Assembly: GCA_903813345.2 (NCBI GenBank)
Contig: CAIIXF020000010.1
Coordinates: forward strand, 28,918,425 to 28,982,424
Direction: 5' to 3'
Source of the DNA: Owenia fusiformis
Taxonomy: Eukaryota; Annelida; Polychaeta; Sabellida; Oweniidae
Length of the DNA: 64,000 nt
A program made the translations under genes and the position numbers. The notes beneath the pieces are model-generated. The model did not search any database. It was not told the DNA's origin and was given only the letters and a program-made list of their open reading frames with translations. This document shows positions 1-64,000 of the stretch, piece by piece; the stretch's first letter is position 1, and every line of letters starts with the position of its first letter.

Positions 1-1804
1 AAAATAATTCTTAAGTTTTGTTTTTTAAATTGTCAGTAAATAAAGTGAGATAACACAAATATAGTCTTTATCAAAAATTAAATGTTAAACAAAAATATGT
101 TTTATTAAAATATGTGTATTCATAAACTAATTCATGCAAAATAATAAACAAAAACAAAAATCCACACATCACAGCACAGCACAACACAAAGTGAAACTAA
201 ATCAAACTCCATGCAACAAAATATTAAGAAAAATAAATTGTTGAGTTTAAAAAGTCATAAAGGTATAGATTGCATTTTTGTATAATGCCTGGGTCATATT
301 TGCCTGCGATTCACTGGCCGGCGCCCAGCCGATTGAGTATTTTGTTCAAAATTGAATACATTTCTGAACACAATACTCAATCGGCCAGGCGCCATAGTGA
401 AAATCGGAGCAAATGTGACCAAGGCATAACCTTTGAGACTTCAAAACTAAGTACGAGTAATATATCAAAATTAATCAAATAATGAGAACAACTAAATTAT
501 AAAACTAAATAATAAAAAAATAAAATATAATCATTTGGTGAGAAAACTGTAAAGAGGTACGTGTGTGTGTCTATAAGGGGCCGACATGTGATATGTGAGT
601 GATCGAATTATAAATAGCATATTCACCATAAATATGCTACCCATAATTCAAAGTTGGGGCTCAAGGAATCATGGGATTGGAAAAGTGCAGTATGAGATAT
701 AAGCATTGCGATATTAAACATTCCAGATTTTATGAAGATCTTGAAGTACAATATAACTTTCATAAATACAAAATACATTAATATTCTAGTGTTAAACATT
801 CAATTATTATAGGCTTAGAAATAGATCATTGGCTTAAAAGGGTCAAAAGATGATTTAGGGAAATAGATGGGGGTATATTGAAACATTTTTCAAGTTGTTT
901 TATATCAAAAAATCAAAGAGATTTTCATTTCCATTTACAATAAAATATTGACCATCAAAAGACATTAAAAAGACAAAAAATACATTTCAAGACCTTCATT
1001 TATATCATTCATATAAGCATACAGTACAATATCGATATATGTTTTAACTTCGTTACCATGGTGATGGTGATGATGATTGTTCAAATGCAGTCCTTTTGTG
1101 GAAGCAACAAGTGAGAGTGAACATGTCAATATATAATCAACATGTCAATGTCAATTCAACATGTCAATATCAATAATTTTGGGAACATTATAACATTACC
1201 AGAAATCATACAAAGACGGTTTTTCCGAAAATATCAACACTGATAAAAAATATTTCGTATAAAATGTACTTTTGTTAATATGGAAGAATTTAACATCATG
1301 TTCTATGTTAATATGGAAATAAATACTCAGAAATGTTAATTATGTTATTAAAGTTTGAAAGTGGCACATCTATTCACCGAAGATTCAAATCTAATAATTT
1401 GGTGTACTTTTTCTGAATCAATTAATGAGTTAAAGTTTGAAAACTTGCAAATATGAAATCAAAAATGTTTTTGTTATGTTTTGAATCAGAATTTTGGATT
1501 TTACAAAAATTAACTCCTTTATTTATTTAACTCATCAATTGAACTTTTGGTGCCATTATAATAATGTTAAGTAATACCTAGATGAGCTTGGACCAATTTG
1601 GATACTGTTGTTAAAAATGAAAAATTTGTTTATGAATATATAATTCCAAATGTTAAAAATAAAAACAATGATTTAAAAAATTTAGGAATGTTTTGTGAAT
1701 CAGAATTATGGAAATGATACTTCATGACAAATATTATGAAAAATAAATAATCTAAAATTGGTGTTATTTTCAAAATGTAGAAAAGGGGTGGAATTTTCGC
1801 TTAC
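1..1804. other. Intron downstream of C1 exon
   Basis: AT-rich non-coding DNA. I see no further exon of the RhoGEF here; the only structured item is the palindrome at 283-429. Confidence 0.5.
283..429. repeat. Imperfect palindrome, arms about 68 bases
   Basis: The left arm (starting TAATGCCTGGGTCATATTTG) pairs with the reverse complement of the right arm (ending in GTGACCAAGGCATAA). The best-matched core is GCCGATTGAGTATT on both sides. The loop is only a few bases. It has the shape of a foldback or miniature inverted-repeat element. Confidence 0.8.
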
Positions 1805-1957
1805 TTGCAGCAGGGTTTGGTTGACTAGGCTTTCGTGTAATCGCGTTGATTTTGTCCAACATTGACGATCGTTTACTCTTCATCTTGGTTTTGGATGACC
1901 CTTGGCAGACATCCTGTACATGGTCCACACATTGTCTGTGGGCGTTAGTCTCACAGT
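1805..1957 (-). CDS. ARHGEF11/ARHGEF12-like (RhoGEF2): RhoGEF exon: C1 zinc finger, second part and basic linker
   Basis: A 153-base exon, phase 1 in, phase 1 out, acceptor CCCTCTTACAG, donor GCAA|GTAAGC. It completes the zinc finger with (N)CETNAHRQCVDHVQDVC, giving the remaining C-x4-H-x2-C-x7-C ligands; all eight zinc ligands are present across the two exons. A basic linker follows (SSKTKMKSKRSSMLDKINAI, then TRKPSQPNPAA). The next exon should begin the region before the DH domain and is outside the window or unrecognised in 1-1804. Confidence 0.93.
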
Positions 1958-2216
1958 CTGTAAGAGGGGAATTAAATGCAAACAACCAATACCCAATTTG
2001 TTTTTGTATATACTGAATTTTAAGTACATGCTAACCAATCATCAAGCGCCAAAGAAAAATCATTTATAGCATCCCAATGTCTGTTGGTTGCCGATTCGTG
2101 ATTCTTGAAATGTAATTAATAGTGATAAGGACACAACAGCAAGTGCTCTGATGTGACATGTGACACCTATGTACCTTTCTCAAGACAATCAACAACCCCA
2201 AGACCAGAAATAATCA

Positions 2217-2876
2217 TATATAGCCAGTGTTGTCATTAAGGAGCAAAAACAGCCTGGTCAAACGGACCTGTTCTCCATCAAAATTAGGTGGTCCGTAACA
2301 GGATGTGCTGGTTAAAATGACCAGCATTTCAAAAAAGATGCTGGTCCGTATAAAGTCTCACTGGTCAATAAATTCATGATTGTTTTAAGCACTTAACACT
2401 GTTTCAACATCTCTATTGTAGGATTTATAATTGTAACACTAAGAAAATCAAAATCTGAGAATAAACATAGTTAGTTTATTTTTTGTACTCAAACGGTACA
2501 TGTTTAGCGAACCCTCCCCTACAATTACCGAACGCCCATAAGAAAAGCCCATAAAAAAGCTAGGCGTTCGGTAATTGTATGTAATACTCAGTTTAGCGAA
2601 TCGATTCTAGCGAGAATTAAATGTTCTACTTCCTCCGTGAAAAAGGAAGTTTTGAAAAGTGAACCAGATATCTGCTGAATACGCTCGTGTCAATATTGAT
2701 CAAGACGACCACAAACAATAGAGTAAACCTGCGGACACATATTCTAGAGGTATGTAGGTATCATAAAAACAAACTGGTCCAAAGGTCCAGCACCTGTGCA
2801 ACTTTTGCCGGACCAGAGGACAATCAACTGGTCCCTGACCGCCAGTCCGCTCGTTAATGTTAACACTGTATACAGC
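2217..2876. mobile_element. hAT-like non-autonomous element with 8 bp target duplication
   Basis: Ends CAGTGTTGTCATTAA (from 2225) and the complement CAGTGTTAACATTAA (to 2868). Flanks tatatagc and tatacagc match at 7 of 8 positions, as expected of hAT insertion. The interior is 644 bp, without a transposase frame, and contains short actggtcc motifs in both orientations. A smaller perfect-stem hairpin lies inside at about 2520-2578. Confidence 0.65.
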
Positions 2877-3111
2877 CCCATGCAATATTCACTTTTCCAT
2901 TTCCAATGAAAATATCTTCCTCTTCTATGAAAATTCTGGGCTTTGCTTAAGACGTTTTTTTCAATATTTGTAATGTGGTTCATTTTCCCAAAAAGATCCA
3001 TTTTCTCAAAAAGAAGACCCATAAATGTGAATTTTTAGGTTTGTGGGGAAAATATGTAATGAATTTGTAAACTGACCAATAAAAGAACTGACTAAATTAT
3101 GGCCCACTTAC

Positions 3112-3223
3112 TAGAACATTGGAACCCCTGGTAGCCGACACCCCAGATCAGCTGGCCACAATGGCAACAGTAGCTTGTGTTATGGTAGTGGGCTGGTTGA
3201 AACAAGTGATTCTTGACAAACAT
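3112..3223 (-). CDS. ARHGEF11/ARHGEF12-like (RhoGEF2): RhoGEF exon: C1 zinc finger, first part
   Basis: A 112-base exon, phase 0 in, phase 1 out, acceptor TTCTTTTGCAG, donor A|GTAAGT. It reads MFVKNHLFQPAHYHNTSYCC then HCGQLIWGVGYQGFQCS. It supplies His6, Cys19, Cys22 and Cys36 of the C1 pattern H-x12-C-x2-C-x13-C, and the conserved Gly and Gln of the WGVGYQG loop. C1 domains bind diacylglycerol/phorbol ester or serve as structural and lipid contacts; the Pro usual in the first ligand loop is not obvious here, so diacylglycerol binding is uncertain. Confidence 0.93.
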
Positions 3224-3395
3224 CTGCAAAAGAAAACATCGACTCTCATGAAACATTTGAAAATGAGACATTAAGTTTTGGCAAACTTCGATAGCTGAGA
3301 CAAATGTTTGTACACTACAGATAATAAATTAAAATACAGTATAACAGTTTTATATATTTTGGAAACATTTTGAAAGTTTCATATCCTTCAAACTA

Positions 3396-3580
3396 ACCTT
3401 GTATTGGCGAATGTAACTAACGCATGTCGGCTACTGGTTTAACTTACTATTTTATGACCAACTCATTCAAATATGAAAGGAATAGTGGCAGTTACTATTC
3501 ATATCTAAATGAGTTTCCAATAAAATACTAGGTTAATCCGGTAGCTGATAGGCATTAGTTGCATTCGCGAATACAAGGTT
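3396..3580. mobile_element. Foldback element in the intron between C1 and RGSL exons
   Basis: Ends ACCTTGTATT and AATACAAGGT, with imperfect arms of about 85 bases that can be followed almost to the centre. No coding frame. Confidence 0.7.
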
Positions 3581-3686
3581 AGGTATTCCATGATGCATTT
3601 TTGAACACCTTTCAGACTAATAATAAGTGATCCAACCATTATATTTTCAAATTATACGAATAATTGGCTTTCATATTCTTACACAC

Positions 3687-3837
3687 CTTTTTATTAGTTT
3701 TAAACTTGAAAATTTTCTTATCCTTGGAGACAAAGGACGGGTGTCTCTCGATGCTTGCACGGGACACACCCACTTGCTTCAGAAATGTTGCTAAGGCTAA
3801 GGTCATGGCATGGTTGCGAGGGTCATTCACAGTTTCG
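3687..3837 (-). CDS. ARHGEF11/ARHGEF12-like (RhoGEF2): RhoGEF exon: RGSL domain, terminal helix
   Basis: A 151-base exon, phase 2 in, phase 0 out, acceptor TTGAATTTCAG, donor AAG|GTGTGT. It reads ETVNDPRNHAMTLALATFLK, then QVGVSRASIERHPSFVSKDK, then KIFKFKTNKK. This matches the final RGSL helix of the family (pattern MxxALxxYxxHxGV) and its basic tail. A better-looking donor (GTAAGA) lies 4 bases further on, but only GTGTGT gives phase 0, which the C1 exon needs. Both exon A and exon B splice in frame into it. Confidence 0.9.
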
Positions 3838-5031
3838 CTGAAATTCAAAAAACAAACGTTACAACTGAATTTTGCGTTTTAATTTTCATTAAATTACGAG
3901 GCCATTTGAAAATCATGCATATTTTTGATGCAATGCTTTGTGATTTCTCAGTGAATTAATTATTCCTGATATCAAATGTACTATGGTTTATGGACTACAC
4001 CCATAATAAATCAAATATAATATAGAACACATCAAGTCATTGATTTAAGGAAAAAGAAATCCCATACAGTCTCAAGCATTTCCCCAAGAATGTATGAAGA
4101 CTTGAAGGTGTGCATTAGACTGCATTCAGGATTTATCACATTCGACAAAACTTTTTTAATAATTACAATGAAACTTTCTACTTTATGTATCTTTACGTTA
4201 CAGTACTTTACCTTATTCTAGTGCTAAATAAGCAGCATTAAAAAAAATCAGAAGAATCATGCTTAAGTTTGAATTCAGAGAAAAATGAAGCTACCCAATC
4301 CCATAATGCATCATTAATAAGGTTTCATGGGAAGAGATATCCTTTTAGTATGTTACTTCATATAACAAATCTCATTTTGAAGCCTTATACTTTTTTAAAA
4401 AACATTATAATAAACAGTGTTTTAAAGCAATATGAACTGACCACTGCTCATTACAACCTATCTTTAAATGTTACAGTCGACATAAAAAATTTCATTTGTG
4501 TAAGTAATTTAAGTATATAAGTAAAAATAGAAAATCACTCAAATGTAATAACGTTGGCCAGTTCATGCACAACCTTATATCATGATTACAAGAGTTTAAA
4601 AGTTAGTGCAATTAAAAATAAACTCTATGTAGACAGAAATAACTTTGGAAAAGACATCTGTATTCTGATTGATTCACAGAAAGCTACTTATTTTTAACCA
4701 ATCACATTACAGATATCATTTAGTTAATTAGATATATACATTCAAAGTGACAACTTTCTAATATTAAACATACTACTTATGTGCAGTGTTAGGCTAGTTA
4801 GTAAATAGGGAGACAGAAATATTTTGCCGATTAAGCACATTCTTGTTAAATTATCATGCAGAGCCATGCAGACAAAATATTTCGACGATGAATGAGAAAG
4901 TATCAAATTCTTTATCAAGATTTTTCAAGTAAAACACTGAAAGCTATGACTAACGTTCTTTGGATATTTTCTTTTGGAAACAGTTTCCATCAGAGTTCAC
5001 AATCAATATTAAACTATTGTTCGAAAACAGA

Positions 5032-5261
5032 AAAAGCCATACACAAGTTAAGGATAGATTACAAAGGCTCTAAAAGTACATTGATACAAGACTAAGAAAA
5101 GACACATCCATGCAACGAGTGCACAATTTTCTTACAGTAAAAAAACAGAATGAGCCAAAAAGCCATACAAAAAGTTAAGGACAGACTACAAAGGCGCTAA
5201 AAGTACATTTACGCAAGAAAAGACACGTTCATGCAACGAGTGCACAATTTTCTTACAGTAA
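5032..5261. repeat. Tandem duplication of intron segment reaching the exon B donor
   Basis: Two copies, 5032-5139 and 5157-5261, share long blocks such as aagtacatt and tgcaacgagtgcacaatttt followed by cttacagtaa. The second copy ends inside exon B, so the first copy carries a duplicate of the exon B donor. Confidence 0.8.
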
Positions 5262-5365
5262 TGAGTCAAAATGAGGCCAGAGGTATTTATCAATGATACG
5301 AATTTCGGTGGCTCGATCCATGTTGTCAGAGCTCAGCTCGTGGTCCCCAAATATACTCCCTAGTC
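5257..5365 (-). CDS. ARHGEF11/ARHGEF12-like (RhoGEF2): RhoGEF exon B: RGSL alternative exon, version 2
   Basis: A 109-base exon, phase 1 in, phase 2 out, acceptor TTCGTGTAG and donor CT|GTAAGA. With the carried base it reads GLGSIFGDHELSSDNMDRAT then EIRIIDKYLWPHFDSL(L). It aligns end to end with exon A: G(M/L)G..(Y/F)G....L near the start and (I/E)KY..PHF near the end. GLGSIFG is closer than GMGNLYG to the vertebrate GLGSLYG motif. Its donor region is partly copied 124 bases further downstream in the intron. Confidence 0.83.
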
Positions 5366-5834
5366 CTACACGAACACATAACAGTGCAAAATAAACATAA
5401 CATTAACAACAATTAACAATAACTGGTGTGCTATGGGTGTTCCAAGATGCTAGTAAAATAAAACATATATATATAAAAGGAAGATGTCCTATCAGGTAAG
5501 CGCAGTTTTCATTTCAGAAGAGCACTACTTCGTGATATATAGAAATGCTAAAAAATGTGCAACGGTTGTTTCATTTGTTGTCAATATGTATGAGGGGAAG
5601 ATGCTTAACTGTTATGCCCAGCTAAGACAATCCTTGTTTAATTGAATGATACCACGGTACCAGCACATCATTTTTTTCAACAATGCCCTTTCTGAAATGT
5701 TTCCTACGATTCTGATTGGACAATATACAACAACAATGTGATTACAGCAGACATAAGGTGTGGTGTGATGCATGCTTTTTGAACACTAGCATCTTGGTTA
5801 CCCATTATATCCATACGTAAAATGCTATGATGGT

Positions 5835-5995
5835 GATGTTTTCAAATGCAAAATAGAGTGGAAAAGAGGGAAATTATCAAGTAATAAAGTTTACAGGCAT
5901 AGAGCTCTTACTCTAAATTGTATAGAAATGTCGAAAAATCCGTTTCTTCATTCAAATTTTTGAGAGAAATAAATGAAACAAAACAAGCAGACGGA
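5835..5995 (+). repeat. Dispersed 170 bp family, diverged copy next to exon A
   Basis: Contains the family blocks gcaaaatagagtggaaaag, ctctaaattgtatagaaatg and the right end aagcagacgga. See the copy at 44705-44865 for the family description. Confidence 0.65.
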
Positions 5996-6219
5996 TATTC
6001 TAAACGTGTGTTTTTCATCTTAGAAATGTTCTCGAAACATTGAATCAATTTCTAATTTTCAGTCATTAGGACAATTTAATTTTGTGCCGTGCCTGTGGAC
6101 TTTCTTTAATTCCTTAACTACTTGATAATTTCTCATTTTCCCTCTATTTTCCATGAAAAAACTATCAACCGCCAGGGCATTTTCACGCATGAACTCGTAC
6201 CATACATATAATCACTTAC

Positions 6220-6322
6220 AAGTCGTAAAAATGAGGTAGCATGTATTTTTCCGCAATATCTATTTCTGCACTACTGCTCATGTGATCATTGAGGTCTTGT
6301 GTTCCATAGAGGTTCCCCATGC
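6220..6322 (-). CDS. ARHGEF11/ARHGEF12-like (RhoGEF2): RhoGEF exon A: RGSL alternative exon, version 1
   Basis: A 103-base exon, phase 1 in, phase 2 out, acceptor CCATATATAG and donor TT|GTAAGT. With the carried base it reads GMGNLYGTQDLNDHMSSSAE then IDIAEKYMLPHFYD(F). It follows DFRTKRAL, as in family members reading TKRxLGLGSLYG. It is paralogous to exon B. It cannot be spliced to B without a frame shift into a stop codon. The polypyrimidine tract is weaker than for most exons of this gene, as might be expected of a regulated exon (inference). Confidence 0.85.
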
Positions 6323-6670
6323 CTATATATGGTAAAATATTAACACATATCGTGCAGTATGTTGAATTTTACTTAATTTTTGATTATCTGTTTATATTAA
6401 ACCAATAAATGCAATTTTTCTGGAATGTATAAATGTTAGTACATTTTATAGTTATCAAATGAGAAGTTTATGCTGTATTTAAAATCTAAACTTATTTTAT
6501 CATTTCAACTTTCATAAAAATATTCTAACATATGGCCTTACAATTATAGATGTAACTGTTATATGTGTCTGAAAATTTTTCAAAAATGACAAATATGTTG
6601 GTCTTATTCACATTTATTTGGATAAGTTTTATGAAAAAATCATCAAGCAGTTCAAAAGATCCATCCATAC

Positions 6671-6839
6671 CTAAGGCACGTTTCGTCCTGAAGTCAGCCA
6701 AAAGGTCTGCAATTTCGTTTTTAGCGTAATGTTTGGCAAGATGGAACACTGACCTCATAGCATCTTCTTTATCACATTTATGAAGGAGAATATTCTCCAC
6801 ATTTGATACTATGCCTTCCTCTACGTTCATCCTCAGTGG
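6671..6839 (-). CDS. ARHGEF11/ARHGEF12-like (RhoGEF2): RhoGEF exon: RGSL domain, central helices
   Basis: A 169-base exon, incoming phase 0, outgoing phase 1, acceptor TTTATTTTCAG and donor TTAG|GTATGG. It reads PLRMNVEEGIVSNVENILLH, then KCDKEDAMRSVFHLAKHYAK, then NEIADLLADFRTKRAL plus one base. PLR.. and the terminal DFRTKRALG are signature positions of the RGSL family (family: LEDFRxKRxxG). The phase-1 end joins equally well to exon A (6322) or exon B (5365), restoring Gly in both cases. Confidence 0.93.
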
Positions 6840-7169
6840 CTGAAAATAAAAAAAGATATGTACTATAACTGTTTATAATTTATTTCTATGGTTTATAGGT
6901 TTTTCCTTTAATGGGATTATTGTTAATGAAGCTTTAAATGGTTTTTTTGAACTACATATATTTTATCATCATACAACTAAACTCCAATTTTAGAGGATAA
7001 AACACCTTGAATTCAAAATGAATTTTTTGTAATCTTTTTTATTATATAATAACACTTAAAGTATTTGTTTTTCTGTATTAAGTCTATCACAGAGCCCTAT
7101 TTCTCTTGATGTAACATTCAGGACACTTTTGAGCCTATGCAATAGACTATGCATGATATTCACACTTAC

Positions 7170-7268
7170 TGCTTTATCCACTAGGAAGGTTGAGTGTATC
7201 TCATAAGCCCATTTCTTCATTTCTTTTAATGAACCCTGTTGGTACTGTTCAGTTATCAAATGGAAAAA
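7170..7268 (-). CDS. ARHGEF11/ARHGEF12-like (RhoGEF2): RhoGEF exon: RGSL domain, helices 2-3
   Basis: A 99-base exon, 33 codons, phase 0 to 0, acceptor TTGTATTCCAG and donor GCA|GTAAGT. It reads FFHLITEQYQQGSLKEMKKW then AYEIHSTFLVDKA. This matches the family segment LLFYLxxxxYQQxSxKExxxxxxxIxxxFLxKxA of the RGSL domain. The donor GTAAGT is in frame, so the open frame runs on into the intron, which could mislead gene callers. Confidence 0.95.
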
Positions 7269-7527
7269 CTGGAATACAAAATCAAAAGATCAAAGTACTT
7301 GCAATTGTTTTTCCATAAAGCCTAAGTACATGTATATTCTAAACTTTTTCGCAAGTCTTTATGAAATGAGCAACTCAATAAATATCTTCATATCTTAACT
7401 TTGGATCATTGATCATTTTTACACAAAATTTGAATAATTTCGAAACATTCTAAGCTCTGAAGTTCTGTTTACGTATAATTCAAATACAAATAATTTCGGA
7501 ATATTCTTAAGTTCTGTTTTGACTTAC

Positions 7528-7635
7528 CAGTGGTGACGGGTCACTATTGGAAATCAAGTAGTGCATGAAAACAGCAAGATGCGCTGGTTTATTTGACAAC
7601 ATATTCATATCGCTGAAAGATCCGTGGTCGACCAC
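7528..7635 (-). CDS. ARHGEF11/ARHGEF12-like (RhoGEF2): RhoGEF exon: RGSL domain, first helices
   Basis: A 108-base exon, 36 codons, phase 0 to 0, acceptor TTCTTTATTTAG and donor CTG|GTAAGT. It reads VVDHGSFSDMNMLSNKPAHL then AVFMHYLISNSDPSPL. The KPAHLAVFMHY......DPSPL pattern is diagnostic for the RGS-like domain of the p115/LARG/PDZ-RhoGEF family (vertebrate members read RPAHLxVFLxxxxSQxDPxPLL). The RGSL domain binds GTP-loaded G-alpha12/13. Confidence 0.95.
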
Positions 7636-7999
7636 CTAAATAAAGAAAAAAATGTATAAACACATTGTCGGAACTTTGGAAATGTTATGATCCAAAATAG
7701 GTGACTTTGTATGAAAATACTCAATTTCGCAGCACATTTTGAGATTTTCAACAAACAATGGCGCAAAAGACCTTTCAACTTGCAAATATATTGAAAATGG
7801 TCTAATTTTTTTTCACTATGCACAAATCAATAGAAGTAGAAAATTCAAATCAAATATAAGAGCTTTTATAAATTGTCAAGGGACAAGGATAATCTCAAGA
7901 AAGGAGAGTTTTCACTATTTTCTTGTAAAAGATCTAATAAGGAGGAGTAAGCAGATTCAACAGAACAGCCATCTCAGGCGTAAGCAGATTTCATAGAAC

Positions 8000-10179
8000 A
8001 GCCATTTTATCATTTTTATCATTTCAAGGCACCACTGCCTTGTAAGCATGCAGCAATTTTAAAAATCAAAATCAACAAATGTAAACATAGCGTCAGTTTA
8101 AGAAAATAGAAAACCAGTAAATCATGCAGTTATTTTCAGTCAGCCAACAGGAACCTGTGTAGTTAAAAACATATTAATCTTTCTAATATTACCTATTCAC
8201 TATACTAAAACATCAGTATTTTATTTTTGAAATACCTAAATCTACATATAGTACATGTAGTTTAGAATAAGTAAAGAAGTTATATTTGATAGAAACATCT
8301 GAAATCAACAGCAGTAAATTGCCATTTCAAAATTCAAAACAACAATAAATTGAGTATGAGCCTACATTGAAGGGTTGGCTAAACTTTTTAATTTTGTTAA
8401 ATTGGAGCTTGCATGCATGAGGGCATTCCTGTATTAAAAGGTCAATTAACAAGGTGAAAGGTCAAAGTTCAAGGTGGGGTCAGCAAGGAATCTGAAATCC
8501 ATGGAATAAGCTAAAATTAGTATGGCATTTTTACAAGGTATAATCAAATCTATTTCTTTATTTAAAATTAATAAATATTAATTTTCAAGTAATTAAGCAG
8601 CAACTTGAAGTTGAATTTTATGTTGAGATTTGAGTATACCTTGTTGACTATTTCCTAACAAAAAGTGATAAAATTATTATCATTTTTTATTATCTTTGTT
8701 ATCACCTTTGGATGACTTTACTCTATATTCCAGAGTTCTAACAATAAACATACAAGGGTGGTTCAAAATTAATATCATTCTAAATTCAAATTACATTGAA
8801 CAACCCTCGTAAAAAAGGATTAATGATGAGCATTTGCCCATTTGAACTTTTTAAAGTATCCAAACGACAAACAGTTTTTTCTTCATCTAGCCAGGTGAAA
8901 AATCATTTTTTACAATTAACATTTTGTCACAAATACAATTACAAAAGCGTCATGTCTTTGTGCTAAAAAGCATTGAATTTTGTTGAATTCTAAATGAGAA
9001 AATGTGTTTTGTAAAAATCAAACAATATGTTACCAAACCCATCATGCCCTTTTCTCCATTGCCTTTGATACAATGATAATGATGATGGGAATCGTATTCC
9101 TTTGCACAAAAAGTGTAGCCATCTACAAAGTGTAGTGCAATCTACAAAGTGTAGTGTATTTTTGTGGGGCTGACTAGAATCAAAAATTTACTTCAAACTC
9201 CACAAAAATGTGGTGGTCCATTTACAAAAGTATCTCAAAAATAATTGGTTTTCCTATTTTTGAACATTATTTCTTATAAAACTTATTGAACTATGTTGTC
9301 TTTAATTTCAATCTTTTTTTCATATTTTTGGGATAATGTAATCATAGTTTTTTAAGGAAAATACAACCATTGGGAAGGCTACCTATGTCTGATGTGTTAT
9401 TTAGACAATAGAAAGCTCTTGTATAAGTCCAGCGGTATATGCAAACATAGTACCAATTTCCCGAGAAATTTTAAATAAATTAACCCAAAGTTTGTCTCAC
9501 AATGGGCCAATGTGGTAATTATGAATGTTTCAATTGAAATATTACAGACTGACTAGATGCGTTTTATCTTAATAAAAATGTTATTCTATACAAGTTTTTG
9601 GATAGTAGGAATATCCAAAGAAAGATAAATTACATCTCCTTAAACAACAGATAAAATCATGTTTCTTCGGATAATCCCATATCCTGGCCCTTATATAGGA
9701 TAACCTATAAATGTGTTCATATGGCCCAGAAACATCAAGAAAGCATTCAGTTTAATTAAATTTGTTAACCTCTTAAATACCTCACTCTACTACCTTATAT
9801 AACATATTAGAGTAAGCTAGATTATAGCAAGAGCTTCCCATATGTCAATGTATGTTACCGAAAGCCACAACATGGTATTGTATTTTCATCATCTTTCAGC
9901 GTTTTTTCACAATTTTTTCAGGGTTTATAACAACAGTGAACTTTGATGGTTTTGATGTGATTTTTGGTGGCAAATAAACAAAAAATGCAACAAACCTGCT
10001 GTGCATTGCCAGGCAACGAAATATGATACACTTATATATTGATATGATGTCATGACTCCATTGTGAAATTTTGAGAAAAAGAGAAAATTTAACGAAAATA
10101 TGAGATAAACAACTTATTTTTCTATACAAGACATGTATTAAAGCAGCAAAAATAATACAGTCATCTTAATATTTTATAC
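8000..10179. other. Intron between RGSL exons
   Basis: AT-rich and without any frame I would call an exon. A short foldback-like stretch with gataatcccatatcc occurs near 9670-9710 and resembles part of the palindromic element at 18630-18780. Confidence 0.4.
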
Positions 10180-10362
10180 TTTTGCAAGAATCAATTCAAA
10201 AAATCTCAAAATGGTGACCATGACATCATCACAAAACAGGCACAAAATTAGTAGCGTATTAGACGGAAACAAATTGATAGTTAAGACAACCTCCAACAGA
10301 TGGGGCCTTGCTTCCAATCTCTGCAAAATCCCTGGGTATGATCCAATCGTATTCTCGACCGC
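10180..10362 (-). CDS. ARHGEF11/ARHGEF12-like (RhoGEF2): Candidate alternative exon encoding an RGSL N-terminal segment
   Basis: A 183-base stretch, 61 codons, opens after a strong acceptor (CCCTTTCCTGCAG) and is open to a possible donor AAA|GTATAA; both ends are phase 0. It reads AVENTIGSYPGILQRLEARP, then HLLEVVLTINLFPSNTLLIL, then CLFCDDVMVTILRFFELILAK. The pattern RP.HL...(L/V)L.....P...LL..L matches RGSL helices and aligns with the product of exons 7528-7635 and 7170-7268, although 8 residues shorter. It could replace those two exons. The donor is weak and other frames here are also open, so the 3' end and even coding status are uncertain; a decayed duplicate is possible. Confidence 0.42.
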
Positions 10363-10876
10363 CTGCAGGAAAGGGAGTAAATTGATACTGGTTAGCATAT
10401 ATGAAAACTTGGTAAACACGCAGTATAAGGAACAGAGAGGAATCAGACAACAATTGTGTATATTAAGAACTATATAGACTATCAAAGTACTTTATATAAT
10501 TTTAATCATACTGCACTAAGGAATAGTGTCGAAGCATAATCGCTATCCTTATACTTCTTCACTTCTGGAACATGTTATTCGAGCATCGTCATTCTATTGT
10601 AGTACATTCTGTGTTTAAACAAAAGCGATCGATGTGATCCAAGCATGAATGTTGCAAATGAAGTATAGAAAAGTAGTTGTAGATATTGAATGACAACTCA
10701 AAATCCAAGGGGAGATTAACCAGGGTGGAAATGTATCAACAATGTTTGCATCTTTCTCCACCAATGTTATAAATATAAATAAACAAACAAACAAACACAC
10801 AGATAAGATATTGAAATCCAAACATAGATAAAAATGAAATGAAAAATTTAGTGAAAATTTTAGGTGTAAAACCTAC

Positions 10877-11014
10877 ATGTTCATCATCTGTCGAGAATTC
10901 TTCGTCCTCCATTGATATGACGTTAACCTGGTGGGGAGAGACATGTTGCAAAGGCTGCTGGGATTGAGTCGCCTCATGTGGTATAGGGCTAGGAGGAACC
11001 ACGGAAACAGAAAC
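10877..11014 (-). CDS. ARHGEF11/ARHGEF12-like (RhoGEF2): RhoGEF exon: pre-RGSL acidic motif
   Basis: A 138-base exon, 46 codons, phase 0 to 0, acceptor ATTTTTATAG and donor CAT|GTAGGT. It starts VSVSVVPPSPIPHEATQSQQ and ends VNVISMEDEEFSTDDEH. The ISMEDEEF stretch matches the conserved IIGAEDxDF element just before the RGSL domain in p115-RhoGEF and LARG; in that family this acidic segment contacts G-alpha13 and contributes to GTPase activation. Its phase-0 end can join either 10362 (candidate alternative exon) or 7635 (main exon). Confidence 0.88.
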
Positions 11015-11094
11015 CTATAAAAATAATAGTGTCTTTTTTTATCATTATCTTGGATTAAATTATTTTTATTCAATTTAATCTTGATTTTTAAAAA

Positions 11095-11706
11095 TTAAAG
11101 GAATATTCCTTGCCAAACCATCTCTCTCCTCATATGGTAGCTATAACCATATATATGCTTGTCATGTTTCGCAAAACACGCAAAAATGTTTTGATATGGT
11201 CAAATTTGATCACTTAGAAATGTGATGCTCAATTCAAGTAAGCTGCCATCTTTTAAAATTTCACACAGGAAGTGATGTCATCGACTCTTAACTTTGCATA
11301 TAGCATTAGGTGAGGACCTATTAAAAATTACAAAACCAGCTAAATATTCTTTTTCAACTTTTTCAATCTTATTTAATCCTTCTGAAAATCTCTTCTTTTA
11401 TTTTAAGTTGACAAGCCCTGAAAATATTTGTGCACAGAAAGTAATGATCACTTGTCTAGAAGTGATTTTGTGCTACTTTCCTATACTGTTATGGGCAAGG
11501 TTATAGAAGTTGAGAGTTGATGACATCACTTCCTGCAAGAAATCTTAAAAGATGGCAGCTCACTGGAAATAAGCACTAGATTTTTAAATGATCAATATTG
11601 ACCATATTAAAACATTTTCCCATGTTTTGCTAAATATGGAAACTATATATATGATTATAGCTACCACATCAAGAGAGAAAGGGTCTGGCAAGGAATATTC
11701 CTTTAA
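11095..11706. mobile_element. TTAA-flanked long foldback element (piggyBac-like ends)
   Basis: TTAA at 11095-11098 and 11703-11706 flank a 604 bp element beginning AGGAATATTCCTTGCCA and ending with its complement. The two arms, about 190 bases each, match imperfectly for their full length and enclose about 220 bp of unrelated centre. No transposase frame. The TTAA duplication is what piggyBac-type transposases make. Confidence 0.75.
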
Positions 11707-11822
11707 GTAAATTGCATTAAAAATCAAATGAGATCATAATAATCAAAGCGCAGCACAATATCTTTCATTCATTTCTTTATTTTTGGAACAAACAGTTTTT
11801 GAAGTTTTCCGCCAGTAATTAC

Positions 11823-11996
11823 CTCTGTATCATTAGAGCTATTATGAGCGATCTCCTCCATAGATTCTGATTGGTTCTCCTCACTCCACGCTGTTGTAAT
11901 CGGTGCAAGCGATGGAGAAGCAGGCGGGCTGATATTTGTCTCTGAATCTGACATACTTCCACTCTCGTACGAAGCACTCGACGGCAGTGACACAGT
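11823..11996 (-). CDS. ARHGEF11/ARHGEF12-like (RhoGEF2): RhoGEF exon: Ser/Glu-rich acidic linker
   Basis: A 174-base exon, 58 codons, phase 0 to 0, acceptor GCGTTTTAG and donor GAG|GTAATT. It starts TVSLPSSASYESGSMSDSE and contains NISPPASPS and SEENQSESMEEIAHNSSND. The composition is highly serine/acidic with several CK2-like sites (SDSE, SESMEE). Disorder is expected. It runs in frame into the exon carrying the pre-RGSL acidic motif. Confidence 0.8.
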
Positions 11997-12339
11997 CTAA
12001 AACGCAACCAGGAAATGATGAAAAGAAACTGTGAACTATTTAGAAAACCATCCTTAATATACCATCCCATAAAAAGGTGTACAAAGTATGTAATTGTAAT
12101 GTCAATGAGCAGCAATCCAACTGTTATCTAAGATCTTATTTGAAGTTTAATGATTAACATGACCTATATAGTTTTATTGACAGTCAAAAACTACATTAAG
12201 GTAGACAAAGAAGAATTGTTTTGTCTTGTTTGCAATATGTCCAATTTCTAAATTAGCTAGATTTTTCATTCTATTTTATCCACCTTATATGTTCAACATG
12301 GTATAATCTTAGAAGTTATGATAATGTGATATGTTATGA

Positions 12340-13045
12340 ACTGCTATATAATACACGCTTAGGTTTTGAACTGCCATATTATGCAGGCTTATTTTATGAA
12401 CTGGGATTATTCAGGCTTATTTCATGAACTAGGATTATAAGGCTTATTTCACATACTGCCATATAATACAGGCTTAGGTTTTGAACTCGATAAATGTAGG
12501 CTTATGAAATGTCATTTAGCAGAGGCCTATGCTATGTACTGCCATATTATTCAGGCTTATTTCATGAACTAGGATTATTCAGGCTTATTTCATGAACTAG
12601 GATTATAAGGCTTATTTCACATACTGCCATATAATACAGGCTTAGGTTTTGAACTCGATAAATATAGGCTTATGTAATGTCATTTAGCAGAGGCTTATGC
12701 TATGAACTACCATATTATTCAGGCTTATTTCATGAACTAGGATTATTAGGCTTATTTTATGAACTGGGACTATGAGGCTTATTTCACGTACTGCCATATA
12801 ATACAGGCTTAGGTTTTGAACTTGATAAATATAGGCTTATGTAATGTCATTTAGCAGAGGCTCATGCTATGTACTGCCATATTATTCAGGCTTATTTCAT
12901 GAACTAAGATTTTTTGCTTATTTCATGAACTGGCATTATAAGGCTTATTTTAGGAACTGCCATATAATACAGGCTTAGGTTTTGAACTCGATAAATATAA
13001 GCTTCTGTCATGTCATTTAGCAGAGGCTTATGCTTTGCTTATGTT
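12340..13045. repeat. Higher-order tandem repeat, about 167 bp period
   Basis: Four units with cttaggttttgaact at about 12473, 12640, 12808 and 12973. Each unit contains several shorter copies of aggcttatttcatgaacta, so a period of about 24 bp is nested inside the 167 bp unit. Confidence 0.85.
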
Positions 13046-14661
13046 ATGAATTGCTACACACAATCATTGCATTAATATACGTATACACAAATAAAAGCAG
13101 AAAGAACACATTTGCAAAAGAAAAGTATGACATGAGATAATAATAGGAAATATGAGTTAATCATACCGCAAAAATGCGTTATCTTATTCCGCCAACATAT
13201 ATTTTTAAACAAACAAAAATATTAATTGACAAACCCTAACTCCAAACAATTAGACCTTGGACAAAAAGAAACAAAACATAAAGTAACCCTACAATATACT
13301 GCTTATGATACTCCAAAATAAAGCCTTTCTAATGGTACTCTAAAATATATATATCAAGAGAAGGATATTGAAAAATACTGTAATAAGAACTGAGTTGAGA
13401 CTAGGTACAAACTTAAATCAAAAAAGAATTGTTTGAAAAATCTTAAAAACACCATTCCTTCAAGAATCACCAAAAAATTCACATTTATAATATGCTGGAC
13501 AATGACCAAGATATATTCCCAACACATATTAGACAACTTAAAAAAGCTAGAAACATTCTAGAATTAACAAATGTGGCTATTTCTTTTTAGATTTGGCACA
13601 CTTTTGTACATATTATCATAATATTTTCATGTTATTTTCATGTTATTATACATGTACATCGTAGACTACATGTACATGGATATACTTATTTTGTGAACAG
13701 TATTACCACAAGTAAATATATTAGCTTTAAGCTTTACTAGCAAAGCAACTGTCATTTGTGATCATTCAAACAAAAAATGGTTAGAATCAATCAGCATAAC
13801 ACGCATTTTCATTCATTTACATCTTAAGATATGGTTACCATGACAACCATACATAGCAACAGCATCAAGAAGCTGTATAAACTAACGTTTTATTGTCATA
13901 GTTTTGATATCAATAAATCAATGTAAATAAATGAAGAAATAGTTTTTCCATCACCAAAGAAACTGCTTAGCAACAGTTTTGTATTGTTAAGATGTTACTA
14001 TGACAACGCATACCTTTCTCATCATTACAGATCTCCTCATATCCAAAGACTTTTCAAAATAAAAAATATTTTGTTATTATAGTATGGGAAAATGATGTTA
14101 TTATTATACAAACCCAATCATCTTATTATTTAAGAACAGAAAAGTAATTTAAACATTTTAAATAGTTGCTATGGGAAACAAATGATTAATATTCCCAAAA
14201 TATAAGATTCTCAATCAGAATATTTTTTATATCAAAAGCCAAAGAAGAGTGAATACTTAGATTATGAAATATCTGTTGGTTAATAACAGGACCATTAGGA
14301 GATTAGCTATGACCTCTCTTGTAACCAAAAGTTAGAATGTCCTACGATCTAAAATTGCTAAATATGAAACGAAAGTTACAACTTCAAGTTCAGACTTTAA
14401 ATCCACAATCTGTACTGTAAATTCCCTTTAGCAATTTCTACATGAATATGCCAAAAATAAATATTTGCAATAATCTATATAAAAAGAATGATCACTATTT
14501 TGCCCATAAAGCATTCACTACTATAACCTACTGCAGCACTTCCATGCAAAATTATTTCACTAAAATATGCATTCATCTACCCCTAATTTAGTCTAATAAA
14601 CTCTTCCATTCTGTGTATCAACAATGGACCTGGGTAATTATAGGGGTGACAGGAAACCTAC
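13046..14661. other. Intron with spaced X-box-like palindromes
   Basis: No exon seen. Three near-palindromic motifs of the RFX X-box type occur at 13833-13848 (ggttaccatgacaacc), 13994-14007 (gttactatgacaac) and 14165-14179 (gttgctatgggaaac), about 160-170 bases apart. They may be decayed copies of one repeat. Confidence 0.35.
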
Positions 14662-14868
14662 CCGTGATTTCTCCATGGCAGCTGCTTTCTGTTCAGCAAG
14701 ATCTGGATATGAATCCGCTGGTTGAAGTTTTCGTAATTTGGGCGCGGTCACATCTGAATGTGACCTTACAACGTTGGCTTCTGTGATTGGCATTTCGACT
14801 AACTGGTCGACGTGAAATAATTCCTCGGGCATTGAACGAGTTTTTGTGTGTTTGGTACCTCCCTTCAA
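14662..14868 (-). CDS. ARHGEF11/ARHGEF12-like (RhoGEF2): RhoGEF exon: linker with phosphorylation-like motifs
   Basis: A 207-base exon, 69 codons, phase 0 to 0, acceptor TTGATTTTAG and donor CGG|GTAGGT. It starts LKGGTKHTKTRSMPEELF and ends AEQKAAAMEKSR. Two basophilic kinase-like sites are visible (KTRSMPE and VRSHSD). No known domain is recognised. The open frame continues past the donor only into intron sequence. It sits between the coiled coil and the acidic pre-RGSL linker, a region that is long and poorly conserved in all members of the family. Confidence 0.78.
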
Positions 14869-15445
14869 CTAAAATCAAATATCAAAATACTATTTAAATA
14901 TTTGTATACTGATAAACTTAAATGTCATCCTTGGAGACATAATCTTTTTTGATGATGATAAATTATCTAATATGACTGAAAAGCTAGCCAAAGTAAATAA
15001 AAATGTTCTAATCACAGAATAAAGAATAATGAATTTTTATTTCATGAATCATATGTGCAATAAAATTATCATTCTATTTATCAATTCTGTACATATATAA
15101 CTGGCTCTAACCAGATCTCGTCATACCATTGCTACCCCAAGTGTGCTTGGCAATATCATAGCTAGGGCAAGGGATAATGTATATTTGGGAACTTGGGACT
15201 CATGGTATGGTAAGGTCTTGCTACTACCCATGTACATACATGTATCAATAATGTTCTCTCTGGTAATTGAAAGATACTGTGAGAAAATGGTGGAAAATTG
15301 TTATTTTACGTATCTTTGTATCTTTGTCTGGGTGCAAATGGATTTTAACAGGATGAGTCTGTCAGGATTTTCAATTCTTGCCAGTTCACTTTGTATTATT
15401 CAAACTTAAAGATCAAACGGGATAAAATTGTGAAAAACAACAAAC

Positions 15446-15583
15446 CCATGGCGTTGCTTTCTTTTCAGTCGGAAACTGATAGGCAGAGCCATCTATTTCA
15501 TTCTCGTTTATCGCGTCCATCATGGGTGAGGGCGGGGGTCTGTCCGTATCTGTTGCTCCTGGGGTACTAGGGACAGGCTGGTT
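15446..15583 (-). CDS. ARHGEF11/ARHGEF12-like (RhoGEF2): RhoGEF exon: disordered acidic/proline linker
   Basis: A 138-base exon, 46 codons, phase 0 to 0, acceptor TTATAG and donor TGG|GTTTGT (a weaker than average donor). It starts NQPVPSTPGATDTDRPPPSP and ends in EKKATPW. It contains a DRPPPSP motif that could bind SH3 domains. No fold is recognised. It is placed by frame continuity with both neighbours and by local GC enrichment. The weak donor leaves the exact 3' end less certain. Confidence 0.72.
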
Positions 15584-15914
15584 CTATAACGATAAAATTA
15601 ATTAATTCAATGGAAACATATTATCCAATATTTTGGCTTACTTTTGAGCTTTACTTTATTTCATATCTCTGTGCAGATTTTATATTTATCAAAATATTTC
15701 ATGCTAACTAAGATAAATCCCTATCCATTTTATAATGTGGTATTAGGCAATCTCTATTTGGACACCCTATGCTGTTTTCGTAACTTCTACTCAATTTGTA
15801 TAGAAGCAAAATATTATCATGCCATTATTAGATTAAAAAAAGTATCTATAACATTTCCTACGATTTAGAATATCAACAACAAAGTCAAATTGCACATGAC
15901 ATTGTAATCTACAT

Positions 15915-16036
15915 AACAGTAAAACCTGTGTAAGTGGAACAGTTTTGTGTTCCTCTTAAGTGTTCCACTAACATAAAGTAAATGGGCCACAGAGCTTCCA
16001 CCTACACAGGGTTCCACTTAGCTGTAGTTTTAATGT
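15915..16036. mobile_element. Miniature element, acagtaaaacctg family
   Basis: Starts acagtaaaacctgtgtaagt and ends with the approximate complement. The inside carries repeated gtggaac/gttccac words in both orientations. Confidence 0.6.
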
Positions 16037-16071
16037 AAAATAAATGCAATGTATGGCTACAAATTACTTAC

Positions 16072-16212
16072 ATATGGAATTGGTGTTTGGGGCTGAACTG
16101 GGAATCCTATTGCATTCAATTGTTTTTCCATTACAACAACCCGCTTATGGGCCTCATTTAGTTCTCCCTGAAGCTCGTCTGACGGGTTTCGTGAATACTT
16201 ATTTCTTAATTG
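16072..16212 (-). CDS. ARHGEF11/ARHGEF12-like (RhoGEF2): RhoGEF exon: second half of coiled coil
   Basis: A 141-base exon, 47 codons, phase 0 to 0. Acceptor TTCTTTTGCAG and donor TAT|GTAAGT are both strong. It reads QLRNKYSRNPSDELQGEL, then NEAHKRVVVMEKQLNAIG, then a proline/glutamine tail PVQPQTPIPY. The first 30 residues match the conserved ARHGEF11/12 helix with the pattern Y.R.P...L..E...A. Heptad-like Leu/Val spacing suggests a short coiled coil that could support self-association (inference from the family). Confidence 0.88.
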
Positions 16213-17107
16213 CTGCAAAAGAAAATATTTTATATTTAAATTGCTAAGCTTGTCAACCAATTCCTCAATCATACATTTTATGCCCAGAAGTATTTAAAGA
16301 ACAATAAAATATCATATCAATCAAAATACAGGGTGTCCGTAAAGTGTCTTTATACTTTATACAGACTTTGTATTATAATTGTAAACAGGTTTTATGGACC
16401 CCCTGAGTTTTTCCTTTGATATACCAAGATTTAATTCTGTGTTTTCCTTACTAATAAAAATGTTTCGGCTTTGGATTTTCATATCTAAGCATTAAGTCTC
16501 TGCCTCCCCCTCCCCTAACACTCCCCCTCCCCTTGGCCTAACATCCCCATCCCTCCCCATATTCTGCGTTTGAGTACCAGAATAAGAAGTGAAAGAACAA
16601 GGATGGCAATGAGACTTAATGCATACAACTTGTCAATACAAAACACTTGTTAAAATTCAAATGTTTTAAACTTTTAAAAAATGAATATCAAAGGTAAATA
16701 ACACTTATAAACAGTTATAAACATCAAATCTTATTCTAAATCCCAACCTCTGCTCTCTCTTTTACCTCCTCATGGATGAAATCCTTAACAAACATTAAAT
16801 CAAGATACTAACATTTTGGCAACAAACTGACAATATAGTAGGAGTTTAAAACATTATAGAACATGTTTAGAGTACATGATTATAATGCCAAAATAGATAG
16901 CAATATGCAATACCTGAGGCTAAAAATATTTATAAAAACATATCATTGCTATATCTATCATAAGCCTGATATTATACATGGAAAGATATATAGTGAAACA
17001 TCTCTCTAGTAAACACATTTTAATTAAAATTTTACTCTGTGTTATTAAATGTAAAATGGTAAACTTGTCCTAGAATACCTAGATAGAACATCTCTAGCTC
17101 AAGAAGA

Positions 17108-17384
17108 TACAGTAAAAGCTCTCTAATCTAAATGAACTGTTCCTTGAAATAAAGGTAGCATCAGAGTGCTAATGTCTTGACTGGACACATATTAGTGGCT
17201 TGTGTAGAATCCCCCCCCCAAAAAAAGTAATGCTTGATAATGTGACTGGCAGAAATAGTTCAGATTGGCAAGTGTTCACATTTCGAGGTTTTTTTTAATA
17301 TGGAAGTCAATGGTAGATTTTAAATATGGGACCAAAAAAATATGGGACAAAAAAAGATTTTTTAAGACACAGGTTTTACTGTAC
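17108..17384. mobile_element. Miniature element, acagtaaaacctg family, long member
   Basis: Starts acagtaaaagctct and ends acacaggttttactgt. The interior shares cgaggttttt....atgg with the outer element at 61822-62834, which identifies that one as a disrupted copy. Confidence 0.6.
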
Positions 17385-17799
17385 TCCTGTGAACATAATT
17401 TCTTATTTATCCATTTGTTTGTAATGTTTTAAAATCACCTAGATATTTCTGAATATGTTCAATCTATAAAAGCTTCATTTTATATGCATAACATGACTGG
17501 TGTTTTGAAAATGTCAACAAGACTTTTAACACCACATTGCCTGCTATGAGAAAAATATTAATTTAATATATATAAATCGAAATTCTACCAAAACATGTTT
17601 TCAAAATGTCAACAAACGGGACCTTTGACTTTTTATTACCTCTTATGAAAAACTGAATTTTTTAATCCACAAATAGAAAATTAAATCAAATGAAGGATAT
17701 TAGGGAGTTCAAAATAAATCACTTCAAAAATGGGTAACCCGGATATGAGGCGTTCTTTATTAGACAACTTAATAGGACTTTGGCATATCTCTAGCCATG

Positions 17800-17945
17800 C
17801 GTATCTTATTCAATTTCTTTCTAAAATTTGAATGAAAAGCCTAATATTCTTGCATTTCCATACAATTTTGAGTGTTCACTACATGCCTATTATTTTATTC
17901 CCTGCTGATTCTCCTATTTCCATTTCATTTTGCGTTTAGAAACAC
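17800..17945 (-). repeat. Dispersed 170 bp family, minus copy
   Basis: Reverse-oriented copy with tctaaaatttgaatgaa, cttgcatttccatacaattt and catttcattttgcg. It ends against a run of 14 C. Confidence 0.65.
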
Positions 17946-18239
17946 CCCCCCCCCCCCCACCCAGAGACATCGTATGGACTCAGTCTATTGCATAGTCTTA
18001 ATAATAAAACATTTGGGACTTTAATTTTGGAAGTGGGAAAGTCTATAAAATTTGCTAACCATCGTTCTAAAGAGGAAAAAAAGGGTGAAGGCATTCTGTT
18101 ATGCAATATACTTTGGCCTGGGATATACAAACATGAAAAATTACGATTTGAGAGAAGGTAAAAGTTGATTAAGTTTTGCTGATCATAGTTTTTGAAAGAA
18201 AGGGGTTGGGTTATTCTGCTATGTAATTCATTTTATCCC

Positions 18240-18780
18240 ATACTTAGACGTGTTACGGGTACATAAAGCCGGTTTGTAAAAACTTATATTTTCATCAGCG
18301 GGCAGATATAGCTTTACGTCCCGCTCTGAGCGGGCAGATATAGTATATCTGCCCGCTACGTCATAATCGCTGTTCCCGTATTGGTTCTTCTTTGTAACGT
18401 TCGCATACTGTAAACGACAATGGAGAAAAACGCAGACAATCGCGATCTGTTTGATACTTTAAAGAAGGGAAGGAGCAGTATGCCCCGTTAATAATCAAAG
18501 ATTTGAACAGGAAAATCCCGCTACGGACAAGAATACAAAACTGGACATGAATATTTTAAAATAATTCCACGGTTGGTTGCAAAGTTTCTGAACTTTGGCC
18601 AATTGAACAATGTGATTGGTATGGGATAAACAGATCATCCTATAGTCGGTTCAGGATATTGGGATTATCCCTTGACCAATATAATATATCTACCCTCGGG
18701 ACCTACGGCCCTCGGGCAGATATATTATATTGGCCTCGGGATAATCCCAATATCATGAACCTCATATAGGATAATCTCTA
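18240..18780. mobile_element. Cluster of palindromes around a short reading frame
   Basis: Two strong palindromes: one around agatatagtatatct (18296-18360, with gcgggcagatata repeated), and one with arms of about 68 bases at 18630-18697 and 18711-18780 sharing gatattgggattatcc and ccaatataatatatct. Between them is a 23-residue open frame (18420-18491, plus strand, MEKNADNRDLFDTLKKGRSS...). This arrangement suggests a non-autonomous transposon that keeps a piece of its parent's coding start. The family is not identified. Confidence 0.5.
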
Positions 18781-18838
18781 TATATTTTGGGATACCTTTG
18801 AGTACCTTTTGGTTCCTTAACATGCAATAAATATTTAC

Positions 18839-18919
18839 CTCATATTCATCCAATGAACTATCATACATCATACGCAGGGTCATATATTTTTGACTCTTTA
18901 GCTCCTGGTCCTTTCCCGG
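18839..18919 (-). CDS. ARHGEF11/ARHGEF12-like (RhoGEF2): RhoGEF exon: first half of coiled coil
   Basis: An 81-base exon, phase 0 to 0, between acceptor TTTCTATTTTCAG and donor GAG|GTAAAT. The 27 residues include KSQKYMTLRMMYDSSLDEYE. Joined to the next exon, this aligns with the vertebrate LARG segment between PDZ and RGSL that starts near NQKVEILRKM and continues through a short helix. The open frame extends further upstream, but the acceptor and the homology both support this start. Confidence 0.75.
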
Positions 18920-21027
18920 CTGAAAATAGAAAGTAAATTCTTGAAACATAGGGTCAAAAACGTGTATTAAGACTTGCCTAAAATGCTGCAAACAAAACAA
19001 TATTAGAATTAACATTTACAAATGTATGACACAGTTCCTCGATATAATCCAACATCAGGGAAAGAATATGAGATTTATCCTATCCTGGTTGCTGGCATCA
19101 TAAGCTGCTGATGAGACAGAACAGGGACTGAGAGATATGCATCTGTTTCTTATAACCCACATTATCATGTATCTTTACTCAATTTTCATCATCTTGGAGT
19201 CTTAGATGGTTTCTAAATTTGTAAGCCATTCATTTCTCATTTAACTAGATTATTTTCAACTTCAGTGTTATGTAGTTGTTCCTAACTTCTTACTTGTTCT
19301 ATGCTAGCTAATCCCTACTGATGTCTCTTTGAACATCATGCACAATCCTCAAAGTCTTGATCTAAGCAAAAATATTTCCAAATGCTGTTCCTTACTTTAG
19401 GTCAAGTATATTTTGCTCTAAGAATGATTTCTTTAAAACTCCATTGAGTATTGTATAATATGTAAGATAATCTTTTTTTCAACTTTTGTCATCCTAACTT
19501 TGAACGTTGCACGAGTTTGCATTTATATTGAGAATAACAGATTGTAGCATGATCTTGTCAGCTACCTCTGCTGTTCAGTATATCCTATGCACATTTTGCA
19601 AACGGAACAGTGGCATGCAGTTAGATTTAAATCTTATATTTTATACTTAGTCATTCCTTACTTGTATCAACTCTTACACTGTATATGATTTCTGTGAATG
19701 TCTATGTTTATGTTGTATTATGTCACAATGTTCTATTATTGACTGGCCTGCAGTTACACAGTTTATTACCCTACCCAAAAACCAAAACACCATTTCTTTT
19801 ATCAATAACACAAAATAGGGGGCTCGTGTATGAGTATTATTCACCAAGTATGAAGGTCGCATCCTAAATAACATGGAAATGTAAAAATATTGAGCACTTC
19901 TTTCAAAATTTTGAGAGAAAAAATACGAAAATGTGAAATATTTCAGAAACCGTCTGCAGAGGATTGGATTAAATTATTCAAAACTCTACCAGGGCAAGAA
20001 CATTACATTTTGGCATTGGAAATAAATCCCATGAAAAATAATTCAGGGATTTCACTTGTTGACGCTATAAATAATCTTTTAAACATTTAATGCAATTTTT
20101 CCTTCAATAACTGTTAGCATAAAATTATGATGACCTTTAATTGATTGAAAATTTGTCATAATTTCATATCATTTCAAATGATGATATTTTATTGGGATAA
20201 ATTATTTGTAAGGGTTGCCATGAGGCACTTCATAAAATTTGGCAGAGAAAACGCTTACTTTCAATATTTTTAGAATTCATCATAGAGAACTATTTATACA
20301 TAAATTATGAAGTTATTGCAATAATGCCCATGTTAGCTGGCCAATATGATCCAACTTTGACCAAGATGACCAAACCTTCTTCAGATACACAGCCCTTAGA
20401 TATGTAATATGTGATCCTTCCTGTAATCATATCTTAATATATTTCTATCTGGCCATGTTTTTTTTGGTTTGTTCTGAAGTTCAAAATGTAAACAAATAGA
20501 TTAATGTTAATGTTAAATCATTTTGAAAACAAAAGTTTTATAACATTGCACTTTAAATCTTAATTTTCTCATTTTGAGGATCGGAACATGTTGACAATCT
20601 ATTTTAAGGGTGTGTGGCCGTTTTGTCACTTGATCTAAACATATCAGCAGCTCAAAATCTAAAATTCAAAAACAGGTCTCAATCTGGGTGGAGATTTTAG
20701 CTGGTGTGTTTTCCGCCAATTGTTGTTGTAATACTATATTTATTTGTGTCAATTTATTAAGTCGTCATTATCGAAGTCAAACTCTGCGTTTCTAAAGCAA
20801 AACTGTTGTTTATGACATGGGGGTGTTCTACTGTATTATGTCACCTGTTCAAAAACACTTACTGTGATCCAAATATTTCAATTTCAATTAGATCATTCCC
20901 AAAGACAGCTAACATATATGTACCAACCACTTGTTTGGGGTGGATAAATGCACAATGTGTTGATGTGAGCATAAACAATAATAATGATATCTCCTTGTAA
21001 AAAATCACAGATAATGAGGGGGGGTTA

Positions 21028-21160
21028 AAATGGAAAATAGAGTGGTAAAGGGTGGAATCAGCAAGGAATAAAGTAAACAGGCATGTAGTTGATACTCTAA
21101 ATTGTATAGAAATGCAAGAAAATCAGGCAGTTTATTCAAATTCAAGAGAGAAAATGTAAA
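21028..21160 (+). repeat. Dispersed 170 bp family copy
   Basis: Well-kept copy from aatggaaaatagagtgg to ttcaagagagaaaatg. Confidence 0.7.
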
Positions 21161-22264
21161 GAATAGGCAACAACAGATCATCGTTTAACCTGAGGTTTAC
21201 TATATTTCAATATAAAATAACTAAAAGATGCTATTTAAGAATGTGCCAAATAACTATAATTCTGCAAATACCAAAAAAAGATATTGACAAAACATTTGAG
21301 CCATCAGACAATTTCAATGTGATTACAAACACAAAACAGAAATACTGAAATCCAAAACTGAAGTAATGAAACTGTGATAACTGCTTTTCAATGGTACCAT
21401 CCCTTTGATCACTACCATTGGAAAGCTTGAAACATGCATTCAACCATGATCTTGATAAACCATACATGCAAATGAGAATGTTTCAATAGATCAAAAGTAA
21501 TTGATATTTCCCCAATATTCTCTGAGATATAGCGCCCATCATGACCTACTGTTTTCTAGCAAAATTGGGCGATCTGGTAACCATTTTCAATTTATACAAC
21601 TTATAATATCTGCTTTGAGTAAACAATTGAATTCCATATTCAAGGACTATTTACTTAACAACTGTAGACAATATATCATTGTATTTTATAATTTTCCTTG
21701 CGATTTTACATCAAAATAGAAATTAATTCTAGACATCATTTTTGCAAGGGTAGGACATAGGTTACAATGGTAAGTTATTTGTCTGGTAAGTAAAACACAT
21801 ACCCTTCTAAAAAATTACAGTGGTCTCAAATATTCATATATTACCATCTACAATCAAAAGAACAGAATATATGCTTGAAATTCTCTAAGATAACAATAAC
21901 ATTTTGATTGTGACCCTAGTTTTAATTATATTTCGTGTGTCTTGATATAAGAAAATGTTGAAAACAATGAACACGATCATACTTTTTTTTTATTTATAAG
22001 ATTAAATGACTCATAGATGTGATGATTCATTGAATGAGCTGGAATAAAAAAAGTTGTAATCTGACGTCATAGCTCTTAACTTAGAGATTCTAAACTACTG
22101 GAACATATATACAAATGATGCTAAAATTTGTTTAGAATGTAGCTAATGATTTCCTTTAAAATTCCTAAGCATGTTAGATTTGAAGACTGTAACAGATTTT
22201 AGGTTTTGCTACAGGTAGGCTGCTATTTCAGAGTCACTGCCTGGTTAAATCGGCTCAAACTACC

Positions 22265-22365
22265 CATGCAGTAGTCTTGCCTCAAGACCCCCTCCCATAC
22301 TAACTTTAACAACAGTTGAACTAGATAAGGGTAGAGGGGTCCAGGGGTCTTTCTTCAAGACTACC
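22265..22365. mobile_element. Purine/pyrimidine foldback element
   Basis: Left half agtcttgcctcaagacccc pairs with the right half ggggtctttcttcaagact. Related elements: 25785-25905, 43053-43154, 48640-48765 and 60630-60720. Confidence 0.6.
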
Positions 22366-22699
22366 ATGCAGCGCCAATAATTCAAGTAATTTCATTTAGT
22401 GGAACCTACAACAGTTTGCCCAAAATATGCAAAAGGACATTTCAAAAAGCTATTTTTCTTATTGATTTCTTCCCAGTGATGTTTTCATACTCCCTATATT
22501 ATATTTTTTGTTATTTTCTGAGTTGACATTCAAATGTTACAGATAATATGCAGTTAACAAGGTCATTCTGGCCCTTTTACTCATTTAATGCATCTGTATC
22601 ATTCTTTCAATGTGATTATGAATAGAATGGCATTGTGATAAAAATAAACTGTCCGTAAATATCAAGATTAATGACATACCCATGTCTAAATCTTCTCTT

Positions 22700-22880
22700 T
22701 TACGATACCTTAACGAAGCTTTTCTCTCTAAATTTTGGAGAAACTGCCTTAGTTTTTGACATTTTTTATAATTTAGAGTATTAACTACATATCTGTTTGC
22801 ACAATTCCTTGCCAATTCTACTTTTTCACTCTTTATTTTGCATTTCAAAACTAAACCTCCTTGACATTTTTCGCATGTAC
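22700..22880 (-). repeat. Dispersed 170 bp family, minus copy with open frame
   Basis: Minus-strand copy. The reading frame VELARNCANRYVVNTLN seen here recurs in other copies. Confidence 0.65.
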
Positions 22881-23771
22881 AACCCATTTTCCTTTCTAAC
22901 AGCTCAATATTTCAAATAAAACATTTTCTATATGTTTTTAAAGAGTTGTAACTTGAAAGGTTGTTTTCACACCAAAAAAACAAATGACTGAACAATTCCA
23001 CATCATGGTGAAGCACGTCTTCTCGATCTATCTCAGTCGCAAAACAGAAAGCTGTGACGAGAAACAGAATGACACCTCCCAGGGATTGGAATTGATTATA
23101 GAATTTTCCATGAGGCCATCTTGATCCCAAGGATCTCTAGGCATGAAATTAAGAAATGAATTCAAGATAATTGAAGGCCTTCCACTTGTGCTATCATAAC
23201 TTGTACCAAATAATGTAATAATAAACATCAGTCCAACCCTACATTAAAAATTCAAACAAACTGGCCCAGGGTACTTTTTAACATAGAATTTAGAGTATCC
23301 CATGAAAAATTGGGAAAAACATCCTTCAGGAAAAAAAGTATCTCCTTCAGGAAATTCAGAGATATATCCAGTGTAACAATGAACATTTATCTTGATATAT
23401 ATGACAGCATTTAACATAATTACAGAGTACCTAAAAGTACTAGGTGCAACTTCCAATATTTTCAAAGGAAACCTCGTGTCATATATCATCCTACATAAAC
23501 TGTACATGTAGGCAGCTAGCCCATCGCCAGCATATACCAGAAATAGATAACATCATCCATGATATGTGTCATCCTCAATGCACGATCAAATAACAAAATT
23601 AGTAACTAAAATGTCAATGGAAGGTGTTTTGTAGATTTTCGTAGAAATGGCGTGGTGATGAATCTAAGTGCAGAAACAGTAGGTTGTTATCATGAGTTAA
23701 ATCGATATAACTTGATTCAATTTTTTCTGATCATGCCTTTTCTTCAAAAATATTTCTCTTTTCTAAATCAT

Positions 23772-23876
23772 CAGTGAAACCTGTAAAGTGGAACAGCTCT
23801 ATAAGTGGAACACCTTATAAGTGGAACACTTTTTAAAGGTACCAAAGGTGTTCCAATTAAGACAGGTTTTACTGTA
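23772..23876. mobile_element. Miniature element, acagtaaaacctg family, compact member
   Basis: Starts cagtgaaacctgtaaagtgg and ends gacaggttttactgta; internal ataagtggaacac units are tandem. Confidence 0.7.
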
Positions 23877-24699
23877 CATGTACTTCTATGCATTTCAAGA
23901 CTACATATGTACGTATATGCCTGTTTACATAACCTTCGCCATACCTTGATAACTGCACTCTCTTAGTGCTTTTCTCATTTGAAAAACCTCTGTAATATAC
24001 TCCTTACAAACATCTTTCTAGGGATTTCAAAAACATATTTTTAGAAATTGTCACATTTTTGGAATACATCCGTTGAATTTAAGACCTTGTAGTTTTTTGA
24101 TTAATTGAACCTGAATATTTGTCATTTCATAAAATATATTAATCTTGATACAAAAAGTGTATGGTAGACTCTAGATACATAATGAACAGAGTGAATGATA
24201 TCTGAAGCCCTGCATTTGGATGGTGGATATACCAACAATATAGCCCTAAAATATCATTCTTTAGTAAGACATTTTCCTGAAATACCTCAACCTGCATGTA
24301 TAGAACGAAACTCTCATCCATGAATAGAAACTCCTCAAACAAAAAATCTAAAAACTCCGAAAAACAACCACCAAGAAATCAAAAAATCAAAAAGCAATAA
24401 TATCATGTAAACTTGGACCTATCACGATCACAATGACACGAATGAGACACTTTCAATCTTCATCATACATTCTTCCGAGGACACAATTCAAATAATCTGA
24501 CCATAAATCGAAAAAAGGAAGCAAGGGTACCAGGTAAATAATGTGCTGATCTATGGGTATTGTATTTTACCTGACAGGTACGAGGTAAAAATAGCATTGG
24601 GAAAAAGTGGATAGAAATAGTATTTATAGCAACCATTTATCTTCGAATATTTCTATTTCCATTACCTGTTCTATAAATCCAACCTCAGAAAAAAGACAT

Positions 24700-24845
24700 G
24701 GCGATCATGTTTTAAAATAGAAAATTCTGAGAAAAGAGTGGAATTAGCAAGGAATAAAGTAAACAGGCATGTAGTGAACACTCTGAATTATATGGAAATG
24801 CAAGAAAATCAGGCAGTTTATTCAAATTTTAGAGAGAGAATGGAC
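24700..24845 (+). repeat. Dispersed 170 bp family copy
   Basis: Starts at gatcatgttttaaaatag and keeps the frame VELARNKVNRHVVNTLNYM. Confidence 0.75.
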
Positions 24846-25228
24846 TGGAATCAGTACGATCGTATTAAGAAATATAAATGGTGGTTGTCAATATTCTGTC
24901 ATGAGATTTCATGGTCGATGAATCTACTTATCTTATTGATGAATGAGGATAAGATCTCCAGACATTCTTATATTTTCATATTCCTCAATACATCCAAACA
25001 AAGAGATCAATTGTAGAATTAAAAATTGTTGTCAGGCATCTCTTCTCTCGTCTTCAGTACTTTTCCTCAATTGAAATTTATACTAAATGATAATCAGGAT
25101 TGGTTAATAACTATATGTGAGTGAAAGTTTACCCTCTCCCCATATTTCACATTTAATTCACAAATTTTGGAAATCCAAGATGGCTCTGGGTGAAATCTAG
25201 GATGAATATACCAATGTAAATGAGCTTA

Positions 25229-25516
25229 TAAAACCAGTCAAGTGGAACATATCTATAAATGGAACACCTTAACACCTCTATATATGGAACACCTCTATAA
25301 ATGGAACACCTCTATAAATGAAACACCTCGCAGTAGGTAACCACTGATTTCAAGTTAATCCAACAAGAACATGTCTACAAGTGAACACCTTTGTTAATGG
25401 AACACTTTTCAGTCACATGACTTCATTTTAATGAAACCTACACAAGAAGAACACCTCCTAAGTGGAACACTTTATAATGGAACCAATGGTGTTCAACATG
25501 TACACCTTTTACTGTA
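25229..25516. mobile_element. Miniature element, acagtaaaacctg family, expanded member
   Basis: Bounded by aaaaccagtcaagtgg and ttttactgta. The middle holds several tandem copies of tctataaatggaacacc, which explains its larger size. Confidence 0.65.
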
Positions 25517-26626
25517 TGATCATTAAAAGTTATACAGTCTCTCATTCCTCAGCCACTTGAGCAAGTATATAATCAGTTTCATTTGCGATGGCCTTTTGCA
25601 GACCTTGAACATAAATGCCAACTATAACTCCAAGATTTGCCAAATATTCTATTAACTCAATCTGTTCCTTATTTTCCTAACCAGACTTCATTATTTCATA
25701 GACACACTTCATACTTCAAAGTCGAACTATTTGGCTGTGGATCATCATAAATAGAGAACACATGGAAAATGGGCTTGCTTTTCCTGAGTCCAGCTACAAG
25801 CCCTTTAGACCCCCCCCCCCTATAACACACCTCCCCTGTGTGAAATGTATAGTCAAGTAGTGGGAGGGGGTTACAGGGGGTTCTAGTTAGACTAGCCCTT
25901 TCTCACACTAAGATAGAAACCTTTTGATATAAGTTATATGTCTTATATGTTACAAGTTATATAAAATTATGTGTATTATAGAACTGTAACATGTCCTTGT
26001 ATATACTAAGATACAGTAGTCTTGGTGGCCCCCAGTTAAAGACGTAAATGAACATACATACACAGAAATGAAAATGAAAGCAACAACCAAATAAAATATT
26101 AAATGAATTTAAACAAAGATAAATTATTTAAAAAGTGAAATAGATTAGCTAAAATTTGATTTAATATTTGTATTCATTTCATTTTTTGCAGACACTTGAA
26201 GAATTATGTCATTTCAATTCAATTCAATCAAAAATATAATATTAGAAATAGTATTGTTTCATACTTTAATAATCTCACAATTCTTTTACAGAAATAAAGC
26301 AAAAATATATTTAAAAACACAACACAGAGAAGCCAAGCCAAGTTTCTGTCTATATACGCTACAAAACATCAAGGGCTTTCAACTAGAATTTTTACCACCT
26401 TGCCGGGCCAGTTCTAGGGGTTTTAGTACTAGTTTAAAAGGCATTCATTTTACTATATCGACCTGAGCAATATGTGACGTCATAGTGGCGGTCAAGAATG
26501 CATTTCAGACCGGTCGAGAATGCATTTAACGACCGGCAATTTTCCCCGGGAAATTAGATATCGTTCAGTGCGTAACATTTTCTTGCTGTTTCAGTCCTGA
26601 TCATTAACGGTGGTAATAATACTAAT

Positions 26627-26727
26627 AATAACGTCATTTCTGCGGGTAATAGAGTGAAATATTGGACCCTTGTCCTTCGGTACTCGGTCCAATATTTCAC
26701 TATATTGCCCTTCGAAATGACGTTATT
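26627..26727. repeat. Palindrome, arms about 44 bases
   Basis: Arms 26627-26670 and 26684-26727 share aacgtcatttc and agtgaaatattggacc in opposite orientation with a 13-base loop. Just upstream (26490-26540) the word gtc(a/g)agaatgcattt is directly repeated. Confidence 0.75.
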
Positions 26728-27184
26728 GTACTATTGAAAGCCCATGAAAACATGCAACAGAGGATAAAATTAATAACACATAAATACAAAATAATCATAC
26801 TGAAATTACTTAGCATATGTACAGCCACAATAAAATGACATAAAATAAGACCAAGCTCTGTTGGATTACACAGGACAATGCATGGTTTATTGCGGCTGTC
26901 CATTTGACTGTAGCAACATATCATGCATGGGAAATGTGTGAACGTGCTGTATAACGTGCATTCTGAACTATACAAAAAGTATGTTGTGCATCTAAATATT
27001 GTCTCATGCGTGGAACTTCTAAAATATGAAAATGGAGGGTGGTGAGTTTCTACGATGCATATTGGCAACCTACGTTTATAAGCGAGCGTGGGTCATTCAA
27101 TTTTGATATGGACTAGTCTGTTATGTGCTGCGTAGGAGGGGTGGTAGCCTCACGTAACAGTTATAATTTGCCATAACATCATGC

Positions 27185-27350
27185 TTATTTTAGTAATTTT
27201 CTCTCTAAATTTTGAATGAAGTATGTGATCTTCTAGTACTTCTATACAATTTAGAGTGTTAACTTCATGCTTATATACTTTATTCCATGCAAATTCCACT
27301 CCTTTCTACTCTATTTGCATTTGAAAACGAGACCTCCATGACTTTTTTCA
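27185..27350 (-). repeat. Dispersed 170 bp family, minus copy beside a coding exon
   Basis: Ends about 60 bases from the donor of the Ser/Pro exon at 27408. Shows ctctaaattttgaatgaa and tttagagtgttaact. Confidence 0.65.
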
Positions 27351-27407
27351 AAATGAGGCACTAAAAGCAGACGTCTAACAGGACAGGGAGAGGAGTGAAT
27401 GACTTAC

Positions 27408-27680
27408 AAGTAAAATGGAACTAGGGGGACCAGGATTAGGGAAACTCCCACTTCGTGGTCGGTGTGGCTCAGAAATAGCCCGACCAACTTTCGGAGACCT
27501 TAAAACCTTAGGGGATTTTGGCACCTTTGAGAACAGATTATGGCGAGAGTGTTCTACGAAAGACTTGAGGGAGGATGCTCCCGCCCCTGCACTTTGGCTA
27601 CGATCAGTCCTGGGAGGACCCTCAATTTTAATCAGAGGACTATCGCTGTTACTCCTCACTGTTCTATGCTTGGAGTGACC
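27408..27680 (-). CDS. ARHGEF11/ARHGEF12-like (RhoGEF2): RhoGEF exon: Ser/Pro-rich basic linker
   Basis: A 273-base exon of 91 codons, phase 0 at both ends, between acceptor TTTCATTTCTCAG and donor CTT|GTAAGT. It begins GHSKHRTVRSNSDSPLIK and ends PGPPSSILL. It is rich in Ser, Pro, Arg and Lys, with repeated SPKV motifs (KSPKVLRSPKVGRAISE) that look like proline-directed kinase sites and an RAISEPHRPRS stretch that resembles 14-3-3 or basophilic kinase sites (inference). No folded domain is visible. The region is clearly GC-richer than the flanking intron, as in the other exons. It follows the PDZ exon and precedes the coiled-coil exon. Confidence 0.8.
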
Positions 27681-28467
27681 CTGAGAAATGAAACGAAGAC
27701 AACATGCATGTATGTGTTTAAGATGCATTTACACCTGGTACAAAATTAAATAAACAATGCAGTGGAATTGATAAATGACAGAGTACGAAGTAATCATGCT
27801 AAAAACCAGGGTGATCATTTGAATTCCAATATTTTTCAAGTATAAACGATGAAGAAATGCCTAATATGGAAATATATGATCACCTTGATTTAATACTTTA
27901 AGAATTGTGCACCACGATAACCCAAAATGCATTGTGAATGAGAGAAAGAAAATAATTGAAACTAATAATTTTCAATAATACATATATCGCAATATACTAG
28001 ATAAAATATAACAGAAAATATGACAACTAAATAATACAATACAAACAAAATAATAATAGTGCATGTTGTTCAGCATTCAGTATTAAACTTTGCAAATCAT
28101 AATGATAATATTGATAAGATAGGACAAGTGCGCCATGAGGATATAGACCAATGGGCCGTCACCAGTAGAAATATACTCTGAAGATGGTTCAGTAAAACCA
28201 TGTAATAACTCTTTTGAAAATCAACACTTTTTGGTCAATATTATACTTTCAGTTAGGCAATGAAAATAGCCTTTCGGCACAATACAGTTAGGCAAAACAA
28301 GTACAATATAATGGTACCCTATTGAGCAGTCCTCCATATGAAGACTTTTAGCCCCTTCTTATAGTTCATTTATCTTTGTACAAAAATAATACCATCCTGA
28401 TTCTACAAATATGCAAACAATAATACAAAGATAATGAGATTTGGAATAATCATAACAAAACACCTAC

Positions 28468-28676
28468 CTCTGCCGCAGATGGACTGCTGATTCTGTCTAA
28501 ATGTATGCTGTGCCGTTCTGGGCGCTCACTCCCTGATCCTGGTGAGGCAAGGTGTGATATTGTGTTATGGCTCCCGCCTGATTGATAACGAGGCTGTGGA
28601 GGTGGCTCTAGGGGTTTTGATTTAGTGCTGCCCCCTGGTGGACGCCCAAGGAGTGTGAGAGTGACGTAAGAGCCCG
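28468..28676 (-). CDS. ARHGEF11/ARHGEF12-like (RhoGEF2): RhoGEF exon: last strand of PDZ domain plus linker
   Basis: Acceptor TATTTCCAG, donor GAG|GTAGGT, incoming phase 1, outgoing phase 0, 69 full codons. The first residues, GSYVTLTLLGRPPGG, match the final beta strand of the ARHGEF11/12 PDZ domain, where the family reads roughly SGSYVALTxxGRPPG. The remainder is a proline- and serine-rich linker containing PLEPPPQPR and SGSERPERHS, probably disordered. The phase-1 start requires an upstream exon encoding the peptide-binding groove of the PDZ domain; I did not find it. Confidence 0.85.
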
Positions 28677-29169
28677 CTGGAAATATAAGAACAGAACATT
28701 AAATTCAGTGACTTAAATTCTCAAGATTTTTTTATGAGTATCAAGATCTCACAATGCTCATTTTGCAGAATCACATCCATGTTTCGTATCATATACTACA
28801 AGAGTCTAAGCTTGAGTTTAAGCTTGTTTAATCATTTTAAGTATACCACAACAAAATTGTTTTAGGAACCAAAACGAGAGTCTGAAAATAGGCTGAAAAT
28901 ATACTCGAGTAGAACTGTACATTTTGTAGGTTATGACCATGTTGTCTATCAAGAGCTTTTTTGGCGGAAACACTGGATAAAATTTCTCATCTTATGTTAA
29001 CAAAATGCTCAACTTACATAGCAACATGGTACTATATTAGAGAAAGTTACACAACAACAAGTTGTAAAAACATATCTTAATAAAAACATCATGTTATACG
29101 ATAACCTTCAAAACAAGTTGGATCAGAGCCAGAATCGTGACATCTTCCCACTCAAAGACAACAAACAGT

Positions 29170-29183
29170 GTTGCTATGGCAAC
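29170..29183. promoter_or_regulatory. X-box-like RFX site (candidate)
   Basis: gttgctatggcaac is close to the palindromic RFX consensus GTTGCCATGGCAAC. It is intronic, about 500 bases upstream of the PDZ exon. Function is not shown. Confidence 0.3.
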
Positions 29184-31764
29184 CAGGAGAAACAAATTTT
29201 CGAAGCAAGAAACAAATGTGACTCAGTGCATTCCCCTCCCTGGTCCCTCATAAAAATTCTATGATTCTTACAGAAATGTAAACATAAAATGTCTGAAGCA
29301 TTTTTGAACAGCTTTCTGTTGTAGCAAATTTATATTGAGAAACTCCAAAAAGAATCCAATCAAATGTAACTGAAACACTTTATGGTCACACAGTGCAAAC
29401 CCATTTGTTCTCGAGTTCCTTTTGCATGTCTACAAATCCAGTTTTCTTAGAAAACTTTCTGATAGTAACCGCTTCCTTATAAACATATAGTACAGTACAT
29501 ATATAATAATGTACAGGAATAAAACCATAGACAGCTGAACCCTGCACCTTTGGGTAAAGACTGTTCTGAGGCTCGATTATTGGATCCTCATTTTCTCAAA
29601 TCATAAGCCAGGCAGATAGAATGATGATGTGATGAGCTGATCGTGATATTGTATGATTCAAAAACTGCGACAGAATAAGTCATAGTGAATGTGAATGTGA
29701 TTTCAAAACATGAACAAATATATGATATTTTGTTCCCAAAAGAACTGAAGACCAAAAATATTAGACTGCAACTGACCTTCATCAATCAAACTGAAAAAAT
29801 CATATTAGGATATGACCATTTCCTAAATGATATCCTAAACCTACAAAAATATTTCTATCTATTTTATCATCTCCTGCCTTCTAAATCATCTTATGACAAC
29901 GAGGACTTTGAATAAAACTGTGCAAGATTATGCACTTTCATCAAGATCATGCCATGAAAAATCCTACAAATTGAATATATTTTTTCAATTTCTACAATGG
30001 CTGGTGAATATCAAAATAAAGTTAAACCCAATTTTTAAGTGTCTCAAAGGTAAAGTAAATAGGCCTTGGACACCCTGTATTTTTATAACATTTTAGAATC
30101 TAATCTAACCTCAGTAAAACTAATATTATATTAAGGAAGGCAGGGTTAAATCAAAAATCTGGCTCAATCCAAATATTTTAAAAGTAAACTCAATCCCAAA
30201 ATGATCCTACTATGCCTTCCTTTACTTAATATACTATTGTACTGAATGAAAATTCCGTTCCATTATTTTGAGGTTTTATTTCGGTTTTGTCATATGATCT
30301 TTTGTCATGTGTTTTAAATGTCATTCTATTAATCTTAATTTCTCCCACTATATGTCAAATGTGGTTTTAAAACCACAAACTAAATACACCCAAAACTTAG
30401 TGACTTATCATGATTTTTCTATTTTGGGAATAACTTAATATCAATTTGAGCATATAATAAGGAAATAATTGTTGAAATAAATACATCAATCTCCTATTAG
30501 TCCTAACTCTCTACACTTTCAGATCTCTCAATGTAGTTAAGAGATGGTTCATAATCACAATGCCATGGCGCCAATATCCAACGTTTTGAGGAAAATCAAG
30601 TTTTTACTTCTGCAACAGAGATAACTATAAACTAATAATGAGAATTCTTAAAACACATAATATCTACATATTTCACAAGGAAAATCTAACAAATGAGCAA
30701 AATGAGACGACAAACACTATCACAAGACAAACAAACAGATTTGAACTTACCTATACAGTGAAACTAAAGTTAATATATCAATTTCCAAACATTTTTCTGC
30801 TTCATTTTCCTATATTCTACAAAGTCTGAACCTTTTCTCTTCTATTCTTTTAATTCCATTGACTCATAAACTATCAAAACCTCTAAATGTGAACACCTCT
30901 ATGTAAGGACACTTTTAACCAGTTTTACCAAATGTTCATTTTCGACAAGTTTCGCTGTATATATGGGACATAGTTGAGATCACCTCAGACGCTCCAATCA
31001 TCAAAAACACCATTAAACTCCAGATTATAGTAGAAATTAGCAAATTATCTCTGTTAAGAGGGTGTGGTTTGAAGGATTACACAAAACAGATGTGGAATAT
31101 CCTTTTATGAAAATTATCTCAGAAAAAACAACATTTCCCACCCATTTAAGCAGCAGTACTGTAATGTATATGTTTTTGCATATTTTAATTATTTTAAATA
31201 TAATTTTTTTAAATATAAAATCAAATTTATCTTTATTTTCTTTCTATATATAGACAGTATTCAGGAAGAAACACATGCTCATTTTAAAACACATTTTTGC
31301 TTACTGTTGAAAGGAACCAGGTGAGGTGAATGACCTGATAAAAATGCACTGGTGGTTATATTTTTCCCTGGCAAATTGAGAAGAAAAGAGAGTAATAAGC
31401 AAGGAATAAAGTAAACAGACATGTAGAGAACATTATAAATTGTATAGAAATGCAAGAAAATCAGACACCTCATTCAAATTTTCAAGAGGAAATAACCAAA
31501 TTAAGTAAAATATTTTGATTCGGGAACAGATACCCCAGATAAAGGTGTTATGAAATGAAGTCTGGGGTTGTTGAACCTTTAAATTACAAGCTAAGGTCTA
31601 CCTTAAATCTACCTTAATATCAGATGTGATTTATTATACACTGCTAAATTGTTTTCATCCTTAATGATACCATATTGGAAAAGATAACAGAAGAGCAAGT
31701 TAGTAAACAAATCATGCAAACAACAAAGAAACCTGAAGAAAACAATACAGGGTCATGATTTGAA

Positions 31765-31915
31765 AGTCAAAATAGAGAGTAAAATAGTGAAAAAAGGAAA
31801 GGATAAAATACACAGACATGTAGTTCACACTCTAAATTGTTTAAAACTGCTAAAAAATCAGACACTTCATTCAAATTTTACAGAGAAACTGAGCCAAATT
31901 AACACAAGCAGACGG
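31765..31915 (+). repeat. Dispersed 170 bp family copy with right end
   Basis: Includes the terminal word acaagcagacggcc. A second, more decayed copy lies at 31375-31500 in the same orientation. Confidence 0.65.
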
Positions 31916-32804
31916 CCATTTTAAGCAAAAAACATGAAGAAATTGATGTGATTCAACAACCTGAAGCACTGATGAAATGTAAAAATATTTTCAAGAGGAG
32001 TCTTATCTGGAGAAAGCCAGTGTTCAACATGTTGTTTTATTCCTGGATGCACATATAATCTGGCTGCACTCAAATATACTTGGATAACATCTATCAAGGT
32101 TGATGAACTATTATTGGTACAATATACATTCCATTCAGTCTTTTTATAATTCTAATACAAATCTCTAAAATAACTTTATGGATACCCTGTAGTTTCTCAT
32201 CAAATCTCTGCCATTCCCCTGTTACCTACTTCCCCAAACCTGTATAGAAAGCATACTTTGCATTTAACAAGTCATTCCCCCATCCCCCATCCCTCATCCC
32301 CATCAACATGAGAAATCATGACCCTATCAATTTTCCAATGTGCAATGCTGCAGAAAATAAGAAGAAACGGGATAGTAACAGGCTCACAGGAGCAATATTT
32401 AGAAAAAATCAAGACTTTCAATGAATACTTATGTATTACGATTGATGGCTCTGAGACTCAGGGTACTCTATTAAAATCTCAGAACATAAAGCTCATGAAA
32501 AACACCACTGATATTGTAATATTGCACTTGTTGACCTGGGAGACCCAGATTTAACTGGCATAACTTACAGTAAACAAGCCATTTAAGCATATCCATATCA
32601 ATATGATCATGTTTTGGAAAGAATATGGGGTGAATAGAGAGGAAACAACAAGGAACAAAAGCATTCAGGCATATACAGTACATATGAATTTTAGAAAAAA
32701 AATTAAGTGGAATGAGGTTGACTGTGAATTAACCATGAGTGAACCCATGCCCCTTGAAGCAATCCATCCACGATATTCTCATCTGCTAATGTCTCCACCC
32801 CATT

Positions 32805-32950
32805 TTGCTCTTTTTCTCTCTAAAATTTGAATAAACTGCTTGATTTTCTTGCATTTCCATAGAATTTACAGTCTTTCCTACATGAGTGTTCACTTAATTC
32901 CTGGCGTTTTCTCTCCCTAATACTCAATTTTGGATTTCAAAACATGCCTG
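32805..32950 (-). repeat. Dispersed 170 bp family, minus copy
   Basis: Shows ttctctctaaaatttgaata, cttgcatttccat and gatttcaaaacatg. Confidence 0.65.
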
Positions 32951-35424
32951 CCTCATTAAATCTCACTCTCTGCATTCTAAATAGTAAACAAGGCCACCAG
33001 GCAGTGTCAACAAACATACAGCTGGAGATAAGAAGAGGTCTTCAAAACATCATCAAAAACATCAAAGTGATTTTGAAGGGTTTACATCCAGGAAGGCAGG
33101 GCTGTCCTTAGCCTAAATCTAGAAAGGTTGCAATCTAAGATGTAGCCTTAGAAATTGGCTCAAAATGAAGCATAAGGGCAACTTTACATTCATTCACATG
33201 AACAATGTGCAATGTTTTCCTGAGTATTTCCAATACAGTTAACTATATGCATATGTGATAAGTCCCATTGTCTCCTGGAGGAGAAACAGCTCCTCCATTT
33301 ATCCTCATCTTCAATCATATTAAACTGATGTGGCATTGCAATACAATGTAAATTAACAGACAAAACTCACAGAATAGGAACTCTCATAATGGATTGGGTC
33401 AAGTCTTTGCATTAAAGTGAATATATTCGAGAGTTTGATTTCATAAAATAAAGACCAAATCCTAAAAACAGGAGGCACTTTGGTCAAAACAACATGCAAA
33501 ATTACCCCCTGTCTCCATGTAATGAAACCCTGGAGACTAATTACAGAATACTTGAAGTTGGAAACATGTCATTCTGAAACTCATCACATCATTCCATAAA
33601 GCAACCATAACCATTTGGTTATCATGGAGATGCCATGGATCATCATGGTTGGTAGAACCTTGTTGTTTTAGAGTCACTTGTTTGTTGCTTTGGGAATTCA
33701 TGCAATGCCATAATGAACTCACCACATCATAACATAGACCCCTCTCTATCCCCAAGATATTTTCATATGTTCTGTATGTTTATAAATAATGCTGCTCATG
33801 TCCCTGTTTGGCCCCTGGATTCTATGGTTAGCTGAACTGTCTGCACTTTCACTGCTTTATGTATTCTGCTTAAGCACTAAATCTAATATTCAATGGAATA
33901 ATGGAACAACAGTCGTGGAAACCATAGCATTTTCTTTAATCAGAAAGTACCTCTTAAGCTTACTTTAAGACTTTGTGATTTCTCTTTTTCTCTACCTCCA
34001 TTTAGATAAGGGGCGGGGAGGGGGTAGGGGGTCCAAAGACCTCGCTCATGCAAGACTAAGGAATTCTCCATGCAAGACTAAGGAATTCTCCATGCAAGAC
34101 TATATGTGATGAGTGTTAGAATGCGGAATAATCCTATTGTGAGAAAAATCATTATTGAAAGTTTCACACAGATATGCAATGATAAAAAGTTACTGACTGT
34201 GCAAGAAATTGTCATGGGGTCATTCATGTCTCTCTAATGAGAGTACAAAATCATGGGAATCATCTTGGAAAAAAGACACATGCATTTGACAGAGTAAAAA
34301 AGTATATTTTAGAGAAAGACACAATGAACATGAATGACCAGAAAAATTTAGGTACACAATATTATTGACTAAGAAGGCACCTAAATATTAGTACTACTTT
34401 AATAATGTATATTTCTTATTCAGAAAAAAATGTAAATTTAATTGAAAAACATTGAAGCAAATTATCTGAGCAATACACAAGGTAAATAAAGCCATAAATA
34501 GTGCAATTAACAGATCTATCACATATAATTACTGCTTGGAAACTGTTGCAATTAAATCATATCACGATGACTGCCAAATATGTTTTACTGTTCAAATAAT
34601 GATGCAAAGAATACAAATGAGAACTTGATAAATTGCAGGGCAACTTTTATTCTCCATTTGCAGCAATGTATCACCATACAGTTTTATATTAGCACGTAGA
34701 AACTCATTGACTCAATATTTCAAATGGAATTACCTATTGAACTGATCTCAATAAATTAGAGTATAAGCGTATGTAGGTGAGTGTGTGAAGACAATTTTTA
34801 TACTTTCTCTTCGACTTTTATATACCAAAATGTTTTCAAGCCGTAATATCATATTCAACCAAATATCGAGGATATCATATAAATTATCACTAAAATCCCA
34901 ACCCCACTCCTGGAACTTTTGCTAGAAAGACAAAAAGACCCATTGCTCAAAAATATACTTGCAGAAGGATTTCAACTTCTACCTAAAATACACAACATAA
35001 TATTAAAAAATACTGACTGACAATATTTACAATAGGGAGGGGGATAAAGCTATATATTAAGTAAAGTCTTCTACTGTACATTGAAATCACAAGAGTATAA
35101 AAATCAAAATAGAAACTCTATATCGCATGTCCTATTTAATAAAGTGCAAATGTCTACATATAAAGGATACATATTTCAAATTATTCCCTTTTATGTTGCC
35201 AAGCATTCACAATGTTTAACAACTATTCATCACTACTGACAATATAATAAAAAATTCAAAACATTTTGATGGAATTTAACTTCTTTATGCATTAAAATTG
35301 TGAATGTTTAGAATTGTATATATAAAGTGGATCAGGCCTCATCAGGTGATGTTAATATCCATGGTATCGCCTGAGTTCTATATTAAATGTTGCATCTGAA
35401 CTATGTGAGAAATATCGTCGATAG

Positions 35425-35570
35425 TCATGTTTCAAAGTGACAAAAATAGAGTCGAAAGCATGGAAAAAGGATGGAATAAAATTAACAGGCATGTAGTGAA
35501 CACTCTAAATGGTATAAAAATGCAAGAAAATCAGGCAGTTCATTCAAATTTTAGGGAGAAATTGTGTATG
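35425..35570 (+). repeat. Dispersed 170 bp family copy with open frame
   Basis: Reads KINRHVVNTLNGIKMQENQA in the shared frame. Confidence 0.7.
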
Positions 35571-35829
35571 ACAAACGACCAAAATAGATTAAATCTTCCT
35601 AGCTATATTCTATTCCTACAGTCTGCTACTTAGAGAAATAAGCTGATGAGAATATCAGTGCCATAAAATATAAAGATTCTTTCTCACCAGAATAAATGAT
35701 GCTACAAACAAAGTCCCCATTTATCACGATCATAAGAGGCACCCTGACCTCATTAGAGCAAAAGACTAAGCAGGAGATAATGTCAATTATGAATGAGCAA
35801 ATCACTTGAGACATCATTGACATTTTCTT

Positions 35830-36290
35830 ATAGGACTACCCCGACTTAAAGCCTAGTGAGTGAGGGTATTGCTCTGACTTAAAGCCCAATGAGTGAGGGT
35901 ATTGCCCTGACTTAAAGCCTAATGAGTGAGGGTATTGCCTTGACTTAAAGCCTAATGAGTGAGGGTATTGCCTTGACTTAAAGCCTAATGAGTGAGGGTA
36001 TTGCCCTGACTTAAAGCCTAATGAGTGAGGGTATTACCCTGACTTAAAGCCTAGTAATTGAGGCTATTCCCATGAGTTAGAGCCTAATGAGTGGAGGTAT
36101 TTCCCTGACTTAAAGCCTAATGAGTAAGAATCTTGCCCTGACTAAGAGCCTAGCCAGTGAGTGTTTCCCTGACTTAGAGCCTAATAAGTGAGGGTATTGC
36201 CCTGACTTAGAGCCTAATGAGTGAGTCCTGCCCTGACTTAGAGCCTAATGAGTAAGACTCCTGCCCTGACTTTGAGTCTATCTAATGAGT
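35830..36290. repeat. Minisatellite, 33 bp unit, about 14 copies
   Basis: Unit words gacttaaagcctaatgag and gagggtattgccct recur every 33 bases at the left end; units degenerate toward 36290. Confidence 0.9.
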
Positions 36291-39200
36291 GGTGACCCTG
36301 ATTTTTATGCAAAGTTATTCAAAGTCAACATTTAGTGAATAGATGATTATTAAGAATATGGTTAGGAAACACAAATGTCAGTTGACCCATATATACTTCT
36401 TAACACAGACACTCAATGACACCATGAATTGAGGACACAATAGATGAAGACACTATCAACTCATGAAAAACAGAACAAAAGTAGGTCAAAAATGATTGAT
36501 GGCAAAATGTGTCCAATCTTCAGACAATAGATACATAGAGAGGAAACTGAAAATCTGGCAGGCATCCTTACAGGAAACAAACCAGCATTTTGCACTAGCC
36601 ATTTACTTCCTAATCTATCAGATAACAAAATATGACACTGCTCTCAATAAACTTAATAATATTTGTAATTTTAGTCTTGCATCAGATAGTTTCATCTTCA
36701 CGATCTACACAAGGCGTTAACATGCAAAATGTCACCACCTGCCATTTCTTAGACACTGACCATCGAACACAGACCACCAACCAACTAACACCAACCGCCT
36801 AGCATCCTCCAAGTTGAACAAAAAAGACTATAACAAGATGTCACAACATTTGGTAGTGATACAATGATGTGCTGACATAATAAGAGATGATCCTATGATC
36901 CCCTTACTTAAACAGAGTATGTCAAAATCTAGATATCAAATTAGAATTGCAGCCACAGAATTTCATGCCTTAATAATAAGCTGTTATAGGGTAGTGATTA
37001 TCATACTGGGTCTCAGGGTTGTTCAATGCAAAACTGAATGACTAAAAGAGAGTAGAGAGTTAAGGAGTGTTTAGAATGGGTTTTTGACTCTTATCAACTT
37101 ATGCCAAGCCTATGGAGCTTTTTCAAAAAGGAAAATTAATTTCTGTTGCATGTTTTCCAGGTCAGAGTGCCAGCATGTTATTATTCTAGATTAAGAAATG
37201 CCAGACCTTATACAAAAAGAAACCAAAAATGAATTTTGGTTCTAAGTATATAAGGTCAGAGTGCCAATTATGATTACTCTAGATTTCTAGATGCCAGACA
37301 TACCAGTTTTGTTACATTTCAAAATATCTCACTCTAGCTAGTCTTGTAGATCCAAAACATATCTATCAAAGCAATACAGATTACCCCCCTTCCGGCATAG
37401 AGGCAAGTTGGTACTGCACTGATCTGAGATTTTGAGACTTCACCTGCTTAAAAAAAAAATTGGCATATTTTGACCAACTTTGATGAGAACAACAAAAATG
37501 AGAATTTAGCACCTACTAAAAGAGACAGATTATGGGAAATACTCTGGAATAACTTTAAGTCTACAAAATTCAGACAATTCTGGACAAAATCAGTCAAATA
37601 CACAGCTACAGGAATTATCTCAGTCCTTGACTCATTACATGACCCATCTGGAATGTTCTATGGAGCTGTAAATGGACTGTGTAAGTATTCATAGAGAACC
37701 TAGGCATGGACTCTTCAAATGTATTTCCCATTTATAAACATGCCCGTCATGAACTTCTCTTCATGGGTGGTGATACAGAACTGCTTATTTCCTGGTAAGA
37801 TCCACTTAAGGTCAATGAGAGCCAAATCATGACTTCTAAAAATGATTTGAAGAATCACTTGGTTTTGTTAAGTGTACTAAGCTTGCACAAAGAACTGTAT
37901 GATTTTTATCAATTGCACTAGGATTGCGCTAATCAACATATCTCCCCCTACCTATGGAAGTGATCCTTTTGTAACCAACAACCCTCTTCCCACTTGTCTC
38001 AAACTGTACCAAACTGAGTAGGTACTGGTTGATCTCATACAATGCACTTGGCTTGCATAAACCCCTTCCTATCCCCCTACCTATATAGAGGCTTAACTAG
38101 CTGATTTTTGTATAATAAAATACGTGCATATGTCTGAACCAACTATCCTCTATTTGCCCCCCCCCCCCCCGAGCAAACTGAGAACGAACAGGATGATCTT
38201 ATACAATGCGATTTGTTTGTACCAGTCACTCTAGCCCCACCTGTATGCCGAATGGAGGCCTAACTAGGGGCAACCTTTGTACAATGTACTAAGCTTGCAC
38301 CAACCACCCTAACCAAAGGCACCAACCAACCCAACCTTGTGCCAAACTGATTCCAAAGCTTGTAAACTGAGGATTAACTAGGTAATCTTTGTAAAAAACA
38401 CAAGTTTGCACCAACCACCCTAACCCATTTTAATTTCCCAGGCCCCTTCTCATCTAAGCTGGCTCTATCTTGATGGAACGAGTACCTAGAGGCTTATGGT
38501 AATCACAATGCCCTTACCCTACCTGTCAGCTAAACTAAAGATGAACCATGTAATCTTTAAATAATATAATGTACTTAGTTTGCACCAACCTAGTGCTGCA
38601 TACAAAATAGAAGACTCCTCAGATTTGAGCTAATTCATAATTCAGCTCAATAAAAGACTTGACCCTATGGGTTTTCTGGCTTGTATAACGAACTGAACAC
38701 ACTCCTTTCCCCAGTTTTCAGACCTAAAGCCCCCCTCAGATATGAACGAATCCACTAAACACAGTCTTGCAAATGGGCATTGAGTAAAATTCGTTCCCAT
38801 TAGTATGTGTATGTTGTACATCGTTGGGGTGTTCGTATGTGTAGGTAAGACTGTGTTTGTTGGATTCATTCATATGTGAGGGGGCCTTTACTAAAGAATG
38901 ACACTCTTTCCTCAGATACTAAAGAATGACAGTCTTTTCTCGGATTAAACGGGTCGCTGATCCATCATTCACCATTGGACCTACCATGAGAATCACATAC
39001 AAGTATATCAAACCAGCCTATTGGAAAATGTATATATATACTTAGCTGGGAAATAAGTGAAATACCATTTACTTGGACTAAAGACAAAATCGATCACATA
39101 TACTTGTATATAACCACATTTAATGAAAAACCACAAACATATTAGAAAATATGTCTGTACTAATAATTCCAAGCAATAACATATTGTTATCATTAACGTA

Positions 39201-39533
39201 ATACTTTTATCATTAACCTCAGGCAGATGATAATTATATGCCAGTTGGTGTTTAGAATTTCAACCAGTCTCCAGTTAATGACATAACAAGCTCTTTATGT
39301 AGCTACAGGTATGTAGTATAATATTGTGTTTTTTTGGACCATTAACCAGGTGTATAAAGATGGGAAAGTGGCATGATGCCTATAATAGGCCCCAAAAAGT
39401 GGGCTTTTTGGTCATTACTGGGCCTTCTGAGGCCTTATTTTTCAGGCTGAATTTTGAAGAAAATGGGCCTCAAATTTCAAAATTTGGGCCCACTTTTCGG
39501 TTTAAGGGGCCCAAAATTTTTTGTATATACATG

Positions 39534-39770
39534 TACAGGGTGTCAAAAAACAACGGCACCCCCCTCTACAGCAAAAAGTACTTAATATTACATGGTGTGT
39601 CATATCTCATTTTAAAGACAATTTAATTCTGGAGTCACCTGAGAAACTTCAGCTTTATATCATATAATTTTACAGATTTGCAGCTGATACTTAGTAATTG
39701 GTATGACCACCAGTGGAGCAGCTTATCTTTTTGCTGTAGAGGGGGTGCCGTTGTTTTTTGACACCCTGTA
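39534..39770. mobile_element. TA-flanked miniature inverted-repeat element (mariner-like)
   Basis: Flanked by TA on both sides; ends CAGGGTGTCAAAAAACAACG and its complement match for about 45 bases, with one base difference in the C run. 233 bp, no frame. Single-ended relatives start at 16331 (tacagggtgtccgtaaag) and end near 30080 (ggacaccctgta). Confidence 0.85.
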
Positions 39771-40679
39771 CATTTAGTCTTGCTTCCAGTCTGTATGATC
39801 CCATGGCCTAAATTATCTATACTATGACTATACAAAAAGGAATAGGTCTAGTCTAAAACGCATGTAAGACTAATATACACAATCATTAGGTATATCATAC
39901 ATGTTTTAGAGGCATGCTCTGAATATATTATATAAGAAATATCAATGATACACATAAATCCTTCCCTAGGCACTTGTAACAACCCCAAATAAACCCCTGA
40001 TCCATTTTATATCAATACTATTCATTCCCATCTGCACATGCATTATAATATGATTAATACATACAATGTCGTTTATTACGACCCCCGAACCAGTCACCCA
40101 TCTTCGCCAAATTTTCAATAGGGCCCGTTGCGCTGCTTAAATCAGTAATATCCTAATTCTGGTTTAAATATCTTGTTCTTTATTATCCGTCGATGTGATT
40201 CACTATTTCTTATCCGTTTGGTAACAATTCGGTACTTTTTGCAAGTATGAATCGCATATTTTGCACAACTAATCCTTAAGTAGTATATCCTCTATTGATA
40301 GTAATGTTAAATTAACATGTACATGTAAAATCCCAGTTGTTTACAAGTTCAACTCGAAGAGATTTATCTATTCTGATTTATTCACACATATGTTCCTAAT
40401 GTTGTGTATGTGTATACCAAATTCTATCTTCAAAATAGACTCACAACTTTCAATATGTCTTACTAAAGGTTAGTCTATACCATGAACCATCGTATAAAAC
40501 TTTACAGCTCTTTGGGGAGGTCAATGGAATAGACCTGCAAAGATTCGGCTACAAGTGGCCATTTCCATAGAAACAGCCCCCTTCCTCATTAACCATTCAT
40601 AAGTAGCTGTTTTATGTTCCCTATGGGAATTTCTTAGGCGATAGCACATTTATTTGAAAGGACCTGAACCCAAAATGTC

Positions 40680-40850
40680 CGTCTGCTCATGCTTATTTCA
40701 CGTAATTTCTCTTTAAAATTTGAATAAAGTGTCAAATTTTCTTGAATTTCCATACAATTTAAAGTGTTGACTACACACATGTTCACTTTATTCCTTGCTA
40801 ATTCCACTCTTTTCTGTACTTTTTCATGTTTTAAAACACAACCCCTTGAT
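40680..40850 (-). repeat. Dispersed 170 bp family, minus copy, near full length
   Basis: Begins with the family end gtccgtctgctcatgctt. Its frame reads RVELARNKVNMCVVNTLN and continues to REISMSR, the longest frame among the copies. Confidence 0.75.
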
Positions 40851-41446
40851 ATTTCATCTTTAGCAAAACAATTCTTCTGCATATGATATGATTCAGTTTT
40901 TCCCCTGAATATGTATCTCTTCTCAAAATTAATCACATATCAAAACAAAAACTAACAAAAATTATTTATTCATGGTTCAAAAGAGATCATAAAATCTAAT
41001 AGAATATCATTTTTTGCTGGTGGTCTGTACCGACAGATTTGTCAAATATACACAAAATGAATCCATCAACTTTACAAAAGGTCATGAGAATTCTAAAAAC
41101 TGAAAATATCAAAAGATGGCAGAGGAAGCAGTAGATCTGGAAAACTTTTGGCAGTATATATACATGTAATGTAGGATATCTTCAAATATTTTAGGCTACA
41201 TCCATTCATTAAGTAACTGCAAAACTGACTAATCAAGACTCATAAAGACTCGTGTTTTCTATTAGTTGGTAACATAAAATTGTAACTTGCATGTGTACTG
41301 ATATAACACTGAGTGTCGGAGCCTAGTACATTTGGAGATGAAGCTCTCTTTTAAAAAATTAAAATCAAAATACTACAAAGGGTTTGTACTACAGACCGCT
41401 CATCAATGTGCAACAACCAACCCCCCCTCCCTCCATGATTAACAAC

Positions 41447-41855
41447 ATACTCCTTGCAACTAGCATATACTCCTCACAACTAGCATATACTCCTCGCAAC
41501 TAGTATATACACCTCGCAACTAGCATATACTCCTCGCAACTAGCATATACTCCTCGCAACTATCATATACTCCTCGCAACTAGCATATACTCCTCACAAC
41601 TAGCATATACTCCTCGCAACTATCATATACTCCTCGCAACTAGCATATACTCCTCGCAACTAGCATATACTCCTCGCAACTAGCATATACTCCTCACAAC
41701 TATCATATACTCCTCGCAACTAGCATATACTCCTCGCAACTATCATATACTCCTCGCAACTAGCATATACTCCTCGCATCTATCATATACTCCTCACAAC
41801 TAGCATATACTCCTCGCAACTAGCAAATACTCCTCGCAACTAGCATATACTCCTT
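41447..41855. repeat. Minisatellite, 20 bp unit, about 20 copies
   Basis: Unit atactcctcgcaactagcat, extremely uniform, with sporadic g-to-a (tcctcaca) and tagc-to-tatc variants that recur in several units, indicating unequal exchange or gene conversion. Confidence 0.95.
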
Positions 41856-42542
41856 CTATATAAAGTTGGAAACAACATTATTAGGTAGAGTAGGGAGAGA
41901 ATTGATGTCTGAAAAAAGCAATCAAATTTATTAACTGACATCTATCCCCTCCCTAAAGAGGTGATTAGCTATCGGTTAAATTGTCTATATTGTAAATCTA
42001 CAACTCAGATTCAAGATATATAGAAGAACAATCCCCCATCACAAAAACAATTCAAGATATTATGAAGATGAAATCAATTAAGAGCCCAGCTTGCACATGA
42101 CAGATCTGACCTGTTTCTAACCTCTGTGTAGAATCTTATGAATGTTTCTTGGAAATTCATGAATGTATAATGAATTATTATCTAATGTATCCATTCTCTC
42201 CCGACAGCATCTATAAAATACAGCTTACCCAGTGTAATCTGCCTAATATTGAAACTTGGGAACATCTTCATCTTTGAATACTTGATTCTAGATTTTAATA
42301 TCATTATCATAAAGTTTTAAAGAAAAATGGCTATCACGAGTGTATCACATAATGAAGATGGATTTTAGAAGTCTGCAATGACCCCTGACATTTCAATAGA
42401 AAATTAGTGTTAAAAGTGTTAGTAAGTCACAAGGGAAGTAAATACTTCATATCACAAATGTTCCACTTCCTTAGCTAATCATTATACCTAAAATAAATTT
42501 CATGAAAATGTCAAAGGACCTTAGCCTATGTGTGGAAAATAC

Positions 42543-42722
42543 CAGGGCTGTAACCAGGGGTGGTCGGGGGTTCGAAAATTCTTTCAAAGTCATGCAGTTT
42601 TTCACCATTCTGAACACTTTTCAAGTGATTTTGGCTACTTTTGGTCCAAAGTTGTCAAAAATGAACCCCCTCTGGAATTTTTTAAAAAGTGACCCCCCAT
42701 GGCAAATCATCGCTACAGGCCT
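42543..42722. mobile_element. Miniature element, gtagccagggg family
   Basis: Shares atgcagtttttcaccattct and gaccccc blocks with a second copy at 58590-58765; ends gctgtaaccagggg and ctacaggcctg suggest imperfect terminal inverted repeats. Confidence 0.5.
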
Positions 42723-43052
42723 GCATACTCTTTTCTTTTAAACATCAAACTTCTCAAAATATATCAAAAGCGTTGAGATGATCGATTAATCCCTTAATTT
42801 ATAATTAAATTTGCATGGCGGAATGAGGCGCCAATCTTTCTATCCAATCTGGTCCCTTTTCTAATATGTTATCCTTTGGGATTTTTATAATGTAATGAAT
42901 GAACGAAAATAACCTTGAATTGAAGGTGGGCGAAACAAAGGCTTGGTCTACATATGTCATCTTCAGCTACAAGATCATAATAATAATAAAAGAAGAACAA
43001 ATGCAGGGCTTCATCAATGAAGGATATTCAACCTGCATTAAATACAAGCATT

Positions 43053-43154
43053 AAAGTAGTCTTGCTTCAAGACCCTGGATCCCCCTATCTACTTTATAAC
43101 AGGTTTTTAAAGTAGATAGGGGGAGGGGTAGGTCCAGGGTCTTGAAGGAAGACT
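43053..43154. mobile_element. Purine/pyrimidine foldback element, near perfect
   Basis: Arms agtcttgcttcaagaccctg and its complement continue into ccccctatctacttta and its complement; loop about 10 bases. Confidence 0.8.
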
Positions 43155-43293
43155 CGAGATAAAGAAGGGCTCTGACAAAACAGAATTGGGTTTCATTATG
43201 ATATCGAGGGCTATAATGCATCTGATGAAAGCATGACAGAAGGCAGGAAGATCAAAGCCAGTCGACTGCATGGATCGAAGAAATGAATCAACT

Positions 43294-43456
43294 ATAGTAA
43301 AACCTGTCTTAGTGAACACCTCTATCTACTGAACACCTGTGTTTAGTGAAAACCACTTCAAGACACATTTTATATTCGCTCCTGTATAAAAATCCCTCTC
43401 TGTAGTGAACACTTTTTTTGACTCCATATGTGAACTCTATACAGGTTTTACTGTAT
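43294..43456. mobile_element. Miniature element, acagtaaaacctg family
   Basis: Bounded by tagtaaaacctgtcttagtg and acaggttttactgta; ends about 30 bases from the candidate small exon at 43487. Confidence 0.65.
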
Positions 43457-43486
43457 TAACCTATTCATTTACCATAGGCTACTTAC

Positions 43487-43524
43487 GTGATTGCCCTTAT
43501 TTCCTAATGGAGGATAACTAGTAG
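43487..43524 (-). CDS. Candidate small exon 2 (12 residues)
   Basis: A 38-base candidate exon sits between a strong acceptor (pyrimidine-rich tract then TTTGTCAG) and a consensus donor (CAC|GTAAGT). Only the frame that accepts phase 1 is open; it reads TSYPPLGNKGNH and leaves in phase 0. The incoming phase matches exon 1. There is no recognisable domain, and the left splice site lies only about 30 bases from a mobile-element remnant. A chance pair of splice sites is a real alternative. Confidence 0.3.
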
Positions 43525-43649
43525 CTGACAAAGAAAATTGTGTTTGAATTGGAACATCTTTATTGCAAGATTAGCAAAGAAGAAGCATAAGTTAATCTAC
43601 AGTTATCACACAATGTGGTACTAAAAATGTACGTCTGCTACACTACAAG

Positions 43650-43805
43650 TTGCTTATTTCACTCACTTTCTCTCTAAAATTTGAATGAAGTGCTAGATTT
43701 TCTTGCATTTTTGTACAATTTAGAGTGTTAACTACATGTCTCTTTACTTTATTCCTTGCTAATTCCACTCTATCTCACTCTAATCTTGAATTTTAAACAT
43801 GGCCA
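43650..43805 (-). repeat. Dispersed 170 bp family, minus copy
   Basis: Well kept; tctctctaaaatttgaatga and ttattccttgctaattccac. Confidence 0.75.
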
Positions 43806-44704
43806 TCATGGGCGTGATATTTCCCTATTAGGTAATCTTGTGTTAACACACAATAGACAATGTCATTAATTAAAACAGAAGGAAAAGCAATGAATATAAC
43901 ACAAGAGACAGTTGCCCTAAAGTAAATGCCACAACGGAAATATATTCTCACGCTAAATAAGCGTAAATTAGACAAGTACAAAAGAACCACATAAAAAGAC
44001 TAAATCAATTTACTTACAGCTACTACAAAACCTTAGAAATTACATCATTATTTTGGATATAGCAAGTAAACAGTAACATTTTACCACCACTTGAAATTTT
44101 TTTAGAGGAATTCTGCAGACTTTCTGGAATCAGAAAATTAATTTCTAATGATTGCCCTCGACTTTGAATGAAGAGTAGAATATTAATTTCTTTGTTTAAG
44201 GTGAGGTCATGCTTCCAGATATCCACACTGATACTAATTTGTCTCCTCAAGGAGATTTCTCTATTTATGGAAAATTAGATTTGTCAAGAAATGCTCAAGA
44301 CAATATTTAGCATGACCCCCCCCCCCCCTTTATCCCAAAACTTCTACTTAAGAAATGCAATTTTATTTGTTACATCATAAGAATTTTTAGTCTAATACAT
44401 GGTTCCAGGAGCTCTAACTGATATAAAACTACATTCATAATTTCTAGGGTCAGGACACAAGACTATCTATGCATTTACATTCACCATTACTAAAAAAACT
44501 GACCACACAAAACTATGTAATCTATAATGCAAAACATGTTCTATCTCATTTAAGACATTTTCTCAACTAAAAGGGATACAGCAAGATGTATTTTTCATTT
44601 AGATTGAATGGCTTCCTACTGATAGCAAATTGACCTGAATCCTTTGATTAGACCTGCTTAAAAAGACAGTTACTCCTAATGTTAACTGACAGAAAGATCT
44701 TCGT

Positions 44705-44865
44705 TAAAATACAAAATAGAGCTGAAAAGAGTGAAATAAGCAAGGAATAAAATAAACAGACATGTAGTCGACACTTCAAATCATATAAAAATGCAAGAAA
44801 ATCAGACACTTTATTCAAATTTTAGAGAGAACTTGAGTGAAATAAGCATGAGCAGACGGACTTTT
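44705..44865 (+). repeat. Dispersed 170 bp family, reference copy
   Basis: Family blocks in order: catgttttaaaatgcaaaat, gagtggaattagcaaggaat, aaagtaaacaggcatgtagt, acactctaaattgtatag, aaatgcaagaaaatcagg, ttattcaaattttagagaga, and in longer copies aataagcatgagcagacgg. Further plus copies: 46250-46405, 47205-47345, 49580-49690, 50845-50985, 56795-56935, 57285-57430, 60320-60425, 61005-61145. Further minus copies: 45575-45725, 47505-47640, 48295-48420, 49965-50095, 54695-54850, 55225-55370, 58080-58235. No terminal inverted repeat, A-tail or polymerase III boxes are obvious, so the class (SINE or DNA element) is open. Confidence 0.8.
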
Positions 44866-45109
44866 TTAGTATGGACTAGCAATAAATATTTACTTCCCAA
44901 ACACTGTAACTTAAGATTCATCATGTTATCCCTACCGTGGAAGGTTTAATTCTTTCCTAGATTCTTTTATTTTGATTTGAAAACATTGTGATTGAAGCCC
45001 CAAAATCCTTGACCATTCAAAACACTTTTGCAAATGCTTTTAGTGTTTACTTGATGGAGATGAAGCTATTTTTGATGATGCAAAATCTAAAATAGGGTAA
45101 GCCATTAAA

Positions 45110-45294
45110 AGCTTTCAAACCGGCCTGTGGAAATAGAACACCTTTAATACCTTTCAAAAGTGTTTACTAGGGAGGTGTTCCACTTGTAGAGGTCTATTTA
45201 ACATTAAGTCAGTTGGTCTTGGGACTCTCGAAAAGTGTTCTACTAATAGAGGTGTTCTTCTTCTAGAATTGTTCTATTTTACAGGTTTCACTGT
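45110..45294. mobile_element. Miniature element, acagtaaaacctg family, decayed
   Basis: Left end decayed; right end ttacaggtttcactgta clear; gaacacc and ggtgttc words inside. Confidence 0.5.
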
Positions 45295-46744
45295 ACATGT
45301 ATACCTCTATATAATTTACCTTACCCGAGATGTTGGTATTCTTAACATACAGTTTGCCCATTTTACCTGTTATCACGCATTATTGATGGGCCATTTTGGC
45401 TGTACATCATATCTCACGTTTCAAACACAACATGAAAAAACTTTGACCTTAACAACTGGGTTAAATGATGGATTTTCTTGAGTTAGTTTATAATTGATGG
45501 AGACTGGACCCTGATTCCCTGCTTGGGATCCTTTTCAACCTCTGCCTAAATTATTATTCATCGCCCATAATTCACACTTTTTTCTTAAAAATTTGAATAA
45601 ACTCCATTGTTTTCTAGCATTTTTATACAGTATGGAGTGTTAACTACATGCCTATTAACTGTTTTATTCACCAATTATACCCTTTTCTACTATATTTCCC
45701 ATTTCAAAATACGACTCCCATAATAAATTTTATGGGCTGACTGATTATAAGGATTGATGGTATTTTACAAACATTGGTATTTATTGACATAGAACATGTA
45801 AATGCAGAACAAACAGAATCACTATCTTGAATTGTTCCATCACCAATAATTTAGCTAAAAATGAAAAGTAAATTTCAAAAAAAGTAAGATTTTTGATTAA
45901 AACATGTCCTCAATTTCTTTTAAACAGTTTTAAGCTAGATTTTAGCAATATAGAGTGAAACATATAAGAGGAAGATTTTGGAATGGGAAGATTTTGGAAT
46001 GGGAAGATTTTGGACTAGATATACAAAACCAGAAACAAAAATATGACTTACAAAAATGGTAATTCCTTTATAGGTCAATTGAAGAGAATAATATCAATTA
46101 AAGAGCAAGTCAATTAAAGAGGCCTGTATAATCTCTAATTCTCTCTTTATAGCTGTATAATTAAAGGCCATTGTCACATCATTTCTCACTGCTATTCCTC
46201 TTGTCTCTACTACTCCTAAATAAAATAATGGAGGCATTGTTGGGGCCACATTTTAAAATGTGAAATTGAGTGACAAACAGTGAAAATAACAAGAAATAAA
46301 GCAAAAAGGCATGGACTCCATACTTTGAATTATATAGAAATGCAAGAAAATCAGGCACTTTAATCAAATTTTAGAGAGAAATGGCATGAAATAAACATGA
46401 GCAGACAGATAAGCTAAATTGCTACACAAAGATTAGCATAGAAAAACGCAGGGTATTGTTAATGATTTATTTGGGATGGGTAAATGAATCAGTTTAATTT
46501 ATGATATATTGATGAAAGTCATGAACTATTCATTTGTTACAGGAGTACTTGTAAATCAGAGAAATGGGGAATGAGGTCAAAGAAATAAATCAAACGTGGA
46601 ATTCAAATTTTATGTCATCATTATTTGCATCAATCAAGTAAGGATAAAATCAGCACTCTCTAGAAAGAGATTATTCAAGAAAATGATGAGACCATGTTCT
46701 CAAATGCAACCCAGACTAAAAAGACTAGAATCAACAAAGGAAGT

Positions 46745-46860
46745 CAATAGCAGGTAGTCAATCACAGGTAGTCAATCAAAGGTAGTCAATCACAGGTAGT
46801 CAATAGCGAGTAGTCAATAGTGAGTAGTCAATAGCGAGTAGTCAATAGCGAGTAGTCAAT
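46745..46860. repeat. Minisatellite, 14 bp unit
   Basis: Unit gtagtcaatagcga repeated about 8 times with internal variants (atcacag, atagtga). Confidence 0.85.
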
Positions 46861-48900
46861 AGGTCCAAAATCAGATATTTGTATAAATCGAGAAAGAACA
46901 TGGAATAGCCATGACAAGAGTGATCTTAATTCCTATTTGGCACCATTTATATTTATTATCAATTTTATTACAATTTTACAAGCAGAAGTATTCCATAGAG
47001 CAATAAAAATATGAAATTTCTGCAATGTTTATGACGAAATATAAAACGTATAAATCGTCAGGATATAAGCAACTCGTATATTACATTGATATCTTATTAT
47101 TGTGCACTCAAGATGAAATTCAAAGTAAGATGCAGAATAACATAGAAAAAGGTTAGTCACGTCTGAATGCCTAACCAATAATAAAAAAATGCCAATAGAG
47201 GTCATGTTTAAAAATGGAAAATTTAGAGAAATAAAGAGAAATCAGCAAGGAATAAAATATACAGACATGCAAGCAATACTCTGAATTGTAGAGAAATACA
47301 AAAAATCAAGCAGTTTATTCAAATTTTAGAGAGAAAAAGAGCGTAAAAGATGAGACAGGAAACAAAATTTAGGCTCTAATGACTTACAATTGCAATTAGG
47401 CCATTGAAATAAGAGCATCTCTATTATTACAATTCCACCTACTCCCTTTAGATTTAACCAAAGGGCAACCTTTCAGTCCCACGAATCAATCTTCATCTTC
47501 ATTACTTAATTTCTCTAAATTTTCAATGAACTGTATGATTTTATTGAATTTCTATATTTAGTAGAATCTTTGCATCATCGCTGAATATTCAATCTCTTGC
47601 CCATTCTCCTCTTTTCGACTTAGGCTTTCAAAACGACTGTTCATTACAAAAAATTCTTAGGAGATACTTACTTATTCCCAATTGGGACTATCTTAGAGTA
47701 ACTGTCTTTATTCCTGCATAAATGAATACTGTTTCACTAATTGCATTGACTTCAATTTGCCAAATGTTAATATGAGGCTGATGAACTTGTAGTAAAATAC
47801 ATCAATCTCCTGCATACAGGTGGAAAATACAACTTTCTACTTCTACATAGAAAATATATCAAGGGAGAGTCCTGCATCAAGCCAACCTACCATAATTCTC
47901 TGGGGGGAGAGGGGTTTAAACCACTTTCTTCTTTATGTAAAACATTATTAGGGAGATAGTATTCAATTATTGTATCAATCCCATATAAATTCTCTTGAGG
48001 GGGGGGGGGAGTCGGGTCGATACAGTTTGAACCACTTTCTACTTCTAAATGTAAAACATAACAGGGAGATAGTATTGCATCAAGCCCCGATAAAGTCCTT
48101 GCTGTATGACCCTACAACCCCACCCTCCCCCCTCTTTCAAAAACTAGGAAAAGCAGCTTGTTAAAAAACTAATTGTTAACTTTAGGTCAGAGAGTGAGTG
48201 AAACATGATCTTGAACTAAAGCAGACATCTTCAAAGTTGTCATAATAGACCAGATAATTCTTAAAAACCTCAAAATTTCCCACCATCAAACTCCTATCAT
48301 TTTCTTTCCAAACCTAGCACAACCATAACCTTTCTTTGCATTTCCATACAATTTAGCATCTCAGCTTCAAACCTGGTTACTTTATTCCTTGCTTATTCCT
48401 CTAATTTATGAAATATCTGCAAAGGAAATGCATGGTCTCTGCAATATTTCATTTGAGGTAATTGTACAGAAAGGGGATGTGAGTCAGCCGTGTATCAGGC
48501 AGATCTGACACTTTTCTAGGGACGTGTTTTATTGCACTGAGTCTACTTAAAAATAGTTCACAAACTCATTCAATGTAAATGTTTCCTACATGTCAATTTA
48601 CCAAGAATTATGAGCAACTTTCAAAAAAAACAAACTCATTTTAGTCTAGCTACAAGCCTTTGTGCCCCCTCCCCCTCACTACACACCTCCCTACTATGTG
48701 AGAAGTTCTCATACCTGTAAAGTCAAGTAGTGGGAGGGGGAGGGGGGTTACAGGGGCCTTTAGCTAGTCATTTCTACCCTTTACAAGAGTTGAAACAGTA
48801 ATTATCACAAGACTCTGAGATTGAGCATCAAGGCAAATCACTTCCTACACTCTACATAGGATTTGCGAGCACATTAAGCAACATAAGAAAAAACTAATTC

Positions 48901-49077
48901 CAGTAAAACCTGTATATCTGTACACCTCTCTAATCCAAACACCTCTCAATCTGAACGCTTTTCTGGGTTATCTCCTATTGACTTCTATGTTAATAAAACC
49001 TTGAAATGTGAACATCTACTAATCTGAACACTTTTGGCTGGTTCCAGAGGTGTTTGAATTAGACAGGTTATACCATA
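48901..49077. mobile_element. Miniature element, acagtaaaacctg family, decayed
   Basis: Starts cagtaaaacctgtatatctg and ends gacaggttataccata; internal aatc(c/t)(a/g)aac words replace gtggaac. Confidence 0.55.
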
Positions 49078-51184
49078 CTATTATACAAGCCCTATGAACT
49101 ATCTAAGTTCAACCATTGTAAAATTCATCCAAAATGCAAACATAGTGTAGCAACAAGCCCTTTTGGGTTCCAACTACACATATCCTACAAGGCGGTGGAC
49201 TTTTAAAGGAGGGGGTCCAGAGACTTCAACCAAGACTATATAATGCAAACAAAACATGGACTGAATTCCTATTGGCTTACATAAACCACTTGACCTCTAC
49301 GCTACATACTAAAATTGTGCAAAAACGAGAACATTCATACCTTCACCAAGTTGAATACTTCCTCGGTCACCATGCTCTAACATTAGAATGTATCATTCAA
49401 GATCGAATACGGTTGAGATCAGAATCAATGAAAATACATGAACATATGAATACCTACATAATCATACCATTATTTCCATATGCCATACGTATGCCATGTT
49501 AATGAAGGCGTCTGTAAGGGACTGACATATGCTACACTGAAAATAACATTGTCTGCCAGAAAAAATGTCACGATACCCATGTTTTAAAATGAAAAATAGA
49601 GTCCAAAAGAGTGGAACTAGCAAGGAATGAAGTAAACAAGCATGTAGTCAATACTCTAAATCGTATAGAAATGTAAGAAAATCAGGGGGTGGTGCAGGGT
49701 GTAAATCTGGATATAGCAGTCATAGGGACTTGTTGAAAACTCTATATATCACATAGGAATAGGTACGCTTTACATTACCCCTTGCTCTGTAACTGTACTT
49801 GTTTTTCAGATAAACAAAGTAAATCCATACATCATGCAGAACCTCCTAGAGGTATACAACTGTATTCAAATACATCACTGTGTTTTGTACATCAACAGTA
49901 TTAATGCAACATACCCCAGATACATCCTATTTCCTGTCAAAAATTTACAAACAGATCGTTTTATTTCACGCTATTTCTCTGCAAAACTTGAATAAAGTGA
50001 AAAATGTTTTTGCATTTATATACAATTTAGAGTCTGTACTTCATGCCTATATTCTTGATTTCTTGCTTATATCTCTCTCTTTCGGGTAATCTGGAAAAGA
50101 AATATTGACTCTTGTTATATGATCAGACATTTTCCAGACAAGGTACTTAGATTATACAATGAGTCTTTCTAACTGAATTAGTTCCACTGATAACTTGAGA
50201 GCTTTTTTTCTCTGAATGTTTGGTAGACTTCTGTGTCTCAAAGGTCAATCTGCCAATGCATGTTCCATTGTGTTTCTTTTCATATTTTCATCAACTCCCT
50301 TAATGCCTGGAATTTCTAAATAATTAACAGTGTCCCCTACACAAGACAATATTTCGTGTAAAAATCACTACTTTCAATTCAATATTTAACATTTTAATAA
50401 AAAAGACCACTCTGATATTTTTTAAGATTGGACATTTCTAGTTTTTACTTCATCACAGCTGATTTCCACTCAGGGGTATGATGCAAGAATCGTAGATGCA
50501 GTGCCCATTTGTATTAATGCTGAGGAGATCACTGATGGGGTTTGAGCAACATGTTACTCCTGTAACAACACGTTACAGATTGCCTATGTACATCTGACCA
50601 TGCTAACAGTTTGTTAATTGATAGTCTAGGGATCATTAGTCTATACTTTACGTGCTTGGTATATACTTTACACAGTTATACACCTGATATATACAAATTG
50701 TACATAAAAATCAAATATAGTATCTGGCATGTAATCAATATAATGGATATAATATTACAGCATAATACATACAAGTGCATCAAATCCAGGGTTGATGTAT
50801 GTGATTTTTAAATTCTATGAGTAAAATACCATAGTTGCCTTATTAAAATGCAACTTACACCGAAAAGAGAGGAATTAGCAAGGAATAAAGTAAACAGGCA
50901 TGTAGTCAACACTCTAAATTATACAGAAATGCAAGAAAAACAGACAGTTTCTTTGATGTTATTGAGAAATTCTGTGAAATGAGGATGATCAAAATGGCAT
51001 TTTAAACCTAATACAGTATTGGTTTACTAATGATGAGTCTGATGAGCATGTGGGTTACTTCCAAAATAGTAATTATGAACAACTCATAACAGTAACAGAT
51101 ACTTGGGTTGTTTTTGATCTGTTCATATTCCCGTCACTTAGATGATGCTAATATTCCTAGGGACCTCTCCTGTGAAGGAGAGTT

Positions 51185-51665
51185 AAACTCCCAAGGTTCT
51201 CTCAAAAGAGATTCATACTCTCAAAGGAGATTCACACTCCCAAGGTTCTCTCAAAGGAGATTCATTCTTCCAGGATTCTCTCAAAGGAGATTCACACTCC
51301 CAAGATTCTCTAAAAGAAGATTCATACTCCCATGGTTCTCTCAAAGGAGATTCATACTCCCAGGGTGCTCTCAAAGGAAATTAAACTCCCAAGGTTCTTC
51401 CAAAGGAGATACATACTCCCAGGGTTCTTTCAAAGGTGATCCATACTCCCCGGGTTCTTCCAAATGACAGTCATACTCTCAGGGCTCTCTCAAAGGAGAT
51501 TCAACACTCCAAAGGTTCTTCCAAAGATGATTATACTCCCATGGTTCACTCAAATGAGGTTCATACTCCCTAAAGGAGATTCATATTACCAAGACTTTCC
51601 AGAGATTCATACTCTCAAGCGTCTCCTAAAGGAAATTGATAGTTCTAGGGTTCTCCAATTGGAGA
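51185..51665. repeat. Minisatellite, 30 bp unit, about 16 copies
   Basis: Unit blocks tctcaaaggagattca and ctcccaaggtt repeat every 30 bases; because 30 is divisible by three it keeps a frame open (repeating FSQRRFTLPR), which is a repeat artefact. Confidence 0.9.
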
Positions 51666-52423
51666 TTCAAATAAAACATTAAAATTTTGAACTATCAACT
51701 GAAATTATGCTATAAATACTAGTAATTGTGACCATTTGCAATATGATATAAAAGCAACACCTAGTTAATCTACTAATGAATTCAATCAATTTGTTATTTA
51801 ACTGACACCAATGTTACAAGATACAGTTGAGTAGATCATGCCAAATACTTAGAACTAAATATACCTCTCACCTGAATTTTAAAGTGCCAAGTTATTTCAA
51901 CCAAAATAGTATGAACATTCCTTGTCTGTTATCAACCCCCAGAACTCTCCCCTCATCCCATTTTCTCATTCGCACAAGTGGGGAATGGGGAAGGGGGGGG
52001 GGGGGGTGATCCGAGACTCAACACAAATCTATCATATATTTTTATCATAACCTTTATTATGTACTCCCCTCCAATTTTATAGAAATCAATTCAAATCAGA
52101 ATGGGAAAATTAGTTGAACAGAGAGAGATGAAAACTCAGGTTGCATCCACTACTTTTGTTCCATCTTGAGATCTGGAATTACTGAATGTTATTAAGTACA
52201 ATTATAATATCTATAATAGAACATGATCATGAACTGCATATTCATGCAAATAAAATAACCGCAGATGGCTTATATCAAATACGATACTGGACTCCCAATC
52301 TAGTAAAATATGATCATGGTTGATGTTTATAATTAAACTAAAACAGTCTAAATACTCTCTTTTCTATAATATAACTGACACCAAAACTGTCCATCAAACT
52401 TTCCTCAATCAGTATGAGGGCAC

Positions 52424-52585
52424 TGTCAATGCACACTGTCAATGCACACTGTCAATGCACACTGTCAATGCACACTGTCTATGCACACTGTCTATGCACA
52501 CTGTCAATGCACACTGTCTATGCACACTGTCAATGCACACTGTCAATACACACTGTCAATGCACACTGTCTATGCACACTGTCTT
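52424..52585. repeat. Minisatellite, 13 bp unit, about 12 copies
   Basis: Unit tgcacactgtcaa, with a variant tgtctatgcacac in at least five units. Confidence 0.95.
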
Positions 52586-52711
52586 TTCCTTTCAAGGTGG
52601 AAAGGACAAGCCTGAAAATCATTATTCATACACCCCCTCAAATAGACCTGATATAAATACACCTCCACAAATACATTTAATGTGAATGATACAGTTATTT
52701 AGCTTGTCAAT

Positions 52712-52781
52712 AGAATAATAACATACTGAACTGTAGAATAATAACATACTGGACTGTAGAATAATAACATACTGGACTGTA
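52712..52781. repeat. Short tandem repeat, 23 bp unit, three copies
   Basis: agaataataacatactgg followed by actgt, three times in a row. Confidence 0.9.
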
Positions 52782-53223
52782 TAAAATACAGTCTAAAGGA
52801 TTGCTTCATATATCTAAGTATCATTCTCATTGTATATTGACAATGTTTTCTTGGGGCTATATACTAGAGTGCATTTTTGATACTGTGTGAGTAAAACTCT
52901 TCACAAACCTTTGACAAGGTCACATAAGGTGTTTCCCAAACTCCCCCCCCACCTCTTTCGCTTATTTTTCATTTCCCAAGCAAGTATACTTTCATCATAT
53001 TCCCTACCCACTCTTTGCTAGGAAGTTTGGGAAGCAGTTCATCTTGTATTTCCAAGGTATGGAGATTTAAATTGAAAATCAAACTGGTATGAGAGACTTT
53101 GGAAACAGATAGATGGGAACACTGAAACCCGATGCAGAACTCAACTCAGCTGTTAACACACTGAGCCAAAAGAATGAAACATACACACTGAACAAAATAT
53201 TTTAGGTAACAGTTAACCCTTAC

Positions 53224-53308
53224 CAGCTTCCCCAAACTTCATAACGGGCATCGATAACCTCCGTCTCATATTCGGCTTCTTCTTTTTATCTTTCTTTTCA
53301 GACATCAT
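53224..53308 (-). CDS. ARHGEF11/ARHGEF12-like (RhoGEF2): RhoGEF coding exon 1 (start codon, basic N-terminus)
   Basis: The exon opens with two consecutive ATG codons (53308 and 53305), encodes 28 residues beginning MMSEKKDKKKKPNMRRR, and ends one base into the next codon at a good donor (G|GTAAGG). A run of Lys/Arg covers residues 5-17, then LSMPVMKFGEA follows; the basic patch could contact membrane lipids or act as a nuclear localisation signal (inference). It is too short for a whole domain. It lies on the same strand as the other exons, upstream of the PDZ remnant, and its outgoing phase 1 matches the candidate exon at 43487-43524. Assignment to this gene rests on strand, order and phase, not on a conserved motif. 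Confidence 0.65.
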
Positions 53309-54560
53309 TATTTCCGTAATAATCCGATTGTTGTATATCCAATTATTTAAGATAATCCAAGGTCAATGTGTATCTAGTGTGCTATTTTTATATTTTAAGT
53401 AGCATTTAGCATTTTGCTTATCTCCATTGTTAATTGTTGAAGCATCTAAAGCTATAATTACAAAAATCCAGTGAGTTCAATCTTGCACGGTTAATAATCC
53501 CAATGCTTTGTTAATACTAAATCCTATTTCTAAAGTGATATTATTTCCAATATATCTTCTATTTCCAATATATGTTTTCACTATTGCTAGATCAATTCAT
53601 CATGCTATAATTTTATAATAATGATTACAACTCCAAGGTTATTCATAGCATTTAGTTCCACGATTAAACCTCCCTGCTGCGTTTTCCTTTAAAAACCAAT
53701 CATTTTAGTTAATCCAATTCTTATTGAAAACATAACATACTGATTTCACGAGACCTTTCACTAGTCGAATAACGAATAATTGTATCCAATATTCACCTAT
53801 GTCAGGAATCGTTTCAGCTATACGCTATCTGATGTCAGCTACTGACACTTAGGAGAACCCTATTAGTAAACACGCTACTGTATTTTTTAACAATTATGAA
53901 TATATTTTTCGTGTTCTCTGATCCCAATCATCTTTGTGATTCAGTATCACCGTGACCTCGTTTACAAATTAAACACTTCTCATATTTTGCCGTCACTGAA
54001 TGGAATTTATGTATGAGTCGGAAATATATTTTAATTAAGTTTCTATTTTTATATGCTGATCGTATCGTAAGTGTCACTATATCATATAAAAGAAATGTCA
54101 GTCCAAGTTAAATGTCAGAGTTTTATTTACAAAGAAACATCCCAAAAATTCAGTGATAAATATAGACCAATCCTCGTGACTGAATGAAAGCTGCAGAAAT
54201 CTCAATCTCTTTTAGTCCCGGTTTGCCGCAAATATGTTTTAGCAATGTTATATTTGAAAATCCAGAGTTACTATTTATACAGTGTATGAGTGCTAATTTC
54301 TAGGCTGTCTGTTTTTCTGTTTTCTTAAAACAATCGTTATTCAATCTTCTAAAGTTATGTTAACTCCTATGTCACATATAAAATAAACTACAAGTGCTAA
54401 TTTTCAGTGTCAATGATCAAACTGTCATTCCATCTACATTAGCTCATGGATGTCATCATTTTGACTGCCGTCTGCAAGAGGGACTGCCGTCTGCTGCAAC
54501 TGACTGCCGTCTGCAACTATTCACTGTTCCTTGCTAATTCCTGTTTTTTCCTATATTTCC
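53309..54560 (-). promoter_or_regulatory. Presumed 5' UTR and promoter region of the RhoGEF
   Basis: Immediately upstream of the first ATG; no coding frame and few of the family repeats that crowd the rest of the window, which fits a promoter-proximal region. At 54462-54520 the word gactgccgtctgc occurs three times. I cannot place the transcription start or a 5' non-coding exon. Confidence 0.35.
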
Positions 54561-57500
54561 TAAGGAATCTAAAAAGATGCCTGATGTGACTGTAGTCTAT
54601 CTACAAAACCTTCCAACTCGTTGGTAATAAAGTATCATATTAGAGCCTGGCACATACTCTCCCACGTCTAAACATTCTGTCCAATCATGTTTATTCCATG
54701 TTTTTTCTCTCTAAAATTTGAATAAACTGCCTGATTTTCTTGCATTTCTATATAATTCAGAATGTCAACTACATGCCTGTTAACTTTATTCTTTCAAGAT
54801 CTCATTCTTTTCTACTCAATATTGCATTTCAAAACATGACCATTGCTACATTTTTCCTATGGGTATACTCTATAACGCCTACAATTATAGAGTCCAGAGG
54901 GTAGAAAACTAAATTCTGTTTACTAATCTGATATATAAGTTTTAGTGAGTTGAAATGATTTTAACTCTAATAACTGCAAAGTAATTTCCCATGTGACCTG
55001 AACTTGAGTAAATATGATAACACACAAATTCTGATAAATGCAAATGTCCCAAATATTCTAACAGTCAGGCCAGGCAGATAATCTACAGTGCCTATAAATT
55101 TAAATGTGCAACAATAATCTATAATCCTCTATATATCCCGTAGTATGAGTTCTATAAATATTTCATCATGTCTGTCAATGGATTTGCACCCATTCTAAAT
55201 CACAGTCCATCATGTGTTTTCATAAATATCTCCCCCAAAACTTGAATGAGCTGTCTGATTTTTTGTTATTTCTATACAATTTATAGTCTTAACTACATGC
55301 CTGTTTACTTTATTCCTTGCTAATTCCACTCTTTTTCACTCTATTTTGCATCTGAAACACATGACCCTCTTCAGATTTATTTATGAGCATCAGGTGCTAT
55401 AAAACCTACTCCTTCTGTGCACTTGAATACAGTTTCCACTTTGAAGTCTTTGTGTTATCTTTCAATAAACTACTTCTCCTTTGAAAATTCGCTCAATTAA
55501 TATCAAAAACCGATAAACAATTATTATAAAAAGTTTATTAAAACGTCCATCTACAATCTGTTGGTGGTATGCCTCACAAGTTAAAAATTCATCTTGTTTT
55601 GGCTTTAAAATCAAACTACTGTTATTACTATGTAAACAAACACCAGTTTAGAAATACCTTGTACATTATGCTGTATGTACAAAGTGTACACAAGCACTAA
55701 ATAGAAATACCAAGTATATTACTAATTTAACCTTTTGATATATTCTACTTCACATCAAGTGTTGAATGTCACAAAATAGAAATCTGTCTTTGGGATTCAA
55801 CTTGATTCAAAAATCCTCCATTTGTTTCCTGATTATTGTTTCACCAATATTTCAACCAATTAGACGATATCATATCGCTGTTTAATTTTCATATTATTTA
55901 TTCCCATATTCCTCTGTTGTTTCCTATTAATTCCTTGTATCCATTCTCACCCATTAATACTTTAACTGTATCAATTACATACTGTACATCTGTCTGTGGT
56001 CTAACCTTAAAACTAAAATCTAAAATTCAAAAACACATTTACCCCAAAGGTATTTTGTCTATCTTTCATGTGAAAACAACATACATTGGCCATAAACTTT
56101 AATTTCATATCACAAATTTTCAAGGTTCATTTTATTCATAAACTCAACACATGCAATTTATAATATAATATCCGTCAATGTTTAACACCAAATAAGGAGG
56201 TTGCAGTCAAGTGCACATCCAAGAAAAAAATCCAGTAATTAACCAATGTTAATCAATAGAGGAGTTTCTATATAGATTTGAAATCTCGCAAATTCTCGGT
56301 TTTTGTGAGATTTTAAGAGATTTGCACATTAAACTCTAGTGAGGTAGTCTTCATTGCATTATGGGATCTACAGCCTATATTCCAAGCGTTAGATAAAGAG
56401 GGACTGAAAAATCAGAATGGGTAGTCTCATATTGATATATTTCTCGAAGCATTGCACTATACTGACAGCACTTTCATATAACATCCATACCAGCATAATA
56501 ATGTGATCCGACTTCAGTTATATATAACATCAGATAATAATAAATAGGTATGTATGTCATGTTACCAGAAAATCATTCCAATTTTATTATGTATTACATG
56601 GATCCCTTATTTGAATAAATAATTAAATTCCTTGTCTGACTTAATCTAGAATATTTTCTAATTATCTTGTTTATTTTAAATCATTTGTCAAGGGAAATCT
56701 TGATATTCATTCCATGGCAAGGTATATCAGCTGACCTAAGATACCCTAGCCACATGAAATGTTAAATAGTAATAGAAAGTCACATTAGTTCATCCTTTAA
56801 AATGCAAAATTGAGTGGAATAGCCACAAAATAGCAAGGAATAAAAGAAACAGTTATGAAGTATATACTCTAAATTGTATGAAAATGCCTGAAAATCAAGA
56901 ACTTTATTCAAATTTTTTAGAGATATTGAAGGAAATAAGAGACTCATATAGCTTTAAATTCTCCTAAATAAAATCAGAGGTCAAAGCCACATGCTAAAAC
57001 TTCAAGTCATGTTTCTTCATTCCATTCCTCTCATTTCCTTGAATTTTTAAAGAATTTTGATTACGTTATGCCTGTATACTTTTTTCATTACTTTTTTGCA
57101 TATCAAATAAATCGAAAAAATAAATGATATTTTATCAGTGGGCACATGTAAAAAGTATTAAAATCAGCAGTTATTTTCGCATTTCAACACTATGTTTCTA
57201 AACAACACCCATAAAAATGTCACAAGATCCACTGATTTCTTTCTGCATATCCAGAATTGCCCATGAGAAAATATGACACAAGGTCACGTTTTCAAATGAA
57301 AATAAAGCGGAAAAGAGTGGAATCAGCATGAAATAAACTAAACTGGCATATAGTAAACACTCTAAATTATATAGAAAGATAAGAAAAAGAGGCAGTCCAT
57401 TCAGATTTTCCAGAGAAAATGTAAGAAATGGACACAATATGAGAAACGACTTAAAACATAGGTATTCATTACATACCATAAAGCAGAGCTCCTTGTACCA

Positions 57501-58589
57501 TGTAGGTTTGAGTTGACTTGTTTTTTCTTACATAAAATTTGCTCTTGATTCCCCCATCTTGGTTTCCCATGGGATGTATTTCCAAGATTGACAGCCTGTT
57601 AACTGTTATATTTTCCCATTGACTACGATGTAAAACACAAGTTGGAGGGGGAAGGGGCTAGGATTATACCATCCCGTCTGTGTCAGTCTACTTCCTTACT
57701 TTACAGGCTTGACATATTTGTAGATTACTCATGCATCTTAACCCCCCCCCCCATCCCCTTGTAATTCATCTCTAAAGCTTTGATGCAAGAGAACCAAGCA
57801 CATCTACCATATTCAGCTTGGTCCAATATATGTTTCAGACTGACATAACAAAGTGAGTCCGAACCATATGAAGCTGAAAAGCGATTGTTTTATGAATTCA
57901 TGAAATGTATTTTGTAACCAGGTGGATGTCGATTGCAGCGTTTGTCTCCAGGGTAATATTATTACATTATGCCTAATCACAGCAATTATCAAGTTTGAAT
58001 CATTCATAATAAAACACTAACTAAAGTCATTATGATTTTCATTGTAAAAAGCAGACAAAAAGCAGACGTCAACTCAGATCACATTTTTCTCTCTAAAATT
58101 TGAAAGAACTGCTGGATTTTCTTGTATTTCTATACAATTTAGAGTGTCTACTACATGGCTATTAACTTTATTTCATGCTAATTCCTCTCTATTCCCACAC
58201 AATTTTGTATTTCAAAACAAGACCATTGTGACAATTTAGTATTTCAAACCTGTATTATTTTACACTTTTTGAAAGGAGGATGCGGAAATATGTTCTAAAA
58301 TAGCAAATGGGAAAAATTACCTCATTCCAAATACAGCTGTTTCCATTAAGTAATAATGATTACTTTTCCTAGAAAATTCACTTTGGTTATTCTTTCCAAG
58401 ATTTCAATTTCCTCTTAATGTTTTGAAAATCTGTTTATTGAAATTATTACTCAATCTCGCTTTTTATCTGAATAAACAGTCAAAAATAAGAGAAATAAAA
58501 TAATATTTTTGCAGATACTGCAACTATATAATGCCTTACATTCATTTTATATTCAAACTCCAAACAAACATTTGAGATATTTAAGATAT

Positions 58590-58765
58590 CGGCACGTAGC
58601 CAGAGGGGGGGATCAAGGGAATTTGAGCCCCCTCCCCCCTTCTCCTCTGACCAAAAACTCTTCCAAAATCATGCAATTTTTTTCACCATTCTGAGCACTT
58701 TCCAAATCATTTCGGGATCAAAGTTGCCAAATATGATCCTCTCCTAGAAATCTTTGAAAAGTGAA
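58590..58765. mobile_element. Miniature element, gtagccagggg family
   Basis: Starts gcacgtagccagagg; shares tcatgcaa and tttttcaccattctgagcac with the copy at 42543-42722. Confidence 0.5.
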
Positions 58766-59000
58766 CTGTTGATTCATCTGATATAGTAAGAGGATAGAGT
58801 GACTAACTGATGGGAATACAGGGTAAAAAGGCACCTTGTCAGTCAATGGAATCTAATGGCGTTTTATATCCATCAATGTATATCTGGATGTTGATAACCG
58901 AGATACCTATTTAAGGCAAAGTAATTTGTTATGGAACTGTGTATTTTTACACAGCAAAAGATATAACTTAGTCCTCTCAATTTAAAAGGAAGAAAAATGT

Positions 59001-59565
59001 AACACAAGGCATTAACATGCAAAATGTCACTACATGCCATTTGTTATGAAACTGTACTTATAAAGATCAATGTAGTCTTGTAAATTCAAAAGGAAGAAAA
59101 AGAAAAGAAAAGACATTACCATACAAAATGTCACTACATGCCATTTGTTATGAAACTGTACTTATAAAGATCAATGTAGTCTTGTCAATTCAAAAGGAAG
59201 AAAAAGAAAACAAAAGGCATTACCATACAAAATGTCACTATATGCCATTTGTTATGAAACTGTGTACTTTTAAAGATCAATGTTACGTCTTGTCAATTCA
59301 AAAGGAAGAAAAAGAAAACAAAAGGCATTACCATACAAAATGTCACTATATGCCATTTGTTATGAAACTGTGTACTTTTAAAGATCAATGTTACGTCTTG
59401 TCAATTCAAAAGGAAGAAAAAGAAAACAAAAGGCATTACCATACAAAATGTCACTATATGCCATTTGTTATGAAACTGTGTACTTTTAAAGATCAATGTA
59501 GTCTTGTCAATTCAAAAGGAAGAAAAAGAAAATACAAGGCATTAACATGCAAAATGTTACTACCT
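59001..59565. repeat. Tandem repeat, 104-108 bp unit, about five copies
   Basis: ccatttgttatgaaactg recurs at about 59037, 59141, 59245, 59353 and 59461. The spacing change from 104 to 108 reflects a four-base insertion (gt and ac additions). Single or partial units also occur near 36720, 60240, 62636 and 62870. Confidence 0.9.
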
Positions 59566-61904
59566 GCCATTTGTTACAGACACCAACCACAGAATAATAA
59601 TAAAAGATTCTTGGTGATCTCCCCAGTTTTTTCTCAATGTGAAGATAAACCCTTAATTTTTCTGTTTTGGTCCAGATATCTCAATATTTGATATTTGACA
59701 GCATAGGGTGTCATTTTTGAATTATAACATTGATGTTAGGAGATCACTGGTTTTATTTTATTAGTTGATTTGGTTAATTGGGGTTTACATGTATTGGTAT
59801 TTCTAATGTTGCCACTCGTTCTTTCAATCATATAAAATGATGAGGAATATATTCAAATTACAAAAAAGAGTTGAAATCTAATATAGGATACGTATTGCGT
59901 TTTACGCATGGGACATTACGAAGACATCTACGTCATATTAACTATTGAAACAGTCTATTTTTATGATATCCTTTGATTAATTTCTTCAGTATGCCTAGCT
60001 ACATAGCTTCAGTAAATTACACTTACTTTTACCTGATACCAATATTAATAACATTCCAATATTAATAATATTCCTATATTAAGGCCAAGTTTATTTTGAA
60101 GTGTTATCAATGTTTCCTTAAAATTAAAATAAACAATCTCATCTGTTTTAGTTGTAATTCAATATATATGTATAGACCAAATTGTTTTATTATTTTGTGT
60201 AAATTCCTTTTTATGTGATAATTCATGAAACTATCAAAATGTCATCACCTGCCATTTGTTACAGATGCCAACCACTGAATGCCAAACACCAACTGCCAAA
60301 CACTATCCACAAAAAAAGTTAGAGAATATAACAATATGCAAGGAATAAAGTAAACAGGTATGCTCTAAGTTATGAAGATATACAAGAAAATCAGACACTT
60401 TGTTCCAATTCCAGAAAGAAATGTATTTGAATATGCATAAGCTAGTCTGAGCTTATATCTTAATGTTGTACATGTGATTGATCCCGTGTTATGATGACAC
60501 TACAAATCAAACAATGGCATTTTTCAAATAATAGATATGTCATTGATGCTTCGGAATTTATTCTATAATTGTTGCTTATTGATTCTTTGACATTGAAGGA
60601 TGATTCAGAAAACTATGACAACCAGTGTCATGACTCCCCCTCCCCGCTACTTACTATAGCCAACCAACCTGTTTATTAACATACAACATGTTTTACGGCA
60701 GGGAGTGGGGTAACAAAAAGCGTAAAATAAACCTGTGTTTGTATCATGCATGTATCATGAAACTGAACCTATTTTGTTACCGCCTATGAGCGCAACAGGT
60801 TCTAGTTTTTTAGTGGTGCCACATTTTGCAATTATAGCCTTACTCTGTTGTTTTGAAGTGATTATCTCAAACATAAGCAGGTTTTTTACAAGGCTTGTTT
60901 GTTTACAAATGAGTATACCCCTACAACAAACCAAAATAATGAACTTTTTTATAGTTAGACTTTCAGGCCATGACCTGCTAAAGAAAGATCAAAGACACAT
61001 AATTGAAATGCAAAATAGAGAACGAAGGCAAGGAAATAGCAAGGAATGAAGCAAACATGCATGTAGTGAACACTCCAAATTGTACAGAAATGCCAGGAAA
61101 TCTGACACTTCATTCAAATTTTAGAGAGAAATTGAGTGAAACAAGCTCAGATTTTCCCTGGACAACACCTGGATTCAACAAAACACCACACTGTTTTTTT
61201 TAATTACGAACAACAAAGGACAAATTCTAACTTTTAATGATTTGGTCCCAAGCTAAATGCTGGAAGCATACATGTAACATGAATTGACAAATATATGCTA
61301 ATCATATTTGATGTGGTATGAATACAAGTATTTTAGAAAAAGGATCCCTGTAGGTGAACTTCAGAAGTCTAGTCTAACTTTACTATACAGACATAAATTA
61401 CACCTGTTTTGGTCTTGTATTGTGACAATTCCTGTAGGTATCACCAGAGATCTATTTCAAAATGTAAAAGTGTTAAAGTGTTTCTCCCATTTATTCCCCT
61501 AATAGAATGCTACCAACTAATGCAGTTACAAGACAAAGTAGTAATCTTCCCAGTCTTAAAACAACCAGGCACCCAATTGAGAATTAAGAAAAAAAAATTA
61601 TCTTGTAACCAGCTGAAATACTATTTTCAAAAATACTATTTTCAACTAGCTAATCATTAGTATAATCATAACAAGCGAGATTATTCATTGGAATTAGTCT
61701 ATCAACATGCCTCTGAACATAATATTTCCTAATATCTGTGTATGTGTGTATTGGTAGAATGCATGGGGTAACCTGTATGCCCCATATGATGGAGTAATGA
61801 CATGATAGTTAATAGAAGATCTACAGTAAAACTTGCCTAATTGGGACACTACTGGGCCTGGCCAAAAATCTTCAAAATTGGCACATGTTCATACTTTGAG
61901 GTTT

Positions 61905-62606
61905 TTAACCTTTACCATGCTGCCTTATTTCAGCAAATATATCCCACGCAACTGGCTTATTTTTCAAAGAGTGCAAAAAATGATATACCTGGACTAAATA
62001 ATTAATATCTCAATAACTACTGAATGAATCTGGATAAAATTTTCACAAAGGGAAGATACAGTGGCCTGGCTCATGAAAAAAATGTTCTCATGAATTTTTT
62101 CGTACATTAACACGACTGGGCATAAATATACCATGAATACTCCTCCGGAATCCGCCGCTCTGCCTCTTCGTCTGGTCAGAATCCAAATCTGAATTTGCAG
62201 CGATCGAATGTTCAATTTTTCAATTCAGAAAATATTCTAGTTTCTATTTTCGATGACCGTTATCGGCTTCCAAGAGCCTAAAGAGCTCGAAATCGTGATC
62301 CATTTCCTCCACATTTTCGTTGATATCGTATTTGTCCACCATTTTGTACGATTCGTTCACTAAAAACGACTAAAACACTGTTTAAATTGTTGAATTGAGA
62401 ATTATTTTTCGAAATATCGCCATTTCTAGGTCAACAGGAAGTCATATTAGGCACTGAATAAATCGGGCAATCTAATTGGACAATACGAATGGCGCGAAAA
62501 AGTAAAGTTTTTAAAAGTTTGAAATCGGGCGTACGGGTCCGCCGGCAGTTGTGAGAGAAATTTTAGTCTCGGCGGACGAGTCCGCCGGCAGCACGCTAAA
62601 GGTTAA
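61905..62606. mobile_element. TTAA-flanked piggyBac-like non-autonomous element
   Basis: TTAA at 61905-61908 and 62603-62606; ends CCTTTACCATGCTGCC and the complement CCTTTAGCGTGCTGCC. 694 bp. Near the right end the words gtccgccggca and cggcggac form subterminal repeats. It contains a 32-residue minus-strand frame (62244-62342). Confidence 0.75.
62244..62342 (-). pseudogene. Short reading frame, possible transposase N-terminal remnant
   Basis: ATG at 62342 to TAG at 62244; begins MVDKYDINENVEEMDHDFEL and is strongly acidic. Acidic N-termini are usual in piggyBac transposases, and the frame sits inside a TTAA element, so a leftover of the parent transposase start is plausible. No catalytic region is present. 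Confidence 0.35.
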
Positions 62607-63443
62607 AATGGACATCTATGGCAGATTACAACAAGGCATTAACATGCAAAATGTTAGCACCTGCCATTTGTAACAGATGCCAAACTACAACCACGGAACA
62701 CGATCCACAAAAAGTTGGAGACTATAACAATATCTCACCACTTCTGATATTAACATAAAAATGGGACCAAAAAGTTGTTCACATTGAGAGGTGTTCAGAT
62801 TAGAGAGAAGTTCAGATATCCAGGTTTACCGTATTAATATACTCACGTCACATAAGGCATTAACATAAGGCAATAACATGCACGCAAAATGTGACCAGCT
62901 GCCATTTGTTACAGAAACTGACTGCCAACCACCAAACACCAACTGCCAAAACACCAAACACTATCCACACAAGATCAAGCCAGAACACATGATAAGGTTG
63001 TAGTAAGCATGATATAAAATGATGATACATGATATATGATTGTGCCCATCAGTCTTTATTACAAAAACATTGTAATTACAGGAAAGCATTAACTGGGAAA
63101 GATTAGCCCATCAATGTACAACAAATCATATTACAGAATATCTATACTAAATGAACATTAATAGTGATGATGCTAATGGTTCAACATATTGTTTTTTTTG
63201 CAAATCAAAGGTAACCCAGAAAATATGGTCATATACGTTATAATAAGCTTCAAGTCATGGTTCTATTTAGTTTAACATGAATGAGGTTAAAAAGGGAACT
63301 TGTACATGAATGTTAATATCATGACTCCTTTCTATCTCTCTATTGTTTTTTTCTAGGGAGCTACTTCCAACTATTTTCATTAAATGGAACTACAATGTAA
63401 TAGATTTAATACACAAGATTTGATGTTCAAGTTGATGAAGCAA

Positions 63444-63602
63444 TACAAGGGGTGATCAATAAGTAAAAACAAAAATAAAGATAAATAAAAATGTATTGTA
63501 TATTTCCTCTTTATATTTTCAGGATTGAAAGTTAATTGAATGGTGTATTACTTGAGATTAGTTCATCAAAAAAAGACATCATTACTTATTGATCACCTCG
63601 TA
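63444..63602. mobile_element. TA-flanked miniature element (mariner-like)
   Basis: TA flanks at 63444-63445 and 63601-63602; ends CAAGGGGTGATCAATAAGTA and the complement of TTACTTATTGATCACCTCG. 155 bp, AT-rich centre, no frame. Confidence 0.7.
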
Positions 63603-64000
63603 TTATATGCAACTAAACTGTATGCTGAGTGTTTAGCTACAAGGGTATAACAAAATGCAGTATTGGACTTATGGAACAAAAATAGACATGACCTAAACCT
63701 GTATGAGCAAATGTTCCTGTGCCAAATGTTGTTGCTCTATATAAAGTACATTTATATATCTACGGAGTACAGTTCAATTTGCAGCCACGAGAAGATGTGA
63801 ACAATAGAAATGCTTCCGGAGGGGGAGGTTGCTCTTCCATGGCTATGGGCCTGCAACCCCTGCGCTCAGGGTAGCTTAGAACCTGTGTAGATTACACACA
63901 CATTTGTATGAGATTTTTAGCAAGGATACAGGACTATAAAGTTATAATAAGCTACAGAATCAGATGCTAAATAGTTACAAGGTACAAACATATCAAAAAC

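Follow-up and report, generated by a model that had tools for sequence, protein, structure and literature searches.

Candidate mutually exclusive exons in the RGS-like domain of a RhoGEF gene of Owenia fusiformis

Exon pair, reading frame and known counterparts

The window analysed here is a stretch of 64,000 nucleotides from the annelid Owenia fusiformis (contig CAIIXF020000010.1, positions 28,918,425 to 28,982,424), in which two neighbouring exons encode similar segments of an RGS-like (RGSL) domain. The locus raises the question of whether these exons, A and B, serve as alternatives in a single protein. The reading that we consider very probable from the genomic evidence is that A and B are old, constrained mutually exclusive exons, produced by tandem duplication within a single RGS-RhoGEF gene.

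Exon A (6220-6322, minus strand, 103 nt) and exon B (5257-5365, minus strand, 109 nt) are arranged head to tail and separated by intron A-B (5366-6219, minus strand, 854 nt). They encode the peptides GMGNLYGTQDLNDHMSSSAEIDIAEKYMLPHFYDF and GLGSIFGDHELSSDNMDRATEIRIIDKYLWPHFDSLL, respectively, each including one base from each of two exons common to both paths. Exon U, upstream (6671-6839, minus strand, 169 nt), ends in ...RTKRAL plus one base, and exon D, downstream (3687-3837, minus strand, 151 nt), begins with the third base of a split codon followed by ETVNDPRN... At the first junction U supplies the first base of a codon and A or B the next two; at their other end A and B contribute the first two bases of a codon and D the third. 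GT-AG sites flank both exons, with acceptors ...ATATATAG/G for A and ...CGTGTAG/G for B and donors CTT/GTAAGT for A and ACT/GTAAGA for B. The exon coordinates, the phases (1 to 2 for both) and the lengths that are not multiples of three were given correctly in the initial annotation.

The joins U-A-D and U-B-D are both open, as checked from the exon at 10877-11014 to the first exon of the C1 domain. When A is joined to B, the frame closes at a TGA 72 nt short of B's end, and when U is joined to D with both exons skipped it closes at a TGA 143 nt short of D's end, so that the frame stays open with one exon at a time, as had been proposed. A and B are thus adjacent homologous exons of the same phase and similar length, and both their joint inclusion and their joint skipping are non-productive. 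The peptides share 14 of 35 aligned residues and score 64, whereas 5000 shuffles average -18.7 and do not exceed 30; the resemblance is beyond chance, and the suggestion that the two exons are paralogous is borne out. Protein searches of the 498-Mb genome (E cut-off 10, with a query of 41 residues for A and of 43 for B, best candidates scored, masked stretches read as N) returned two places for each peptide, namely itself and the partner exon 957 bp away, and no third copy was found among the best candidates scored. A search for relatives outside this genome, in a bacterial and archaeal collection, gave 37 pattern stretches, none of them confirmed.

In the mechanism proposed, an ancestral RGSL exon would have been duplicated in tandem long ago to give A and B, and each productive transcript would take one or the other. 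Two RhoGEF proteins would result, differing solely in a stretch of 35 or 37 residues within the C-terminal extension of the domain that binds G-alpha. Transcripts with both exons or with neither would be cleared by nonsense-mediated decay, an outcome expected from the established rule because more exons follow in the gene model. Frame and decay appear to be the visible enforcement of exclusivity and would in principle be enough for it. Exon anatomy, frame arithmetic, homology and the constraint on both copies are read from the sequence, while the splicing of both exons into transcripts is what we infer.

Tandem duplicated, mutually exclusive exons form a well-described class, according to the available parts of several reports (PMC9741552, PMC5740500, PMC6071210, PMC9013439). 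As far as those parts describe them, human mutually exclusive exons (PMC5740500) and tandem duplicated exon substitutions (PMC9741552) share with A and B the adjacency of homologous exons, the similar length, the identical phase and the frame shift if combined; joint inclusion or skipping is non-productive in about 60% of the human clusters, not in all (PMC5740500). Unlike these catalogued human pairs, A and B are known here from genomic sequence alone. Mutually exclusive exons are also described, in the portion available of PMC5896119, for G-alpha genes (GNAO and the cephalochordate preGNAI/preGNAQ). These belong to the same signalling pathway and likewise place a duplicated exon at a protein-protein interface, but they vary the G protein, whereas A and B would vary a RhoGEF whose relatives bind it. 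Among the literature matches listed, judged by titles and abstract openings and including few subscription papers, no equivalent is described for an ARHGEF gene or RhoGEF2, in agreement with the initial annotation, which knew of none in ARHGEF11/12. One endometrial cancer splicing survey (PMC7272712) contained, in the text available, all three terms of one such literature query, once each. The assignment of A and B as a new case within the known class of mutually exclusive tandem exons appears well supported at the sequence level.

Host gene and fit to the RGS-like domain

The gene is most simply read as an RGSL-C1-DH-PH RhoGEF. Its RGSL exons include E1 (7528-7635, minus strand, 108 nt) and E2 (7170-7268, minus strand, 99 nt). 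An exon at 10877-11014 (minus strand) carries an acidic motif, EDEEF, that aligns to EDEDF of p115RhoGEF, and the first exon of a C1 domain lies downstream of the RGSL domain (3112-3223, minus strand). Pieces of PF00621 together with PF17838 (PH_16), representing the DH and PH domains, share the strand of the RGSL domain and lie some 6-9.4 kb below the window. A PF09128 RGS-like domain followed on its strand by DH and PH domains, with all exons presumably joined into one transcript, identifies the gene as an RGS-RhoGEF. These RGS-like, DH and PH domains are shared with ARHGEF11 (PDZ-RhoGEF), ARHGEF12 (LARG) and ARHGEF1 (p115RhoGEF); unlike those three, the gene has a C1 domain after the RGSL domain and a duplicated RGSL exon. 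A C1 domain in this position is a feature of Drosophila RhoGEF2 and is not known from ARHGEF11, ARHGEF12 or ARHGEF1.

Across the genome PF09128 matched no more than two places, each of them an exon of this gene (three candidates were scored, exon by exon, so that a split relative could escape), and the gene looks like the sole RGS-RhoGEF gene of the genome. One gene may cover roles that are spread across three paralogues in vertebrates. A PDZ domain was not confirmed for the gene: of the 109 PDZ places in the genome none falls within the window or close to it, and scanning the window for a motif at positions higher than 20000 gave no match. The piece GSYVTLTLLGRPPGG (within 28450-28698), which we take to resemble the end of the PDZ domain of PDZ-RhoGEF/LARG, matched no Pfam family. 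Contigs C1-C12 contain every one of the 42 RhoGEF places and 104 of the 109 PDZ places, the other 5 PDZ places being on C243 and C244, a distribution that suggests about 12 chromosomes. A search for COX1 found none.

Two further elements were noted in the same gene. A candidate exon at 10291-10362 (minus strand, 72 nt, phase 0/0) would add 24 residues between EDEEF and the RGSL core; its acceptor has 14 pyrimidines out of 16 and its donor, GAG/GTTGTC, is weak. The match of isoform A to p115 (1shz) is 39.6 bits without this candidate and 31.2 bits with it, and given this reduction the candidate exon could represent a cassette that is skipped and by which the GAP motif is uncoupled. In an upstream intron, an 18-base sequence at 11687-11704 is the exact reverse complement of 11097-11114, resembling the ends of an element with inverted repeats, and the element at 11097-11704 is probably mobile.

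Both isoforms fit the RGS-like profile PF09128 almost equally, with 134.5 bits for isoform A and 133.1 bits for isoform B (cut-off 27). An artificial in-frame join lacking both exons scores 114.1 bits; since its alignment ends before the tail of the domain, the gain of 19-20 bits over this control reflects the exon plus the tail. With their neighbours only, A and B reach 31.7 and 30.2 bits on the RGS-like profile, and the peptides alone, being short queries, matched no Pfam family. The best solved relative is 1htj (KIAA0380), human PDZ-RhoGEF, to which B (104.4 bits) is matched slightly better than A (101.3 bits). In the isoform A query the match to the canonical RGS box (PF00615) spans residues 12-109, and the A segment begins behind it, at residue 126. 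The A/B segment is located in the C-terminal extension behind the canonical box, which agrees with its earlier placement in the RGSL domain's C-terminal half.

Functional effect of the swap and age of the duplication

RGS-RhoGEFs convert G-alpha-12/13 signals to RhoA activity. The GAP activity of p115RhoGEF is ascribed, in the part available of PMC9700851, to an N-terminal hairpin with an EDEEF-like motif, and its RGS-like box is described, in the part available of PMC2954821, as contacting the effector face (switch II) of G-alpha-13. Autoinhibition of PDZ-RhoGEF involves the RGSL domain (PMC2695464). The initial annotation held that the swap could change G-protein selectivity or GTPase-activating strength. 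Selectivity is the likelier of the two, and the second proposal is weakened because the EDEEF motif sits in the exon at 10877-11014. With that motif in another exon and the RGS-like box meeting the effector face of G-alpha-13, a change in affinity, partner choice or coupling to G-alpha-12/13 would be likelier than a change in GTPase activation. The swap may thus tune G-alpha-12/13 binding or coupling, or RGSL-mediated autoinhibition, and not GAP catalysis. The available parts of PMC9747239, PMC10432399 and PMC3636079 give no RhoGEF-side G-alpha contact residues in the A/B segment. Natural isoforms differing in about 36 residues would provide a ready-made test of the role of the C-terminal RGSL extension.

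The identities of A and B to human PDZ-RhoGEF (14 of 34 and 12 of 37 aligned residues) are similar to the identity between A and B (14/35). The constitutive front of the RGSL domain is identical to human PDZ-RhoGEF at 48 of 115 residues and the tail at 6 of 24. Among 36 human-anchored columns, six are the same in all three sequences, six are shared by A and B only, six by A and human only and six by B and human only, and in 12 none agree. This even three-way split, together with the similar identities, indicates a duplication that is either old or fast-diverging; it fits a duplication near the time of the split from the vertebrate lineage as it would a fast divergence, which would look alike. 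A fuller version of the older date, in which an ancient switch from about the vertebrate-lineage split gives one gene two G-alpha-12/13 receivers, where vertebrates have three genes, with exclusivity set by competing intron pairings, is rather unlikely.

Control of exclusivity and coding constraint

Competing RNA structures could set exclusivity in addition to frame and decay, and are compatible with mutually exclusive use of A and B, but we consider them unlikely. The candidate site in intron A-B (6119-6134) would pair either with 6634-6649 in intron U-A, looping out A, or with 4894-4909 in intron B-D, looping out B. Their joint score was matched by only 3 of 200 Markov shuffles. This test, however, was picked after the repeats and the single-pair results were known; the joint score was matched by 25, 2, 13, 21 and 8 of 165 real window blocks at arm lengths of 12, 14, 16, 18 and 20, and the single-pair scores by 6, 162 and 110 of 200 shuffles. 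Intron A-B folds more stably than its shuffles (z -5.6), and its first half (5820-6219), at z -8.1, is more stable than any of the 90 control windows, the lowest of which is at -7.3 (10 shuffles each). One hairpin in this intron is unusually stable, but it is local to the intron, with one arm overlapping a dispersed repeat, and z of -4 or lower is found in 6 of the 90 controls too. The other half of the intron (z -3.4), intron U-A (z 0.7) and intron B-D (divided into four pieces with z between -2.1 and 1.4, exon B being contained in the final one) are not unusual. Competing structures in introns U-A, A-B and B-D were tested as a splice-level control of exclusivity and were not established. The dispersed repeat (5850-6005) has at least 46 places, including the query and its own inverted arm, mostly at 77-83% identity and many on contigs C4 and C10.

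Steric blocking, which involves a donor-to-branch point distance under about 50 nt, is ruled out by the 854 nt of intron A-B, and U2/U12 incompatibility by the GT-AG sites with U2-like donors throughout.

The pair might also act as a level-control device, in which decay-prone transcripts with both exons or neither reduce the output of RhoGEF, with little difference between its two proteins. The premature stops of both non-productive paths, 72 and 143 nt short of an exon end, speak for it, yet that two diverged, constrained coding copies have been kept suggests value at the protein level, and a single cassette exon would presumably suffice for level control; this alternative is decidedly improbable.

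A further alternative is that one copy is a decaying relic or a rarely spliced exon and the other alone is in use. The identity between A and B at codon positions 1, 2 and 3 is 19, 25 and 14 of 35 (Fisher p = 0.008 when position 2 is compared with 3, and p = 0.022 when positions 1 and 2 together are), in a protein-guided alignment that is biased towards positions 1 and 2. Neutral decay was simulated to the observed third-position identity of 0.40. The score of B against human PDZ-RhoGEF was matched in 0 of 1500 runs of decay from A, and that of A in 0 of 1500 runs from B. Under milder decay, A gave 0 of 1500 passes at 0.55 and a fraction of 0.0013 at 0.70, and B gave fractions of 0.0013 at 0.55 and 0.0087 at 0.70; with A-B similarity as the criterion the models were not told apart at 0.70, where a fraction of 0.37 passed. 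Neutral decay of A or of B is rejected at the observed divergence, and both copies look to be under coding constraint.

The relic is favoured by the short pyrimidine tracts of both acceptors, each with 10 pyrimidines out of 16 and tied lowest among 10 acceptors of the gene (one other has 10 and seven have 11-14), from which either exon could see little use, and by a copy of the end and donor of B that lies 121 nt downstream as a possible decoy. Against it stand the open frames and GT-AG sites of both exons, their equal profile fit and the simulated decay, and it is very improbable. The copied end of B belongs to an imperfect tandem duplication (5031-5154 / 5157-5275, spacing 121-127 bp) that repeats the last bases and donor of B and provides a second GTAAGA downstream. 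Read-through beyond the donor of B leads to an immediate TAA.
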